From NCBI GenBank assembly GCA_004000515.1, contig CP034537.1, positions 5,222,001 to 5,286,000 of the forward strand: a stretch of 64,000 nucleotides of DNA, written 5' to 3'. Both the position numbers and the translations under genes were made by a program. Source of the stretch: Pseudomonas poae. GTDB lineage: Bacteria > Pseudomonadota > Gammaproteobacteria > Pseudomonadales > Pseudomonadaceae. The notes under the pieces were generated by a model, which worked only from the letters and a program-made list of their open reading frames with translations, made no database searches and was not told where the DNA came from. Shown here piece after piece: positions 1 to 64,000 of this stretch; position 1 is the first letter of the stretch, and every line of letters starts with the position of its first letter.

Positions 1-1
1 C

Positions 2-621
2 CTGACCGATACCGGTGGCGGAATTCCCGGCAATGCTTTCGAACGTATTTTCGAACCTTTCTTCACCACCAAGGCTGTCGGCAAAGGCACGGGGCTGGGG
101 CTATCCCAGGTGTTCGGGTTTGCCAAGCAGTCCGGCGGCAACGTCGATGTGGCCAGCACCGTGGGCCAAGGGACAGTGTTTACCCTGTACCTGCCGCAAG
201 TGGCGCCGGAGGCTGCGCAGCAGCTACCGCAGGAGGATCATGCCCGCTTCGGGACACGGCGCTGCGCCATATCCTCATCGTGGAAGACAACCTGGAAGTG
301 GGCCGCTTTGCCAACCAGATCCTGCAGGACCTGGGCTACCAGACGACCTGGGCGACCGATGCCGAACAGGCTCTGGCGCTGGCTGGCCCTGAGGCACAAG
401 CCTTCGATGGGATTTTTTCGGATGTGGTAATGCCGGGGATCACCGGCGTGGCCATGGCCAAGCTGTTGCGCGAGCGGCGTCCGGACCTGCCGGTGGTGCT
501 GACCTCCGGCTACAGCGAAGAGTTGGCCGACAGCGGCTATGAAGGGTTTGAATTCCTCGCCAAGCCCTACTCCGCCGACCAGGTCGCGCGGGCGCTGGCC
601 AAGGCCATGCAGAGGAACTGA
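2..621 (+). CDS. Hybrid sensor histidine kinase, C-terminal part (partial, frameshifted)
   Basis: This is the end of a hybrid two-component kinase whose start lies left of the window. The first part carries the ATP-binding G1 box (DTGGGIP), an F-box (FEPFFTTK) and the G2 box (GKGTGLGLS). After a short linker comes a receiver domain starting at HILIVEDN, with the probable phospho-acceptor aspartate in IFSDVVMPG and the conserved lysine in FLAKPYS near the end. The two parts are in different frames. Adding one G to the GGG at 251-253 joins them as one open frame, so I read this as one gene with a sequence error. A receiver fused after the kinase suggests internal phosphotransfer or receiver-mediated control. 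The input signal cannot be seen from this fragment. Confidence 0.85.
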   Translation, partial: DRYRWRNSRQCFRTYFRTFLHHQGCRQRHGAGAIPGVRVCQAVRRQRRCGQHRGPRDSVYPVPAASGAGGCAAATAGGSCPLRDTALRHILIVEDNLEVGRFANQILQDLGYQTTWATDAEQALALAGPEAQAFDGIFSDVVMPGITGVAMAKLLRERRPDLPVVLTSGYSEELADSGYEGFEFLAKPYSADQVARALAKAMQRN

Positions 622-624
622 AAC

Positions 625-1790
625 CTACTCCGCCACTGCGACCTGGTTGCGCCCTTGCGCTTTGGCGCGGTACAGCGCCTTGTCGGCGGTGTTCATCAGG
701 CCGTGCAGGTCTTGCTCCCATGCACGGGTGGACGCCACGCCAAGGCTGGCAGTCAGGCCTTGCACCGGCTCGGAGGACAGGCCGGAAATGGCCTTGACCA
801 GTTGCTCGGCGATATCCCGCGCGGTTTCCAGCGACGTGTTAGGCAGTAATACCGCAAATTCTTCGCCGCCCAGGCGCCCATACACGTCAGCCTGACGGAA
901 CGACGCGCTGATCACCCCGCCGATCTGACGCAGTACCTGGTCGCCGGCCTGGTGGCCGTAGGTGTCGTTGATTTCCTTGAAGTGGTCCATGTCCATCATC
1001 AGCGCACACAGCGGCTGCTGGTTATGGCGGCACTGGGCGTACAACACTTGGGCATGTTCGAAGAACGCGCGGCGGTTCATCAGGCCGGTGAGTTCATCGG
1101 TCTGTGCTGCGCGGGTAGAAATAGTGTGGGCACGTTCCATTTGCCGAGTCAGGCGAAACGCTTTTTCCAAGGCATCAGACAATTTGCGCGTGGCGCTGAC
1201 CACGAACGTGGAAAACACCAGTACCGCGATGGCCACTCCCACCTGCATCGACGACGGCTGGAACAGCAGCCACAGCGTGCACGGCAGCAACACCAGGCCC
1301 ATGGACCCCAGCGTCAGGTAGCGGTATGCCGAATAACAGGACACCGCACTCACTGACATGCCCACGGTAAACAGCATGACCAGCGCCTGGGACAACCGAT
1401 CGTCGGTGGGCATCACCGCCAAGGCGCCAACCCCCAGATTCCCGCCGACAGCATCAACGTCACCGCATAGCGGCGCTCCCAGCGGTCGGGCGTGCGCTCG
1501 CTGGGCGGGCAACGGAACCACTCCATGAACATCTTCAGCCGCAACAGCGAAGAGACCGCCAGCAGCGCCAACCACACCAGGATCACCTGATGGTCAAAGC
1601 GATCCCAGCACAGCCAGCACAGCATGACGGCGCCTAGGTAGCTGCCGAAAATCGCGGCAAATGACTGTCGAAATAACTGGTGCAACCGGTCGGTTCGCAC
1701 CTGCTCCTCAATAACGCAATCCTGGTCCTGCTCACGCCCAAGGCCATTCATGAAAACCGCCTGATTCGACTGCCACGACAAAGGTGCCAT
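625..1790 (-). CDS. Membrane diguanylate cyclase (GGDEF domain), frameshifted
   Basis: The protein makes cyclic di-GMP from two GTP at the inner membrane. The N-terminal half (about residues 40-190) holds several hydrophobic segments forming a membrane sensor region of no recognised type. The C-terminal GGDEF domain has the catalytic motif as GGEEF (YGRLGGEEFAVLL). The residues RQAD lie five before it, matching the RxxD inhibitory site for product feedback. The frame breaks at the C5 run at 1431-1435, and one more base restores a 388-residue protein. The ATG at 1790 gives the longest reading; an ATG at 1751 is the alternative, and neither has a strong ribosome binding site. The gene lies 51 bases after glgB on the same strand and may be its last operon member. 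Confidence 0.85.
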
Positions 1791-1841
1791 TGTGGCACCC
1801 TGCCAGTAGCGCGGACAACAGAATCCAGCACGGTAGAGCCC

Positions 1842-4074
1842 TTAAAGCGCTTCCGGCCGCAGAATCAATACGCCAAGCGGCGGCAGATTCAACGACAGCG
1901 ACACCGGTTGCCCATGGCGCGGCTCATCCTGGGTAAACACTTCCCCATTTCCGTAGTTGGAGCCAGCATATGTGTCGGCATCGCTGTTGATGACCTCGTT
2001 CCAGCGGCCTGCAAAGGGGACGCCCACCGAATAGGCCGCACGCGGGACCGGTGTGAAGTTGGCCACCACCAGCACCGGCTTGCCGTCCTTGCTCCAACGC
2101 AGCCAGGCGTAGACGCTGTTGATCGCATCGTCGCCGATCAACCACTGAAAGCCCTGCGGCGCATCGTCCTGTTCATGCAGGGCCGGTTCCTCGCGGTACA
2201 GGCGGTTCAAGTCGCCGACCAGCTTCTGCACGCCCTTGTGTTCGGCGTATTGCAGCAGGTACCAGTCCAATTGCTGGTCGTGGTTCCACTCGCGCCATTG
2301 GCCGAATTCGCAGCCCATGAACAGCAGTTTCTTACCGGGGTGCATCCACATGAACGCCAGGTAGGCCCGCAGGTTGGCAAACTTCTGCCAGCGGTCGCCG
2401 GGCATCTTGTCGATCAGCGAGTGCTTGCCGTGCACCACTTCATCGTGGGAGATCGGCAGGATAAAGCGCTCGGACCACGCATACACCAGGCCGAAACTCA
2501 GCTCGTTATGGTGATGGGCGCGGTACACCGGGTCTTGCTGGATGTAATGCAGCGAATCGTGCATCCAGCCCATGTTCCATTTGTAGTTGAAGCCCAGGCC
2601 ACCCTGCTGGGTCGGCTGGCTCACACCTGGCCAGGCGGTGGATTCCTCGGCGATGACCAATGCGCCCGGCGCCTCCTGGGCGACCACATCGTTCAAGTGG
2701 CGCAAAAGTCGATGGCTTCCAGGTTCTCGCGGCCGCCATGGCGGTTGGGTACCCATTCCCCTGCCTTGCGCGAATAGTCGCGGTAGAGCATCGACGCCAC
2801 GGCATCCACCCGCAGGCCGTCGACATGGAAGTGTTTCAGCCAGTGCAGTGCCGAAGCCAGCATAAAACCATGCACTTCGGTGCGGCCCAGGTTGTAGATC
2901 AGCGTGTCCCAGTCCTGATGAAAGCCTTCAAGCGGGTTGGCGTATTCGTACAACGCCGTGCCATCGAACTGCGCCAGGCCGTGGGTATCGGTAGGAAAAT
3001 GCGCCGGTACCCAGTCAAGGATCACGCCGATATCGGCCTGGTGCAGGGCATTGACGAAGTAGGCGAAATCTTCCGGCGAGCCAAACCGCGCGGTGGGGGC
3101 GAATTGGGACAGTGCCTGGTAACCCCAGGAGCCGCCGAACGGGTGTTCCATGATCGGCATCAGCTCGATATGGGTAAAGCCCAATTGCTGAACATAAGGA
3201 ATCAAACGTTCGGCCAGCTCTCGCCAGTTGTACTGGCGGGCCACCTCACCCGCCTCGTCCAGCTCGGCCTGCCAGGAACCGACGTGCAGTTCGTAGATGG
3301 ACAGCGGCGCTGACGTTTTTGCTTCTCGGCGCGCGACTGCATCCATTCGTGATCCTGCCAGTCCACCTGCAACGGCGCAGCGACTTTGGACGCGGTGTCG
3401 GGTGGCAGTTGAGTGGCCAGTGCCACGGGGTCGGCCTTGAGTGGCAGAATGCCGTTGGCACCAAGAATCTCGTACTTGTAGGCCGCGCCCGGTTGCAGGC
3501 GCGGGATAAAGATCTCCCATACGCCAGACGGATGCCGCAGGCGCATTGGATGACGACGTCCGTCCCAAATATTGAAGTCACCGACCACCGACACGCGTCG
3601 CGCATTCGGCGCCCACACGGCAAAGCGCACGCCTTGCACACCGTCGACGCTGGTCACCTGAGCGCCCAGGCAACTGCTGAGGTCACGGTGATTGCCTTCG
3701 GCAAACAGGTACAGGTCCATTTCACCCAGCAATAACTGGCTAAAACTGTAGGGGTCTTCAGTGATCTGCTCACCACCGGCCCACTGAATCTTGAGCAAGT
3801 ACGGCTGGCGATGGTTGAAGTGCCCCACAAACAAACCCGGCACCTGGGTCGCATCCAGGCTGCCGATCTGTTCGCCGTTATCGCGCGCCAACACCTGGAC
3901 GCTCAAGGCCTCCGGCAAAAACGCGCGGATAAACTGGCCGCCGTGCTCATCCTCATGCGGCCCCAGGATCGAGAACGGGTCTTGGTGTTCGGCGCGTACC
4001 AGCGCCTCGACGTCCTTGGACGCCGGCAGTGCAGTCAACTTCGGTTGCAGCGGTTCTTTATGTGTAAAGCTCAT
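1842..4074 (-). CDS. glgB: 1,4-alpha-glucan branching enzyme GlgB (two frameshifts)
   Basis: GlgB makes alpha-1,6 branches in linear alpha-glucan in the cytoplasm. The N-terminal third has a branching-enzyme N1 region and a CBM48 module ([20 protein letters not shown]). A GH13 barrel follows, with the nucleophile Asp in [11 protein letters not shown], the acid/base Glu in [10 protein letters not shown], and [13 protein letters not shown] as the conserved region near the transition-state Asp. Breaks at the T5 run 3316-3320 and the A4 run 2704-2707 each close with one extra base, giving 744 residues, a normal GlgB length. The start codon shares bases with the stop of the upstream treS (ATGA), so translation is probably coupled. 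Next to GlgE and TreS-maltokinase its product is likely the branched glucan of the GlgE pathway. Confidence 0.93.
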
Positions 4075-7000
4075 GACGTCTCCCCACCGCGTGCAGTTTT
4101 CGAATTAGTTGCTTTCGTTGTCAGTGCAATCCCGCTCAGCAACCCGTGCAACCCTTGCAGGGGCACCGGCAGCCACGTCGGGCGGTTTTCCGCTTCGTAA
4201 GCCACTTCATACGCGGCCTTTTCCAGGCTGAACAACGTCAGCGCTGCGTCCTGGCCGCGGGCTTCCTGCCAGTCATGCGCCAGTGTAGACGTAGCTGCCT
4301 GATAAGCCTGGATAAATGCCTGGCGTGCTTCCTTCAAGTAACGATCGGTCACGCGTTTACGCGCCAAGTCCGCTTCGGGCGAGTGATCCACTCCCTGCCC
4401 ATTCAGCGCCATGGCTGCCGCGTAATCAAAGGAGCGCAGCACGCCGCTCACATCTTTATACGGGCTGTGCTTGCCGCGTCGTTCATGCAGCGGGCGGGCC
4501 GGCTCGCCTTCAAAGTCGATCAGGTAGGCATCGCCCTTCACTACCAGCACCTGGCCCAGGTGCAAGTCCCCATGCACCCGAATACGCAGCCCGCCCGCCG
4601 TGGCTTTCGCCAAGGTTTGTACGTGACTGGCAATGGCTTTTTTCTGTGCCAGCAACTCACTGACCAGCGCCTGATCGGCAGGGTTCAACTGATGTTGATG
4701 AAGTTTGAGCAATTGCAGGGCGCGGTCGATCTGTGCGCCCACGTCCTTGGCCCAGGTTTGCGTGTCCTTGACGCTGGAGACTTCGGGCTTGAAGTCTTTA
4801 TCGGTGGTTTTCGCGCCCAGTACCCCGTGCATTTCGCCCAACCGTTGCCCCAACAGGCCGGCAAAGTCTTTCAATTCACCCAGGGCGTTGTAGTGCTGCT
4901 CCTGCTCGGACATGGCCTCGGCCAGCTCATCACGAATCGCCCGTTCCAGGCTGTTTTGCGTCCAGGCCCAGGCATCGCCCTGATTGCTGAGGTAACCCTG
5001 GGCAATCATCAGCAGGTTGTCTTGCCCTACCCCATCGCGGCGAATCACCGAACCCAGCAGCGGCGAGATATTGGGGTAGCCGGCAGCGGTCAGGTAGGCG
5101 CTCATTTCCAGTTCCGGGTGCACGCCGGACGCGACTTTGCGGATCAGCTTGAGCACCAGGCTTTCCCCACCACCACCGAGCTGTTGGACTGCTCAGCCGA
5201 CAGGTAACGCACTTCGGACTCTTCGGTCAGCTGCAGTTTGGCCAAGTGCGGCGTGGCCTCAAAACGCAGATCGCCCTCACTGGCGTTCAACACCGTGCCA
5301 GCCTGCAAGCCGTGGATCACCGCCCGAATAAAGTGTTCAAGGCTGAATGCGTCGGTGACCAACCCCACCTGGCGCGCGCGGCGCACCCGAGCCAGCGCCA
5401 ACTGCTGGGGCAACGCGCTGGTGAACTGGTCTTCGCCGAGGAAACCGAACGGCAACTGGTAACGGCTGACTTGGCCGCCGCTGGTCACGTCGATCTCACT
5501 GAGCAATACCGGGTGCTGCGGGTCGCCGAAACGCACACCGTAGGCGATATGCACGCTGTCGATGGCCGTATCCTTGCCCGCGAACCAACGCCGTTTCGGC
5601 AGCCAGGCCGGCAGTGAGGTCTGTTCTAGCGTAGCGCGGCACGGCGGCTCCAGCAGCTCTTCCATGCGCTGTTTCAGCACCAGGGTGGTGAAGTCCGGCA
5701 TGCTCTGCGCGGGCTCCACATGCCAGCTGGGCATCTGGTTTTCCGCCGCCAGCACGAACCAATAGAAGCCATACGGCGCGAGGGTCAGCAGGAAATTCAG
5801 CTGGCCGATCGGCGGGAATGCATTACCGCCGAGCATTTCCACCGGAACCATGCCGGCAAACGCCGAAAGGTCCAGTTCGGCGGCCTGAGCGCTGCGAGAG
5901 ACGTTGGCCACGCACAAGATGATTTCCGTACGCCCATCCTCACCGGTGAACTCTCGGGTATACGCGAGGATGCGGCGGTTGCTGGGCGAGAGCATCTTCA
6001 AGCTGCCCCGGCCAAACGCCTTGGACTGCTTGCGCACGGCCAACATCCGCCGGGTCCAGTTCAGCAGCGAATGCGGGTCCTGGGTCTGGGTTTCGACATT
6101 GACCGACTGGTAGCCATATTGCGGGTCCATGATCGGCGGCAGCACCAGGCTCGCCGGGTCGGCGCGGGAGAAACCACCGTTGCGGTCGATGGACCACTGC
6201 ATCGGCGTGCGCACGCCGTCGCGGTCGCCCAGGTAGATGTTGTCGCCCATGCCGATTTCATCGCCGTAATACAGGGTCGGCGTGCCAGGCATCGACAGCA
6301 GCAGGCTGTTGAGCAACTCCACCCGCCGGCGATCGCGCTCCATCAGCGGTGCAAGACGGCGGCGAATCCCCAGGTTGATCCGCGCACGGCGGTCGGCGGC
6401 GTAGTAATTCCATAGGTAGTCGCGCTCTTTGTCGGTGACCATCTCCAACGTCAGTTCATCGTGGTTGCGCAGGAAGATCGCCCATTGGCAATTGGCGGGA
6501 ATCTCCGGGGTCTGGCGCAGAATGTCGGTGATGGGGAAGCGATCTTCCTGGGCGAGTGCCATGTACATGCGCGGCATCAGCGGAAAGTGGAAGGCCATAT
6601 GGCACTCATCGCCGTCATCGCCTTTTTGTCGCCGAAGTACAACTGAGTGTCTTCAGGCCACTGGTTGGCTTCGGCCAGCAGCATGCGGTCCGGATAATGC
6701 GCGTCGATCTCGGCGCGGATCTGTTTCAGCACAGCGTGGGTTTCAGGCAAGTTTTCGTTGTTGGTGCCGTCGCGCTCGATCAGGTACGGGATGGCGTCCA
6801 GGCGCAGACCGTCAATGCCCATGTCCAGCCAATAGCGCATCACCGACAGCACGGCTTTCATGACTTGCGGGTTGTCGAAATTCAGGTCCGGCTGGTGGGA
6901 ATAGAAACGGTGCCAGAAGTACTGGCCGGCGACCGGGTCCCAGGTCCAGTTGGATTTTTCGGTGTCAAGAAAGATGATGCGGGTGCCGTCGTACTTTTGA

Positions 7001-7432
7001 TCGTCATCGGACCAAACATAAAAATCCCGCGCTGCCGAACCGGGCTTGGCCTTGCGCGCCCGCTGGAACCACGGGTGCTGGTCGGAGGTGTGGTTGATCA
7101 CCAGCTCCGTAATCACCCGCAACCCGCGTTTGTGAGCCTCGGCGATAAAGCGCTTGGCGTCGGCCATCGTGCCGTAATCACTGTGCACACCTCGGTATTC
7201 GGCAATGTCATAGCCGTCGTCGCGACGTGGTGAGGGGATAGAACGGCAGCAGCCAGATGGTGTTCACGCCCAGGTCAGCAATGTAATCAAGCTTGGCGAT
7301 AAGGCCGGGAAAGTCGCCGATGCCGTCGTTGTTGGAGTCGAAATAGGATTTGACGTGAACCTGATAGATCACCGCGTCCTTGTACCAGAGCGGGTCTTTG
7401 ATGAAGGTGGCTGGGGTGGGTTTCTTCGCCAT
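4071..7432 (-). CDS. treS: Trehalose synthase / maltokinase fusion (TreS-Pep2), three frameshifts
   Basis: This is a two-enzyme fusion. The N-terminal GH13 domain (about residues 1-560) interconverts trehalose and maltose; it shows the nucleophile Asp in [10 protein letters not shown] near residue 212, the acid Glu in [11 protein letters not shown] and the RNHDEL motif. The C-terminal part (about 650-1110) is a kinase-like maltokinase with [11 protein letters not shown] and LIDFEGEP, making maltose-1-phosphate for GlgE. Three indels break the frame: C4 at 5165-5168 and T5 at 6633-6637 are one base short, and G4 at 7234-7237 is one base long. Correcting them gives 1120 residues, fitting a TreS-maltokinase fusion. 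The ATG at 7432 has an AGGAG five to seven bases upstream. The gene overlaps glgB by ATGA and sits between glgE and glgB. Confidence 0.93.
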
Positions 7433-7480
7433 TGGAAACTCCTGGAATACGTGAACTTCTGCCTGAAGAAACTCGGTCAA

Positions 7481-7567
7481 TGTGGGAGCTGGCTTGCCTG
7501 CGATAGCGGTGTATCAGCGCCAAAAACATCGGCTGATGTACCGCTATCGCAGGCAAGCCAGCTCCTG
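7481..7567. repeat. REPIN (paired REP palindrome) between glgE and treS
   Basis: Two inverted copies of a REP element (TGTGGGAGCTGGCTTGCC and its complement) flank about 30 bases, forming a long imperfect hairpin. It fills most of the glgE-treS gap and could affect mRNA stability or the relative expression of the two genes. Non-autonomous; moved in trans by RAYT transposases in this genus. Confidence 0.9.
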
Positions 7568-7569
7568 CG

Positions 7570-9563
7570 TCAGGTTTGGGAATGGGTGATGCGCCAAATA
7601 CCAAAGGGCGTATGTGGCTCCAGCCGCATCCACTGGGTCTTGCCATACCAGGTCCAGCGATGGCCATTCATCAGGTCTTCACCCTGGGTCTGGGCATCGT
7701 CCGGCAGGCCCAATTCCCACAATGGCAACTCAAAATTCGCTTCCTGAGCGTTGTAGGGGTCGAGGTTCACTGCAACAAGGATGAAGTTGCTGCCATCGTC
7801 ACTGCGCTTGCCGAAGTACAGGATGTTGTCGTTCCAGGCGTTGTAGAGTTTCAGGCCCAAGTGCGTCTGCAACGCCGGGTTTTGCCGGCGGATGCGGTTG
7901 AGCTGGGCGATTTCAGCAATGATGTTGCCCGGCGCAGTGAAGTCGCGAACGCGGATCTGATACTTCTCCGAATCCAGGTATTCCTCTTTGCCAGGCACGG
8001 GCGCGGCTTCGCACAGCTCATAGCCCGAATACATGCCCCACAGCCCCGACCCCATAGTGGCCAGCGCCGCGCGAATCAAGAAGCCCGGGCGTCCTGACTC
8101 GTGCAGGAAGCCTGGGTTGATATCTGGCGTATTGACGAAGAAGTTCGGGCGGAAGCACTCGCGCAACGGCGATTCATTCAGTTGGGTGAAATACTCACTC
8201 AGTTCGGCCTTGGTGTTGCGCCAAGTGAAATAGGTGTAGCTCTGGGAGTAACCGACCTTGCCCAGCCGCGCCATCATGGCCGGGGTGGTAAAGGCTTCAG
8301 CGAGGAAAATCACTTCCGGGTGTTTGGCGCGAACATCGCTGATCAGCCATTGCCAGAACGGCAGCGGCTTGGTGTGGGGATTGTCGACACGAAAAGTCTT
8401 CACGCCCTCTTCCACCCAACCGACCACAATGTCGCGCAACTCGGTCCACAGGCTGGGAATTGCGTCGGCCGCGTAGAAGTCGACGTTGACGATGTCCTGA
8501 TACTTTTTCGGCGGGTTTTCCGCGTATTTGATCGTGCCGTCCGGGCGCCAGTTGAACCAACCGGGGTGTTGCTTGAGCCACGGGTGGTCCTGTGAGCACT
8601 GGATGGCAAAATCCAACGCGATTTCCAGGCCGTGGTCAGCGGCGGCCTGCACCAGGCGGCGGAAATCATCGCGGCTACCCAATTGCGGGTGAATCGCTTC
8701 GTGGCCGCCCTCCTCGCTGCCAATGGCATAGGGGCTGCCCGGATCATCCGGACCAGCAGTGAGGGAGTTATTCGGGCCTTTGCGGTGGCTGCGCCCAATG
8801 GGGTGGATCGGCGGGAAGTACAGTACGTCGAAGCCCATGTCATGGATCATCGACAGGCGCGAGTGCACGTCGTTAAACGTGCCGTGGCGTGCCGGATCGT
8901 CGGTGATCGAGCGCGAAACAGCTCATACCAGCTGGCAAACAGCGCCGCCGTCCGCTCCACATCGATGGGGTAAACGGTGCTGATGCTCAAGTAGGCGCGG
9001 TGATCGGCCTGGGTCATCAGGTGTGCACTGTCTTCGTGCAGGAACAACGCAACTTGCTCGGTTTCCAGCAGGCCGGAGAGTTCGTGATGCAACAGCATCA
9101 GGCGGTCACGCAGTTCATTGTCACTGCGCTCGGCGGCCTGTAGCACGAGGCTGCGGCCTTCCTGCAATTCGAGGCTCACCGGCACGCCGGCCTCGTGTTT
9201 CTTGCGCAGTTCGTAGCAGAAACTGGCGAACGTATCGATCCAGGCTTCGATGCAATATTCATGAGGGCCAATGGCCTCGACGGTAAACGCGCCCTCCCAA
9301 CCGTTGTTGCCCACATCGGTCATCACCACGCTGTGCCAGCTTTCGTCGGCCAACGGACGCCAGCGGATCAGCACGGCGAGCTTGTCGTGGCCGTCGGCGA
9401 ACACTTTGCTGGTAACAGTAATACGTTGGCCAACCACGGCCTTTACGGCAAATTCGCCGCCGTCGATCACGGGCGTGGTGCTTTCAATGGCGATCCTGGG
9501 CAGCAACAACGCCTGGGACAGCGGCAATAACGATTGATCTGGAGTCAGTGTTTCAGCAGTCAT
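7570..9563 (-). CDS. glgE: Alpha-1,4-glucan:maltose-1-phosphate maltosyltransferase GlgE (one frameshift)
   Basis: GlgE transfers maltose from maltose-1-phosphate to growing alpha-1,4-glucan chains in the cytoplasm. An N-terminal beta-rich domain and helical insert come first (about residues 1-220). The GH13 barrel follows, with the nucleophile Asp in [13 protein letters not shown] and the acid Glu in [12 protein letters not shown] one-base loss near 8915 breaks the frame around residue 216, and adding one G on the + strand (one C on the coding strand) restores 664 residues, the usual GlgE size. The start at 9563 (MTAETLTPD) was chosen because upstream codons in this frame look non-coding and an AAGGGGA lies before it. 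It is the first gene of the trehalose-glucan operon. A possible AlgU promoter lies about 90 bases upstream. Confidence 0.93.
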
Positions 9564-9652
9564 CGAGCATCTTCCCCTTACGCCCTGTGGACGCTCTTTG
9601 CTTGATCCGAATTCTGATACGGCGCCGCTCTCCTGAGCAGGGCCGTAATAGG

Positions 9653-9680
9653 TCCGAGCCCGGGCCCCGGTTAAAAGTTC
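9653..9680 (-). promoter_or_regulatory. Candidate AlgU (sigma-22) promoter of glgE-treS-glgB
   Basis: On the minus strand a perfect GAACTT (9680-9675) is followed after 17 bases by TCGGA (9657-9653). The AlgU/RpoE consensus is GAACTT, 16-17 bases, TCTGA, so only one base of the minus 10 box differs. Predicted transcription would start about 80 bases before the glgE ATG. An osmotic and envelope stress sigma factor fits a trehalose gene set. Found by eye; not tested. Confidence 0.5.
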
Positions 9681-9766
9681 AGGTGGATGTGCCGCCATTG
9701 GGCGGGGAATCAATTCGCCTCGGCGGCTGTCCACCGATAGAGCAAAGCACAAAGGAGGCCACACCG

Positions 9767-9925
9767 ATGAATATCCCGATCCCGGCTGAAACCCCGGACC
9801 CAAATATCGACAATCCGACCTTGCCGCCCAGCGAACCGGAGCCGATTCCAGAGAAAGAACCACCGGAAAACCTGCCGCCACCGGTCGAGGAACCCCCAAC
9901 GACCATGCCTCCGGTGATCGTCTGA
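9767..9925 (+). CDS. Small acidic proline-rich protein, function unknown
   Basis: This 52-residue protein is mostly Pro, Glu, Asp and Thr, with repeats of the kind PSEPEPIPEKEPPE, and has no Cys, Trp or hydrophobic core. It has no signal peptide or membrane segment and is probably disordered. The strong ribosome binding site AAAGGAGG ends about 7 bases before the ATG, which supports real translation. It is divergent from glgE and 204 bases away. I recall similar short Pro-rich proteins in other pseudomonads but cannot name a function. The codon usage is ordinary for the window. Confidence 0.7.
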   Translation: MNIPIPAETPDPNIDNPTLPPSEPEPIPEKEPPENLPPPVEEPPTTMPPVIV

Positions 9926-10130
9926 ACGACGCTTTAATGCGCGGGCGCGCGGGCAGTGAGTTATAAGAACCACTGCCCTCACGCGACGCCCAATAACCGA
10001 AGCTTCCTACCTGATCACCGGGGAAATCCCGTACGCCCAGCAGCGTTGATAGTGATGATATTGAACGTTCATGGAGATCAACATCCGGACTGTGGAAGAA
10101 GTCCTCAGCCCTCTGTTTGCGAGGAATATC

Positions 10131-11139
10131 ATGCCAACCATCAGCCCCATTTCAATCACCCCCACCGCCTTGGCTGCTGGCCAAGGTCTCGCTACGCCCA
10201 GCGCTCTGCCGCCACCCACGATAGTCTCGCCCGAAGCCTTGGACGCGCTGCTCCATTCACCACCGGATCCCGCCCGGGAAGCCAAGAAACCTGATGACGA
10301 GGTACAACCTGGCGATAGGTCAACATTGGAGCAAGGCCTCGCCGACCTCAAACGCACAGACAAATCAACGGTTAACCGCGCACTGTGCGACCCGAACGCC
10401 AACTCATCCGCCGCTTTCATCAGCACCCTCAATACGGTATTCACGAAAGAAAACGTCGACACCTTGTTGCGTAGCCCCCCGGCCCAGGCTCAAACCGCAG
10501 TCCTCAGTGAGATCGGCACCCACCTGAACACCGACACGATCAACGCGGTGCTGTCTCCCCTTGAGACAGAGCAGATCGAAACCTACCGAAAGTGCGTCGA
10601 CTCTGCGTTGTTCGGCTTGAAGTACCAATTGTTCAGCGCCCCGTTGGCGCGCGCTTTGATCTTGTGCGTCGTTTCGCGGGCAATAAACAGGGGGCCCTGA
10701 CTGACATTGAAAGCCGCCTGGGGGGCTTGGGGACCACCGCAACAAACCTCTTCAACATTGCCGCCGAGGTCAAAGAGTTAACGAATCACTGCAATACTCG
10801 CACCCAGATGACTGGGACAGACGTCGAAACGAGCCGGATAGCGCGCCGCCAGCCAATATCTACCGCTACCTGAACACCCGAGAGTCGAGCCTCGACGCTC
10901 CGAGCGAAATCAGGGACTTTGTACATGGCCGAGACAAGCTGGACGTTTCAGGCATACGCAAGCAACTCAACAAAAAAACTGCACTGGGTCAACCAACTGT
11001 CCGGAGCAAGTGGCGAAATGCAATTGAAGTATTCACCCACCCACGATGCAAGCGTCCTGGTGATTTCCGGCAACCAGGGCGACCCTGCATTGTCGCAAAG
11101 ATAGTTGGCAAGTTCAGGGAAACCGATCTGGTGGCTTGA
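10131..11139 (+). CDS. Putative type I secreted protein with serralysin-like C-terminal domain (four frameshifts)
   Basis: The first 170 residues are not recognised. They contain a low-complexity Pro/Ala start and two similar short motifs, LDALLHSPPDPA and VDTLLRSPPAQA, about 85 residues apart. The last 110 residues resemble the C-terminal domain of M10 serralysins and other type I secretion substrates: IRDFVHGRDKLDVSGI, a SGASGEMQLKY strand, HDASVLVISG, and the end ETDLVA, a typical uncleaved export signal. I see no GGxGxD calcium repeats and no HExxH zinc site, so it is probably not a protease. Indels at 10639-10642, 10836-10837, 10972-10978 (one extra A) and 11092 break the frame; correcting them gives 336 residues. 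The ATG at 10131 has GAGGA six bases upstream. The density of breaks leaves open that it is a decaying gene. Confidence 0.65.
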
Positions 11140-11144
11140 CCCTG

Positions 11145-11637
11145 TCAATGGGGTTTTTCAAAAAGCTTGACGATCCGCGGCATCAGGCTAAACACCGCCA
11201 ACGCCAGCAAGGTACTCAGCACCGCTGTCGATTCCCGGCCCAACCCGGCCGAGACCCCAATCGCAGCGGTCATCCAAAGCCCGGCGGCGGTGGTCAGGCC
11301 TTGACATGGCCTTCCTCATCGTCCTTGCCCTTGATAATGGTGCCGGCCCCCAGAAAGCCGATCCCGGCGATCACCCCTGCACTACCCGACTCATGGCATC
11401 GGCCTGGTTGCCTGACATCTGCGGCACCATCACGAACAACGCAGCACCCAGCGCCACCAGCATGTGGGTGCGCACGCCTGCCGCCTTGCCCTTGCTCTCG
11501 CGCTCAAAGCCCAGGATGCCGCCCAGCACGGCGGCGATCAGCAAGCGCACGGTGATCTGCGTCAGTTGCTTCGCATCACCGATATCGGCGAATTCAGCCT
11601 GCAGGGTTTGCCACACTTCATGCCACCAAGCGTCCAT
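11145..11637 (-). CDS. MgtC/SapB family inner-membrane protein (two frameshifts)
   Basis: A small inner-membrane protein with four or five hydrophobic segments. The MgtC/SapB signature appears in LIAAVLGGILGFERES, followed by GVRTHMLVALGAALF and GFLGAGTIIKG. MgtC proteins are linked to survival at low magnesium and to modulation of ATP synthase or potassium transport, but the role of this one cannot be assigned. Breaks at C4 11374-11377 and CC 11299-11300 are each one base short; repaired, the protein has 164 residues and ends FEKPH. The ATG at 11637 has AAGGA nine bases upstream. It converges on the secreted-protein gene, with only 5 bases between the stops. Confidence 0.88.
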
Positions 11638-11757
11638 GAGAGCCGTCCTTTGTCGTTGTTGGTAAACGATGGACAGCGCCGACCGTCAGTCAGTTGCCTG
11701 GAACAGTTGATGCGCAAGGGGAACCTAACCTTTACCAGCCCATAAAAGGAGAGCGTC

Positions 11758-11997
11758 ATGCCGGTACGCATCGAAAATCAGACCTGCTACTTCAAGGTCA
11801 ACGAAGACGGCCAGGAACACAGCCTGCAGGCGGCCGACGTCACCGTCAGCACCGACATTCCCAAGGCCATGTCCTATGTGCAACTGGACGCAGATCGGGT
11901 CTACATCACTGAACAGGAAGCCGATGCCTTGACCGTGGCCGGCGCCATCGATGGACGCCAGCACAAGAAGGTCACCGAGCCTGGTTCGGCGATTTGA
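11758..11997 (+). CDS. DUF3203 family small protein
   Basis: A 79-residue soluble protein starting MPVRIENQTCYFKVNEDG. The size, composition and start match my recollection of the Pseudomonas-specific DUF3203 family, whose function is unknown. There is no signal peptide or membrane segment, and one Cys. An AAAGGAGAG sequence lies about 7 bases before the ATG, a strong ribosome binding site. It stands alone between divergent mgtC and downstream ccoG. Confidence 0.75.
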   Translation: MPVRIENQTCYFKVNEDGQEHSLQAADVTVSTDIPKAMSYVQLDADRVYITEQEADALTVAGAIDGRQHKKVTEPGSAI

Positions 11998-12027
11998 TTG
12001 ACCTGTATCAGCACCGCAAAAAATCTA

Positions 12028-12056
12028 GCTGCATCCCTTTGAAAACGGGGTGCAGC
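12028..12056. terminator. Hairpin after the DUF3203 gene
   Basis: GCTGCATCCC and GGGGTGCAGC form a ten-pair stem with one wobble and a nine-base loop. On the plus strand no U-run follows. On the minus strand the stem is followed by TAGATTTTTT, so it looks more like a minus-strand terminator, although no minus-strand gene ends here. It may stop antisense transcription or act as a weak bidirectional terminator. Confidence 0.4.
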
Positions 12057-12182
12057 ACATTATCGCAGTGGTAAGCGCACGCCCCATCTGATCCGCTTTT
12101 TATCGCCATAGCTGAGTCTGTTATGCAAACAGAGCCACGCGCATAGTTCATCGGCCTGATGGAGGCTGATGAGCGAACGACC

Positions 12183-13583
12183 ATGACCGAACGAATCCCT
12201 ACCGTGGAAACCTTTGTGCCCATTCACCCAAAGAAGGTGAAGGCCAGATCCAGCGACAACTCGATCCATACCCGCAGCTTCACCGGCCTGTTCCGCACCT
12301 TGCGCGTGGCCGGCGCGGGTTTTCTGTTCTTGGCTTTTTTCGGCACCGTGTGGCTGAACTGGGGAGGACGCCAGGCCGTGCTGTGGGACCTGGCTGAAAG
12401 CAAATTCCATATTTTTGGCGCGACCTTCTGGCCCCAGGACTTCATCCTGTTGTCGGCGTTGCTGATCATCTGCGCCTTCGGCCTGTTTGCAATTACCGTA
12501 TTCGCCGGCCGCGTGTGGTGCGGCTACACCTGCCCGCAAAGCTCGTTTACCTGGCTGTTCATGTGGTGCGAGAAAGTCACCGAGGGTGAGCGCAACCAGC
12601 GCATCAAACTGCATAACGCACCATGGAGCCTGAACAAACTGGCGCGGCGTTCGGCCAAGCACACTTTGTGGTTGGGCATCAGCGTGCTGACCGGGTTGAC
12701 CTTTGTTGGCTACTTCACGCCCATTCGCCCGCTAGTCGCCGACCTGCTGACCTGGCAAATAGGCGGCGTCAGCCTGTTCTGGGTGCTGTTTTTCACCGCC
12801 GCCACCTACATCAACGCTGGCTGGCTGCGCGAGGCAGTGTGCATGCACATGTGCCCGTACGCGCGCTTCCAAAGCGTGATGTTCGACAAAGACACCCTGA
12901 CCATTTCCTACGATGCAGCTCGCGGCGAAAACCGTGGCCCGCGCAAACGCGAGGTCAAACCCGCCGCCGTCGGCCTGGGTGATTGCATCGATTGCCAACT
13001 ATGCGTGCAGGTCTGCCCCACCGGCATCGACATCCGCGACGGCCTGCAAATGGAATGCATCGGCTGCGCGGCGTGCATCGACGCCTGTGATTCGATCATG
13101 GACAAGATGGGGTACGCCCGTGGGCTGGTGAGCTACACCAGCGAGCATCAATTGCAAGGTGGTAAAACCCACCTGCTACGGCCACGCCTGATCGGCTACA
13201 GTGCCGTGCTGCTGGTGATGATGGCCGCCTTGGTAGTGGCGCTGGTGGAACGGCCGATGGTATCGCTGGACGTGACCAAGGACCGGGGCATGTTCCGCGA
13301 AAATGCCCAAGGGCAGATCGAGAACATCTACAGCCTCAAGGTCATCAACAAGACCCAGCAGCGCCAGGATTACCGTCTGGAACTGGTGGATGCACACGAC
13401 TTCCAGCTGCACGGCAAGACCGAGATCAGCCTGGCACCGGGAGAAATCAGCGATGTGCCGGTGTCGGTGGCGTTGCTGGCGGACAAGCCAGCGAGCAGTT
13501 CGCAGACCTTGCGCTTCAAGGTGACGGATGTGGATGAACCGTGGGTCTATAGTGCGGCCGATAGCCGCTTCGTCGCCCGTTGA
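12183..13583 (+). CDS. ccoG: Cytochrome c oxidase accessory protein CcoG (FixG/RdxA family)
   Basis: CcoG is an inner-membrane iron-sulfur protein that reduces copper for assembly of cbb3-type cytochrome oxidases. The N-terminal half has hydrophobic segments and the motifs VWCGYTCPQSSFTW and CMHMCPYARF, the CxxxCP type sites proposed for copper. Two 4Fe-4S clusters follow: CIDCQLCVQVCPTGID and CIGCAACIDACD. The C-terminal domain after a further membrane segment (about 350-466) is the periplasmic Ig-like part. The gene is intact at 466 residues. The ATG at 12183 (MTERIP) fits family N-termini better than the ATG at 12159, although the ribosome binding site is weak in both cases. No cbb3 structural genes are nearby, so this is probably a stand-alone paralogue. 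Confidence 0.92.
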   Translation: MTERIPTVETFVPIHPKKVKARSSDNSIHTRSFTGLFRTLRVAGAGFLFLAFFGTVWLNWGGRQAVLWDLAESKFHIFGATFWPQDFILLSALLIICAFGLFAITVFAGRVWCGYTCPQSSFTWLFMWCEKVTEGERNQRIKLHNAPWSLNKLARRSAKHTLWLGISVLTGLTFVGYFTPIRPLVADLLTWQIGGVSLFWVLFFTAATYINAGWLREAVCMHMCPYARFQSVMFDKDTLTISYDAARGENRGPRKREVKPAAVGLGDCIDCQLCVQVCPTGIDIRDGLQMECIGCAACIDACDSIMDKMGYARGLVSYTSEHQLQGGKTHLLRPRLIGYSAVLLVMMAALVVALVERPMVSLDVTKDRGMFRENAQGQIENIYSLKVINKTQQRQDYRLELVDAHDFQLHGKTEISLAPGEISDVPVSVALLADKPASSSQTLRFKVTDVDEPWVYSAADSRFVAR

Positions 13584-13649
13584 ACCGCTGAAACATTGGA
13601 GCTCCCACATTGAGTTCCGCGTACCCTTTGAGAAAATGACTGAGCTGCC

Positions 13650-15057
13650 ATGAAACGCTACGAAAAATTCGCCGACGACATTGCAGAATTGATCCGCTCC
13701 GGCGTACTCGGCCCCGGCCAGCGCGTGCCGTCGGTGCGCTACGCCAGCCAGACCTACGGCGTCAGCCCATCCACCGTATTCCAAGCCTATTACTTGCTGG
13801 AGCGCCGCGGCCTGATCCGTGCGCGGCCGCGCTCTGGTTACTTCGTCAATACCCACGCGCCCAGTCCGTTTTCCGAGCCGGTGGTAAGCGAACAGGTGCA
13901 TGAGTCCACCGAAGTCGATGTGAGCGAGTTGGTGTTTTCGGTACTCGACTCGATCAAGGACCCAAACACCGTACCGTTCGGCTCGGCATTCCCAAGCCCA
14001 CGCTGTTCCCGTTGCCGCGCCTGGCCCGCTCCTTGGCCAGCGCCGGCCGTAAATGGACCCGCGCATGGTGGTCACCGACATGTCACCGGGCAACCCGCAA
14101 TTGCGCCGCCAGATTGCGCTGCGCTACATGGTCGGCGGCCTGATGCTGCCGATGGAAGAGCTGCTGATCACCAACGGCGCCCTCGAAGCCCTGAACCTGT
14201 GCCTGCAAGCCGTCACTGAACCGGGCGATCTGGTGGCCATCGAAGCCCCGGCGTTTTACGCCTGCCTGCAAGTGCTGGAACGCCTGAAACTCAAGGCCGT
14301 GGAAATTCCCGTGCACCCGCGCGATGGCATCGACCTCGGCGCCTTGGCACAAACCCTGGAGCGCTACCCGATCAAGGCCTGCTGGACCATGACCAGCTTC
14401 CAGAACCCCATGGGCGCCACCCTGCCCGAAGCCAAGAAACAAGCGTTGGTGGAACTGCTGCGCAGCCACCAAGTGCCCTTGATCGAAGACGACGTGTACG
14501 CCGAGCTGTATTACGGCCAACAAGCGCCCAAACCCGCCAAGGCGTTCGACACCGAAGGGTTGGTGATGCATTGCGGCTCGTTTGCCAAGAGCCTGGCGCC
14601 GGGTTACCGCGTCGGTTGGGTGGCCGCTGGGCGTTTTGCGCAGAAGGTCGAGCGCTTGAAGCTGATGACCTCGCTGTGCCCGTCGATGCCGGCCCAGGCA
14701 GCAATTGCCGACTACTTGCAGCACGGCGGTTATGATCGGCACCTGCGTAAATTGCGCTATGCCCTGGAAGAACAGCAAAGCGCGATGCTGGCGGCGATTG
14801 CCCGTTACTTCCCGGCACAGACCCGGGTCAGCCAGCCGGCAGGCGGGTATTTCCTGTGGCTGGAACTGCCGGAGCAGACCGACTCGTTGAAGTTGTTCCA
14901 GATGGCGCTGGCCCAAGGCATCAGCATTGCGCCGGGGCCGATCTTCTCGGCGACCCAGCGGTTCAGGAACTGTATTCGCCTGAACTACGGCAGCCCGTGG
15001 ACTGAAGCGTCAGAGAAAGCGATGGAGACGTTGGGGCGGATTGTGCGGTCGTTCTGA
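13650..15057 (+). CDS. MocR-type regulator: GntR helix-turn-helix fused to class I aminotransferase (two frameshifts)
   Basis: The first 70 residues form a GntR winged helix (IRSGVLGPGQRVPSVR, YGVSPSTVFQAYYLLERRGLI). The rest is a fold-type I aminotransferase domain with the PLP-binding lysine likely in HCGSFAKSLAPGYRVGW. MocR proteins use this domain to sense PLP or amino-acid derived ligands while acting as transcription factors. Breaks at C3 13997-13999 and A3 14051-14053 are each one base short; repaired length is 469 residues, normal for the family. The ATG at 13650 follows ccoG by 66 bases. MocR targets are often divergent genes, but no divergent neighbour exists here, so the target is unknown. 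Confidence 0.9.
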
Positions 15058-15080
15058 ATGATCGAGTTGTGTGTTCTGAC

Positions 15081-15147
15081 GCCTTCGCGAGCAAGCCCGC
15101 TCCCACATTAAAATGCATTCCAAATGTGGGAGCGGGCTTGCTCGCGC
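15081..15147. repeat. REP pair in reversed arrangement
   Basis: GCCTTCGCGAGCAAGCCCGCTCCCACAT is followed after 14 bases by its near complement ATGTGGGAGCGGGCTTGCTCGCG. The GTGGGAGC ends face each other at the centre, whereas in the other REPINs of this window they point outward. It lies in the convergent gap between the MocR gene and the SDR gene. Confidence 0.85.
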
Positions 15148-15159
15148 AGCACTATCTAT

Positions 15160-15906
15160 TCAACGGCCGCCACCCAAGTCCAAAAATGTTCCCGTGGCAT
15201 ACGACGCCTTATCCGATAACAACCAGATAATCGCTTCCGCCACCTCATCAGGGCGCCCGCCCCGTGCCATGGGGATACCTGATTCAAGCTTGCTGACCCG
15301 ATCCGGGTCGCCGCTCAGTGCATGGAAATCGGTAAAGATGTAGCCCGGGCGTACCGCATTGACCCGAATACCTTCGCCCGCGACTTCTTTGGAGAGGCCC
15401 AGGGTGAAGGTATCGAGCGCACCTTTGGACGCGGCATAGTCGACGTACTCACCTGGAGAGCCAAGGCGCGCCGCCACCGAGGAGACGTTGACGATGCTGC
15501 CGCCCTGCCCGCCATGCTTGGGCGACATGCGCAACACCGCATGCTTGGCACACAGGATCGGCCCCAGCACGTTGGTCTTCATGATTTTCAGGATGCGGAA
15601 TTCAGACATCTCATCGACCCGCGACTTGTGCCCCACGGTACCGGCATTGTTGACCAGCGCCGTGACGCGGCCCAACTCGGCATCGACGCGGCTGAACAGC
15701 GCGATCACCTCATCTTCGATACTCACGTCCGCACGCACGGCAATGGCCTGGGCACCCAACGCGCGAACCTGTTCAAGCACGCGGTGGGCAGCCTCTTCGT
15801 CAGACTGGTAGTTGATGCAGATGCGATAGCCTTGGCGGGCGGCCAGCAATGCCGTCTCGGCGCCAATCCCACGACTGCCACCGGTGATGATGACGACTTT
15901 GTCCAT
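15160..15906 (-). CDS. SDR family NAD(P)-dependent oxidoreductase
   Basis: A classical short-chain dehydrogenase of 248 residues. The cofactor motif TGGSRGIG is at residues 8-15, the NNAG motif near residue 86, the catalytic Ser in IVNVSSVAARLG and the YxxxK pair in YVDYAASKGA. FGG-type C-terminal residues (FLDLGGGR) are typical of glucose-dehydrogenase or 3-oxoacyl-reductase like members. The substrate cannot be told from sequence. The start at 15906 (MDKVVIITGG) is preferred over 15951 because CCAGGAG lies ten bases upstream and the nucleotide-binding strand begins right after it. No operon partner is evident. Confidence 0.9.
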   Translation of the reverse strand: MDKVVIITGGSRGIGAETALLAARQGYRICINYQSDEEAAHRVLEQVRALGAQAIAVRADVSIEDEVIALFSRVDAELGRVTALVNNAGTVGHKSRVDEMSEFRILKIMKTNVLGPILCAKHAVLRMSPKHGGQGGSIVNVSSVAARLGSPGEYVDYAASKGALDTFTLGLSKEVAGEGIRVNAVRPGYIFTDFHALSGDPDRVSKLESGIPMARGGRPDEVAEAIIWLLSDKASYATGTFLDLGGGR

Positions 15907-15960
15907 GCGTGCGGTCTCCTGGTTCAACCTGATGTTTATGGCTGGATCCAAGAATACCCG

Positions 15961-18057
15961 TCACGCACGGCTTTTGTCAGGCGCGACTGCATCTTCGGCG
16001 CGCTGGATATCCGCCATGAAGCCATCGGCCGGCAACGGATGCCCCAGCAAGTAACCTTGCAAGGAATTACAGCCCAGGCGTGTGAGGAAGTTCTGCTGCA
16101 CATCAGTTTCTACGCCTTCGGCGACAATGCGCAGGCCCAGGGCCTGGCCGAGGGCGACGATGGCCGAGACGATGGCGGCGTCATCGCTGTCGTGCTCCAG
16201 GTCGCGCACGAAACCACGGTCGATCTTCAACTCGTTGGCCGGCAGGCGCTTGAGGTACATCAGGCTGGAATAGCCCGTGCCGAAGTCATCGATGGACAGG
16301 TCGACGCCCATGTCCGAAAGCTGTTGCAACACCGTCATGCTGGCGTCGGCATCGCTCATGGCGGTGGTTTCGGTGATTTCCAGGGTCAGGTTATTGGCCG
16401 GCAATTGGTGGCGTTCCAGTGCCGTGGCCACGCTCTTGACCAAGCCGGCATGGCAGAACTGCAACGCCGAAAGGTTCACGGCAATGCGCCAATCCTCATA
16501 ACCCTGCGTGTACCAGAGGGCCATCTGCCGACAGGCTTCATCGAGCACCCACTCGCCGATGGGGATGATCAGGCCGGTCTTTTCCGCCAACTCAATAAAC
16601 GTGGCCGGCAGCAGCAAGCCCTGCTGCGGATGCTCCCAGCGCAACAACGCCTCGGCCCCTACCGGAATACCGCTGACGGCGTCGAACTTAGGCTGGTAGT
16701 ACAGGCGAAATTGTTGATGCTCAACGGCGCTGCGCAGGTCTTGCAACAGCTGCAGTTGTTTTCGCGCATTGGTGTTCATTGACACATCAAAGAAGCTGTA
16801 GCCGTTCTTGCCCATGCCCTTGGCGTGGTACATCGCGGCGTCGGCGTTCATCAACAACTCCTGCGGGTTGCCACCGTTGCCTGGGAACATCGCAATACCG
16901 ACGCTGGCGGAGATCTTCAGCTCATGCTCGGCAACCTTGAACGCCCGGTTGATCAGCCCCACCTGGCGCTCGGCCAGGCGCAAGGCATCGTCGGGTTGGC
17001 TCAATTGCACCAGCAACACAAACTCATCGCCGCCGATACGTGCCAGCGTGTCCTGGCTGCGCAAGTCTTCACGCAGGCGCAGGCCCACTTCGCGCAACAG
17101 CTGGTCACCCATGTGATGGCCAAACGCATCGTTGACCGGCTTGAAGCCGTCCAGGTCGATAAACATCAGCGCGAAACAACCGCCCTGCTCTTTGACGGCC
17201 TGCATGGATTGCTGAATGCGGTCGGCGAGCAACGTGCGATTGGGCAGGCCGGTGAGCGTGTCGTGCAAGGCCAAGTGGGTCAGTTCTTGGTTGGCCAGGC
17301 TCAGCGAATCGGCGAGCACGGCGGTGCGGGCTTCCAGGCGTGCGTCGAGCAGCGAAGTCAACAACGCGATTGCGAGCACGGCCAGGGTGGTGACCAATAC
17401 CAGGTTGTCCAGGCCCTTGCCGCTCAACCCGGTGAGTGCCGCGCCGCAGAAACTTTCATCGGCAAACTGTGCGGCCGCCATGCCGGTGTAGTGCATGCCG
17501 ACAATGGCAAAGCCCATCACCACCGCGGCTCCGCCACGCGCCAGGCGCACGTAGGGCGTGTTGCGCCGCAGGTTGTACGCGATCCACAACGCGGCGCCAG
17601 AAGCCCCGACGGCGATCAACAACGAGGCGCCAAACAGCGTGGGGTCGTAGTCGATACCCGGCGTCATGCGCATGGCCGCCATGCCGGTGTAATGCATGCT
17701 GCTGATGCCCGCGCCCATGATCAGCGCGCCAAACGCCAGTTGCCAGGCGGGCAAACGGGGCTGGCTGACTAGCCATAACGCAAAGCCGCAGGACAACACC
17801 GCGATCAACAACGACAGTGCGGTGATGCCGAAGTCAAAACCCAGGGCAAAGGGCAGGCGCAGCGCCAACATGCCAATGAAATGCATCGACCAGACGCCAA
17901 TGCCCATCGCGATGGCCCCACCGGCAATCCACAAATACACGGCGCGACCCTTGGCGGTTGCAATGCGCCCGGAGAGGTCCAGCGCCGTATAGGAAGCAAG
18001 GATCGCGACAAACAGGGAGATCACGACCAAGGAGGGAGAATAGCTACCGATGAGCAT
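15961..18057 (-). CDS. mucR: MucR-like membrane protein with MHYT, GGDEF and EAL domains
   Basis: This 698-residue inner-membrane protein both has a c-di-GMP cyclase domain and a phosphodiesterase domain. The N-terminal seven-helix MHYT region shows three MHxxGM motifs (WSMHFIGML, SSMHYTGMA, VGMHYTGMA), proposed metal and gas-sensing sites. The GGDEF domain has intact LARIGGDEFVLL with RSQD as inhibitory site, and the EAL domain has intact GAEALLRWEHP, plus DDFGTGYSSL and the downstream DRGFVRDL. This order matches P. aeruginosa MucR, which supports alginate production and biofilm control. Start at 18057 (MLIGSYSPSLV) places the first helix directly after the N-terminus. The gene is intact and probably monocistronic. 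Confidence 0.87.
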   Translation of the reverse strand: MLIGSYSPSLVVISLFVAILASYTALDLSGRIATAKGRAVYLWIAGGAIAMGIGVWSMHFIGMLALRLPFALGFDFGITALSLLIAVLSCGFALWLVSQPRLPAWQLAFGALIMGAGISSMHYTGMAAMRMTPGIDYDPTLFGASLLIAVGASGAALWIAYNLRRNTPYVRLARGGAAVVMGFAIVGMHYTGMAAAQFADESFCGAALTGLSGKGLDNLVLVTTLAVLAIALLTSLLDARLEARTAVLADSLSLANQELTHLALHDTLTGLPNRTLLADRIQQSMQAVKEQGGCFALMFIDLDGFKPVNDAFGHHMGDQLLREVGLRLREDLRSQDTLARIGGDEFVLLVQLSQPDDALRLAERQVGLINRAFKVAEHELKISASVGIAMFPGNGGNPQELLMNADAAMYHAKGMGKNGYSFFDVSMNTNARKQLQLLQDLRSAVEHQQFRLYYQPKFDAVSGIPVGAEALLRWEHPQQGLLLPATFIELAEKTGLIIPIGEWVLDEACRQMALWYTQGYEDWRIAVNLSALQFCHAGLVKSVATALERHQLPANNLTLEITETTAMSDADASMTVLQQLSDMGVDLSIDDFGTGYSSLMYLKRLPANELKIDRGFVRDLEHDSDDAAIVSAIVALGQALGLRIVAEGVETDVQQNFLTRLGCNSLQGYLLGHPLPADGFMADIQRAEDAVAPDKSRA

Positions 18058-18230
18058 GGGACTTCTCGAGACTGACGGGCCTGAAAAGCCCGTGCCAGGT
18101 GGCAAAGCGGCCGATTGTAGCGAGAATAATTCTTGTACAGTTGAATTATTAGCGTATAGCCATCATTGGCTTTTGACGTCAACGTAATGGCTTGAAAACA
18201 CGCTGAACCCGCAGTCGGGCACAGTTCAAA

Positions 18231-18256
18231 ATGTGGGAGCGGGCTTGCTCCCACAT
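18231..18256. repeat. Single REP hairpin after opmB
   Basis: ATGTGGGAGC GGGCTT GCTCCCACAT is a perfect ten-pair stem with a six-base loop, ending exactly at the opmB stop. On the minus strand it is followed by TTTTGAAC, so it could serve as the terminator of the muxABC-opmB operon. Confidence 0.8.
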
Positions 18257-19705
18257 TTAGTCCGCGCTCACCTTTGTTTGGCCGTCCCAGCCGCCACCCA
18301 ACGCTGCGATCAGTTGCACACTCGCCACCAACCGCGTCTGCAACAGCGTCAACACCGTGCGCTCATTGCTCAACGCCGTGGCTTGCACCGTCACCACATC
18401 CAGATAGGCAATCAAGCCGGCCTTGTACTGGTTTTCTGTCAGGCGCAGGGACTCACGTGCGGCGTCGAGCGCTTCGTTGCTGACCACGGCTTCATCCTCC
18501 AGCACCTTCAACTGCACCATATAGTTTTCCACTTCACGGAAACCATCCAGTACGGTCTGGCGGTACTTGGCCACGGTCTCGTCGTAGCTGGCGATGCTAC
18601 GGTCGACTTCTGCCGAACGTTGGCCGCCGTCGAACAAGGTCATGGCGACTTTCGGCCCCACCGACCAGAAGCGGTTCGGCAGGCTGATCCAATCGGCGTA
18701 GGTGCTGCTGGAATAACCACCGGCCAGGCTCAGGCTCAAGTCTGGGTAATACGCCGCCTTGGCCACGCCGATGTTGGCGTTGGCGGCGATCACCGAGCGC
18801 TCGGCCGAGGCGATGTCGGGACGGCGTTCCAGCAACTGCGACGGCACACTCACTGGAATCTGTGGCAGTGCCGGAATGTTCTTGCTCACGGCCAGGTTGA
18901 AGTTGGCTGGCGCCTCGCCGATCAGCACGGCAATGGCGTTTTCCAGCTGCGCACGCTGCCAGATCAGGTCGATCAGGCTGGCCTGGGTGGTCTTGAACTG
19001 GGTTTGCGCCTGGGCAATGGCGTCCTTGCCGGAGACACCGGCGCGGTATTGGTTTTCGGTCATTTTCAACGAGCGCTGGTAGGCGTCGAGGGTGGCTTGC
19101 AGCAGCCGCGTCTGCTCGTCCATGACCCGCAGTTGCAGGTAGTCTTGCACCAGTTCCGATTGCTGGCTCAGGCGCATCGCCGCCAAGTCCGCTGAACTGG
19201 CTTCGGCCGTGGCTTCGTTGGCTTCCAGGCCACGGCGCAACTTGCCCCAGACATCCGCCTCCCAGCTCACGCCCAGTTGCGCGTTGAGGGTGTCGCGTAT
19301 GCCGCTGCTGGAGCTGCTGAGGCTGGCGTTGCTGCTGCCGGTGCCCTGGCTGGCGCGGGTCTTGCCGGCACTCAGGTCAACGGTAGGGAAAAACGCGCCC
19401 CGTGCACTGCGTACCTGGGCCTGGGCCTGGCGAAAGCGCGCTTCAGCCTGGGCCACGGTCTGGTTGGCGTTGTTCAGGCGCACCACCAGGTCATTGAGCT
19501 GACGGTCACCGTACAGCTCCCACCAGGCGCCACGCGCCAAGGAGTCGCTTGGGGTGGCTTGGCGCCAGCCTTGGGCTTCCTTGAATTGCACCGGTTCGGT
19601 GACGTCGGGGCGTTTGTAGTCGGGGCCGATGGCGCAGGCGCTGAGTAGCGCACCACACATCATCAGCACCAGCAGCTTCACACCCGTGTTGGTTGAATCG
19701 GTCAT
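18257..19705 (-). CDS. opmB: Outer membrane efflux lipoprotein, OpmB-like (OprM/NodT family)
   Basis: This is the outer-membrane channel of a four-gene RND efflux operon. The N-terminus has a lipoprotein signal with lipobox LLSAC (Cys near residue 22), followed by IGPDYKRPDV, the usual start of OprM family proteins. Two duplicated outer membrane efflux repeats form the rest (about 70-260 and 280-470), rich in long helices. Length is 482 residues, typical for the family. The ATG at 19705 overlaps the muxC stop by ATGA. Being downstream of two RND genes and one adaptor gene, it matches MuxABC-OpmB of P. aeruginosa. The gene is intact. Confidence 0.88.
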   Translation of the reverse strand: MTDSTNTGVKLLVLMMCGALLSACAIGPDYKRPDVTEPVQFKEAQGWRQATPSDSLARGAWWELYGDRQLNDLVVRLNNANQTVAQAEARFRQAQAQVRSARGAFFPTVDLSAGKTRASQGTGSSNASLSSSSSGIRDTLNAQLGVSWEADVWGKLRRGLEANEATAEASSADLAAMRLSQQSELVQDYLQLRVMDEQTRLLQATLDAYQRSLKMTENQYRAGVSGKDAIAQAQTQFKTTQASLIDLIWQRAQLENAIAVLIGEAPANFNLAVSKNIPALPQIPVSVPSQLLERRPDIASAERSVIAANANIGVAKAAYYPDLSLSLAGGYSSSTYADWISLPNRFWSVGPKVAMTLFDGGQRSAEVDRSIASYDETVAKYRQTVLDGFREVENYMVQLKVLEDEAVVSNEALDAARESLRLTENQYKAGLIAYLDVVTVQATALSNERTVLTLLQTRLVASVQLIAALGGGWDGQTKVSAD

Positions 19706-22700
19706 AGCGCAGTGTCCAAGGCAGCATCGGTCCGCACGCCGCGCCAGGCATTGAAGCGATGGCGCGCGCGGTCGAGATAGAGGTAAACCACCGGGGTGGT
19801 GTAAAGGGTCAGGATCTGGCTGAACACCAGGCCGCCAATGATGGTAAGGCCCAGCGGCTGACGCATTTCTGCGCCTTCGGCGGTGCCGAGCAACAGGGGC
19901 AAGGCGCCGAGGATCGCGGCCAGCGTGGTCATCAGGATCGGGCGCAAGCGCAGCAGGCAAGCGCTACGGATCGATTCCAGCGGGCTCATGCCGTCGTTGC
20001 GCTCCAATTGCAGCGCAAGGTCGATCATGAGGATTGCGTTTTTCTTCACCACGCCGATCAGCAAGAAAAGGCCCAGCAACGAGATCAGGCTGAACTCACC
20101 GCCCAGCAGATAGATCGACAGCAACGCGCCCACACCCGCCGATGGCAACGTGGACAGAATGGTCAACGGGTGAATGTAGCTTTCATACAGAATGCCCAAC
20201 ACCAGGTACACCGCCACCAACGCGCCGAGGATCATGAACGGTTGGCCCTTCTGGGTCGCGGCAAATGCATCCGCCGTACCGGCCATCTTGGCGATCACGT
20301 CTTCCGGCAAGCCGACCTTGGCAATCGCCCGTTCGATGGCAGCCGTGCCCTGCTCCACCGTCACCCCGGGTGACATGTCGAAGGCAATGTTTTCCGAGGC
20401 GAACTGGCCTTCGTGGCTGACACGGTCATCCGCCAGGCTGTTCTCGTAATGGGCGATGGTCGACAAGGGCACCCGCGCACCGGTCGAGGTGATCACCTGC
20501 ATCTGGTTGAGGGTGATCGGGTCCTGGGCGTATTTGGGGTTGACCTCCATCACCACCTGGTACTGGTTGAGGCTGTCGTAGATGGTGGAGATCTGCCGTT
20601 GGCTGTAGGCGTTGTTGAGCACCGCCGTGACCATGCTCATGTCGATGCCCAGGCGTTTGGCCTGGTCGCGGTCGACCACCAGCGTGACCTGCGCCGCACC
20701 ACGACCTTCGCGGGCGTCGATGGCGGTGAGTTCCGGCAGTTCGCGCAAGGCAGCGACCACTTTCGGGTACCACAGACGCAACGCGGCCAAGTCGCCGCTT
20801 TGCAGGATGTAGGAGTACTGCGCGCTGGTCTGGTCGCGGCTGCCGCCAAATTGCAGGTCCTGGTCGGCCATCAGGAACAGACGCCCGCCCGGCACCAGCG
20901 GCACTTCTTTACGCAAACGCTCGATCACCGCTTGGGCCGAAATCTTGCGCTCGCTGATCGGCTTGAGGCGCACCAGCATCACCGCGTTGTTGGTGCCGTT
21001 GTTGCCGCCGATAAAGCCGGCCACGCTAAGCACCGCCGGGTCCTTGAGCACGGCCTTGCGGAAGGTTTCCATCTTCGGCTGCATCACATTGAACGACAGC
21101 CCGTCATCGCCGCGCACGAAGCCGATCAATTGCCCGGTGTCCTGTTGCGGCATGAAGGTTTTCGGCACTACCACGTACAGCGCAATATTCACGCCCACGG
21201 TGATCAACAGGCTGAGCAAGGTCAGTCGGCGGTGGCGCAGCACCCAGTCGAGGCTGGTGGCGTAGCCGGCAACCATGCGGTCGTTGACCTTCTGGCTCCA
21301 GCGCTGCAAACCGGTCATCTGCCCTTTGACATGGGGCTTGAGCCAGCGCGCGCAGAGCATTGGGGTCAAGGTCAGCGACACGACCAGCGAGACGATGATC
21401 GCGGCCGACAAGGTGATGGAAAACTCGCGGAACAGGTTGGTGACGATCCCGCCCATAAACAGAATGGACAGGAACACCGCCACCAACGACACGTTCATCG
21501 ACAGCAGGGTAAAGCCGACTTCCTTGGCCCCCAGGTAAGCGGCCTTCATCGGCGGCACGCCCTCGTCGATGTGCCGGGAAATGTTCTCCAGCACCACGAT
21601 GGCGTCATCGACTACCAGGCCGGTGGCCAGGATCAGCGCCATCAGCGAGAAGTTGTTCAGCGAGAAGCCAAACAGGTACATCACCGCAAAGGTACCCACC
21701 AGCGACACCGGCACTGCCAGCGTAGGAATCAACGACGCACGGAAGTTACCGAGGAACAGGTACACCACCAGGATCACCAGGGCCACGGCAATCAGCAAGG
21801 TCATCTCGGCTTCATGCAGGGTAGCGGTAATCACCGGCGAGCGGTCCATGGCCAGGTTGAGCTTGACGCTGGACGGCAACACCGCCTGCAACGCCGGCAA
21901 CTGCGCCTTGATCTGCTTGACGGTCTCGATGATGTTGGCGCCGGACTGGCGGTTGATCACCAGCAGCACCGCCGAGTCATTGTTGAAAAAGCCGCTGTTG
22001 TAGCGGTCTTCCACGCCGTCGCTGATCTTCGCCACATCGCCCAGGCGCAGCGCCGCGCCGTTCTGGTAGCGAATCAGCAACGGCTCGTAGTCCTTGGCCT
22101 TTTCCAACTGGTCGTTGGCCTGGATCTGCCAATTGCGCTCACTGTCTTCCAGCGACCCCTTGGGACGACGCTGGTTGGCGTTGGCGATGGTGTTACGCAC
22201 ATCGTCGAGGGCCACGCCGTACTGGTCGAGGGCCTTGGGCTCCAACTCGATGCGCACCGCCGGCAGGGAGCTGCCGCCGATCTGCACTTCGCCCACACCC
22301 GGTACCTGCGACAGGCTTTGGGACAGGATGGTGGACGCCAGGTCGTACAACTCGCCTTTCTGAAGCACATCCGACGTCAGCGACAGCACCATGATCGGTG
22401 CCTGGGACGGGTTGATCTTCTTGTAGGTGGGCATGCTGCGCATACCGCTGGGCAACAGGTTGCGCGAAGCGTTGATTGCCGCCTGCACTTCTCGCGCGGC
22501 GCCGTTGATATCACGGTCGGAGTCGAACGCCAGGATCACCCGCGTCGAGCCCTGGCTCGACGAACTGCTCATGGTGGTAATACCGGCAATCGCGCCGAAT
22601 GAGCGCTCCAGCGGCGTGGCCACTGTAGACGCCATCACCTCGGGACTGGCACCGGGTAGGCTGGCCGATACCACGATCACCGGAAAGTCGATCTGTGGCA

Positions 22701-22809
22701 GCGGCGACACCGGCAGCAGGTTGAAGCTCACGCCGCCCAGCAACATGATCGCCAGGCTCAGCAGCATGGTGGCTACCGGCCGGCGAATGAAAGGTCCGGA
22801 CAGGTTCAT
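19702..22809 (-). CDS. muxC: RND efflux transporter, MuxC/MdtC-like
   Basis: An inner-membrane drug:proton antiporter of 1035 residues with the usual two halves, each with six transmembrane segments and a large periplasmic loop. The start [19 protein letters not shown] is typical of MdtB/MdtC type pumps. The proton-relay aspartates are visible in [17 protein letters not shown]. Together with the adjacent MuxB-like gene it would form the mixed trimer known for MdtBC and MuxBC. The start codon overlaps the muxB stop and its own stop overlaps opmB, both as ATGA, so all four proteins are probably made by coupled translation. The frame is intact over 3.1 kb. Confidence 0.9.
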
Positions 22810-25800
22810 GACTCAACCGGCTCCAGGCTTTGCGGCTCTTTGCGCCAGCGACGGCCAAGGCGGTCGAAGTACAGGTAGATCACCGGCGTAGTGAACAGGG
22901 TCAACACCTGGCTCACCAACAAGCCGCCGACCATCACCAGGCCCAAGGGTTGACGCAGCTCGGCGCCAGAGCCGGTAGCCAGCATCAACGGCACCGCGCC
23001 GAACAGTGCAGCCAAGGTCGTCATCAGGATCGGGCGGAAGCGCAACAGCGCCGCCTGGTAGATCGCGGTCTGCGGGTCAAGGCCCTGGTTGCGTTCGGCA
23101 TCGAGGGCGAAGTCGATCATCATGATCGCGTTCTTCTTCACGATACCGATCAGCAAGATGATGCCGATGATCGCGATCATGCCCAGGTCATTGCCGCTGA
23201 GCAGCAAGGCGAGCAAGGCCCCTACCGCTGCCGACGGCAAGGTCGAGAGAATCGTGATCGGGTGGATATAGCTCTCGTAGAGCACGCCGAGCACGATGTA
23301 CATGGTGACCACCGCCGCCAGAATCAGCAGCAAGGTGCTCGACAGCGATGCTTCGAACGCTTGGGCAGCGCCTTGAATTGGGTCTGCACGCCTACCGGCA
23401 TACCGATGTCTTTCTGGGTCTGGTTGATCAGTTCCACACCTTTGCCCAGCGCAACGCCGGGAGCCAGGTTGAACGACATCATCACTGCCGGGAACTGGCC
23501 GATATGCGCAATCGCCAGCTGCGCCTGGCGCTGTTCCACACGGGCCAGGCTCGACAAGCGCACCTGGCCGCCATCGGTGGTTTTCACGTGGATCTGGTTC
23601 AGCGCTGCCGGGCCAAGGGTTTCGCCCGATTGGGCCTGCAAGACCACGCGGTACTGGCTGGCCTGGGTGTAGATCGTGGAAATCTGCCGTTGGCCGAACG
23701 CGTCGTACAGCGCGTCGGTGATGGTCGACACGCTGACTCCCAGGCGCGAAGCAGCGTCACGGTCGATCACCAGGAACACTTGCAGGCCTTTGTCCTGCAG
23801 GTCGCTGGCGACGTCGGTGAGTTCCGGCAATTGGCTCAAGGCGTGTACCAGCTTGTCGCTCCACAGCGCCAACAGGTCGGCGTCCGGCGAGGACATGCTG
23901 AATTGGTACTGGGTGCGGCTGACGCGATCCTCGATAGTCAGGTCCTGCACCGGCTGCATGAACAGACGAATGCCTACCAGCTTGTCGATTTCCGGTTGCA
24001 GGCGCGTGATCACCTGGGCCGCGCTCAAGTCGCGCTGGCCGTGGGGCTTGAGGTTGATCAGCAAGCGCCCGCTGTTGAGCGTGGCGTTATCGCCATCCAC
24101 ACCAATATAGGAAGACAGGCTCTCCACGGCCGGGTCGGCCAGGATGATCTTGGCCAACTCCTGCTGACGCTGGCTCATCGCAGCGAACGAGATCGACTGC
24201 GGCGCCTCGGAAATGCCCTGGATCACACCAGTGTCCTGCACCGGGAAAAAGCCCTTGGGCACCACCAGGTACAGGAACACGGTCAAACCCAGGGTCGCCA
24301 CAGCCACCAGCAGCGTCAGTGGCTGGTGCTTGAGCACCACTGCAACTTGCGCCCGTAGGCTTCGATCAACCAATCGATCCAGGCACCGCTGGCCTTGTAG
24401 AAACGGCCCTGCTCTTCCTCTTTGGGTTCACGCTTGAGCAAGCGCGCGCACATCATCGGCGTGAGCGTCAGGGACACCACCAGGGAAATCAGGATCGCCA
24501 CCGCCAGGGTAATAGCGAACTCGCGGAACAGGCGTCCCACTACGTCGGCCATGAACAGCAGCGGGATCAGTACCGCAATCAGCGACAGGGTCAGGGACAC
24601 CAGGGTAAAGCCGATCTGCTTGGCGCCCTTGAGCGCTGCCGCCATCGGCGTCTCACCCTCCTCGATATAACGGGAAATGTTCTCCAGCATCACGATGGCA
24701 TCGTCCACCACAAAGCCGGTGGCGATGGTCAACGCCATCAGCGTCAGGTTGTTGATGGAGAAACCGGCCAGGTACATCACGCCAAAGGTGCCCACCAGCG
24801 ACAGCGGTACGGCGATGGACGGAATGATGGTCGCGCTGAAACGGCGCAGGAACAGGAACGTCACCATGACCACCAGGGCAATGGCGATCAGCAATTCATG
24901 TTGTACGTCTGTAACCGACGCGCGGATGGTCTGGGTCCGGTCGGTGAGCACCGTCACGTCCAGGCCTGCCGGCAGGTTATCGGTGATGCTCGGCAGCAGC
25001 GCCTTGATGCGGTCCACCACCTCGATCACGTTGGCGCCCGGCTGGCGCTGGATATTCAACAGGACAGCCTGGTTTTCGTTGGCCCAGGCGGCGAGGCGTT
25101 CGTTTTCAGCGCCATCGACGATCTGCGCCACGTCTTTGAGGCGCAGCGGCGCGCCGTTGTTGTACGCCAGGATCAGCTCGGCGTATTGCTGCGGCGAGAC
25201 CAACTGGTCGTTGGCGTCGAGCATCGATACGCGCGTGGGGCCGTCGAAGTTGCCCTTGGGCTGGTTGACGTTGGAAGCGGCGATCAGGGTGCGCACGTCC
25301 GACAGGTTCAAGCCATTGGCCGCCAGGGCTTCAGGGTTGACCTTGATACGCACGGCCTGGCGCTGGCCACCGGCGATGCTGACCATGCCGACGCCGCTGA
25401 TCTGCGCAATTTTTGCGCCATGCGCGTGTCGACCAGGTCATTGAGCTTGGGCAGCAACATGGTCTTGGAGGTGATGGCCAAGGTCAGCACCGGGGTATCC
25501 GCCGGGTTGACCTTGTTGTACACCGGCGGTGCCGGCAAATCCTTGGGCAACAGGTTGGTGGCGGCGTTGATCGCGGCCTGCACCTGTTGCTCGGCGACAT
25601 CCATATTGATGTCGAGGTTAAAACGCAGAGTGAGTACCGAGGCACCGCCGGAACTGGTGGACGCCATCTGGGTAAGGCCGGGCATTTGCCCGAACTGGCG
25701 CTCCAGCGGCGCGGTGACCGCACTGGTCATCACATCCGGGCTGGCGCCTGGGTACAGGGTCATCACGCGGATGGTCGGGTAGTCGACCTGGGGCAAGGCC

Positions 25801-25904
25801 GACACCGGCAGCAAGCGATAGGAGATGATGCCGGCCAAAACAATGGCCAGCATGCTCAGCGTGGTGGCGACCGGGCGAAGGATAAACAGCCGCGACAGGT
25901 TCAT
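22806..25904 (-). CDS. muxB: RND efflux transporter, MuxB/MdtB-like (three frameshifts)
   Basis: The partner RND subunit of MuxC. The N-terminus [19 protein letters not shown] matches the MdtB type and the proton-relay motif is [16 protein letters not shown]. Three one-base losses split the gene: T5 at 25410-25414 (N-terminal loop), near 24340, and near 23375 (second periplasmic loop). Repaired length is 1033 residues, full size. It overlaps both muxA and muxC by ATGA. The intact neighbours in the operon argue that these are sequence errors and not decay. Substrates of the P. aeruginosa homologue include novobiocin and macrolides; for this one they are unknown. Confidence 0.9.
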
Positions 25905-27205
25905 GAACCGACCTTTTGCGCCTTGCCGGCGTTGACGCCGGTCTCCCCTTTCGCGGCGGGCTTGCCTTGCAGGTGTTCGGTCGGGGTGGTCGGTACTTCG
26001 CTGCTGTCATTGACCACTTCGATCTCGCTGTCGTCCTTCAGGCGGTCGGTGCCTTCCAGTACCACGCGGTCACCGGCGACCAGGCCTTGCTTGATCACGG
26101 TGTTGTCGCCATCGCTGTCGCCGATCACCAGGGGCTGGACCTTGACCTTCTTGTCGCCATCGAGCTTGTAGACAAAGGTGCCGTTGTTGCCGAACTGGAT
26201 CGCGGCGGACGGCGCCAGCACCACGTTATGCAGGGTATCGGCAAGCAGGTGCACGTTGACGAACTGGTTGGGGAACAGCGCCTGGTCCTTGTTATCGAAG
26301 CGGCCCTTGAACTTCAGGGTGCCGGTGGTGACATCGATCTGGTTGTCGAGGCTTTGCAGCACGCCGACCGCCTGTTTTTTCACGTCGCCACGGTCCCAGG
26401 CTTCCACGGGCAGCTTGTTGCCGGCGTGGTAACGAGTGAGGACGGTGTCCAGGGTGTTTTCCGGCAGGGTGAAGACCACGCTGATCGGTTGGGTCTGGGT
26501 GATCACGGCGAGGAAGGTGGTGTCGTTGGCGGCCACAAGGTTGCCCACGTCGACTTGGCGCAAACCCACGCGGCCGCTGATGGGTGCGCGGATCTTGGTG
26601 AATTCGAGGTTGAGCTTGGCGTCATCCACCGCGCCCTGGTTGGTCTTGACCGTGCCCTGGTATTGCAGCACCAGCGCTTCAGCGGTGTCCAGGGTCTGTT
26701 TGGCGATACTGTCCTGGGCATACAGGTCGCGATAACGCTGTACGTCGACCTGGGCGTTTTTCAATTGGGCCTGGTTCTGCAACAGGGTGCCCTGGGCCTG
26801 GAGCAACGCGTTCTGGTAGCTGCGCGGATCGATCTCGGCCAACAGGTCGCCGGCCTTGACCATCTGCCCTTCTTCAAAGGCGATCTTCACCAACTCCCCG
26901 CCAACCCGGCTGCGCACATTGATGGTGTTGAGCGCGGTCACCGTGCCCAAGGCCTTGTAGTACACCGGGAACTCCCCCAGCACCGCCGGCGCCACGCGCA
27001 CGGGAATCGGGCCGGTGGAACCACCGAAACCCGGGCGCATCATCCCCGACTTGCCGGCACGCCCCGCGGGTTTTTGCGCGGTAGCCTCCTTATGGCTGCC
27101 AGGCCAGAATTTCCAGCACAGGCCGGCAATAATCAGCAGCACAAGCAGGCCGAACAGCCAGCGGCGGGATTTACGAGGGGACGATTGCATGGATTGATCA
27201 ACCAT
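25901..27205 (-). CDS. muxA: RND efflux periplasmic adaptor, MuxA/MdtA-like
   Basis: The membrane fusion protein linking MuxBC to OpmB. A single N-terminal membrane anchor ([19 protein letters not shown], about residues 16-34) is followed by the lipoyl half-motifs, a helical hairpin (about 120-200) and beta-barrel domains. The C-terminus is extended and rich in charged residues and Thr/Pro. Length is 434 residues. The ATG at 27205 is used; an internal ATG at 27190 is possible, and neither has a good ribosome binding site. It is the first gene of muxA-muxB-muxC-opmB and its stop overlaps muxB by ATGA. No regulator gene lies next to the operon. Confidence 0.9.
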
Positions 27206-27350
27206 TGGGCGCGAGAGCTTCTACTTTGGGAGGCTGAAAGATAAGCACTGGGGCGCATTAAGAAAAGCGCCTTTACCGGCTATTTACCTTGGACTTACAA
27301 CTTTTAACTTCTGACCTTAGTCCATTCGCTATTGGGCTAACCCTCTGAGC

Positions 27351-27382
27351 GACAAATAAAAACGGCCTGGACTAGGCCAGGC
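27351..27382 (-). terminator. Rho-independent terminator downstream of the tpx remnant
   Basis: On the minus strand GCCTGG CCTAGT CCAGGC makes a six-pair stem with a six-base loop, followed by CGTTTTTATTTG. It sits about 13 bases after the stop of the tpx remnant and would also insulate muxA from reading through from that direction. Confidence 0.75.
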
Positions 27383-27394
27383 TTCGCTGCGGAA

Positions 27395-27577
27395 TCACAG
27401 CGTGTTCGTCGTTGGCCAAAGGTCGGTGTTGCGATTCGTAACTTGCGCGGCGAAGGTAGCCAGGGTTGCGTCCGACAGGTCGCCGGCGGTCAGGGTGAAC
27501 TCAGGTGCCTGGCTGCCGACTTGCGGCAATTCGCCTTCAACCTGGACAGGGTTACCACGGAGGGTGACTTGAGCCAT
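27395..27577 (-). pseudogene. tpx: Truncated thiol peroxidase (Tpx) remnant
   Basis: The first 43 residues (MAQVTLRGNPVQVEGELP, then GSQAPEFTLTAGDLSDATL) match the N-terminus of thiol peroxidase. Just where Tpx should continue with GKRKV and the peroxidatic Cys, the frame changes into 17 unrelated residues ending PTTNTL and stops. A full Tpx has about 166 residues, and only some 13 bases separate this stop from a terminator, so about 320 bases of coding sequence are missing. The ribosome binding site AAGGA and start codon remain good. With neither catalytic cysteine, it cannot be a working peroxidase. This is a deletion or recombination product, unlike the one-base breaks elsewhere. Confidence 0.7.
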
Positions 27578-27735
27578 GAACGGAATCCTTCTGCTGTATT
27601 GGATTAAACGAATTCGAGAGGCGGAAGTTAACCACAAAGTACGGTGGCTACCTACCGCCAGACATAAATTGTCATGTCACCGGTTATGGTTTAATTGCGC
27701 GCCTTCCGCCCTGCCCTTCAAGGAGCCCGTTGTTG

Positions 27736-29025
27736 ATGAATCTGCCTGCCACCAAAGTCCTGGTCATTGGTTATGTCTGGCCGGAGCCCCGCTCCTCGGC
27801 TGCAGGCGGGCATATGATGCAGATACTCGAAACTTTTCTTACGCAAGGTTGGGACATTACCTTCAGCAGCCCGGCCGCACTTGGAGAGCACAAGGCAGAT
27901 TTGCAGGTGCTGGGCATCAAAGAATGCGCCATCGAGCTCAATAACAGCAGTTTCGATGATTTTGTGCGCAAACTGGCCCCGGACATCGTGCTGTTCGACC
28001 GCTTCATGATGGAAGAACAGTTCGGCTGGCGCGTCGAGAAATGCTGCCCCGACGCCCTGCGCGTGCTGGAAACGTCCGACCTGCAAAGCCTGCGTGACGC
28101 CCGTCATCAGCGCCTCAAGGAGCACCTCAAGGCTCACCCGGACAGTGACGACTTCAGCCCGCTCTTTGCCCCGGCTCTCAAGCAAGAATTCCAGCTGATG
28201 GCGGACACCGACCTGGCCAAGCGCGAGATCGCCGCCATTTACCGCTGTGACATCAGCCTGATGATCTCCGACGTGGAAATCCACCTGCTCACCGAGCAAT
28301 TCAAGGTGCCGCCCGCCCTGCTGCATTGGTGCCCGTTGATGCTTGCACCGCCGACCGAAGCGTTCGCGCCGTTTGAAGACCGTGCGCACTTCCTCAGCAT
28401 CGGCAACTTCCGCCACGCGCCCAACTGGGATGCGGTGCTGTGGATGAAGAACAGCCTGTGGCCGCTGATCCGCCAGCAACTGCCGGGCGCGCAACTGCAC
28501 ATCTACGGCGCCTACACCCCGCCCAAGGCCACCGCTTTGCACAACCCGGCACAGGGTTTTCATGTGATGAACTGGGCCGAGGATGCGTTGCAGGTGATGA
28601 GCGCCGCACGCATCTGCCTGGCCCCGCTACGCTTCGGCGCCGGTATCAAGGGCAAACTGGCGGACGCGATGCTGTGTGGCACGCCGAATATCACCACCCC
28701 TATCGGCGCCGAAGCCATGGGTGATGATCAGCCGTGGCCGGGCGCGATCGAACAGAGCGCCCCGGCGCTAGCCGCTGCCGCCGTCGCGCTGTACCAGGAC
28801 CGCTCCCGCTGGACCCAGGCCCAGGAAGACGGCCGCCAGTTGCTGGCCCGTCGCTACGACCAGGCTATCCACGGCCCGGCATTGGTGGAGTGCCTGGAGC
28901 ACTGTCGCGGCAACCTGGCCGCTCACCGCCGGGACAACTTCACGGGTAGCATGCTGCGTCACCACGCACATAAAAGTACGCAGTACATGTCCCAATGGAT
29001 CGAGGCAAAAAACCGCAGCCTCTAG
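27736..29025 (+). CDS. Glycosyltransferase, GT4-like
   Basis: A 429-residue cytoplasmic protein with a two-domain GT-B appearance. The N-terminal domain begins KVLVIGYVWPEPRSSAAGGHMM, like sugar transferases of the GT4 group. The C-terminal domain has LSIGNFRHAPNWDAV, LHIYGAY and a donor-site region LAPLRFGAGIKGKLADAM followed by GTPNITTPIGAEAM, which places Glu/Gly residues as in GT4 enzymes. Acceptor and sugar are unknown. AAGGAG lies ten bases before the ATG at 27736; TTG codons just upstream are less likely starts. It stands alone, divergent from the tpx remnant, with no polysaccharide genes nearby. Confidence 0.82.
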   Translation: MNLPATKVLVIGYVWPEPRSSAAGGHMMQILETFLTQGWDITFSSPAALGEHKADLQVLGIKECAIELNNSSFDDFVRKLAPDIVLFDRFMMEEQFGWRVEKCCPDALRVLETSDLQSLRDARHQRLKEHLKAHPDSDDFSPLFAPALKQEFQLMADTDLAKREIAAIYRCDISLMISDVEIHLLTEQFKVPPALLHWCPLMLAPPTEAFAPFEDRAHFLSIGNFRHAPNWDAVLWMKNSLWPLIRQQLPGAQLHIYGAYTPPKATALHNPAQGFHVMNWAEDALQVMSAARICLAPLRFGAGIKGKLADAMLCGTPNITTPIGAEAMGDDQPWPGAIEQSAPALAAAAVALYQDRSRWTQAQEDGRQLLARRYDQAIHGPALVECLEHCRGNLAAHRRDNFTGSMLRHHAHKSTQYMSQWIEAKNRSL

Positions 29026-29097
29026 ACACCGGCGCTGGCAGGGTCACGCACAAGGGGGCATTATTCGGTTTGCAACCAACAATAAAGCGACGGCAGC

Positions 29098-30002
29098 ATG
29101 ACCCGAGCAGCGCGAATCACCGATCCTTCCTACGAGTTGATGGACGATCACAACGGTCTGTCCATCATCTATCGCCAGCATGGCTTCCCCTGCCCGCTGG
29201 TGCGCTGGCATTTCCACAAGGAATACGAGCTGCACTTGATCGTCGCCAGCTCCGGCAAGGTGTTTATCGGCGACTACATCGGCAACTTCTACCCCGAAAG
29301 CCTGTTCCTCACCGGCCCCAACCTGCCCCACAACTGGATCAGCCAGGTTGATGAAGACGAGGTGGTGCCCAAGCGCGACATGCTGGTGAACTTCACCGAT
29401 GAGCTGTTCGACAGCGGTAGCCAGATCTTCACCGAACTCAAGTCCTTGTCACCGCTACTGGAACGCGCGCAATACGGCATCGAGTTTCGCTGCAAAAAAC
29501 TATCGCCCAGGCCATGACGCTGATGCAACGCATCGAGGACGCCCAGGGCATGGCGCGCTTGGGGCACTTTTTTATCCTGCTGGAAGTGCTCAGCGCCTGC
29601 GAGGACTACCAGTTACTGTCGGGCGTAACCACACCGCAACTGGCCGACGAACACAGCATTGACCGCACCAACCGCGCAGTGGACTACATCTTTGCCCACT
29701 ACGCACGGGAATTACCGCTGGAAGAAGTGGCGGAACACCTGGGCATGAAGCCGACGTATTTTTCGCGTGTATTCAAACAGGCCACCGGACGCACGTTCAT
29801 CGAGTTCGTCAATCGGCTGCGTATCAGCAAGTCGTGCGAGTTGCTGGCGGACGGTGATAAAGCGGTGACGGATGTGTGCTTTGAGTCGGGTTTCAACAAC
29901 ATCTCCAACTTCAACCGGCGCTTTCAACAGCTCAAGGGCATGACCCCTTCCCACTATCGGCGTCTGGTGGTGCAGCGCTTGACGGAGCAGAACCTGGCTT
30001 GA
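29098..30002 (+). CDS. mtlR: AraC family activator of the polyol operon, MtlR-like (one frameshift)
   Basis: An AraC/XylS type regulator of 301 residues. The N-terminal half is a cupin-like sensor (WHFHKEYELHLIVASSGK, NLPHNWIS). The C-terminal 100 residues have the two helix-turn-helix motifs: LEEVAEHLGMKPTYFSRVFK and VCFESGFNNISNFNRRFQ, then GMTPSHYRR. The frame breaks in the A6 run at 29494-29499 and one extra A restores it. Its place upstream of mtlEFGKDYZ matches the activator MtlR of P. fluorescens, which turns on polyol uptake with mannitol, sorbitol or arabitol. The ATG at 29098 has only a weak ribosome binding site. Confidence 0.87.
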
Positions 30003-30102
30003 GCCACCTCGCTACCGTTCATCCAAACTGTCATTTCCTACAGTGTCCTAACCGATCGGCAGCGAGCATGCTGAAACCTTCTACGGAATGGAGTGTTTCG
30101 CC

Positions 30103-30522
30103 ATGAATAACGAGCCCGATCCAAGCACCAATGCCATTAACGAAATCGCCTACTTCGATACCCCTGGCGATACTCACGGCTGGACCGGTGAAGGGGAAAT
30201 ACTGCCAGACGACCCTGACGGTAATGGCCCGGTAAATCGCTGGTTTTCGACAGGTGTCAAAAGGGACTATGGCAACCCCTTTTCACGGCAGACCACTGTC
30301 AGGGTGGTCATTCGCCTGCGCGGCCAATTGCCCCGCGAAACCCTACAAGGCAGCGGGCCCGACGGGATCATTCAGGAAATACACAATATAGAACCTGTAA
30401 AAACGGCACTCTATGAGTTTTTCCTGAGATCTACACCGGCAGGCGAGTTTTCCGTGCAGTTCAACTTTGCGACCCGCCAGAAAATGGTTATCCAAACGAT
30501 CCAGGTAAACGGCCCTGTGTAG
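30103..30522 (+). CDS. Hypothetical protein between mtlR and mtlE
   Basis: I do not recognise this 139-residue protein. It starts MNNEPDPSTNAINEIAYFD, has no signal peptide or membrane segment, no Cys, and is acidic in its first half and mostly beta-like in its second (TTVRVVIRLRG, FSVQFNFATRQKMVIQTIQV). Two conspicuous aromatic/Gly stretches are DTHGWTGEGE and NRWFSTGVKRDYGNPF. A GGAG lies about ten bases before the ATG. It lies 100 bases after mtlR and 194 before mtlE on the same strand, a place where I know of no conserved gene in the mtl cluster, so it may be a strain-specific insertion unrelated to polyols. Confidence 0.65.
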   Translation: MNNEPDPSTNAINEIAYFDTPGDTHGWTGEGEILPDDPDGNGPVNRWFSTGVKRDYGNPFSRQTTVRVVIRLRGQLPRETLQGSGPDGIIQEIHNIEPVKTALYEFFLRSTPAGEFSVQFNFATRQKMVIQTIQVNGPV

Positions 30523-30637
30523 CCCTGCCCACATAAATCGTTTAAGCATTGCTGCCACGAGTACAAAAAAGTATCAGTCCAAGTGCGCCCAAGGATTTGT
30601 CACATCGCCATTTCAAGGCTGTAATCAACCGCACACT

Positions 30638-30659
30638 CTTCCTGACTCCTTGTAGGAAG
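30638..30659. promoter_or_regulatory. Inverted repeat in the mtlE upstream region
   Basis: CTTCCT and AGGAAG form six-base arms around ten bases, about 60-80 bases before the mtlE start. It may be part of the MtlR operator or the promoter; short enough to be chance. Confidence 0.3.
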
Positions 30660-30663
30660 ACAC

Positions 30664-30674
30664 AACAACAATAA
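30664..30674 (+). promoter_or_regulatory. Candidate Hfq/Crc catabolite-activity (CA) motif before mtlE
   Basis: AACAACAATAA fits the AAnAAnAA pattern bound by Hfq with Crc in Pseudomonas, by which preferred carbon sources repress translation of sugar transport genes. It lies about 43 bases before the mtlE ATG, somewhat further from the ribosome binding site than most validated targets, and whether it is inside the transcript is unknown. Confidence 0.4.
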
Positions 30675-30716
30675 CTGTCCTTCTGTAGCCCCCTGGGCGC
30701 GGAAACGGAGTGCGCG

Positions 30717-32026
30717 ATGAAGTTCACAGCAAAAGCTCTGCTTGCCTGTACCTGCATGACCCTCAGCGCCGTCAGCCTTGGCGCGCAAACCCTGACCATT
30801 GCCACCGTCAACAACAGCGACATGATCCGCATGCAAAAGCTCTCGAAAACCTTCGAGACCGAGCATCCGGAGATCAAGCTGAACTGGGTGGTGCTCGAAG
30901 AAAACGTGCTGCGTCAACGCCTGACCACCGACATCGCCACCCAAGGTGGACAGTTCGACGTGTTGACCATCGGCATGTACGAAGCTGCACTCTGGGGTGC
31001 CAAAGGCTGGCTGGAACCGATGAAGGACCTGCCGGCGTCCTACGACCTCGATGATGTGTTCCCTTCGGTGCGTGACGGTTTGTCCGTCAAGGGCTCGCTG
31101 TACGCCCTGCCGTTCTATGCCGAAAGCTCGATCACTTACTATCGCACCGACCTGTTCAAGGACGCCGGGCTGACCATGCCTGAGCACCCGACCTGGACGC
31201 AGATCGGCGAATTCGCCAGCAAACTTACTGATAAGACCAAAGAGCAATACGGCCTGTGCCTGCGTGGCAAAGCCGGTTGGGGTGAGAACATGGCGCTGAT
31301 CACCACCTTGGCCAACGGCTACGGGGCGCGCTGGTTCGATGAGAAGTGGCAGCCTGAATTCAACGGTCCGGAATGGAAGGACGCGTTGAACTTCTACGTC
31401 GACAACATGAAGAAATCCGGCCCGCCGGGCGCGTCCAGCAACGGTTTCAACGAAAACCTGGCGCTGTTCAACAGCGGCAAGTGCGCGATCTGGGTCGATG
31501 CCAGCGTGGCCGGCTCGTTCGTCACCGACAAGACTCAGAGCAAAGTGGCTGACCACGTCGGCTTCACCTTGCCCCCCACGAGAAGACCGATAAGGGCACC
31601 TCGTGGCTGTACTCCTGGAGCCTGGCGATCCCGACCAGTTCCAAGGCCAAGGACGCCGCCAAGGTGTTCACCAGTTGGGCAACCTCCAAGGAATACGGCG
31701 AGCTGGTGGCCAAGACTGACGGCGTTGCCAACGTACCGCCGGGTACCCGTAAGTCCACCTACAGCGATGAGTACATGAAGGCTGCGCCGTTTGCCAAGGT
31801 GACGCTGGAATCGCTGAAAGTTGCGGACCCGACCAAGCCGACCCTCAAGCCGGTGCCGTATATCGGTATCCAGTTGGTGACCATTCCTGAGTTCCAGGCG
31901 ATTGGTACGCAGGTGGGCAAGTTCTTCTCGGGTGCATTGACCGGTCAGCAGACGGTTGATGCGGCGCTCGCTGCCGCGCAAACCACCACTGAGCGGGAAA
32001 TGAAGCGGGCGGGTTATCCCAAGTAG
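30717..32026 (+). CDS. mtlE: Polyol ABC transporter substrate-binding protein MtlE (one frameshift)
   Basis: The periplasmic binding protein for mannitol, sorbitol and arabitol. It has a typical signal peptide (MKFTAKALLACTCMTLSAV, cleavage probably after SLGA near residue 23) and the extracellular solute-binding family 1 fold; YALPFYAESSITYYR and FNSGKCAIWVDASVAGSF are characteristic ligand-site regions. The C6 run at 31572-31577 is one base short; repaired length is 436 residues. GGAG is eight bases before the ATG. It is the first gene of mtlEFGKDYZ. A REPIN directly after the gene, before mtlF, could stabilise the mtlE message and allow more binding protein than permease. Confidence 0.93.
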
Positions 32027-32064
32027 GCCTGACTCACCCCTGTAAATGTGGGAACCCGCTTTAT

Positions 32065-32155
32065 GTGGGAGCCGGGCTTGCCCGCGATAGCGGACTGTCA
32101 GTTGATGCATTTGTGTGCTGACACACCGCTATCGCAGGCAAGCCAGCTCCCACAT
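32065..32155. repeat. REPIN between mtlE and mtlF
   Basis: GTGGGAGCCGGGCTTGCCCGC with its inverted partner GCAGGCAAGCCAGCTCCCAC about 35 bases on. A short incomplete copy (ATGTGGGAACCCGCTT, 32046-32061) precedes it. It lies within the operon, directly after the abundant binding-protein gene. Confidence 0.9.
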
Positions 32156-32207
32156 TTGATCGCGCTCCGACTCTGGTTCTGCCTGTAATCGACTGGTTCT
32201 GAATACC

Positions 32208-33083
32208 ATGAATACAACACCCAAAAACCGCCTGGCCAACCCTGGCTGGTTCCTTGTCAGCCCTTCGGTGGCCTTGCTGCTGCTGTGGATGATCGTGCCA
32301 CTGGGCATGACGCTGTACTTCTCCTTGATCCGCTACAACCTGCTCTACCCCGGCGAAAACCAATTCGTGGGGCTGGAGAACTTCACCTACTTCATCACTG
32401 ACTCGGGCTTCCTGCCCGGTGCCACCAACACCCTGTTGCTGGTGGGCAGCGTGTTGCTGATCAGCGTGGTGTTTGGCGTGTTGATCAGCGCGCTGCTGGA
32501 GGCCAGTGAGTTCTTCGGTCGCGGCCTGGTGCGGGTGTTGTTGATTTCACCGTTTTTCATCATGCCCACCGTCGGTGCGCTGATCTGGAAAAACCTGATT
32601 TTCCACCCAGTGTCCGGGGTTCTCGCCGCCGTGTGGAAGCTGTTTGGCGCCGAGCCTGTGGACTGGCTGGCGCACTACCCCTTGCTGTCGATCATCATCA
32701 TTGTGTCGTGGCAATGGCTGCCCTTCGCCATCTTGCTGCTGATGACCGCCATGCAGTCTCTCGACCAAGAACAAAAGGAAGCCGCGCGCCTCGACGGTGC
32801 CGGCGCCATCGCGATCTTCTGGCACCTCACCCTGCCCCACCTGGCCCGCCCGATTGCCGTGGTGGTGATGATCGAAACGATCTTTCTGCTCTCGGTATTT
32901 GCCGAAATCTTTACCACCACCAACGGTGGCCCGGGCTACGCCTCGACCAACCTGGCGTACCTGATCTACAACCAGGCGCTGGTGCAGTTCGACGTGGGCA
33001 TGGCCTCGGCCGGCGGCTTGATTGCCGTGGTCATCGCCAATATCGCGGCGATCATCCTGGTGCGGATGATCGGCAAAACCTGA
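32208..33083 (+). CDS. mtlF: Polyol ABC transporter permease MtlF
   Basis: An inner-membrane permease of 291 residues with six hydrophobic segments. The cytoplasmic EAA loop that contacts the ATPase is visible as KEAARLDGAGAIAIFWHLTLP, close to the EAA-G-I-LP consensus. An acidic-to-basic short N-terminus precedes the first helix (GWFLVSPSVALLLLWMIV). It follows mtlE after 181 bases containing a REPIN and precedes mtlG by 24 bases. It pairs with MtlG to form the membrane channel. Intact. Confidence 0.93.
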   Translation: MNTTPKNRLANPGWFLVSPSVALLLLWMIVPLGMTLYFSLIRYNLLYPGENQFVGLENFTYFITDSGFLPGATNTLLLVGSVLLISVVFGVLISALLEASEFFGRGLVRVLLISPFFIMPTVGALIWKNLIFHPVSGVLAAVWKLFGAEPVDWLAHYPLLSIIIIVSWQWLPFAILLLMTAMQSLDQEQKEAARLDGAGAIAIFWHLTLPHLARPIAVVVMIETIFLLSVFAEIFTTTNGGPGYASTNLAYLIYNQALVQFDVGMASAGGLIAVVIANIAAIILVRMIGKT

Positions 33084-33107
33084 CTGACAAGCCTTGAGGG
33101 CCGCGCC

Positions 33108-33938
33108 ATGACGCTTCAACAATCTCGCCGCCTGCAAAGCCTGTTGCTCGGCACCTTGGCCTGGGCCATCGCGATCCTGATTTTCTTCCCGATCTTCTGG
33201 ATGGTGCTGACCAGCTTCAAGACCGAAATCGACGCATTCGCCACACCGCCGCAGTTCATCTTCACGCCGACGCTGGAGAACTACCTGCACATCAACGAGC
33301 GCAGCAATTACTTTGCCTACGCCTGGAACTCAGTGGTGATTTCGTTCAGTGCCACGGCCCTGTGCCTGCTGATCTCGGTACCGGCCGCCTACTCCATGGC
33401 GTTCTACGAAACCCAACGTACCAAGGGCACGCTGCTGTGGATGTTGTCCACCAAGATGCTGCCGCCAGTGGGCGTGCTGATGCCGATCTACCTGCTGGCC
33501 AAGAGCTTTGGCCTGCTGGATACGCGCATCGCGCTGATCATCATCTACACCCTGATCAACCTGCCCATTGTGGTGTGGATGGTTTACACCTACTTCAAGG
33601 ACATCCCCAAGGACATCCTCGAAGCCGCCCGCCTGGATGGCGCCACGCTGTGGCAGGAGATGGTTCGCGTGCTGCTGCCGATTGCCAAGGGTGGTTTGGC
33701 GTCCACGGTGTTGCTGTCGCTGATCCTGTGCTGGAACGAGGCGTTCTGGTCGTTGAACCTGACCTCGTCCAGCGCCGCGCCGCTGACCGCGCTGATCGCC
33801 TCCTATTCCAGCCCCGAAGGGTTGTTCTGGGCCAAATTGTCTGCCGTCTCGACCCTGGCCTGCGCGCCGATCCTGATCTTTGGCTGGATCAGCCAGAAAC
33901 AGCTGGTACGCGGTTTGTCCTTCGGCGCCGTTAAATAA
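33108..33938 (+). CDS. mtlG: Polyol ABC transporter permease MtlG
   Basis: The second permease subunit, 276 residues and six hydrophobic segments starting LLLGTLAWAIAILIFFPIF. The EAA loop is LEAARLDGATLWQEMVRVLLP. Members of this MalG-like family act as dimers with the MalF-like partner and two ATPase subunits. The start at 33108 follows mtlF by 24 bases with TTGAGGG upstream as a weak ribosome binding site. Intact. Confidence 0.93.
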   Translation: MTLQQSRRLQSLLLGTLAWAIAILIFFPIFWMVLTSFKTEIDAFATPPQFIFTPTLENYLHINERSNYFAYAWNSVVISFSATALCLLISVPAAYSMAFYETQRTKGTLLWMLSTKMLPPVGVLMPIYLLAKSFGLLDTRIALIIIYTLINLPIVVWMVYTYFKDIPKDILEAARLDGATLWQEMVRVLLPIAKGGLASTVLLSLILCWNEAFWSLNLTSSSAAPLTALIASYSSPEGLFWAKLSAVSTLACAPILIFGWISQKQLVRGLSFGAVK

Positions 33939-33960
33939 TAATTCCAAGTGGAGGCCCATC

Positions 33961-35063
33961 ATGGCCAACCTGAAAATCAAGAATCTGCAAAAGGCTTCGA
34001 AGGCTTCTCGATCATCAAAGGCATCGACCTGGAAGTGAACGACAAGGAATTCGTGGTCTTCGTCGGCCCGTCGGGCTGCGGCAAATCCACCCTGCTGCGC
34101 CTGATCGCCGGCCTGGAAGAAGTCAGCGAAGGCACCATCGAACTGGATGGCCGCGACATTACCGAAGTAACCCCCGCCAAGCGCGACCTGGCGATGGTGT
34201 TCCAGACCTATGCGCTGTACCCGCACATGAGCGTACGCAAAAACATGTCGTTCGCCCTGGACCTGGCCGGCGTCGACAAGAAACTGGTCGAGAGCAAGGT
34301 CAGCGAAGCGGCGCGCATCCTGGAGCTGGGGCCGCTGCTTGAGCGCAAACCCAAGCAGTTGTCCGGCGGCCAGCGTCAGCGTGTCGCGATTGGCCGCGCC
34401 ATTGTGCGCAACCCGAAGATCTTCCTGTTCGACGAGCCCCTCTCCAACCTTGACGCCGCCTTGCGCGTGCAGATGCGCCTGGAACTTGCGCGCCTGCATA
34501 AAGAACTGCAAGCCACCATGATCTACGTGACCCACGACCAGGTCGAAGCCATGACCCTGGCCGACAAGGTGGTGGTACTCAACAGCGGTCGTATCGAGCA
34601 GGTCGGCTCGCCGCTGGAGCTGTACCACCAGCCAGCCAACCTGTTTGTGGCGGGTTTTCTCGGTACGCCGAAGATGGGCTTCCTCAAGGGCAAAGTTAAT
34701 CGCGTCGACAGCCAAAGCTGCGAAGTGCAATTGGACGCCGGCACCACCGTCAGCCTGCCGCTAAGCGGTGCCACCTTGAGCGTCGGCAGCGCGGTGACCT
34801 TGGGCATTCGTCCGGAACACCTGGAAATCGCCAGCCCTGGGCAGACCACCCTGACCGTCACCGCCGACGTCGGCGAGCGCCTGGGCAGCGACACCTTCTG
34901 CCACGTCATCACCGCCAACGGCGAGCCGCTGACCATGCGGATTCGCGGCGATATGGCCAGCCAATACGGCGAGACGCTGCAGCTGCACCTGGACCCGGCG
35001 CACTGCCATCTGTTCGACACCGAAGGCAAAGCCGTGGCCCGCCCACTGCGCGCTGCCGCCTGA
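33961..35063 (+). CDS. mtlK: Polyol ABC transporter ATP-binding protein MtlK (one frameshift)
   Basis: The cytoplasmic ATPase subunit of the MalK/MsmK type, which energises uptake. Walker A is [10 protein letters not shown] near residue 37, the Q-loop lies in [12 protein letters not shown], the signature is LSGGQRQR, Walker B is [12 protein letters not shown], and the switch histidine is in [12 protein letters not shown]-terminal TOBE-type regulatory domain follows (about 240-367). The frame breaks within the first 12 codons, at GG 33993-33994, one base short. The true ATG is 33961 ([11 protein letters not shown]) with GGAGG seven bases before it. Repaired length is 367 residues. Confidence 0.93.
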
Positions 35064-35081
35064 TTTCGCGAGAGTTTGCTG

Positions 35082-36561
35082 ATGAAACTGAATAAACAGA
35101 ACCTCACCCAACTGGCGCCGGAAGTGAAGCTGCCGGCCTACGCGATTGCCGACACTCGCCAGGGCATTGCCCATATCGGCGTCGGGGTTTTCATCGCGCA
35201 CACCAGGCGTACTACACCGATGCACTGATGAATACCGGTGTCGGCCTGGACTGGAGCATCTGCGGCGTCGGCCTGCGCAGCGAAGACCGCAAGGCCCGCG
35301 ACGACCTGGCGGGCCAGGACTACCTGTTCACCCTGTATGAACTGGGCGATACCGACGACACCGAAGTGCGCGTGATCGGCTCGATCAGCGACATGCTGCT
35401 GGCCGAAGACAGCGCGCAAGCGTTGATCGACAAACTCGCCAGCCCCGACATCCGCATTGTCTCGCTGACCATTACCGAGGGTGGCTACTGCATCGACGAC
35501 AGCAACGGTGAGTTCATGGCCCACCTGCCGCAGATCCAGCACGACCTGGCGCATCCGAAGGCACCCAAGACCGTGTTCGGTTTTATCTGCGCCGCCCTCA
35601 CCCAACGCCGCGCCGCCGGCACCCCGGCATTTACCGTGATGTCCTGCGATAACCTGCCGCACAACGGCGCCGTGACGCGCAAGGCGCTGTTGGCGTTCGC
35701 CGCCCTGCACAACGCCGAACTGCATGACTGGATCAAGGCCAATGTGAGCTTCCCGAATGCCATGGTCGACCGCATCACCCCATGACCAGCACCGCCCACC
35801 GCCTGCAATTGCACGACGAACACGGCATCGACGATGCCTGGCCGGTGGTGTGCGAACCCTTTGTGCAGTGGGTGCTGGAAGACAAGTTCGTCAACGGACG
35901 CCCGGCGTGGGAAAACGTCGGCGTGCAATTCACCGACGACGTCACGCCCTATGAAGAAATGAAGATCGGCCTGCTCAACGGCAGCCATCTGGCGCTGACC
36001 TACCTGGGGTTCCTCAAGGGTTACCGGTTTGTGCACGAAACCATGAACGACCCGGTGTTCGTGGCGTATATGCGTGCCTACATGGACCTGGACGTCACGC
36101 CGAACCTGGCGCCGGTGCCGGGTATCGACCTGACGGACTACAAGCAGACGCTGGTGGATCGCTTCTCCAACCAGGCGATTGCCGATCAGTTGGAGCGCGT
36201 ATGTTCCGATGGTTCGTCAAAGTTTCCCAAGTTCACGGTGCCGACGATCAACCGGTTGATTGCCGATGGTCGCGAGACAGAGCGTGCGGCGCTGGTGGTG
36301 GCTGCCTGGGCGTTGTACTTGAAGGGCGTGGATGAGAACGGCGTGAGCTACAAGATCCCGGACCCGCGAGCGGAGTTTTGCCAGGGGCTGGTGAGTGATG
36401 ACGCGTTGATCAGCAAGCGACTGCTGGGGGTGGAGGAAATTTTTGGTACGGCTATTCCCCAGTCGGCTGAGTTTGTGGCAGCGTTTGAGCGGTGTTTTGT
36501 GAGCTTGCGCGACAAGGGCGTGACCCAAACCCTGCAAATCCTCCTGAAAAAACTGGTTTAA
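35082..36561 (+). CDS. mtlD: Mannitol 2-dehydrogenase MtlD (two frameshifts)
   Basis: An NAD-dependent polyol dehydrogenase of the long-chain mannitol dehydrogenase family. It oxidises mannitol to fructose, and the P. fluorescens enzyme also accepts sorbitol and arabitol (to xylulose). The NAD site near residue 37 reads GVGGFHRAHQAYY once the G4 at 35184-35187 is given its missing base. The family motif PNAMVDRITP ends at the second break, C4 at 35778-35781, also one base short, followed by the C-terminal domain with catalytic-region residues KFPKFTVPTI. Repaired length is 493 residues, as expected. It follows mtlK by 18 bases. A REPIN begins 3 bases after the stop. Confidence 0.93.
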
Positions 36562-36564
36562 AAC

Positions 36565-36655
36565 TGTGGGAGCGGGCTTGCTCGCGAAGGCGGTGTGTCA
36601 GGCGACACATCGGTAACTGAACCACCGCCTTCGCGAGCAAGCCCGCTCCCACATT
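36565..36655. repeat. REPIN between mtlD and mtlY
   Basis: CTGTGGGAGCGGGCTTGCTC with the tip CGCGAAGGCGG, and its inverted copy at 36624-36655. A long, nearly perfect hairpin that separates the transport/dehydrogenase part of the operon from the kinase part. Confidence 0.92.
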
Positions 36656-36702
36656 TTGATCGGGTTATCAGTCCATAAAATAATAATGCTGAGCAAACCC
36701 TC

Positions 36703-38184
36703 ATGACCCAGCAAAACCTGTTCCTCGGCATCGACTGCGGCACCCAAGGCACCAAAGCCATCGTCCTCGACGCCACCAGCGGCAAGGTGCTGGGCCTGGG
36801 CGCTGCCCCGCACACCCTGATCAGCGGCGCCAACGGCCGTCGCGAGCAACACAGCCAGGAATGGCTGGATGCCTTTACCGAGGCCACCCACCGCGCCCTG
36901 CAACAGGCGGGCGTCGACGGCCAGGACATCCTCGGCATCGGTGTTTCCGGACAGCAGCATGGCTTGGTGCTGCTGGATGAACAGGGCCAGGTGTTGCGCC
37001 CGGCCAAACTGTGGTGCGACACTGAGACCGCCCCCGAGAACGACCGCCTGCTGCAACACCTGGGCGGCGAAAGCGGTTCGCTGGAACGCCTAGGTGTAGC
37101 GATTGCCCCGGGGTATACCGTGTCCAAGCTGCTCTGGACCCGCGAACAACACCCCGACGTTTTTGCGCGCATTGCGCATGTCCTGCTGCCCCACGACTAC
37201 CTCAACTACTGGCTCACCGGCCGCGCCGTCGCCGAATACGGCGATGCCTCGGGCACGGGTTATTTCAACGTTCGCACGCGTGAATGGGATGTGGGCTTGC
37301 TCAAGCACATCGACCCCAGCGGTCGTCTTGAAGCAGCGCTGCCGCAACTGATCGAAGCGCATCAAAGTGTCGGCACGCTCCTGCCGGCCATCGCCGAACG
37401 CTTAGGCGTCAACCCCAACGCGATCGTCGCCAGCGGTGGCGGCGACAACATGATGGGCGCCATCGGCACCGGCAATATCGCACCGGGCGTGATCACCATG
37501 AGCCTGGGCTCATCGGGCACCGTCTATGCGTTTTCCGATCAACCCAACGTCAGCCCCCAAGCGTCGGTCGCGACGTTCTGTTCATCCAGTGGCGGCTGGT
37601 TGCCGCTGATCTGCACCATGAACCTGACCAACGCCACCGGGGTGATCCGCGAGCTGTTCGAGCTGGACCTTGACGCCTTCAACGCACTGGTCGACCAGGT
37701 ACCTATCGGTGCCGAGGGCGTAAGCATGCTGCCGTTCCTCAACGGCGAGCGCGTACCCGCCCTGCCCCACGCCACCGGCAGCGTGCACGGCCTGACCATG
37801 ACCAACCTGACCCGTGCCAACCTGTGCCGCGCCGTGGTCGAAGGCACCACCTTCGGCCTGCGCTACGGCCTCGACCTGCTGCGCCAGACGGGTTTGCAGA
37901 GCCAGAGTATCCGGCTCATCGGCGGCGGCTCGAAAAGCCCAGTGTGGCGCCAGATGGTCGCCGATATCATGAACACCGAAGTGATCTGCACCGAACAAAG
38001 CGAAGCCGCTGCGCTGGGCGCGGCAATCCAGGCGGCGTGGAGCCAGTCCGGCGAGTCTTTGGCCAGCCTGTGCGACAAATGCGTGAGCGTCGACCCGGCC
38101 AGCCGGACCCTGCCGGTGGCGGCCAATGTCGGCGCCTATCAACAGGCTTACGAGCGCTATCAGCAGCTTGTGGCAACCCTTTAA
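36703..38184 (+). CDS. mtlY: Xylulokinase MtlY
   Basis: A FGGY-family carbohydrate kinase of 493 residues, phosphorylating D-xylulose to xylulose-5-phosphate in the cytoplasm. The N-terminal phosphate-binding motif is GIDCGTQGTKAIVLD, the substrate-binding region GVSGQQHGLVLLD is typical of xylulokinases, and the C-terminal FGGY signature region is IRLIGGGSKSPVWRQMVADI. In the mtl operon it processes xylulose formed from arabitol by MtlD. The frame is intact. It lies 141 bases after mtlD, with a REPIN in the gap, and 12 bases before mtlZ. Confidence 0.93.
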   Translation: MTQQNLFLGIDCGTQGTKAIVLDATSGKVLGLGAAPHTLISGANGRREQHSQEWLDAFTEATHRALQQAGVDGQDILGIGVSGQQHGLVLLDEQGQVLRPAKLWCDTETAPENDRLLQHLGGESGSLERLGVAIAPGYTVSKLLWTREQHPDVFARIAHVLLPHDYLNYWLTGRAVAEYGDASGTGYFNVRTREWDVGLLKHIDPSGRLEAALPQLIEAHQSVGTLLPAIAERLGVNPNAIVASGGGDNMMGAIGTGNIAPGVITMSLGSSGTVYAFSDQPNVSPQASVATFCSSSGGWLPLICTMNLTNATGVIRELFELDLDAFNALVDQVPIGAEGVSMLPFLNGERVPALPHATGSVHGLTMTNLTRANLCRAVVEGTTFGLRYGLDLLRQTGLQSQSIRLIGGGSKSPVWRQMVADIMNTEVICTEQSEAAALGAAIQAAWSQSGESLASLCDKCVSVDPASRTLPVAANVGAYQQAYERYQQLVATL

Positions 38185-38196
38185 GAGCGAACGACT

Positions 38197-39135
38197 ATGT
38201 ATCTGGTGTGTGGTGAAGCGCTGTTCGATTTTTTCAGCGAGGAAGATGCCAGCGGGCAGGCTTCCAAGGTCAATTACAAAGCGATTGCCGGCGGTTCGCC
38301 GTTCAACGTGGCGGTGGGCTTGCGCCGCCTGGGTATTGAGGCCGGGCTGTTGGGTGGCTTGTCCACCGACTTCCTGGGGCGTCGCCTGCTGCAGGTATTA
38401 AAAGATGAAGGCGTCAGCGAACGGTTCCTGGTGGAATTCGCCGCGCCGACCACCCTGTCGATGGTCGCCGTGGGCGCCAATGGTTCGCCACAGTACAACT
38501 TCCGCGGTGAAGGTTGTGCCGACCGGCTGCTGGAAGTCGCCCACCTGCCCGAACTGGGCGATGACATTCGCGGCCTGCATATCGGCTCGTTCTCCCTGGT
38601 GGTACAGCCGGTTGGCGACACCCTGCTCACCCTGGTCCAGCGTGAAAGCGGCAAGCGCCTGATCAGCCTCGACCCCAACGTGCGGCTGAACCCGCAGCCG
38701 GATATCCAGTTGTGGCGCGACCGCGTCGCCCAGTTGGTGCAGCATGCCGACCTGATCAAGGTCAGCGACGAAGACTTGCACTTGCTCTACCCCGACCAAG
38801 CGCCGGAGAGCGTGCTGCAGGGCTGGCTGCAACACCGTTGCCAATTGGTGTTCCTCACCCGTGGTGGCGAAGGCGCCACCGTGTTCAGCCGCCAACATGG
38901 CAGTTGGTCTGCACCGGCGGTCAAGGTGGTGATGGCGGATACCGTCGGCGCTGGCGACACCTTCCAGGCCGCGTTGATTGCCTGGCTGACCGAGCAGCAG
39001 CTTGACTCAGTGGACGGCCTGCAACAGCTCACGCGGGCGCAGATCGACGCCATGCTGGCCTTCGCGGTCCGCGCCGCTGCACTGACGTGCACCAAGACCG
39101 GACCGGACTTGCCGTATCGTCGTCAGTTGGACTGA
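38197..39135 (+). CDS. mtlZ: Fructokinase MtlZ (PfkB family)
   Basis: A PfkB/ribokinase-fold sugar kinase of 312 residues that phosphorylates fructose produced from mannitol and sorbitol. The first PfkB signature region is GGSPFNVAVGLRRLG (near residue 32), and the second is DTVGAGDTFQAALIAW, with the catalytic-base Asp in GAGD. It is the last gene of the mtl operon and follows mtlY by 12 bases. Together with MtlE-F-G-K, MtlD and MtlY it completes conversion of external polyols to central sugar phosphates. The frame is intact. No clear terminator is seen after it. Confidence 0.92.
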   Translation: MYLVCGEALFDFFSEEDASGQASKVNYKAIAGGSPFNVAVGLRRLGIEAGLLGGLSTDFLGRRLLQVLKDEGVSERFLVEFAAPTTLSMVAVGANGSPQYNFRGEGCADRLLEVAHLPELGDDIRGLHIGSFSLVVQPVGDTLLTLVQRESGKRLISLDPNVRLNPQPDIQLWRDRVAQLVQHADLIKVSDEDLHLLYPDQAPESVLQGWLQHRCQLVFLTRGGEGATVFSRQHGSWSAPAVKVVMADTVGAGDTFQAALIAWLTEQQLDSVDGLQQLTRAQIDAMLAFAVRAAALTCTKTGPDLPYRRQLD

Positions 39136-39234
39136 ACGCCACGTTTATGAAGGTTTTGTCAGCCAGGTAAAAATTAATCGATGGTTAATCCCGCAAGTCG
39201 ACAGTGAAGTTGTACCCACTTGCGGAGCACCCTC

Positions 39235-39504
39235 ATGAAACTGCGCACTTTAATGCTTGGCGGCGCACTGGCCCTTGCAGCAGTCTCGGGCCTGGCCCAG
39301 GCCGACAGCCAACAAACCAACATCAAACCCGTGCCTTACCAGTACGGCATGCCGATGAATATCGCCAAAGTCATTTCGATGAACGAAGCCCAGACCAACG
39401 ACTGCAAAGTCATCAACGCGGACATCAAGTTTGTGGACAAGGCGGGCAAAGTGGAGGACGTCAGCTATCGCAAGATGTCTGAAGCGTGTGACTTCCAGAA
39501 TTGA
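39235..39504 (+). CDS. DUF2790 family small exported protein
   Basis: An 89-residue protein with a clear signal peptide (MKLRTLMLGGALALAAVSG, cleavage after AQA near residue 23). The mature part, about 65 residues, has two cysteines (NDCKV and EACDF) which could form a disulfide in the periplasm. VPYQYGMPMNIAKVISM is the hallmark of the DUF2790 family found in Pseudomonas; the function is unknown. TGCGGAG lies about eight bases before the ATG. It stands alone after mtlZ. Confidence 0.85.
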   Translation: MKLRTLMLGGALALAAVSGLAQADSQQTNIKPVPYQYGMPMNIAKVISMNEAQTNDCKVINADIKFVDKAGKVEDVSYRKMSEACDFQN

Positions 39505-39663
39505 GCCTGTAGTAAATCCGGAGAACACCTTGGGAAACCCACGTTCAAGCGTGGACGCCTGACTGTTTCAGAACTGAAAACGGTGCAGACAAAGGGCAGC
39601 GCGATGGTTGCGCACGCGGTATCCTTGCACGCTTGTCAAACGGCTGAAAGGATTCGCCCCGCA

Positions 39664-40056
39664 ATGCGCTTTCATACGCTCGCCCTCTTTACCGCCCTGC
39701 TCTGCTTCGCCCTCGCCCTGGTGTGGGGCCTGCGTCCCGACTGGCTGCTGTGGATGTGGAGCGTGGAGTACTCAGGCGCCACGGGCCTGGTCGCTCGGCG
39801 CAACGCCGCACTGTTCCTGGCCATCGGCATCATGTTCTACCGCGCCCGCCACACGCCTCCCTCCGACGCACGACGCGCCATGACCACCGGTTTTATTGCC
39901 GGTTGCCTGGTGTTGGCGGTATTGGGGTTCAGTGAGTGGATCAATGGCAATGCCGGCCCCGGCATTCTTCTGGCGGTGGCAACAGAAACCGTATTGGGCC
40001 TGGCGTTTATCCAGGCCCACAGGTCATCGGCAACTCAAACTCAAGCTTCGGCCTAG
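39664..40056 (+). CDS. Small integral membrane protein, unknown function
   Basis: A 130-residue protein with four hydrophobic segments (roughly residues 3-22, 45-60, 75-93, 98-116) linked by short charged loops such as YRARHTPPSDARRAM. I do not recognise a named family, although the pattern resembles small DUF-type membrane proteins of pseudomonads. The ATG at 39664 was chosen because the first helix begins directly after it; an upstream ATG at 39583 would add 27 polar residues. Its stop overlaps the stop of the convergent DUF1652 gene. Confidence 0.7.
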   Translation: MRFHTLALFTALLCFALALVWGLRPDWLLWMWSVEYSGATGLVARRNAALFLAIGIMFYRARHTPPSDARRAMTTGFIAGCLVLAVLGFSEWINGNAGPGILLAVATETVLGLAFIQAHRSSATQTQASA

Positions 40057-40322
40057 TAGTAGGCTCGCCCTGCCGCTCTTCGCAGGGCGGGGGCATGGGT
40101 GTGCTTGAGGTCTTCGCGCAACCCTGTAATCAGGTTGCAAATGGCTCGACTGCTGTCGAGTTTATCGGCGTTTATACCTTTGACTTCCAAATCCACTCGG
40201 TCACGGTCGCGGTCGTCATACACCTTGATCGTCAACGAAGCATCTTCGGCTTTGGTGCACTCGCACCGTTTGGGCAGGAAACTGGTTTCAATAATGCCGC
40301 GTAGTTCTAGTTCCGAAAGCAT
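40053..40322 (-). CDS. DUF1652 family protein
   Basis: An 89-residue soluble protein starting MLSELELRGIIETSFLPKRC, with CECTKAEDASLTIKVYDD following, a start I associate with the Pseudomonas DUF1652 family of unknown function. It has three cysteines, two of them in the CEC motif. AGAGGT lies about seven bases before the ATG. Several paralogues usually occur per genome. It converges on the small membrane protein gene with overlapping stop codons. Confidence 0.82.
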   Translation of the reverse strand: MLSELELRGIIETSFLPKRCECTKAEDASLTIKVYDDRDRDRVDLEVKGINADKLDSSRAICNLITGLREDLKHTHAPALRRAAGRAYY

Positions 40323-40540
40323 GGCCGACCTCTCCTTTCATGAGACTGCCAATCGATTTTTGTGAGTCTGGCGGGCACTTGCCCACCGCGTCTTGCCAGC
40401 CTTGGTAGACGCTTGCAAGACCCAGCCTACTCGGCAAAATTCGATGTCGTTGTAACCTTTCCTCATAAGTCACTGCAGTTGTTATATATCTAAAGACGCT
40501 TTAAGCACCCAATGAGTTAATCCTCGTCGAACAGCCGGGA

Positions 40541-41569
40541 TTAAACGTTTAACCCTGCACTGGCTGCGACTCTTTCAGCAACATGTCGCAAACTATCAAA
40601 GTTGATATTGGCACCGGAATTCACCGCTACCAGGGTCTGCCCATGAACACCTTCACGTGCCACGTACTTGCGAATGCCCGCTACCGCCAACGCGCCTGAG
40701 GGCTCGGTGATGGACCGCGTGTCGTCGTAGATCAGTTTGATGGCGCTGCACAGTTCGTCGTTGCTCACGGTCACCACTTCATCCACCCAGTCGCGGCAGA
40801 TTTCAAACCCATAGGCGCCGATCTGCGCGACTGCGGTGCCATCGGCAAACCCATCGACACTCGCCAACACCACGCGCTCGCCGGCGCGCATTGCCGCCAG
40901 CAGACAACTGGAGCCTTCGGGTTCGACACCGATGATGCGCACTTCGGGGCGCAGGTATTTGACGTAAGCGGCGATTCCCGCGATCAGCCCTCCGCCACCC
41001 ACCGGCACGAAGATCGCATCCAGTGGCCCCTGCTGTTGGCGCAGGATCTCCATGGCCACTGTGCCTTGGCCGGCGATTACGTCCGGGTCGTCGAAAGGCG
41101 ACACGAAGGTGCTCCCCGATGTCTGCGCCAGTTGCAATGCATGGGCCAGGGCAAACGGGAAACTCTCCCCGTGCAACACGGCTTCGGCGCCACGGGAACG
41201 CACACCCAATACCTTCAGTTCCGGAGTGCTGCACGGCATGACGATACGTGCCTTGATCCCCAATTCCCGCGCCGCCAGCGCCACGCCTTGGGCATGATTG
41301 CCCGCTGAGGCCGTGACCACGCCCCGGGCTTTTTCGGCATCACTGAGTTGCACCAGCTTGTTGTAGGCGCCGCGAATCTTGAAGGAAAACGTCGGTTGCA
41401 GGTCTTCACGCTTGAGCAGCAGCGTGTTGCCCAGCAAGGCCGACAACGCCGGCGCTGCTTGCAGGGGCGTGCGCACCGCCAGGTCATACACCGGCGCAGC
41501 AAGGATCTTTTTCACATAGTGTTCAAGCAGTTCCGTGCCGGCGGTTCGGGGCGTGGGACAGGTGCTCAT
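40541..41569 (-). CDS. Threonine dehydratase, short form without regulatory ACT domain
   Basis: A PLP enzyme of fold type II that deaminates threonine to 2-oxobutyrate. The PLP lysine is in FSFKIRGAYNK (near residue 64), followed by SAGNHAQGVA and the phosphate-binding loop VGGGGLIAG. The C-terminus SGANINFDSLRHVAERVA is exactly where biosynthetic IlvA would continue into its isoleucine-sensing ACT domains. Here the protein ends at 342 residues and no ACT sequence follows in any frame, so allosteric control by isoleucine is not expected. A leader peptide with Ile and Thr codons plus a terminator lie before it, so control seems to be by attenuation. The ATG at 41569 has AGGAGA seven to eight bases upstream. 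Confidence 0.88.
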   Translation of the reverse strand: MSTCPTPRTAGTELLEHYVKKILAAPVYDLAVRTPLQAAPALSALLGNTLLLKREDLQPTFSFKIRGAYNKLVQLSDAEKARGVVTASAGNHAQGVALAARELGIKARIVMPCSTPELKVLGVRSRGAEAVLHGESFPFALAHALQLAQTSGSTFVSPFDDPDVIAGQGTVAMEILRQQQGPLDAIFVPVGGGGLIAGIAAYVKYLRPEVRIIGVEPEGSSCLLAAMRAGERVVLASVDGFADGTAVAQIGAYGFEICRDWVDEVVTVSNDELCSAIKLIYDDTRSITEPSGALAVAGIRKYVAREGVHGQTLVAVNSGANINFDSLRHVAERVAASAGLNV

Positions 41570-41607
41570 GGGTGTCTCCTGGCTTCGTGTAAAGGGCGCT
41601 GGAGACG

Positions 41608-41638
41608 GAAAAACAAAACCCGCCTCTAGGGCGGGTTT
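41608..41638 (-). terminator. Attenuator terminator in the threonine dehydratase leader
   Basis: On the minus strand AAACCCGCC (41638-41630), loop CTAGA, GGCGGGTTT (41624-41616), then TGTTTTT. A nine-pair stem with a U-rich tail, located 39 bases before the coding region, so it stops transcription before the structural gene. Its left arm can pair instead with GGCGGG at the end of the leader peptide. Confidence 0.85.
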
Positions 41639-41653
41639 GGGTGCAGCCGTGCG

Positions 41654-41719
41654 CTATCCCGCCAAATGAGGAATGGCGGTAATAATGCTCGGCTGGCTAC
41701 GGAATGCTTGAAATGTCAT
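41654..41719 (-). CDS. Leader peptide controlling the threonine dehydratase gene
   Basis: A 21-codon reading frame, MTFQAFRSQPSIITAIPHLAG, that includes the control run Ile-Ile-Thr-Ala-Ile (codons 12-16, 41686-41672). The segment CCGCCA within that run (41679-41674) can pair with TGGCGG (41664-41659), while GGCGGG (41663-41658) can pair with the left arm of the terminator. This is the classical 1:2, 2:3, 3:4 arrangement: a ribosome waiting at the Ile/Thr codons frees segment 2 to block the terminator. The ATG is about two or three bases after the predicted transcription start, so the peptide may be translated without a ribosome binding site. Seen directly; regulation is inferred. Confidence 0.75.
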   Translation of the reverse strand: MTFQAFRSQPSIITAIPHLAG

Positions 41720-41727
41720 GTCACGAA

Positions 41728-41755
41728 ATTAACCGGCGATTGACGGGCAAGTCAA
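41728..41755 (-). promoter_or_regulatory. Probable sigma-70 promoter of the attenuator and threonine dehydratase
   Basis: On the minus strand TTGACT (41755-41750), 16 bases, GTTAAT (41733-41728). The minus 35 box matches 5 of 6 and the minus 10 box 4 of 6 positions. Predicted start at about 41721, right at the leader-peptide ATG. Confidence 0.5.
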
Positions 41756-41794
41756 TGGCCAAGCGCCATTAGCGGCTGGGGGTTTACGATGGAT

Positions 41795-41818
41795 ATACGA
41801 AACATATACGCTTTGTAT
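41795..41818. promoter_or_regulatory. Imperfect inverted repeat before the ParD-like/map operon
   Basis: ATACGAAAC, six bases ATATAC, GCTTTGTAT. Seven of nine arm positions are complementary, in a very AT-rich stretch that also looks like promoter sequence. The gene starts 24 bases later, so it is a likely operator for autoregulation by the ribbon-helix-helix-like first protein. Confidence 0.4.
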
Positions 41819-41841
41819 ACCAATATCCCACAGTGAATCCC

Positions 41842-42042
41842 ATGGGCATCGTCAAGATCACCGACCAACTGCATGAACAATTGCGCCTGGCCAGCGCCAC
41901 GATGGACCGTTCCATCAACGCCCAGGCCGAATTCTGGATCAAGATCGGCCTGCTCGCGGAGCTGAACCCCAGCCTGCCCTACAACGAATTGATCAACAAA
42001 CTGTTGCTCGACAAACCCGACCTGATCCGGGGGCGCACCTGA
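41842..42042 (+). CDS. ParD-like antitoxin-type protein
   Basis: A 66-residue protein, MGIVKITDQLHEQLRLASAT then MDRSINAQAEFWIKIG. The short beta strand (IVKI) followed by two helices with S-I-N-AQAE-FW resembles the ribbon-helix-helix fold of ParD-like proteins. It was placed in that family from memory. Such proteins bind DNA and autoregulate. Its stop codon overlaps the map start by one base (TGATG), so the pair is coupled like a toxin-antitoxin operon, except that the partner is a methionine aminopeptidase. The ATG at 41842 was chosen over GTG at 41833. Confidence 0.75.
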   Translation: MGIVKITDQLHEQLRLASATMDRSINAQAEFWIKIGLLAELNPSLPYNELINKLLLDKPDLIRGRT

Positions 42043-42796
42043 TGATCAAGACTGCCGAACAACTCGCCGTGATGCGCGAATCCGGGCGCCTGCTCGCCCA
42101 AGTGTTCACCATGCTCGACGGTTTTGTGGCCGCCGGCCGCTCTACCCTGGAACTGGACAGCGCCGTCGAAGCCTTCATCCGCAATGACCTCAAGGCCCGC
42201 CCCGCCAGCCTGGGCCAGTATGACTACCCCTTCTCTATCAATACCTCGATCAACGAGGTGGTGTGCCACGGCATGCCCAGCGCGAAGGAAGTGCTGAAAG
42301 ACGGCGACATCATCAACATCGACATCACCCTGGAAAAGGCGGCTACATCGCCGACTCCAGCAAGATGTACATGATCGGCACCGTCGCGCCCAAGGCCCGT
42401 CGCCTGGTCGAGCAGACCTTCGAAGCGATGTGGGCCGGTATCCGACAGGTCAAGCCCGGCGCACGCCTGGGAGATATCGGCCATGCGATCCAGAGCCACG
42501 CGCAAGCCAATGGCTACAGTGTGGTGCGTGAATACTGCGGCCACGGCATCGGTCGGCAGATGCACGAGGAGCCCCAGGTGCTGCACTTCGGCCGGCCCGG
42601 TACCGGGTTGGAACTGCGCGAAGGCATGGTGTTTACCGTCGAACCGATGCTCAACCAAGGCAGTTCCAAGGTGCGCAGCTTGAAGGATGGCTGGACGGTC
42701 GTGACCAAGGACAACAGCCTGTCGGCGCAGTGGGAACATACCGTGGCGGTGACGGCGCAGGGTTTTGAGGTGCTGACGCTGCAAACCATAGCCTAA
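42042..42796 (+). CDS. map: Type I methionine aminopeptidase (second copy type), one frameshift
   Basis: Removes N-terminal methionine from new proteins. All five metal ligands are visible: Asp in IINIDIT, Asp in GYIADSSKMY, His in CGHGIGRQMH, Glu in FTVEPM and Glu in SAQWEHTVAV; the substrate-site His is in VVCHGMP. The A4 run at 42334-42337 is one base short; repaired length is 251 residues, normal for type I without an N-terminal extension. It is not next to rpsB as the housekeeping map is in many bacteria, so it is probably an accessory copy. It is cotranscribed with the ParD-like gene. A short REP follows its stop. Confidence 0.92.
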
Positions 42797-42824
42797 TGTG
42801 GGAGCAGGCAAGCCAGCTCCCACA
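42797..42824. repeat. Single REP hairpin after map
   Basis: TGTGGGAGC, AGGCAAGCCA, GCTCCCACA: a nine-pair perfect stem at the convergent end of map and the RimK-like gene. It may act as a transcription end for either gene. Confidence 0.8.
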
Positions 42825-42851
42825 CTTGATCCTCAGCGTCTGCTCGTCCAG

Positions 42852-44437
42852 CTACCAAACCTGGCCTTGGCGCTTGAGTTCCAGGCGCCGTACGAACTCT
42901 TCCAGCACCAGCGCATACAGGTCGTCTTGCAGGTAGGCATCTTCGATACCGGCATCCATGTTGGGGTTGTCGTTGACCTCAATCACTACCACCTTGTCGC
43001 CGGACTGCTTGAGGTCCACGCCATAGAGGCCGTCACCAATCAGGTTGGCGGTCTTTACCGCCAATTCCACCACCGCCTTGGGCGCTTCGTGGACGGCCAG
43101 GGTGCGGCATTCGCCGTTGATGTCTTGGCCGATGGCCTTATGGTTGTAGATCTGCCAATGGCCCTTGGACATGAAGTATTGGCAGGCAAAGATCGGTTTG
43201 CGGTTGAGCACGCCGATGCGCCAGTCGTACTCGGTGTAGAAGAACTCCTGAGCCAGCAACAGCACCGAATGCTCGAACAACTCGGCGGTGGCCTTGAGCA
43301 ACGCCTCCTGGCTTTCCACCTTGATCACGCCACGGGAGAAGCAACCGTCGGGGATTTTCAACACCAGCGGAAACCCCAGGCGCTCGCCAACCCGTTCAAA
43401 ATCTTCCGGACGCTCCTTATAGAGAATCTCGGTAGCGGGCATTCCCAGTTGATGGCTGTTGAGCAGGTCGGTGAGGTAGACCTTGTTGGTGCAGCGCAAA
43501 ATCGACGCTGGGTCGTCCATCACCACCAGCCCTTCGCTTTCGGCTTTCTTGGCAAAGCGGTAGGTGTGGTTGTCGACGCTGGTGGTCTCGCGGATCAGCA
43601 AGGCGTCGTATTCGGCTAAACGGGCGTAGTCCTTGCGTTCGATCAGCTCCACATCGATGCCCAAGCCCTTGCCGACCCGTACGAAATTTTCCAGGGCCTT
43701 GGCGTTGGAGGGCGGTAGTTGCTCCTGCGGATCGTGCAGGATCGCGAGGTCATAACGGGCCAGCCGACGTGAGCGCGGCTGGCGCCAGATCTTGCGACTG
43801 AAGTTGTCGAGGGCGTGGGCGAATTGATCTTCCTGATCATCACGCAACTTGTGCAACACCCCCGACTTGACGCCTTCGATGTGCCAGCCGTTATTCTTTC
43901 TGAACTCAACTAACAGGATCGGACACGGGAACGTTTCAAATAACTGCCGGGCCAGATCCTGCAACGGCTCTATATTGGTTCGGCCAAAATAAAGTGTCAG
44001 GGTAAAGCCTTCGGTATTACTGTAAAGGTGATGACTCAAGGCTTTATCGAGGGTTTTATCCAGGTCATCCAGGGCCAGCCCGTACAGCGATTTTTGGTCA
44101 GCTCGCTGATGGTGCGCACCGACGGAATCACCTTGTGCCCACGCGCTTCGGCCAGCAGCGAGCAGTAGTAGCCGTGCCCCAGGTACTTGTAGCTGCGGCA
44201 CAGGTTGATCACCTGCACGCGCTTGCCGCTCTCGCTTTCGCGGGTCTGCTCCAGGTATTCCTGGGCAGTGACGATGTCTTCGCTGGGGAAGTAGGAAGCC
44301 CAATCTTCCTTGCGCTCGACAATAATCACCACTTGACTTGAACTTCGGGGCGGCGCAGAAAAATAACCTTTGGAAGTTATTGTCGCCGCGACGGTTTGCT
44401 CGGATACTTCACGCCAATGACCTTGAACCGCCGACAT
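42852..44437 (-). CDS. RimK family ATP-grasp ligase with N-terminal RLAN-like domain (one frameshift)
   Basis: The N-terminal 200 residues (VVIIVERKEDW, LCRSYKYLGHGYYCSLLAEA) fit the domain found before some RimK-like ATP-grasp proteins. The C-terminal 300 residues are the ATP-grasp ligase: KIPDGCFSRGVIKVES for nucleotide binding and VVIEVNDNPNMDAG with the magnesium-binding Glu/Asn. Such enzymes join an amino acid, often glutamate, to a carboxylate of a peptide or small molecule using ATP. The T5 run at 44091-44095 is one base short; repaired length 528. It is much longer than E. coli RimK (about 300). It is divergent from a GNAT-peptidase fusion, from which it is only 94 bases away. The real substrate is unknown. 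Confidence 0.88.
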
Positions 44438-44451
44438 AATATTTGATCCGC

Positions 44452-44499
44452 TTTAGAGAACTCGACCTTTTCTATTAAGCACGATCTTTTAGAGAAGTC
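44452..44499. promoter_or_regulatory. Direct repeat in the divergent promoter region of the RimK-like / GNAT-C39 pair
   Basis: TTTAGAGAACTC (44452-44463) and TTTAGAGAAGTC (44488-44499) are 11 of 12 identical and exactly 36 bases apart, inside the 94-base gap between the divergent genes. They could be two binding sites for one regulator acting on both genes, or a promoter duplication. Confidence 0.45.
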
Positions 44500-44531
44500 C
44501 CGTTTCGTTACGCAACTTTTACGGCGGTCAT

Positions 44532-45632
44532 ATGGCTCTTTTCTTTCGCGTTGCAACCCTCAGCGATGTGCCCGAATTGGTGGCACTGGAACAACACTGT
44601 TTCACCACTGACCGGCTCTCCACCCGCAGCTTTCAGTGGATGGTCAGCCGCGCCCACGGCCAGTTGCTGGTGGCGGACAATGACGGGCAATTGCTCGGCT
44701 ATGCGCTGGTGCTGTTCCACCGTGGTACCTCGTTGGCGCGCCTGTACTCTATCGCCATCGCCCAACACGCACGCGGGATGGGCTTGGGCAAACAGCTGCT
44801 CAGCCGCATCGAAGCCATCGCCCTGGATCACGATTGCGCCTACCTGCGCCTGGAGGTCCGCACCGACAACCCCAGTGCCCTGGCCCTTTACGAGCGCAAT
44901 GGCTATCGCCGCTTCGCACTGATCAACGACTACTACGAAGACCACACCGCCGCCCTGCGCCTGGAAAAACGCATCCTCCAACACCAGGCGGCGCGTCCGC
45001 AAAGCGTGCCGTATTACCAACAGACCACCGACTTCACCTGCGGCGCCGCATGCCTGTTAATGGCCATGGGCGCTCTGGTGCCGGACCGCGCGACATTGCG
45101 CCGCGAAGAGCTGCAGATCTGGCGTGAAGCCACCACCGTATTCATGACCGCCGGCCATGGCGGTTGCAGCCCGCAAGGCTTGGCGTTGGCGGCTTGGCGC
45201 CGAGGGTTTGAGGTACGCATGCAAGTGAATGTGCGCGGGCCATTGTTTCTCGATGGCGTGCGCGACCAGCATAAAAAAGAGGTGATGCGTGTGGTGCACG
45301 AAGCCTTCGAAGAAGAGTTGGCGGGCAGCGATGTCGAGCAAATACTCGGCGGCGCATTGGACTTGCCCCAAGTGCTACTGGACGGCGGACAGCCGCTGGT
45401 ATTGATCAGCAGCTACCGCCTCACGCGCTCAAAATCGCCACATTGGGTGATAGTCACCGACTGCGACGACGACTTTGTCTACCTGCACGACCCCGACGTG
45501 GACCACAGCCAGCATCGCCAGCCCCTCGACTGCCAGCACCTGCCGGTCAGCCATGGGGAGTTCGAGCGCATGTGCCGGTTTGGCAACAACAAGCTGCGGG
45601 CGGCGGTGGTGCTGTTCAAGCCACCTGCTTGA
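44532..45632 (+). CDS. GNAT acetyltransferase fused to C39-like peptidase
   Basis: A 366-residue two-domain protein. Residues 1-150 are a GNAT fold with the acetyl-CoA loop QHARGMGLGKQLL and a RimI-like end (NPSALALYERNGYRRF). Residues 155-366 look like a papain-like C39 peptidase: PYYQQTTDFTCGAACLLMAMG with the nucleophile Cys (near 171), and SPHWVIVTDCDDDFVYLHDPD with the catalytic His and a following Asp. C39 domains cut leader peptides after double-glycine in bacteriocin maturation, but this one has no transporter. With the divergent ATP-grasp ligase it suggests a peptide tailoring pair. The stop region overlaps convergent sfnG by 17 bases. Confidence 0.87.
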   Translation: MALFFRVATLSDVPELVALEQHCFTTDRLSTRSFQWMVSRAHGQLLVADNDGQLLGYALVLFHRGTSLARLYSIAIAQHARGMGLGKQLLSRIEAIALDHDCAYLRLEVRTDNPSALALYERNGYRRFALINDYYEDHTAALRLEKRILQHQAARPQSVPYYQQTTDFTCGAACLLMAMGALVPDRATLRREELQIWREATTVFMTAGHGGCSPQGLALAAWRRGFEVRMQVNVRGPLFLDGVRDQHKKEVMRVVHEAFEEELAGSDVEQILGGALDLPQVLLDGGQPLVLISSYRLTRSKSPHWVIVTDCDDDFVYLHDPDVDHSQHRQPLDCQHLPVSHGEFERMCRFGNNKLRAAVVLFKPPA

Positions 45633-46701
45633 TCGCGGCCTTGGCTTCCAGCTCACGCACCAACGGCAATACACGCTTGCCGAAGTACTCCACTTCTTCC
45701 TGGAAATGCAGGAAGCCCGCCAGCACCAGGTCCACGCCCACGGCCTTGAGCGCGACGATGCGCTCGGCGATCTGTTGCGGCGTGCCGATCAGGTTTGTCT
45801 TGAAGCCGTCGTTGTACTGCACCAGGTCTTCGAAACTGGACTTGGCCCAGTTGCCCTCACCTTCTGGTGACGCTTTGCCCGCCTGTTTGGCCGCATCGCC
45901 GAATGCATTCACCGCTTCCGGATCGGCCTTGTCGATGATTTCCGCGAGCACGGCGCGAGCCTCTTCTTCGGTGTCGCGGGCGATCACAAACGCGTTGACG
46001 CCGACTTTGACCGAATGGTTGTTCGCCGCCGCCTTGGCGCGGATGTCATCGACTTGGGCCTTGATGCCTTCGGGCGTGTTGCCGTTGGTGAAGTACCAGT
46101 CGGACACCCGTGCAGCCATGTCCCGCGCCGCACGCGAGCTGCCGCCCTGAAACACTTCCGGCTGGCCGAGCGGCTTGGGTTTGAGGGTGTAATTGTTGAA
46201 GCGGTAGAAGTCGCCCTTGAAGGTGAAATCGTCTTGGGTCCAGATGCCTTTGAGGGCGCGGATGAATTCCTCTGAACGCCGATAGCGCTCGTCGTGTTCC
46301 AGCCAGTGTTCGCCGATGGCCTGGAACTCACCCTTGAACCAACCACTGACAATGTTCACCGCGATACGGCCATTGGTGAGCTGGTCGATGGTCGCCAGTT
46401 GCTTGGCCGCCAGCGCCGGTTGCCAGGGGCCGGGCAGGATCGCCGCGATCACCTTGAGCGTGGTGGTTGCCGCCAGCAGTGCATGGCTGAACGCCACGGA
46501 CTCATGCTGGTTTTCGGCGCCATAGCCGGCGGTAAAACGGATCTGGGTGAGGCCGTACTCGAAGCCCGCGGCTTCGGCCAGTTGGGCCAGTTTACGGTTG
46601 TAGTCGATGCCCCAGTGGGTGCGTTGCTCAATCTTGCTGACCACCAACCCACCGCTGACGTTGGGCACCCAATAGGCAAATTTCACGGGCTGCTGACTCA
46701 T
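45616..46701 (-). CDS. sfnG: FMNH2-dependent dimethyl sulfone monooxygenase SfnG
   Basis: A bacterial luciferase-like flavin monooxygenase of 361 residues that oxidises dimethyl sulfone to methanesulfinate, supplying sulfur. The start MSQQPVKFAYWVPNVSGG and the stretches NVSGGLVVSKIEQRTHWGID and LPGPWQPALAAKQLATID match SfnG closely by memory and set it apart from SsuD. VNIVSGWFKGEF is the usual FMN/phosphate region. The start at 46701 has GAGGT nine bases upstream. It is divergent from an acyl-CoA dehydrogenase-like gene with a sigma-54 promoter. The reductase partner is not in the window. Confidence 0.87.
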   Translation of the reverse strand: MSQQPVKFAYWVPNVSGGLVVSKIEQRTHWGIDYNRKLAQLAEAAGFEYGLTQIRFTAGYGAENQHESVAFSHALLAATTTLKVIAAILPGPWQPALAAKQLATIDQLTNGRIAVNIVSGWFKGEFQAIGEHWLEHDERYRRSEEFIRALKGIWTQDDFTFKGDFYRFNNYTLKPKPLGQPEVFQGGSSRAARDMAARVSDWYFTNGNTPEGIKAQVDDIRAKAAANNHSVKVGVNAFVIARDTEEEARAVLAEIIDKADPEAVNAFGDAAKQAGKASPEGEGNWAKSSFEDLVQYNDGFKTNLIGTPQQIAERIVALKAVGVDLVLAGFLHFQEEVEYFGKRVLPLVRELEAKAAIKQVA

Positions 46702-46764
46702 CGGACGGTACCTCACACATAAGGAATGTACGGGGAGCTTGAGCAGCAAGTGTGCCAGTGCGGG

Positions 46765-46782
46765 GCAAACGCCCGCGCCACG
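46765..46782 (-). promoter_or_regulatory. Weak candidate sigma-54 promoter of sfnG
   Basis: On the minus strand TGGCGCGGGCGTTTGC has GG and GC boxes but with 11 bases between them where 10 is required. A one-base error, frequent in this sequence, would make it regular. It lies 64-80 bases before sfnG, which is known to be SfnR and sigma-54 dependent in P. putida. Confidence 0.3.
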
Positions 46783-46913
46783 GGGCCCGCCGAGAAGAAC
46801 CGCCGCCATAAAGCCGTGAGCGCAGATGTCGTGGATTGCGTCGGTTTGTCCATCCACTGTTGCCCAGGCAACAGCTGACAGGGTGAATCCCTCGTAAACA
46901 GGCGCCCGGGCGC

Positions 46914-46930
46914 CCGGCACGGACTGTGCA
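46914..46930 (+). promoter_or_regulatory. Candidate sigma-54 promoter of the acyl-CoA dehydrogenase-like gene
   Basis: CCGGCACGGACTGTGCA: GG at 46916-46917 and GC at 46928-46929 are exactly 10 bases apart, and the surrounding GGCACG and TGCA match the minus 24 / minus 12 consensus at all but two positions. Transcription would start near 46941, 30 bases before the ATG. Confidence 0.65.
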
Positions 46931-46970
46931 ATAGCTCCTGTCATTGATCACTGCCCAGGAGCCGTCACCC

Positions 46971-48209
46971 ATGACCGAACACCACGTCATCAACCCGCTG
47001 TCCACCGGCGTCGACTACCCCGCACTGGCTGCGCGCTTTCGGCCGATATTCCAGCGTATCGCCGATGGCGCGGTAGAACGCGAACAGACCCGCACCCTGC
47101 CCCATGAGCCCATCCTGTGGCTCAAAGAAGCGGGTTTTGGCGCGGTGCGGGTGCCGGTGGAATACGGTGGCGGCGGCGCCTCGCTGCCCCAGCTGTTTGA
47201 ACTGTTGATCGAGTTGGCCGAAGCGGATTCCAACGTGCCCCAGGCCCTGCGCGGGCACTTTGCCTTTGTCGAAGACCGCCTGAATGCGCTACCCGGCGCC
47301 GGTCGCGACCTGTGGTTCAAGCGCTTCGTTGACGGCGACATTGTTGGCTGCGCCTGGACCGAAATAGGCAATGTCGCGATCGGCGATGTGGTGACTCAGG
47401 TCAGCCCGGACGGCGACCAATGGACACTCAACGGTGAAAAGTTCTACAGCACCGGCAGCATTTTCGCTGACTGGATCGACGTGTACGCCCAGCGCAGCGA
47501 CACCGGCGGCGATGTCATTGCCGCAACCCGCGCGCGCCAGCCAGGCGTAGTCCACAGCGACGATTGGGACGGTTTCGGCCAGCGCACCACCGGCAGCGGC
47601 ACCTCGCGTTTCACCGACGCAGTGGTGGAAGCAGAAAACGTGATCGACTTTGCCACCCGCTTCAAATACCAGACCGCGTTCTACCAGTTGGTGCTGCTGG
47701 CCAGCCTGGCAGGCATCGGACGTGCAGCCGTAAGGGACGTGGCTCACCAGGTGCGCAGCCGCAAACGTATCTACAGCCATGGCAACGCCTCGCATGTCAG
47801 CCAGGATGCGCAGATCCAACAAGTGGTAGGCGAAGTCGCCGCAATGGTCTATGCCGCGCAAGCCAGCGCGTTGAAGGCAACGGAGCCGGCACAACGGGCG
47901 TACGTGGCGCGATTTGGTGGGGATGAGGCGGTTGAACGTGAAGCCAACGTGGCCGCAGAAATTGAATCGGCCACGGCGCAGGTGGTGGTGTCGGAGTTGA
48001 TCCAGCGTGCCACCACCGAACTGTTCAACGCATTGGGAGCCTCGGATGTGCGCCAGGGCAAATCCCTCGACCGACACTGGCGCAATGCGCGGACCGTGTC
48101 GTCGCATAATCCGGTGATTTACAAGGCGCGCATTGTCGGGGATTGGGTGATCAATGCGGCCGAGCCGCCGTTTGTGTGGCAGATCGGAAATGGCCCAACA
48201 AAAGCCTGA
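46971..48209 (+). CDS. Acyl-CoA dehydrogenase-fold flavoprotein of organosulfur metabolism (SfnB/SfnC/DszC-like)
   Basis: A 412-residue protein of the acyl-CoA dehydrogenase superfamily. It has an N-terminal helical domain (GFGAVRVPVEYGGGGASLPQ), a middle beta domain (GCAWTEIGN, WTLNGEKFYSTGSIFADW) and a C-terminal helical domain ending with SHNPVIYKARIVGDWVIN. The pattern, including GEKFYSTG, resembles the flavin-dependent monooxygenase branch (DszC, SfnB, SfnC) more than fatty-acid dehydrogenases. Divergence from sfnG and a sigma-54 type promoter suggest a role in using organosulfur compounds under sulfur limitation. AGGAG is nine bases before the ATG at 46971. Confidence 0.82.
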   Translation: MTEHHVINPLSTGVDYPALAARFRPIFQRIADGAVEREQTRTLPHEPILWLKEAGFGAVRVPVEYGGGGASLPQLFELLIELAEADSNVPQALRGHFAFVEDRLNALPGAGRDLWFKRFVDGDIVGCAWTEIGNVAIGDVVTQVSPDGDQWTLNGEKFYSTGSIFADWIDVYAQRSDTGGDVIAATRARQPGVVHSDDWDGFGQRTTGSGTSRFTDAVVEAENVIDFATRFKYQTAFYQLVLLASLAGIGRAAVRDVAHQVRSRKRIYSHGNASHVSQDAQIQQVVGEVAAMVYAAQASALKATEPAQRAYVARFGGDEAVEREANVAAEIESATAQVVVSELIQRATTELFNALGASDVRQGKSLDRHWRNARTVSSHNPVIYKARIVGDWVINAAEPPFVWQIGNGPTKA

Positions 48210-48210
48210 A

Positions 48211-48300
48211 GTGTGGGAGCTGGCTTGCCTGCGATAGCCTCACCTCGGTCTGCCTGATACACCGAGGTGCCTGCATCGCAGGCAAGCCAGCTCCACACTT
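48211..48300. repeat. REPIN after the acyl-CoA dehydrogenase-like gene
   Basis: GTGTGGGAGCTGGCTTGCC and its inverted copy enclose a second inverted repeat, CACCTCGGT and ACCGAGGTG (48241-48249 and 48261-48269), so the whole element can form one extended hairpin. It begins 2 bases after the stop codon and lies in a convergent gap. Confidence 0.9.
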
Positions 48301-48308
48301 TAATCGCC

Positions 48309-49094
48309 TTAGAAGGCGAGTTTGTAGCCAATGGTCATCAACATGATTGCCAGGCACGGACGCAACACACCGTCCGGGACTTTGCCGGTCATGTGGCTGC
48401 CGAGGTAGATGCCCGGCAACGAACCCATCAGCAAAAAGCCCAACAGGTGCCAATCCATATTCCCCATGCTGGCGTGGCCCAGGCCTGCCACCAGGGTCAG
48501 TGGCACCGCATGGGCGATTTCGGTGCCGACCAGGCGGCGGGTGGCCAGGAACGGGTACAGGATAAACAACGCCACGGTGCCGAGGGCGCCGGCGCCGATG
48601 GAGGTCAACGCGACCATGGTGCCGAGGATCGCACCGGTCACCACGGTCAGCGCATTCAAGTTACGCGGGCTCATGTGGTAGTCATCGCCGGCATGGCGCT
48701 GGGCGAAGGCCAACAGGCTTTTCTTGAACAGGATGGCCAACGCCGTCAGCAGCAACACCACACCGAGGGCTTGCTTGATCACCGCGTTCATGGCGCTGGG
48801 GTCGGTGTGCAGGCTGGCGAGGAACCACAGGGTCAGCAGCACGGCGGGCACGCTGCCCAGGGTCAGCCAGCCGGTGATGGTCCAGTCGATATTCTTGTTC
48901 TTGCTGTGCACCAGCACCCCACCGGACTTGGTGATGGCCGCGTACAGCAGGTCAGTGCCCACGGCGGTGGCCGGGTTGATGCCAAACCACAACAAGATTG
49001 GGGTCATCAACGAGCCCCCACCCACACCGGTCATGCCCACGATAAAACCAACGATCAGGCCCGCAACTACAAAACCAACGTTACCCACATCCAT
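48309..49094 (-). CDS. TauE/SafE family sulfite or sulfonate exporter-like permease
   Basis: A 261-residue inner-membrane protein with about eight hydrophobic segments in two halves. The family start GFIVGMTGVGGGSLMTPIL (first repeat) and ALTSIGAGALGTVALFILYP (second repeat) are the typical TauE signatures. It may export sulfite or transport sulfonates, which suits the neighbouring organosulfur genes, but many family members have other anion substrates. It lacks a strong ribosome binding site in view. It converges on the acyl-CoA dehydrogenase-like gene and is probably monocistronic. Confidence 0.87.
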   Translation of the reverse strand: MDVGNVGFVVAGLIVGFIVGMTGVGGGSLMTPILLWFGINPATAVGTDLLYAAITKSGGVLVHSKNKNIDWTITGWLTLGSVPAVLLTLWFLASLHTDPSAMNAVIKQALGVVLLLTALAILFKKSLLAFAQRHAGDDYHMSPRNLNALTVVTGAILGTMVALTSIGAGALGTVALFILYPFLATRRLVGTEIAHAVPLTLVAGLGHASMGNMDWHLLGFLLMGSLPGIYLGSHMTGKVPDGVLRPCLAIMLMTIGYKLAF

Positions 49095-49185
49095 TACTGC
49101 TACCTGCGGCCTTATAAATTTCTGGCCGCAGGATAGCGATTTTTCTTATAACGACTTATATCAATATGATCTGACTTTATGCCTT

Positions 49186-49956
49186 TTACGTCAGTCGCTG
49201 ACAGACATAGGCCTGGGTCTGATACGGAAACGCCACGGTGTCACGCCCGCGCAACTCCGGGTGGGTATCGATCAGCGCCTGCAATTGCGCGGTAACCGTG
49301 GCTTTTTGCGCCGCCGGCAACGCGGCAATGAAGCTCACCGAGAGAAAGCGATCCATGATCACCTCCTGTGGGCTGCCCACATGGTGATAAGGAAAACACA
49401 TCATTTCAGGGTCGGAAAAATACTGGCCCGTGAAGGCCTCGCGCCAACGCCCGGTATGAAAACGCGGCGTATCACCTTCATAGGGCGTGATGATCTCGGT
49501 GATCGCCGCCACCCACCCCACTGATTCATCACGCACGTTCCACACCAACCCCAGGCGCCCTTCGGGTTTGAGTACGCGGTGGATTTCCGCTAGCGCAGCC
49601 TCGGTGGAGAACCAATGGAAGGCCTGCGCGCAGACCAGTGCATCGGCGCTGGCAGGCGGCAGGGGAATCGCATCGGCGGTGCCCTCAAGCAAGCGCACAT
49701 CCGGCAGCAACCGGGTCAACTGCGCGCCCATCTGCGTCACCGGCTCGACGGCAATCAAGGTCGGCGCCAGGGTGCTGAGCAGGCGGGTGAACTTGCCGGT
49801 GCCAGCCCCCAGGTCGATGACCGTTGATTGCGCATCAATGCGCAGCGTGTCGGTGAGCCAGCCAGTGAGTTGCCGGGGGTAATCCGGTCGGCCTTGGGCG
49901 TAGGTCACGGCCTGGGTCGAGAAACCTTGTTGAGCAGACGTATGAACACCGGTCAT
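49186..49956 (-). CDS. Class I SAM-dependent methyltransferase
   Basis: A 256-residue cytoplasmic protein with a Rossmann methyltransferase core: motif I is VIDLGAGTGKFTRLL (near residue 46), then IAVEPVTQM as motif II, LEGTADAIPLP as motif III and the long-known FHWFSTEAALAEIHRVLKPEG block. It belongs to the UbiE/Methyltransf_11 group whose members modify very different small molecules, so the substrate is open. The ATG at 49956 is preferred over TTG at 49962; GAGAG is eight bases upstream. No operon partner. Confidence 0.87.
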   Translation of the reverse strand: MTGVHTSAQQGFSTQAVTYAQGRPDYPRQLTGWLTDTLRIDAQSTVIDLGAGTGKFTRLLSTLAPTLIAVEPVTQMGAQLTRLLPDVRLLEGTADAIPLPPASADALVCAQAFHWFSTEAALAEIHRVLKPEGRLGLVWNVRDESVGWVAAITEIITPYEGDTPRFHTGRWREAFTGQYFSDPEMMCFPYHHVGSPQEVIMDRFLSVSFIAALPAAQKATVTAQLQALIDTHPELRGRDTVAFPYQTQAYVCQRLT

Positions 49957-50053
49957 TGCCAATCTCTCTTCGGGTAAAGCGGGGGCACAGTGTGCGCCCT
50001 CACAGATTTATTTTCTAATCGGTGCATCCAATCCCGCGCGCGCTGGGTAGTCC

Positions 50054-50081
50054 TTTCAGTCATCCCGCTGTTTTACTGAAA
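50054..50081. promoter_or_regulatory. Inverted repeat before the DUF3455 gene
   Basis: TTTCAGT and ACTGAAA, perfect seven-base arms with 14 bases between, ending a few bases before the ribosome binding site ATGGAG. It could be an operator or an RNA hairpin in the leader. Confidence 0.35.
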
Positions 50082-50094
50082 TGGAGCAACACCC

Positions 50095-50616
50095 ATGAAC
50101 GCTAAAGCACTGTTCTGCCTCACCGCCCTGCTCGCTGCTGCACCCGCAGCGTTTGCCCAGACCGGCTTGCCCGACAACATCAAGGTGCCCGACGGCCACA
50201 AGGTCACACTGGAAACCACCGGCGTCGGCGAAATCACCTACGAATGCCGTGACAAGGCCAACGCCGCTGGCCAGACCGAGTGGACGTTTGTCGGCCCGAA
50301 AGCCGTGTTGAATGACCGCAGCGGCAAGCCAGTAGGCACCTACTTTGGCCCGCCGGCCACCTGGGAGGCCAAGGACGGTTCGAAAATCACCGGTACTCAA
50401 TTGGCCGTGGCGCCGTCTAGCCCGGGCAACCTGCCCTATCAACTGGTCAAGGCCAACCCGGCTGAAGGCAAGGGGGCGATGAGTGGCGTGAGTTATGTCC
50501 AGCGGGTTGCGCTCAAGGGCGGTGTTGCACCGAGCAGCGCCTGCACCGTGGCCGACAAGGGCAAGCAGGAAGTGGTGAAGTACCAGGCCGACTACATCTT
50601 CTGGGCCGCCAACTGA
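50095..50616 (+). CDS. DUF3455 family exported protein
   Basis: A 173-residue protein with a clean signal peptide (LFCLTALLAAAPAAFA, cleavage after AFAQ region near residue 22). The mature part is beta-rich with two cysteines (YECRDK and SSACTV), and the motif VGEITYECRDK is typical of DUF3455. These periplasmic proteins often sit beside an ECF sigma and a RskA-like anti-sigma factor, as here, and are probably among the sigma factor's targets. ATGGAGCAACACCC before the ATG contains the ribosome binding site. Confidence 0.85.
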   Translation: MNAKALFCLTALLAAAPAAFAQTGLPDNIKVPDGHKVTLETTGVGEITYECRDKANAAGQTEWTFVGPKAVLNDRSGKPVGTYFGPPATWEAKDGSKITGTQLAVAPSSPGNLPYQLVKANPAEGKGAMSGVSYVQRVALKGGVAPSSACTVADKGKQEVVKYQADYIFWAAN

Positions 50617-50658
50617 GCAAAGTCGGCTACCCTCCTGTGGTGCGTTGGTCTTTGGGGG

Positions 50659-51177
50659 ATGTGCGTGTTTGATTATGAAGCCTGTTTGCTGGCGTGTGCC
50701 CGTGGCGATCAACAGGCCTTGCGCCGTTTGTATGAGCAGGAAAGCAGCCATCTGCTCGGCGTGGCCTTGCGTATCGCCCGAGACAGGGCCCTGGCCGAAG
50801 ATATCGTGCATGACGCGTTTATCAAGATCTGGCGCGGTGCCGGCAGTTTTGACCCCAGTCGCGGCTCGGCCCGTGGCTGGGTTTTCAGCGTGACTCGCCA
50901 CCTGGCGCTCAACCTTGTGCGCAACGGGTACCGCGAAGTGCCGTTGGACGACCAACACGAACAAGGCGCCACTGACACCTTTGAATTCAGCGCGCGCACC
51001 GGGCAGGTCCACACCTGCCTGGAGCAGCTCGACCCGGCTCGTCGCACGTGCATCCTGCATGCGTATGTCGACGGTTATTCCCACAGCGAAATCGCGTTAA
51101 AACTGGGCACCCCGCTGGGGACCGTCAAAGCCTGGATCAAACGTAGCCTCGCCGCGCTGCGGGAGTGCATGGCATGA
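50659..51177 (+). CDS. ECF-type RNA polymerase sigma factor
   Basis: A 172-residue sigma-70 family factor. Region 2 (RDRALAEDIVHDAFIKIWRG, then RGSARGWVFSVTRHLALNLVR) binds core polymerase and the minus 10 element, and region 4 (DGYSHSEIALKLGTPLGTVK) is the helix-turn-helix for the minus 35 element. The stop overlaps the downstream anti-sigma gene start by ATGA, as in SigK-RskA pairs. The sequence before ATG is GGGGG, so the exact start is slightly uncertain. It lies 42 bases after the DUF3455 gene and all three may be one operon. Confidence 0.92.
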   Translation: MCVFDYEACLLACARGDQQALRRLYEQESSHLLGVALRIARDRALAEDIVHDAFIKIWRGAGSFDPSRGSARGWVFSVTRHLALNLVRNGYREVPLDDQHEQGATDTFEFSARTGQVHTCLEQLDPARRTCILHAYVDGYSHSEIALKLGTPLGTVKAWIKRSLAALRECMA

Positions 51178-51844
51178 GTGAAACACTCGACGAACTGGCC
51201 AGCGAATACGTCTTGGGCACCCTGCCCGCCGAACAACGCAACGAGGTGGAGCAACGCCTCCAGCATGATGCCGAGCTACGTGCAGCGGTGGACGCCTGGG
51301 AACAGCGGCTGTTACCCCTGACCGCGCTGGCCGAACCCGTGCCGCCGTCGGCGCAGCTGTGGTGGCGCATCGAACGCAGCACCGCCAGCGCCCGCAGCAC
51401 TCCCTGGTGGGACCTGCTCGCCGTTTGGCGTGGCCTGGCCGGCGCCGGGCTGCTAACGACACTGGTGCTGGCCGCGCTATTGCTGACCCGTCCACCCACA
51501 ACCGAACCCAGCTTTGTGGTGGTGCTGGTCGCGCCGCAGGACAAGGCGCCCGGCTGGGTGATCCAGGCCAGTAACCATCAGCAGATTCAGTTGATCCCAT
51601 TGGGGTGATGGAAGTCCCGGCCGACAAAGCCTTGCAGTTCTGGACCAAGGGTGATGGCTGGCAGGGACCGGTGTCTCTCGGGTTGGTCAAGCCTGGGCAG
51701 ACGCTGTCGGTGCCGCTGGATAAACTGCCGCCGCTCACGCCGAACCAGTTGTTCGAGCTGACCCTGGAAGACCCGCGCGGCTCACCCACCGGCAAACCCA
51801 CCGGGCCGATCCAGGCCATTGGCCGTGCGGTCAAGGTGCTGTGA
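51174..51844 (+). CDS. RskA-like transmembrane anti-sigma factor (one frameshift)
   Basis: A 223-residue anti-sigma factor. The N-terminal cytoplasmic part (MSETLDELASEYVLGTLP, ZAS-like but without HxxxCxxC) binds the sigma factor. One membrane helix follows (GAGLLTTLVLAALLL, about residues 87-105), then a periplasmic RskA C-terminal domain ending in the typical region QLFELTLEDPRGSPTGKPTG. The G4 run at 51602-51605 is one base short, breaking the frame in the periplasmic domain. Its stop is directly followed by the stop of the convergent sensor kinase. A transmembrane signal, perhaps redox, would release the sigma factor by proteolysis. Confidence 0.9.
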
Positions 51845-53146
51845 TCAACCGACGGTGGGCAACCACACCCGGAAACGCGCACCGCCCAGCGGCGACGCCA
51901 AGGCTGTCAACGTTCCGCCCTGGGCTTCCAGCGCGCGTCGGCTGATGGCCAGGCCCAGGCCGAAACCGCCAGTGGCACGGTCACGGCTGCGATCAAGGCG
52001 GTAGAACGGTTCGAAGATACGCTCGCGCTGATCCAGCGGAATGCCGATACCGTCATCGTCCACCCAGATTTCACACCCCTGGGCGCCGACCTGGACCCCC
52101 ACCTGGATGCGTTTGTCGCAATAACGCGTGGCGTTGCGCAGCAGGTTCTGCAGGGCGCGGGCGGTCAGGCGTGGGTCGAGGCTGAAGCGTTCGACGGCGC
52201 AGTCCAGCGCCACATCGATGACGATCTCGGGGTGTTCCAGTTCATCGTCGACACTGCCGAGCACGCTGTCGATAAACTCATCGAGCACCACTTCCACCCG
52301 CTCTGGCAGCTGCGCCGGGTTTTGCAGGCGGCTGTAAGACAACAACTCCAGCACCAGTTCATCCAACTCGCGAATATGCGCCACCAGGCTTTGCAGGCGC
52401 TCGCGGCTGGCCTGCGGCAAGTCTTCGGACAGCGCCAGCGCCAGGCCGAAATCCAGGCGCGTCAGGGGCGTGCGCAGCTCATGGGACACCGCATTGAGCA
52501 GGTCGCGCTGCTGGTTGAGCAGGGTCTCGATATCGTCGGCCATGGTGTCGAACACCGACGCCAGGCTGCCGATGTTCGAGCTGGGCGGAATCTGCGTGCG
52601 CGCCTCCAGGTTGCCACGGCCCAATTGCGCGGCCGTGCTCTTGAGACGTTCCAGGTCACGCCAATGCGGGCGCAACCACACCAGCAGACACGCGAGCAGC
52701 GCCGCACCGATCAGCACGTTCATCGACCAGTACAACAGGTTCATGTCCAACGGGTCCGGTGGCACGGTCAGCTTGACCACGAACTGCTCGTTGATCGGCG
52801 AACTGATGTCCTCTGCCCACCCCCACTCCCCCAGGCGGATCACCGATTTGCCTTGGGCCAGCAGTTGCTCCTCCTGTGGTGTATAGCTGGCGTCCTGGCG
52901 CAGCAGCAGTTGCACCTTGAGCGGGGCAAAATCCTGGCTCAACTGCTCGGTAACCTGTGACCAGCGCGACACTGGCGCACGCTGGTATTGCTTGACGATC
53001 AGCTTCTGCATGCCCCGCGATTGCTCGACGTTGTAGTCCAGGTAACGGTGTTCAAACAGCTGGATCACCAACTTGGGGATCAGGAAAATCGCCGCACTGT
53101 AGGTGATGATGGTGATCAGGTAGAGGCGCAGCAGTACACGAAACAT
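51845..53146 (-). CDS. Two-component sensor histidine kinase, RstB-like
   Basis: A 433-residue membrane kinase. Two membrane segments (about 5-27 and 143-160) enclose a periplasmic sensor of some 115 residues without a recognised domain. A HAMP-like linker is followed by the H-box SHELRTPLTRLD with the phospho-accepting His, the N-box LLRNATRYCD, the G1 box DDDGIGIP and the G2 box GGFGLGLAI. The layout and the neighbour regulator resemble RstB. Its gene starts 3 bases after the response-regulator stop. The pair is next to, and divergent from, an RND pump and may regulate it. Confidence 0.92.
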   Translation of the reverse strand: MFRVLLRLYLITIITYSAAIFLIPKLVIQLFEHRYLDYNVEQSRGMQKLIVKQYQRAPVSRWSQVTEQLSQDFAPLKVQLLLRQDASYTPQEEQLLAQGKSVIRLGEWGWAEDISSPINEQFVVKLTVPPDPLDMNLLYWSMNVLIGAALLACLLVWLRPHWRDLERLKSTAAQLGRGNLEARTQIPPSSNIGSLASVFDTMADDIETLLNQQRDLLNAVSHELRTPLTRLDFGLALALSEDLPQASRERLQSLVAHIRELDELVLELLSYSRLQNPAQLPERVEVVLDEFIDSVLGSVDDELEHPEIVIDVALDCAVERFSLDPRLTARALQNLLRNATRYCDKRIQVGVQVGAQGCEIWVDDDGIGIPLDQRERIFEPFYRLDRSRDRATGGFGLGLAISRRALEAQGGTLTALASPLGGARFRVWLPTVG

Positions 53147-53149
53147 CGA

Positions 53150-53851
53150 TCAGCATTCCCACTCGGAGCGGCTGAACAGGTAGCCCTTGCCCCACACGGT
53201 CTTGATCTTGCGTGCCTCGCCGGCGTTGTCGTCGAACTTGCGGCGCAGCTTGGAAATGGCCACGTCCACCGAGCGGTCGGTGCCGTTGAACTCGATACCG
53301 CGCAACCGTTGCAGGATCTGGTCGCGGCTGAGCACTTCGCCGGCATGCCGCGCCAGCACCACCAGCAGGTTGTATTCACCGCTGGACAGTTCCACCGGCT
53401 GTTCGCGCCAGGTCACTGTGCGCTCGGACAAGTCGATGCACAGGTTGCCCATGATGATCTGGTCGTTGGCCACCTGAGGTTCGGACAAGCTGCTTCGGCG
53501 CAACAACGTGCGCACCCGCGCCAGCAACACACGCGGCTCGCAAGGTTTGGTGACATAGTCGTCGGCACCCATTTCCAGGCCCAGCACCTGGTCGTGGCTG
53601 TCGTCGCGGGCGGTGAGCATCAGGATCGGCAGGCCAGCCGAATCTGCACGCAATAGACGGCACACCTGCAGGCCGTCGAGCCCCGGCAGCATCAAATCGA
53701 GAATCACCAGGTCCGGCGGGTTGAGCCTCGCGCGTTCGCGAACGTGATCGCCACGGCTGAGCACGCTGACGTGGTAGCCATTGCGTTCCAGATAGCTGGC
53801 AATCAGCTCGGACAGGGCGGCGTCGTCTTCCACCAGGAGGATATTGGGCAT
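53150..53851 (-). CDS. Two-component response regulator, OmpR family (RstA-like)
   Basis: A 233-residue regulator. The receiver domain has the acidic pocket in LLVEDDAA, the phospho-Asp in LVILDLMLPG and the Lys in DDYVTKP. A winged-helix OmpR/PhoB DNA-binding domain follows, with the recognition region GTDRSVDVAISKLRRKF and ending GKGYLFSRSEWEC. The start at 53851 (MPNILLVED) is normal for this family; an upstream ATG at 53875 is less likely. It forms an operon with the downstream kinase. A REPIN lies between it and the RND adaptor gene. Confidence 0.92.
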   Translation of the reverse strand: MPNILLVEDDAALSELIASYLERNGYHVSVLSRGDHVRERARLNPPDLVILDLMLPGLDGLQVCRLLRADSAGLPILMLTARDDSHDQVLGLEMGADDYVTKPCEPRVLLARVRTLLRRSSLSEPQVANDQIIMGNLCIDLSERTVTWREQPVELSSGEYNLLVVLARHAGEVLSRDQILQRLRGIEFNGTDRSVDVAISKLRRKFDDNAGEARKIKTVWGKGYLFSRSEWEC

Positions 53852-53897
53852 GAAGGTGTTTCCAGAAAAATACAATTATTGGCCGTACACAAATCCA

Positions 53898-53975
53898 ATG
53901 TGGGAGCGGGCTTGCTCGCGAATGCGCTGGTTCAGTGAACTATGTATCGACTGAAACACCGCATTCGCGAGCAAT
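53898..53975. repeat. REPIN, one arm truncated, between the response regulator and RND adaptor genes
   Basis: ATGTGGGAGCGGGCTTGCTC with its tip CGCGAATGCG, and the partial inverse CGCATTCGCGAGCAA which stops before the GCCCGCTCCCAC half. A decayed element in a divergent promoter region. Confidence 0.85.
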
Positions 53976-54124
53976 ATCTTTGGTGTTGCAGTTTTTTGTA
54001 AGGATATACATCCTCGGCGCACTATGCGCCGCACCTTACATTTCTTCACACACCACCTACACAGCTTCACAGCACCAAGGCGCAGGTGACTTTAGGATGC
54101 GCCAGTCATTATTGGGATAAGAGC

Positions 54125-55249
54125 ATGTCGAAGAATCTGTTTGCGCCGTTTTGCCTGCTGGCCCTGACCCTCGCCCTCAGCGCTTGCGACAAATCGGCAG
54201 CCCAGGCGCCGGAAGCGCCGCTGGCCAAAGTGCGTATCGAAACCCTGCAAGCCAAGCCTCTGTCCATCAGCAGCGAGCTGAGCGGGCGCATTGCCGCGCC
54301 ACGCATCGCCGAGGTGCGCGCGCGAGTGGCTGGCGTGGTGATGCAACGGGTATTCAAGGAAGGTCATGACGTGAAACAGGGCGACGTGCTGTTTCGTATC
54401 GATCCGGCGCCCTTCAAGGCCGATCTCGACAGCGCCCAAGCCAACCTGAGCAAAGCCGAAGCCAATGCGTTTCAGGCGCGCCTGCAAGAGCAGCGCTACA
54501 GCCAGTTGGTGGAAGACAAGGCCATCAGCGGCCAGGACTACGATAACGCCCGCGCCGCCGTGCGCCAGACCAACGCCGAAGTCGCCGCCAACAAGGCCGC
54601 TGTCGAACGCGCCAAGCTGAACCTGGGCTACGCCACCGTCACCGCGCCGATCTCCGGACGTATTGGCCGTGCGCTGGTGACCGAAGGTGCACTGGTGGGC
54701 CAGAACGAAGCCACCCCGCTGGCAATCATCCAGCAACTGGACCCGATCCACGCGGACCTGACCCAATCCACCCGCGAACTCAACGACCTGCGCCGTGCCT
54801 TTCGCGCTGGCAGCTTGAAACAGGTCGGTCAGGACCAGGCCAAGGCCACGTTGATCCAGGACGACGGCAGCCTGTACCCGCTGCCGGGTAAGTTGTTGTT
54901 CGCCGAGATCAGCGTCGACCCTGGCACTGGCCAGATCATCCTGCGCAGCGAATTCCCCAACCCCGACCTCGACCTGTTGCCTGGCAGCTTTGTGCGGGTA
55001 CGCCTGGAACAAGCGGTCGACAAGCAAGGCATCAGCGTGCCGCAACGCGCCATCACCCGTGACAGCGCGGGTATCCCGATGGTGTTGCTGGTGGACGCCG
55101 ACCAGACCGTGAGCCAGCAACCGGTTGAACTGGGTGCGGTGGTCGAAGACCGCTGGGTGGTCAGCAGCGGCCTGAAAGCCGGTGACCGCATTGTCGTCGA
55201 AGGCCTGCAACATGCGCGCCCCGGTGAAAAAGTCCAGGTAGAGGAATAA
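54125..55249 (+). CDS. RND efflux periplasmic adaptor lipoprotein (AcrA/MexV-like)
   Basis: A 374-residue membrane fusion protein with a lipoprotein signal: CLLALTLALSACDKSAAQ, lipobox LSAC with Cys near residue 20. The lipoyl halves are ARVAGVVMQRVFKEGHDVKQGDVLFRIDP and KLNLGYATVTAPISGRIGR, flanking an alpha hairpin. It bridges the RND pump to an outer-membrane channel. The next gene starts 6 bases later. The start at 54125 was chosen over the in-frame 54086, as the signal peptide begins there. No OprM-like gene follows, so the pump may borrow a channel encoded elsewhere, as MexVW does with OprM in P. aeruginosa. Confidence 0.9.
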   Translation: MSKNLFAPFCLLALTLALSACDKSAAQAPEAPLAKVRIETLQAKPLSISSELSGRIAAPRIAEVRARVAGVVMQRVFKEGHDVKQGDVLFRIDPAPFKADLDSAQANLSKAEANAFQARLQEQRYSQLVEDKAISGQDYDNARAAVRQTNAEVAANKAAVERAKLNLGYATVTAPISGRIGRALVTEGALVGQNEATPLAIIQQLDPIHADLTQSTRELNDLRRAFRAGSLKQVGQDQAKATLIQDDGSLYPLPGKLLFAEISVDPGTGQIILRSEFPNPDLDLLPGSFVRVRLEQAVDKQGISVPQRAITRDSAGIPMVLLVDADQTVSQQPVELGAVVEDRWVVSSGLKAGDRIVVEGLQHARPGEKVQVEE

Positions 55250-55255
55250 CCCGCC

Positions 55256-58200
55256 ATGCCGCAGTTCTTTATTGACCGCCCGATCTTCGCCTGGGTGGTG
55301 GCCCTGTTCATTCTGCTGGCCGGCGCGCTCGCGATCCCGCAATTGCCGGTGGCCCAGTACCCCAACGTTGCACCGCCTAAAGTCGAGATCTATGCGGTGT
55401 ACCCCGGTGCTTCCGCGCAAACCCTGGACGAAAGCGTGGTCAGCCTGATCGAGCAGGAGCTTAATGGCGCCGATCATCTGCTGTATTTCGAATCCCAGAG
55501 CAGCCTGGGTTCCGCGACCATCACTGCTACCTTCCAACCTGGCACAGACCCGGAAATGGCCCAGGTGGACGTGCAAAACCGCCTCAAGGCCGTGGAGCCA
55601 CGCCTGCCCCAGGCCGTGACGCAGCAAGGTTTGCAGGTAGAGAAAGTCTCAGCCGGCTTCCTGTTGCTGGTCACCCTGACCTCCAGTGACGGCAAGCTCG
55701 ATGATGTAGCGCTCAGCGATTACCTGGCGCGCAACGTGATGAACGAACTCAAGCGCCTGGACGGCGTGGGCAAGGCGCAGCTTTACGGTGCCGAACGTGC
55801 GATGCGCATCTGGATCGACCCGCAGAAGCTGATCGGTTTCAACCTCACGCCCGCCGATGTAAACGCTGCCATCAGCGCGCAGAATGCCCAGGTGTCAGCC
55901 GGCAGCATCGGTGATTTGCCGGGCACCAACACCCAGGAAATCACTGCGGCGATCCTGGTCAAGGGCCAGCTCTCGACCCCGGCGGAGTTCGCCGATATCG
56001 TGCTCAAGGCCAACCCCGATGGCTCTACCGTGCGCATCGGCGATGTGGCTCGGGTAGAAATCGGCAGCCAGGAATACCAGTTCTCTACGCGTTTGAATGG
56101 CAAGCCCTCCACTGCTGTCAGCGTGCAATTGGCACCGGGCGCGAATGCGCTGAATACCGCCAACCTGGTGCGGGCGAAGATGGATGAGCTGTCGCGCTAC
56201 TTCCCGGCCAACGTGGAATACAAGATTCCGTACGACACCTCGCCATTCGTGAAGGTCTCGATCACCAAGGTGGTCTACACCCTGCTCGAAGCCATGGCGC
56301 TGGTGTTTGCGGTGATGTTTTTGTTCCTGCAGAACGTGCGCTACACGTTGATCCCCACGCTGGTGGTGCCGATTGCGTTGATGGGCACCTTTGCCACCAT
56401 GTTGCTGCTGGGTTTCTCTATTAACGTGCTGACGATGTTCGGCATGGTGCTGGCCATCGGCATCCTGGTGGACGATGCGATTGTGGTGGTGGAGAACGTC
56501 GAGCGGATCATGGTCACCGAGGGCCTGTCGCCCAAGGACGCGACGAAAAAGGCCATGGGCCAGATCACCGGGGCTATCGTCGGCATCACACTGGTGCTGG
56601 TGGCAGTATTTCTGCCGATGGCGTTCATGCCGGGTTCGGTGGGGTGATCTACCAGCAGTTCTCGCTGTCGATGGCCACTTCGATTCTGTTCTCTGCGTTC
56701 CTGGCGCTGACGTTGACACCGGCACTGTGTGCGACCTTGCTCAAGCCCATCGCCAAGGATGACCACCACGCCAAGGGCGGTTTTTTCGGCTGGTTCAACA
56801 AACGCTTTGAACAGTTCACCGATCGCTACGAAGGCTGGGTCGCCTATGCCCTCAAGCGCAGCGGCCGTTACCTGCTGATCTACCTGGTGCTGCTGGTGGG
56901 GCTGGGACTGATGTTCAGTCGGCTGCCCTCCTCGTTCCTGCCCGTGGAAGACCAGGGTTACACCATTACCGATATCCAGTTGCCGCCTGGCGCCAGCAAG
57001 AACCGCACGGTGCAAGTGGCCGAGCAGATCGAAGCGCATAACGCCGAGGAGCCTGGGGTGGGTGATACCACCATGATCATGGGGTTCAGTTTCTCGGGCT
57101 CCGGGCAAAACGCGGCGCTGGCATTTACCACGCTCAAGGACTGGTCAAAGCGCAGCAGCGAAGATTCGGCTGCCGCCATTGCCGACCGTGCCAACGCTGC
57201 ATTCAGCGAGCTCAAGGATGCGATTGCCTACGCCATTCTGCCGCCACCGGTAGACGGCCTGGGCACTTCGAGTGGTTTCGAGTTTCGCTTGCAAGACCGT
57301 GGCGGCGTCGGCCACGCGGCCTTGATGGCGGCGCGTACCGAATTGCTGGCCGCCGCCGAGAAAAGCCCGATCCTGGCCAACGTGCGCGAAAGCGCCCTGG
57401 CCGAAAGCACCTAAGTACAGTTGGAGGTGGACCGCAAGCAAGCCAACGCACTCGGCGTCTCGTTTGCGGATGTGGGCAACGTGCTGTCGTCGGCCATCGG
57501 CTCGGCCTATATCAACGACTTCCCCAACCAGGGCCGCATGCAGCGGGTGGTGGTACAAGCCGAAGGTGACCAGCGTAGCCAAGTGGCAGACCTGATGAAG
57601 ATTCACGTGCGCAACAACGCCGGAAAAATGGTGCCGTTGTCGGCGTTTGTCGAGGCCAAGTGGACGCAGGGCCCGGCGCAGTTGACGCGCTACAACGGCT
57701 ACCCGGCGATTGCCATCAGCGGCGAAGCGGCGCCAGGCCACAGCACGGGTGAAGCGATGAACGAGATCCAGCGGCTGGTCAGCCAATTGCCGGCGGGGTT
57801 AGGCCAGGAATGGACCGGTTTGTCATTGCAGGAACGTTTGTCCGGCTCCCAGGCGCCGATGCTGTTGGGCTTGTCGCTGCTGATCGTGTTCCTGTGTCTG
57901 GCGGCGCTGTATGAAAGCTGGTCGATCCCTACCTCCGTGTTGCTGGTGGTGCCGCTGGGTGTGCTCGGCGCGGTATTGGCCGTGACCTTGCGCGGTATGC
58001 CCAACGATGTGTTCTTCAAGGTCGGCTTGATCACCATCATCGGCTTGTCGGCGAAAAACGCGATCCTGATCATCGAATTTGCCAAGGACCTGTATGACCA
58101 GGGTGAAGACTTGATGAGCGCTACGTTGAAGGCCGCGCGGTTGCGCTTGCGGCCGATCATCATGACCTCGCTGGCGTTCATCCTCGGCGTGGTGCCACTG

Positions 58201-58347
58201 GCGATTGCCACCGGGGCCAGTTCAGCGAGCCAGCAGGCGATTGGTACGGGGGTGATTGGCGGGATGATCACCGCGACACTGGCGGTGGTGTTTGTGCCGG
58301 TGTTCTTTGTGGTTGTCATGAAGCTGGTCAGGAAAAACCCGAGCTAA
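55256..58347 (+). CDS. RND (HAE1) multidrug efflux transporter, with a frameshift and an in-frame stop
   Basis: A MexW/AcrB-like inner-membrane pump of about 1030 residues. It begins [18 protein letters not shown], a start I associate with MexW-like pumps, and has the proton-relay Asp pair in [17 protein letters not shown] plus the C-terminal [17 protein letters not shown]. Two defects split it: the G4 run at 56641-56644 is one base short, and TAA at 57412-57414 stops the frame near residue 720 in the second periplasmic domain. That TAA stands where CAA (Gln) would be natural, so it could come from a single C to T change. If real, the pump is broken in this strain. The surrounding codons look normal, arguing against old decay. 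Confidence 0.87.
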
Positions 58348-58407
58348 ACTCGCTCCCGCAAGGGTTATGTGTTGCATTCATGATCACTTACAACCGGATA
58401 GGCTATG

Positions 58408-58435
58408 GTGCTCACAGTCAGCCAATTGTGAGCAC
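58408..58435 (+). promoter_or_regulatory. Perfect inverted repeat directly before the DUF1345 gene
   Basis: GTGCTCACA and TGTGAGCAC are perfect nine-base arms with a ten-base loop, ending 2 bases before the ATG. It covers the place where the ribosome binding site should be (TGTGAG), so as RNA it would hide the start. As DNA it could be an operator. Confidence 0.5.
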
Positions 58436-58437
58436 TT

Positions 58438-59078
58438 ATGTCGTTCCTAGCCCGCACCCACCCTCGCCTCTCTTGCGCCGCCGTTCTGGGCCTTGCCATC
58501 GGCATCCTGGTCCCGGCCGATACACTCGTCAGCAAAATCCTCATTGGCTGGAACGCCGGCGTGTGGACCTACCTGGTCTTGATGCTCTGGCTGACCATCA
58601 GCGCCAAGGCCCCGGACGTCAAACGCATTGCCGAGATCGAGGATGAAAACGCTGGCCTGGTGCTGTTTGTGGTGTGCATCGCGGCCATCGCCAGCCTGGC
58701 GACCATCACCTTCGAACTGGTCGGCAGCAAGGACCTGCCCGCCACCGAGCGTCTACTGCACTACGGCTTCACCGGGCTGACCGTGATCGGCTCATGGCTG
58801 TTGATTGGGGTGATTTTCAGCGTGCATTACGCGCGCCTGTATTACACCTGGGACGGCAGGAGCCGGCGCTGCGCTTTGCCGAGGGGCTGTTGACGCCCAA
58901 CTATTGGGATTTTTTGTACTTTTCGTTCACCATCGGCGTGGCGGTGCAGACGTCAGACGTCGGCGTGGCCACCCGTAGTATGCGCAAGGTGGTGCTGGGG
59001 CAGTCGTTAATCGGTTTTTTGTTCAATACAGCCATCCTTGGCTTTTCGATCAATATTGCGGCGGGGTTGTTTGGTTGA
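58438..59078 (+). CDS. DUF1345 family membrane protein (one frameshift)
   Basis: A 213-residue inner-membrane protein with about five hydrophobic segments. DUF1345 features are visible: [30 protein letters not shown] and the C-terminal [20 protein letters not shown]. The function is unknown. The frame breaks at GG 58855-58856 (one base short). The ATG at 58438 is overlapped by a perfect inverted repeat instead of a clear ribosome binding site. It follows the RND gene by 90 bases and converges on the fimbrial cluster. Confidence 0.87.
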
Positions 59079-59107
59079 AACGGTATGTGCTCAAAGCCCC
59101 TTGACGC

Positions 59108-59827
59108 TCACCGGAGTCTTTTATCTCCCTCAATCAGGTTATAGCGATAAACCCGGCCAGGCTGTTTATCGAAAGCGTATTCAAGCCCCGGAATCAAATG
59201 CACTTTCCTTGTAGCAGCGCACTTGTCTTCGTCACTGGCTGAGCAATCCTTGAGGCCTTCAATCACCACGACGCTGTTGCCGTTGTTTTTGATGATATAA
59301 CGCTTGGCACCGTCATCGATCTTAGTCTCAAACCGCGTGTTACTCGGGCGAACGAAGAACACCATCCCGTAGCCAGCCATCACATTGAAGCCCGCCGACA
59401 TGTTTTTTTCGTAGGTTTCACGCTCAGCCTCAGAGACCGCGAACTTATCCTCCTTCTCAGGAACGACTGGCAGGAAACGAACCCGGAAATAGCGTTCTTT
59501 ACTGCGATCACCGGTGTACAACAACCGGGTACCCTGCGTGCCTTTTGCCGGTACTATCAAACGCGCCGGGCTCGCCACCAAACCGTCTCGGGTGCTGCCT
59601 TCAACCACTTTCAGCGGCTCTTCACGAGCGCCACCTTTCTCGTAGAAAATTTCTTTCACTTCGATTTTCACAAATGCCGTTGATGTCCCGGAGTTATGAA
59701 TGCGCTTGAGAAAGCTACTTTGACTACCCGGCATAAAGTCATAGAACTGACCAATCTGCAGGCTAGGGCCTGCGTAAACATTCAAGCTCAACAACAAGGT
59801 ACCAATCACAACGTAAATAAACTTCAT
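59108..59827 (-). CDS. Periplasmic chaperone of an alpha-fimbria (CS1/Cbl type)
   Basis: A 239-residue exported protein with a signal peptide (MKFIYVVIGTLLLSLNVYAG, cleavage near residue 20). The Ig-like PapD-type fold is suggested by SPARLIVPAKGTQGTRLLYTGD, the region that binds subunit C-termini, and ERYFRVRFLPV. It would hold fimbrial subunits before delivery to the usher. It is the last gene of a minus-strand group pilin - usher - tip - chaperone. The start at 59827 is preferred over 59836 for the signal peptide. Intact. Confidence 0.82.
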   Translation of the reverse strand: MKFIYVVIGTLLLSLNVYAGPSLQIGQFYDFMPGSQSSFLKRIHNSGTSTAFVKIEVKEIFYEKGGAREEPLKVVEGSTRDGLVASPARLIVPAKGTQGTRLLYTGDRSKERYFRVRFLPVVPEKEDKFAVSEAERETYEKNMSAGFNVMAGYGMVFFVRPSNTRFETKIDDGAKRYIIKNNGNSVVVIEGLKDCSASDEDKCAATRKVHLIPGLEYAFDKQPGRVYRYNLIEGDKRLR

Positions 59828-59881
59828 GGGATACAACCTCTGCTCAACCCACCTGAATAAGCCTCAGGTTTGCTACGGCCA

Positions 59882-61105
59882 TCAAATATCCGAATCAAAT
59901 GTTATATAGACAGTACCGCGATAACTGGACCCACTGGCCATGCTGTCTACGCGGGTGCTTGGTACTTCAAAGTGCACCACACTGGGCGCTCGTGAAATCG
60001 CACCCGTGGGTGAGAAGCGTTGTGTCTGCATCCCATCCAGTGTCAAGGCGCGCCGTTCCACAGGCAGGCCCACCCCGTCTACCCAAGGGCTGGCCAGACT
60101 GACGGACATGTTCACTGGTACTGCGTGCGTACCATTGTTTATCTCGCAGGTATTGGTGCCTGGATGCTCGCATGTAAGGGTTATCTTGAACGGGCTGGAC
60201 GTCAAAATGAAAAACCGCAGGTCGCCCAGTAATTTCTCGGATTGTCGCCCGTGATTGATCCACTCCAACCAGCCACCCTTGGGTGCCAAGTGGACCCTGT
60301 CAGCGGACATGTCGACCTTGACGTCCTGTTTCACGGCCAAGTTCAGATCGAACGTCATCAACGACGAACTGGGTGTCAGGCTACCCATGTTGAAGTCGCT
60401 GCCGGCGCCGCCGACAGTGTAGGAAAATGACCCGTGATATCCGCCACTGATCAGCTTTTCCGGTCGAACAGCCTCCAGCATGTAGTGAACATCAAGCGTC
60501 TCAAGCGTCAGATTGGGGATGTTGTAATCTGAATCTCGCGGGCATGTCGTCACGTTCAGCGGTGATAACCAGAATGCCGCAAACCGCTGGCCATCTAACG
60601 CTCCCGCCTGGGAGCTGCCGGCAATACTCTGGCAAGCTCCAGTGCCCGTGGACCATGACGGGGTCATCAAGAAGGCGTGCGCATCGAAATTTGAGAAACC
60701 AGGAGCGCCGATAATGCTTTGCGCCGTTGCGTTCAGACGATAGCGCGTACCAACACCCGCAATTCGAATCCTAATCTCTGCGGTTTCGCCAGGGATAGTG
60801 TCGTGTTGAACAGTAAACGTACTCCAATTGGCCGGTATACCAAACGGAATCACCTGATTTTGAGCAACCGGCCCTGTCAGGGTAATAGGGAAACTATTAC
60901 TGCGAATCCCTCGGGAACTGCACTGCGCACTGAACGCAGCCTCAGTGCAATATCCACTTTGCGGCGTCAAGTTAACAATCTGCGCAATAGAGGGATTGCT
61001 TGGGTCAGGTTTAATTTCGGCCTGCACATCCAATGCACTGGCCACACCGGTATAAAGGCCACTGAGTGCCGAGATCAACACCAGCCGGTTCATTAACTTG
61101 GTCAT
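59882..61105 (-). CDS. CblD/CfaE-like fimbrial tip adhesin and assembly initiator
   Basis: A 407-residue exported protein (signal peptide RLVLISALSGLYTGVASA, cleavage near residue 24). It consists of two Ig-like halves: an N-terminal adhesin-like part with four cysteines (YCTEAAFSAQC, GACQSI, TTCPRD) and a C-terminal pilin-like part with LTCEHPGTNTCEINN, ending RGTVYITFDSDI, a strand like those used in donor-strand exchange. These match the minor tip subunits of CS1-type (alpha) fimbriae, which bind receptors and start fibre assembly. It lies between the usher and chaperone genes, intact. Confidence 0.82.
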   Translation of the reverse strand: MTKLMNRLVLISALSGLYTGVASALDVQAEIKPDPSNPSIAQIVNLTPQSGYCTEAAFSAQCSSRGIRSNSFPITLTGPVAQNQVIPFGIPANWSTFTVQHDTIPGETAEIRIRIAGVGTRYRLNATAQSIIGAPGFSNFDAHAFLMTPSWSTGTGACQSIAGSSQAGALDGQRFAAFWLSPLNVTTCPRDSDYNIPNLTLETLDVHYMLEAVRPEKLISGGYHGSFSYTVGGAGSDFNMGSLTPSSSLMTFDLNLAVKQDVKVDMSADRVHLAPKGGWLEWINHGRQSEKLLGDLRFFILTSSPFKITLTCEHPGTNTCEINNGTHAVPVNMSVSLASPWVDGVGLPVERRALTLDGMQTQRFSPTGAISRAPSVVHFEVPSTRVDSMASGSSYRGTVYITFDSDI

Positions 61106-61156
61106 ATTACCTTCCTATGCACAGCAGCACGCTGGGCACTGTTATATAAGGCCCGT

Positions 61157-63679
61157 TCAACTGGCGTTTTCAGTCTTATAAGCAGCATCGGCCAAGGTGT
61201 CTGAATGACACCGCAGATCGCCCACCATCAACACATCATTTTCTCGGCGCTGGTTGGCTGGATCGAGCCGGAACTGGCATAACAACTGGCTGTTGTGCCG
61301 TACCTCAAGTGTAGGAGAACTCTCACTCATCTCCAGGGAGAAGAACCCGTCGACCTCACTGACCCCACGGCTCGCATGGTTGATCACGTGATGGCCCTTC
61401 AAGGGTTTACCGCCAGCATCCAGCAGACGCCCCATTACGGTCACCGTTTTCACGATGCGTATCTTGCGATACTCCACCCCGCCTTTATTCAAGTGGTAAG
61501 TCGTACGCGCTGGCTGAATCGAAGCCGCTGGCACGTCATTACCCTCAAAATCAAAACTCACCGTGCCACTTTTGTATGCCGAAACCGGGATGAAATTACG
61601 TCCGGGGCGCAACATGGCGTTAGTGCCATTGAAGTCATCGGCACGTACCTGAATGTCATCCAGATCGCTCTCTACATCGACGATCATCCCCGCCTCACCC
61701 GTCGAGCTCTGGCTACTGAACACGACGTTTTTGCCGCTGATGGCCAAGGTGCTATCCAGGTTAAGCCCACCCGTGACCGCACCATTGTAGGAAGACTGCT
61801 GCATGTGCGCCGAACCGCTGACCTTGGCGGTCTTGAAGTCAGCAGTACCTGCCAGGCCGGTGCCATAGGTATCGCTACTGGCCGTTGCGGAAACGCTTTG
61901 CAGGACATGATCCTTCAGGTCGCGCCGATAGGTCACCGATGCATTCGCGTCGCGCGCACCTTCGCGCGAGGTGCGGGAACCAACGCTGCCGGAAAGCTGA
62001 TGACCGTCCGAGCCCAATGCCATGCGCACACTGAGGTCAATTCCGCGATCGCGCTGATTCGCGGTACCCACGGTACCCGGGCGATCAAACACTGCCACCC
62101 GCCAGTCTGCCTGATGACCAAACAACTGCGTGTTACGCGTCCAACTCAAGTCCACCCCCACGCCCTCGCTGTAGCCCTGGCTATGGGAAACCTGCGCGCT
62201 GACCGAACTCTTACTGCTTATTCGCTGGTTCAGCGACAACGCAGTGCTACTGGTTTGCCCATTGAAGGTATTACGGGTGCGGGTTTGCGTACCGTCAGGC
62301 AGCACTTCGTATGTATTGCGAGTGTCCAGCCAACTACGCTGGTGGCGCAGCACCAGGCTGCCACCGTCGTACCGATGCACGCCTTGCACCTCAATCCCCG
62401 TCCCCTCGCCTTTCGTCTGGGAAACACTGGTATAGAGCGAGGTTTTGTCGCTCGCCGTCCATTCGGCGGAGGTGCCCAGTTGCAACTGGTCCTTGACCTG
62501 CCGAGCGGACAGCCCTAGTACAACACGCGGGTGCAACAGGAAATTGAATGCAGCACCGGCAGTCGGGGCACCTTCATCATCTTGCTGCCAATTACTGAGC
62601 AAACGGCTTTCGCGCCCGGCAAACAGGTTGTAACGCCAGCGATTCTCCGGATTACCCCAGTTGGCAGGCTTGTAGATCAGCTCGGAAGTACTGGAGATGA
62701 CCTGGCCGTCTTCCAGCAAACGGACTTCTACCTCGTAAATTCCGCCAGGCAAGGGCCGGGTATCCAAGGTTTGCAAACCACTGGCGACTTGTTGGCTATT
62801 GATCAGCACGCCATTGCGGTAGATCTCTGCTACGGCCTGACGGTTGGGCGTTACGGTAATCGGGTACAGGCTGGGTTGCAGACTGTCGACGACCAGGCTG
62901 TCGGAACTGCCGTACATTACGCCAAGCACTGTGTCCGGCCCCAGGCCGAGTGTGCGGGCTGGCCGGGTCAAGCCTTGGGTAGTCGGGGTGAAGTAACCGG
63001 CACGCACAAAAGTACCGGCCATTTCCCGTTGCGCATGCAACTCGTGCACAGCGTGATTCACACCGGTGCTCACCCCCGCCATACGCGAGATTTGTGCATT
63101 AAAGGTGTGTGTCCAATTCCCCAGGCTCGCACTCGCCTCAAGGCCATAACGCCCTGCGGGGTTCTGCTGCTGGCCACCACTGATGTTCAACTGGTTGCGC
63201 ACGATCAAACCAACACTGCCGTCTTCGGGCTGATCATGGAACTGTTTGGTCTGAGAGCTACGCTCAGCATTGGCCGTGACCAACGACACCATGGAGTCTT
63301 CCAGGCTGTAGTGCACGCTCAGCAACTGGCGGGGGCAACCACTTTTGCACGTCCCCAGCACCACGCCTTGGCTCAGGAACGCCGACCACTCGTCGCGTTC
63401 GGCGGGCGGCACATCACTGTCGCGAGCATCGGTGAAATTGACCAAAGTCACCCGCTCATCGCGGGACAACAAAATCATTGCCTCGCCGAGAAACTGTTGA
63501 TCGACTTCCACCCGAACAGCCAACGGCACATCAAAAAAGAACTCGTGAAACTCTGCGGGGAGACCTTCGGCCTGCTGCAACAAACTAACGGATTTAACCG
63601 CCGTTTTGGATTCTTCGGCGAACGCGCCGGCGCAAAAAATTAGCGCAAGCGCCCCCGCGATTGGAGTTTTCGAAAACAT
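61157..63679 (-). CDS. Outer membrane usher of an alpha-fimbria (CS1/TcfC type)
   Basis: An 840-residue outer-membrane protein with a signal peptide (GALALIFCAGAFA, cleavage near residue 21). The N-terminal part has two cysteines in GTCKSGCPRQLLS. A long middle beta-barrel follows (about 130-650), with VRAGYFTPTTQGLTRPARTL and PLPGGIYEVEVRLLEDGQV, then a C-terminal domain with VTVMGRLLDAGGKPLKGH and VDGFFSLEMSESSPTLEV typical of CS1 ushers. It exports and assembles the fimbrial subunits. The start at 63679 is at the signal peptide. Intact. It lies 105 bases after the pilin gene with a hairpin in the gap. Confidence 0.85.
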   Translation of the reverse strand: MFSKTPIAGALALIFCAGAFAEESKTAVKSVSLLQQAEGLPAEFHEFFFDVPLAVRVEVDQQFLGEAMILLSRDERVTLVNFTDARDSDVPPAERDEWSAFLSQGVVLGTCKSGCPRQLLSVHYSLEDSMVSLVTANAERSSQTKQFHDQPEDGSVGLIVRNQLNISGGQQQNPAGRYGLEASASLGNWTHTFNAQISRMAGVSTGVNHAVHELHAQREMAGTFVRAGYFTPTTQGLTRPARTLGLGPDTVLGVMYGSSDSLVVDSLQPSLYPITVTPNRQAVAEIYRNGVLINSQQVASGLQTLDTRPLPGGIYEVEVRLLEDGQVISSTSELIYKPANWGNPENRWRYNLFAGRESRLLSNWQQDDEGAPTAGAAFNFLLHPRVVLGLSARQVKDQLQLGTSAEWTASDKTSLYTSVSQTKGEGTGIEVQGVHRYDGGSLVLRHQRSWLDTRNTYEVLPDGTQTRTRNTFNGQTSSTALSLNQRISSKSSVSAQVSHSQGYSEGVGVDLSWTRNTQLFGHQADWRVAVFDRPGTVGTANQRDRGIDLSVRMALGSDGHQLSGSVGSRTSREGARDANASVTYRRDLKDHVLQSVSATASSDTYGTGLAGTADFKTAKVSGSAHMQQSSYNGAVTGGLNLDSTLAISGKNVVFSSQSSTGEAGMIVDVESDLDDIQVRADDFNGTNAMLRPGRNFIPVSAYKSGTVSFDFEGNDVPAASIQPARTTYHLNKGGVEYRKIRIVKTVTVMGRLLDAGGKPLKGHHVINHASRGVSEVDGFFSLEMSESSPTLEVRHNSQLLCQFRLDPANQRRENDVLMVGDLRCHSDTLADAAYKTENAS

Positions 63680-63720
63680 GAAGATATCTCGAGTTAACGC
63701 TTGCGCGTGCAAATAAGAAT

Positions 63721-63744
63721 GCGACCGTACAACGGCGCGGCCGC
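63721..63744 (-). terminator. Hairpin between pilin and usher genes
   Basis: On the minus strand GCGGCCG and CGGTCGC form a seven-pair stem (one wobble) with a ten-base loop, followed by ATTCTTATTTG. It may be a partial terminator that lowers usher expression relative to the major pilin, as in other fimbrial operons. Confidence 0.4.
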
Positions 63745-63784
63745 ACAATAAAAACACTGACTTGGTTTTACTATTTAACGACTA

Positions 63785-64000
63785 TCAAGAAGCGTCGAAC
63801 GTCACACGCACAACACCGGTATAGTTACCTTCCTTGTACCCGCCCGCTGGCTCAACCGGGGTGATTTGCATAGGGGCAATGATTTCAATCACTGCATCGT
63901 CAGCGTCAACTACCGACACAGCGGTATCTTTAATAAGAGTTTCACCGTTGAAGCTAATGTTCAGATCGATGGACTCGCCACCTGCAGTCATGCCAACCGG
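63785..64000 (-). CDS. Alpha-fimbria major subunit (CS1/CblA type), C-terminal part
   Basis: Only the last 71 residues lie in the window; the N-terminus is beyond the right edge. The stretch SFNGETLIKDTAVSVVDAD, IEIIAPMQITPVEP and the end NYTGVVRVTFDAS fit the last strands of CS1-type pilins, where the final strand pairs with the chaperone or the neighbouring subunit. The end resembles that of the tip protein (TVYITFDSD), supporting a shared fold. Position before the usher gene agrees. The frame is open to the window edge. Confidence 0.78.
   Translation of the reverse strand, partial: PVGMTAGGESIDLNISFNGETLIKDTAVSVVDADDAVIEIIAPMQITPVEPAGGYKEGNYTGVVRVTFDAS

Follow-up and report, generated by a model that had tools for sequence, protein, structure and literature searches.

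Pseudomonas RNA P9 as a probable isoleucine-responsive transcription attenuator of the threonine dehydratase gene ilvA2

The ilv, leu, trp and thr operons of enteric bacteria are preceded by leader-peptide attenuators, which combine 1:2, 2:3 and 3:4 pairings with an intrinsic terminator. The element analyzed here lies upstream of the threonine dehydratase gene ilvA2 in a 64-kb stretch of Pseudomonas poae DNA, the whole of which is referred to below as the window. Like the enteric attenuators, it has control codons positioned such that strand 2 would be released by a stalled ribosome; it differs from them in having Ile codons only, in preceding a single gene, in being probably leaderless and in scoring below the Rfam cut-offs for Thr_leader (RF00506; 17.1 bits, cut-off 55) and Trp_leader (18.4 bits, cut-off 41).

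Three further systems are comparable. In Sinorhizobium meliloti trpL, the 5' end of the RNA is the ATG of the leader ORF, and attenuation gives a small terminated RNA, rnTrpL (PMC7298713); our element probably shares the start at the ATG, but trpL carries Trp codons, precedes trpE(G) and belongs to the Alphaproteobacteria. In Pseudomonas aeruginosa, stalling on the PA5471.1 leader peptide activates PA5471 transcription by attenuation (PMC5348532), in answer to aminoglycosides, which are translation inhibitors, and not to one amino acid. Finally, for the Staphylococcus aureus ilv-leu attenuator the authors noted that the leader has three Ile codons and that mupirocin acts as an inducer (PMC5794164); both this leader and ours encode branched-chain leader peptides, but that of S. 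aureus is Leu-responsive in reporters, comes from a Firmicute and governs a whole operon.

Anatomy of the leader and its match to P9

The whole element occupies positions 41755-41606 of the minus strand and is followed by an IlvA-like gene. Its promoter comprises a -35 hexamer TTGACT (41755-41750), whose first base is the end that the initial annotation had given for the element, and, after a 17-nt spacer, a -10 hexamer TTAATT (41732-41727), or TAATTT when shifted by one base, which agrees with TATAAT at three of six positions and ends 7 (or 6) nt 5' of the leader ATG. This ATG, at 41719, opens a 21-codon frame (41719-41654; MTFQAFRSQPSIITAIPHLAG) that is probably translated from a leaderless message. 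The frame contains the control codons ATT ATT ACC GCC ATT (Ile-Ile-Thr-Ala-Ile; 41686-41672), assigned from the stall scan and codon counts given below, and passes through both strand 1 (CCGCCA, 41679-41674) and strand 2 (TGGCGGG, 41664-41658), as located by pairing analysis and folding. Strand 2 can pair either with strand 1 (CCGCCA with TGGCGG, 1:2) or with strand 3 (AAACCCGCC, 41638-41630), the GGCGGG of the former facing the CCCGCC of the latter (2:3). Strand 3 is also the 5' arm of a nine-pair terminator spanning 41638-41616, of which strand 4 (GGCGGGTTT, 41624-41616) forms the 3' arm; the hairpin is followed by TTTTGTTTTT, and the T tract of this intrinsic terminator covers 41618-41609. 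The regulated gene, an ilvA2-type threonine dehydratase gene of 342 codons (41569-40541, ATG at 41569), has its own AGGAG Shine-Dalgarno motif at 41580-41576.

The initial annotation had claimed a 21-codon peptide with Ile-Ile-Thr-Ala-Ile, a terminator behind it and the three pairings; all were located, and the coordinates were right. The 114-nt leader RNA folded at -43.0 kcal/mol, compared with -27.4 +/- 3.25 kcal/mol for shuffled sequences (z -4.8, 0/200 shuffles). A script found 11 terminator-like hairpins in the window (3 and 8 per strand), and only this one follows a small ORF in which Ile codons are adjacent. The attenuator observation is real and above chance.

The element is a full-length match (41689-41615 on the minus strand, model positions 1-74; 87.8 bits, gathering score 43) to Rfam family RF00624, 'Pseudomonas sRNA P9', which was the sole match at gathering score when the 64-kb window was scanned; neither T-box nor other Rfam leader families gave a match at that score. 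Rfam lists P9 as an sRNA gene (type 'Gene', not leader). Its consensus begins inside the leader peptide and so omits the AUG and the half nearer the promoter. The structure line of the model holds the 1:2 and terminator hairpins, with the antiterminator absent. P9 presumably comes from a 2006 survey of sRNAs in P. aeruginosa. The open-licence literature, covered mainly by titles and abstract openings, yielded no description of P9 as an attenuator or of an Ile attenuator in Pseudomonas; one paper names ilvA2 as a putative target of another sRNA (PMC5542712). The earlier statement that no described case was known for this gene in Pseudomonas thus holds, within that literature, for the attenuator and not for the RNA, which was already in Rfam as P9. 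Reading P9 as an attenuator is likely to be a correction of an sRNA annotation.

A ParD-like small gene (PF11903; 41833-42042, plus strand) is divergent from the ilvA2 leader. It is followed on the same strand by an M24-peptidase-like gene (42042-42796), the product of which we take to be methionine-aminopeptidase-like. This gene is apparently broken into two reading frames, one at 42042-42374 (PF00557) and the other at 42263-42796, and the split appears to be a frameshift or a sequencing error.

Conservation of the control codons, promoter and pairings

RF00624 is present in 109 of 149 Pseudomonas genomes (105 above the cut-off); family-wide, 71 of 148 genomes, from 8 of 19 genera, carry it (67 above the cut-off). 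Among the matches above 60 bits, each one that was read, a subset, has ilvA2 downstream on the same strand; matches of about 37-55 bits are related elements before other genes. One genome (G007, locus L117) seemed to carry P9 in tandem, with one copy lying past a run of N; this is an assembly join and was not counted as a duplication.

The leader set was drawn from 176 loci with an ilvA homologue, which gave 124 leaders, 111 distinct leader-to-terminator sequences and 90 peptides. The 52 loci without a leader comprise 41 from outside Pseudomonas (57-65% identity), 7 from Pseudomonas or Stutzerimonas (69-73% identity), which look like putative ilvA1 copies, 1 on a cut contig and 3 missed by the pattern (L117, L128 and L197); the leader is visible on reading in L117 and L128.

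The control codons proved to be kept in relatives, the Ile-Ile-Thr-Ala-Ile core persisting in the 111 distinct leaders with few substitutions. Ile occupies core codon 0 in 111/111, codon 1 in 106/111 and codon 4 in 110/111, and Thr (ACC) occupies codon 2 in 111/111, followed by GCC in 105; the substitutions are Met at codon 1 in five leaders, Val or Ser at codon 3 in six and Met at codon 4 in one. After the core, most leaders keep LAG, MAG or VAG and then stop. Ile makes up 17% of leader residues, with two to five per leader. The N-terminal half of the peptide varies among leaders (180, 140 and 183 changes at the three codon positions); since this half shows no coding signal by third-position excess in the 111 leaders, the peptide sequence itself is not conserved. 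Synonymous change is scarce as well, because the Ile codons are nearly always ATT (at codon 0, 110 ATT and one ATA). In one genus (L162, L164, L167, L168, L178, L242 and L244) the core reads ATG ATT ATG ACC, i.e. Met-Ile-Met-Thr: one Ile of the pair has become Met, and the stop codon, stems and promoter are kept.

The promoter is kept in the same place. The -10 element ends 6-9 nt 5' of the leader ATG in 107 of the 111 distinct leaders, and TTGAC occurs within the 60 nt upstream in every one of them, compared with 4.7% of shuffled upstream regions. By script, TTGAC lies 35-38 nt from the ATG in 105/111; for the remaining six, the script had picked an internal ATG in four and, in two, a second copy of TTGAC closer to the ATG, and the usual geometry can be read in each. 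A Shine-Dalgarno-like 4-mer is found near the leader ATG in only 6/111 leaders, as against 108/111 between terminator and ilvA2, a loose comparison because the latter stretch is longer (median 63 nt). As a control for circularity, 142 distinct sites were located by core and terminator alone, without using the ATG. A promoter (at least 7 of 12 positions) with an ATG within 24 nt was present at 129 of these sites, which are related by descent and thus not independent trials; the spacing was 6-9 nt in 126, and the promoter-placed ATG was in frame with the Ile core in 129/129. Nine sites have no such promoter, at least eight of them being elements before the kinase-a or SnoaL genes described below, and at the other four the scan had picked another promoter though the usual one is visible. 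The position of the -10 element immediately before the AUG and the rarity of Shine-Dalgarno-like motifs indicate that the ilvA2 leader mRNA is probably leaderless.

We analyzed the pairings on 36 diverse sequences, namely 26 ilvA2 leaders selected to share under 90% similarity, together with 10 related elements. Compensatory changes were evident in the 1:2 and terminator (3:4) helices, with 26 cells showing two-sided changes against 7.4 +/- 2.6 in shuffled controls (0/500), although many of them come from the related elements rather than from ilvA2 leaders and relatedness inflates the shuffle control. The same helices were paired in 90.0% of cells, compared with 36-53% when slid, bearing in mind that a structure taken from one sequence favors itself. 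By contrast, the 2:3 antiterminator was paired in 99.1% of cells and contained no two-sided change in the 36 sequences. In the related elements a G-C to A-U change in 1:2 (8 sequences) accompanies a C-G to U-G change in 2:3 (9 sequences), and in three of them, L206, L214 and L222, which precede kinase b, the terminator reads CCCACC..GGTGGG.

The placement of the codons relative to the pairings was examined with a stall model, in which a ribosome hiding 12 nt from the first base of its A-site codon was slid over every codon and the RNA was folded up to strand 3. For stalls at core codons 0 to 4 (I-I-T-A-I), the antiterminator was predicted in 110, 110, 111, 111 and 96 of the 111 leaders, respectively, and for stalls at any codon past the core in 0/111. 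Upstream stalls gave it in about half of the leaders or fewer (from 47/107 to 57/111 over codons -6 to -2), except at codon -1 (85/111), where Ile is present in 28. Free leader RNA forms 1:2 in 106/111 and 2:3 in five, and a ribosome at the stop codon is computed to hide all of strand 2 in 111/111. The attenuation model relies on the order of synthesis, because on average the terminator stretch folds at a lower energy (-16.1) than the antiterminator stretch does (-14.1).

Ile codons 0 and 1 fall outside the three core pairings. In the window fold, however, the UUAUU of these two codons lengthens the 1:2 helix by pairing with GAUAG at the stop, and every one of the 111 leaders has three to five of these five as standard pairs. 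On the 36 sequences this extension is paired in 77.8% of cells, with one pair unformed in 31/36 and no two-sided change. RNA pairing may thus explain part of the ATT constancy in ilvA2 leaders, a possible but weak explanation. The related elements do not share this limit on codon constancy.

Mechanism, signal and competing explanations

Taken together, the anatomy, conservation, pairings, codon placement and gene linkage established by sequence comparison make it very likely that P9 controls ilvA2 through ribosome-mediated transcription attenuation, with charged tRNA-Ile as the signal. Transcription would start at the leader AUG or no more than a few bases away, and the ribosome would therefore load on a leaderless message. 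When charged tRNA-Ile is ample, the ribosome would reach the stop codon and hide strand 2, allowing the 3:4 terminator to form. When it is scarce, a stall at the Ile codons would hide strand 1, 2:3 would form and RNA polymerase would enter ilvA2, the product of which would supply 2-oxobutyrate for Ile synthesis. If the leader were not translated, 1:2 and the terminator would form.

The initial annotation had proposed amino-acid attenuation responding to charged tRNA for both isoleucine and threonine. The attenuation part is well supported by comparison, as the 111 leaders keep the control codons, the three pairings and the distance at which these codons stand from strand 1; for the signal, Ile is likelier than Ile and Thr jointly. 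A response to threonine, alone or together with Ile, would agree with the invariable ACC at codon 2, which lies within the effective stall window, and with threonine being the substrate of the enzyme. However, ACC bears bases of strand 1 and together with the GCC that usually follows it constitutes strand 1 itself, so that pairing explains its constancy; in the related leaders its place is held mostly by Ile and once by Leu (before kinase b) or by Pro (before kinase a, L113-L115). Moreover, a switch answering to substrate shortage would turn the enzyme on without anything to work on. We consider a threonine signal very improbable. As judged from sequence, the kinase-b leaders keep the amino acid while the codon varies: over 22 loci, their Ile run is composed of 49 ATT, 39 ATC, 4 ACC and 1 CTC. 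The best independent sign of Ile sensing is the recurrence, behind such elements, of genes for Ile supply and for the charging of tRNA-Ile.

It could also be argued that P9 is what Rfam lists, a trans-acting sRNA with its own promoter and terminator, for which ilvA2 is incidental or just one target. Termination would indeed yield a separate RNA roughly 110 nt long, and the attenuator-derived rnTrpL of Sinorhizobium is reported to act in trans (PMC7298713). Yet the conserved parts are those that attenuation needs (the Ile codons, the three pairings and an AUG at the start), the other peptide-coding part varies, all RF00624 matches above 60 bits that were read precede ilvA2 on the same strand, and the related elements precede other Ile-linked genes. 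This makes a purely trans-acting role unlikely, though slightly less so than a threonine signal; the terminated P9 RNA may act in trans in addition. The least probable alternative dispenses with translation, the leader being a plain terminator between promoter and gene or a binding site for a tRNA or a protein. Its attraction lies in the strength of the terminator and T tract and in the want of a codon-position signal in the N-terminal half of the frame, but it leaves unexplained why the promoter-placed ATG is in frame with the Ile core at all 129 such sites and why mutually exclusive pairings are kept, and the Rfam scan provided no T-box or other leader family to support it.

The regulated gene and related elements in Pseudomonadales

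For the IlvA2 protein of the window, Pfam gives a PALP domain alone, without the C-terminal regulatory domain; the protein passes NCBIfam TIGR01124 (biosynthetic threonine ammonia-lyase), the match covering positions 2-319 of 499. The second copy in this genome, ilvA1, encodes 504 aa with the Thr_dehydrat_C regulatory domain. This domain is also found in the leader-bearing IlvA2 of P. faucium (L050, 519 aa), and has probably been lost in the lineage of the window. Among the 124 leader-bearing loci, 63 encode products of 400 aa or less (60 of 336-364 aa and three below 300 aa), 24 encode products of 516-519 aa and 37 run off the locus; the attenuator therefore accompanies both long and short IlvA2. 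In the lineage lacking the regulatory domain, attenuation may consequently be the main product control of IlvA2.

We also inspected 18 control ilvA copies (the best copy of each of 14 genomes without P9 and four further copies from P9 genomes). None of them is preceded by the P9 core or a GGCGGG terminator, and 17 lie beside rpiA. In the copies inspected, the paralogue ilvA1 showed nothing resembling P9. Like ilvA1, the best copy adjoins rpiA in 13 of the 14 P9-less genomes, which suggests that genomes of this kind are also without ilvA2 (14 of 40 such genomes checked).

Further related elements, in other families, were found with a model of the elements (R1) and then with a second model (R2). 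Counting chance hits, R2 yielded matches in 46 of the 390 genomes searched for the order and in 9 of the 229 searched for the class. Score alone cannot sort elements from terminators because some weak R1 hits (L210, L219, L223 and L224; 28.9-36.4 bits) look like real leaders. Reading showed many other weak hits to be ordinary terminators, and these were discarded (L119-L122, L124, L177, L179-L182, L217, L220, L221, L227, L228, L230-L232, L280-L284, L288, L290 and L291); L286 contains no open leader.

Several of the genes behind these elements concern Ile directly. Some are ilvA homologues of 41-45% identity (L213, L219 and L223; by reading also L275, L276, L287 and L289). The gene at L210 has citramalate synthase as its best NCBIfam match, below the cut-off, and a similar gene is seen by reading at L218. 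At L224, an isoleucyl-tRNA synthetase gene (ileS, above the NCBIfam cut-off) follows a leader with adjacent Ile codons and a terminator.

The others encode small proteins. SnoaL/DUF4440 genes stand behind Ile leaders in Pseudomonas and other Gammaproteobacteria (L112 and L173 by Pfam; L118, L123, L175, L225, L226, L233-L235, L278 and L279 by reading), the L112 protein being related to Bacillus subtilis YybH (2gxf). At L235 the SnoaL/DUF4440 gene is followed by that of an AAA_33-type P-loop kinase (kinase a), which elsewhere stands alone behind the leader (L111 and L113 by Pfam, L114-L116 by reading). Its assignment as a homoserine kinase homologue was rejected as too weak (26.8 bits, cut-off 197). 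At L176, what reads as a transposase-like frame separates the Ile leader from fragments of a SnoaL/DUF4440 gene and a kinase-a gene. The element of L285 is followed by a gene that, by reading, is GNAT-like.

A second P-loop kinase of about 174 aa (kinase b) occurs in many Pseudomonadales families behind leaders that mostly end in RIIIIP* or RIIIIIP* (L205-L209, L211, L212, L214-L216, L222, L248, L256, L258, L259, L261, L262, L264, L266, L272, L277 and L293). Among NCBIfam models, 'DNA topology modulation protein' comes nearest to the L208 protein, at 82.8 bits against a cut-off of 215, and a sequence search of solved structures returned no useful relative for the two kinases tried. Among 293 genomes, which we assumed to be part of the 390 covered by the order-wide R2 search, 24 have a kinase-b match at E <=1e-10, 16 of them close (E <=1e-37). 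An R2 site lies directly upstream of 14 of the 16 close copies; none is listed upstream of kinase b in G506, of the truncated copy in G461 or of the eight weak copies. At L292 (about 722-804), an apparent decayed kinase-b attenuator, without a start codon at the usual place, lies 2 kb upstream of the intact one; the gene that it precedes is, by reading, flavin-monooxygenase-like.

A tentative, rather unlikely extension is that P9 is one branch of a set of leaderless Ile-sensing attenuators spread over the order, forming a tRNA-Ile-charging regulon in Pseudomonadales that would cover Ile supply, ileS, the two P-loop kinase families, SnoaL/DUF4440 proteins and a GNAT-like protein, and would serve as an inducible response to natural IleRS inhibitors or Ile antimetabolites. 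The last element is suggested by the kinds of orphan small enzymes involved; that the orphan kinases and SnoaL proteins are induced by Ile starvation and play a protective role is our conjecture.

Reading P9 as an Ile attenuator provides a function for what had been catalogued among the sRNAs. It is also a caution that further short, terminated 'sRNAs' located 5' of biosynthetic genes may be attenuators. The same reading describes a threonine dehydratase that has no feedback-regulation domain yet would keep transcriptional feedback, and it makes available a compact system in which attenuation on leaderless leaders can be tested in Gammaproteobacteria. For the uncharacterised kinases and SnoaL-like proteins, the Ile leader is a regulatory tag that links them to the charging of tRNA-Ile and gives them a first testable function; if the regulon reading is true, these genes would be switched on by the very stall that IleRS inhibitors cause.
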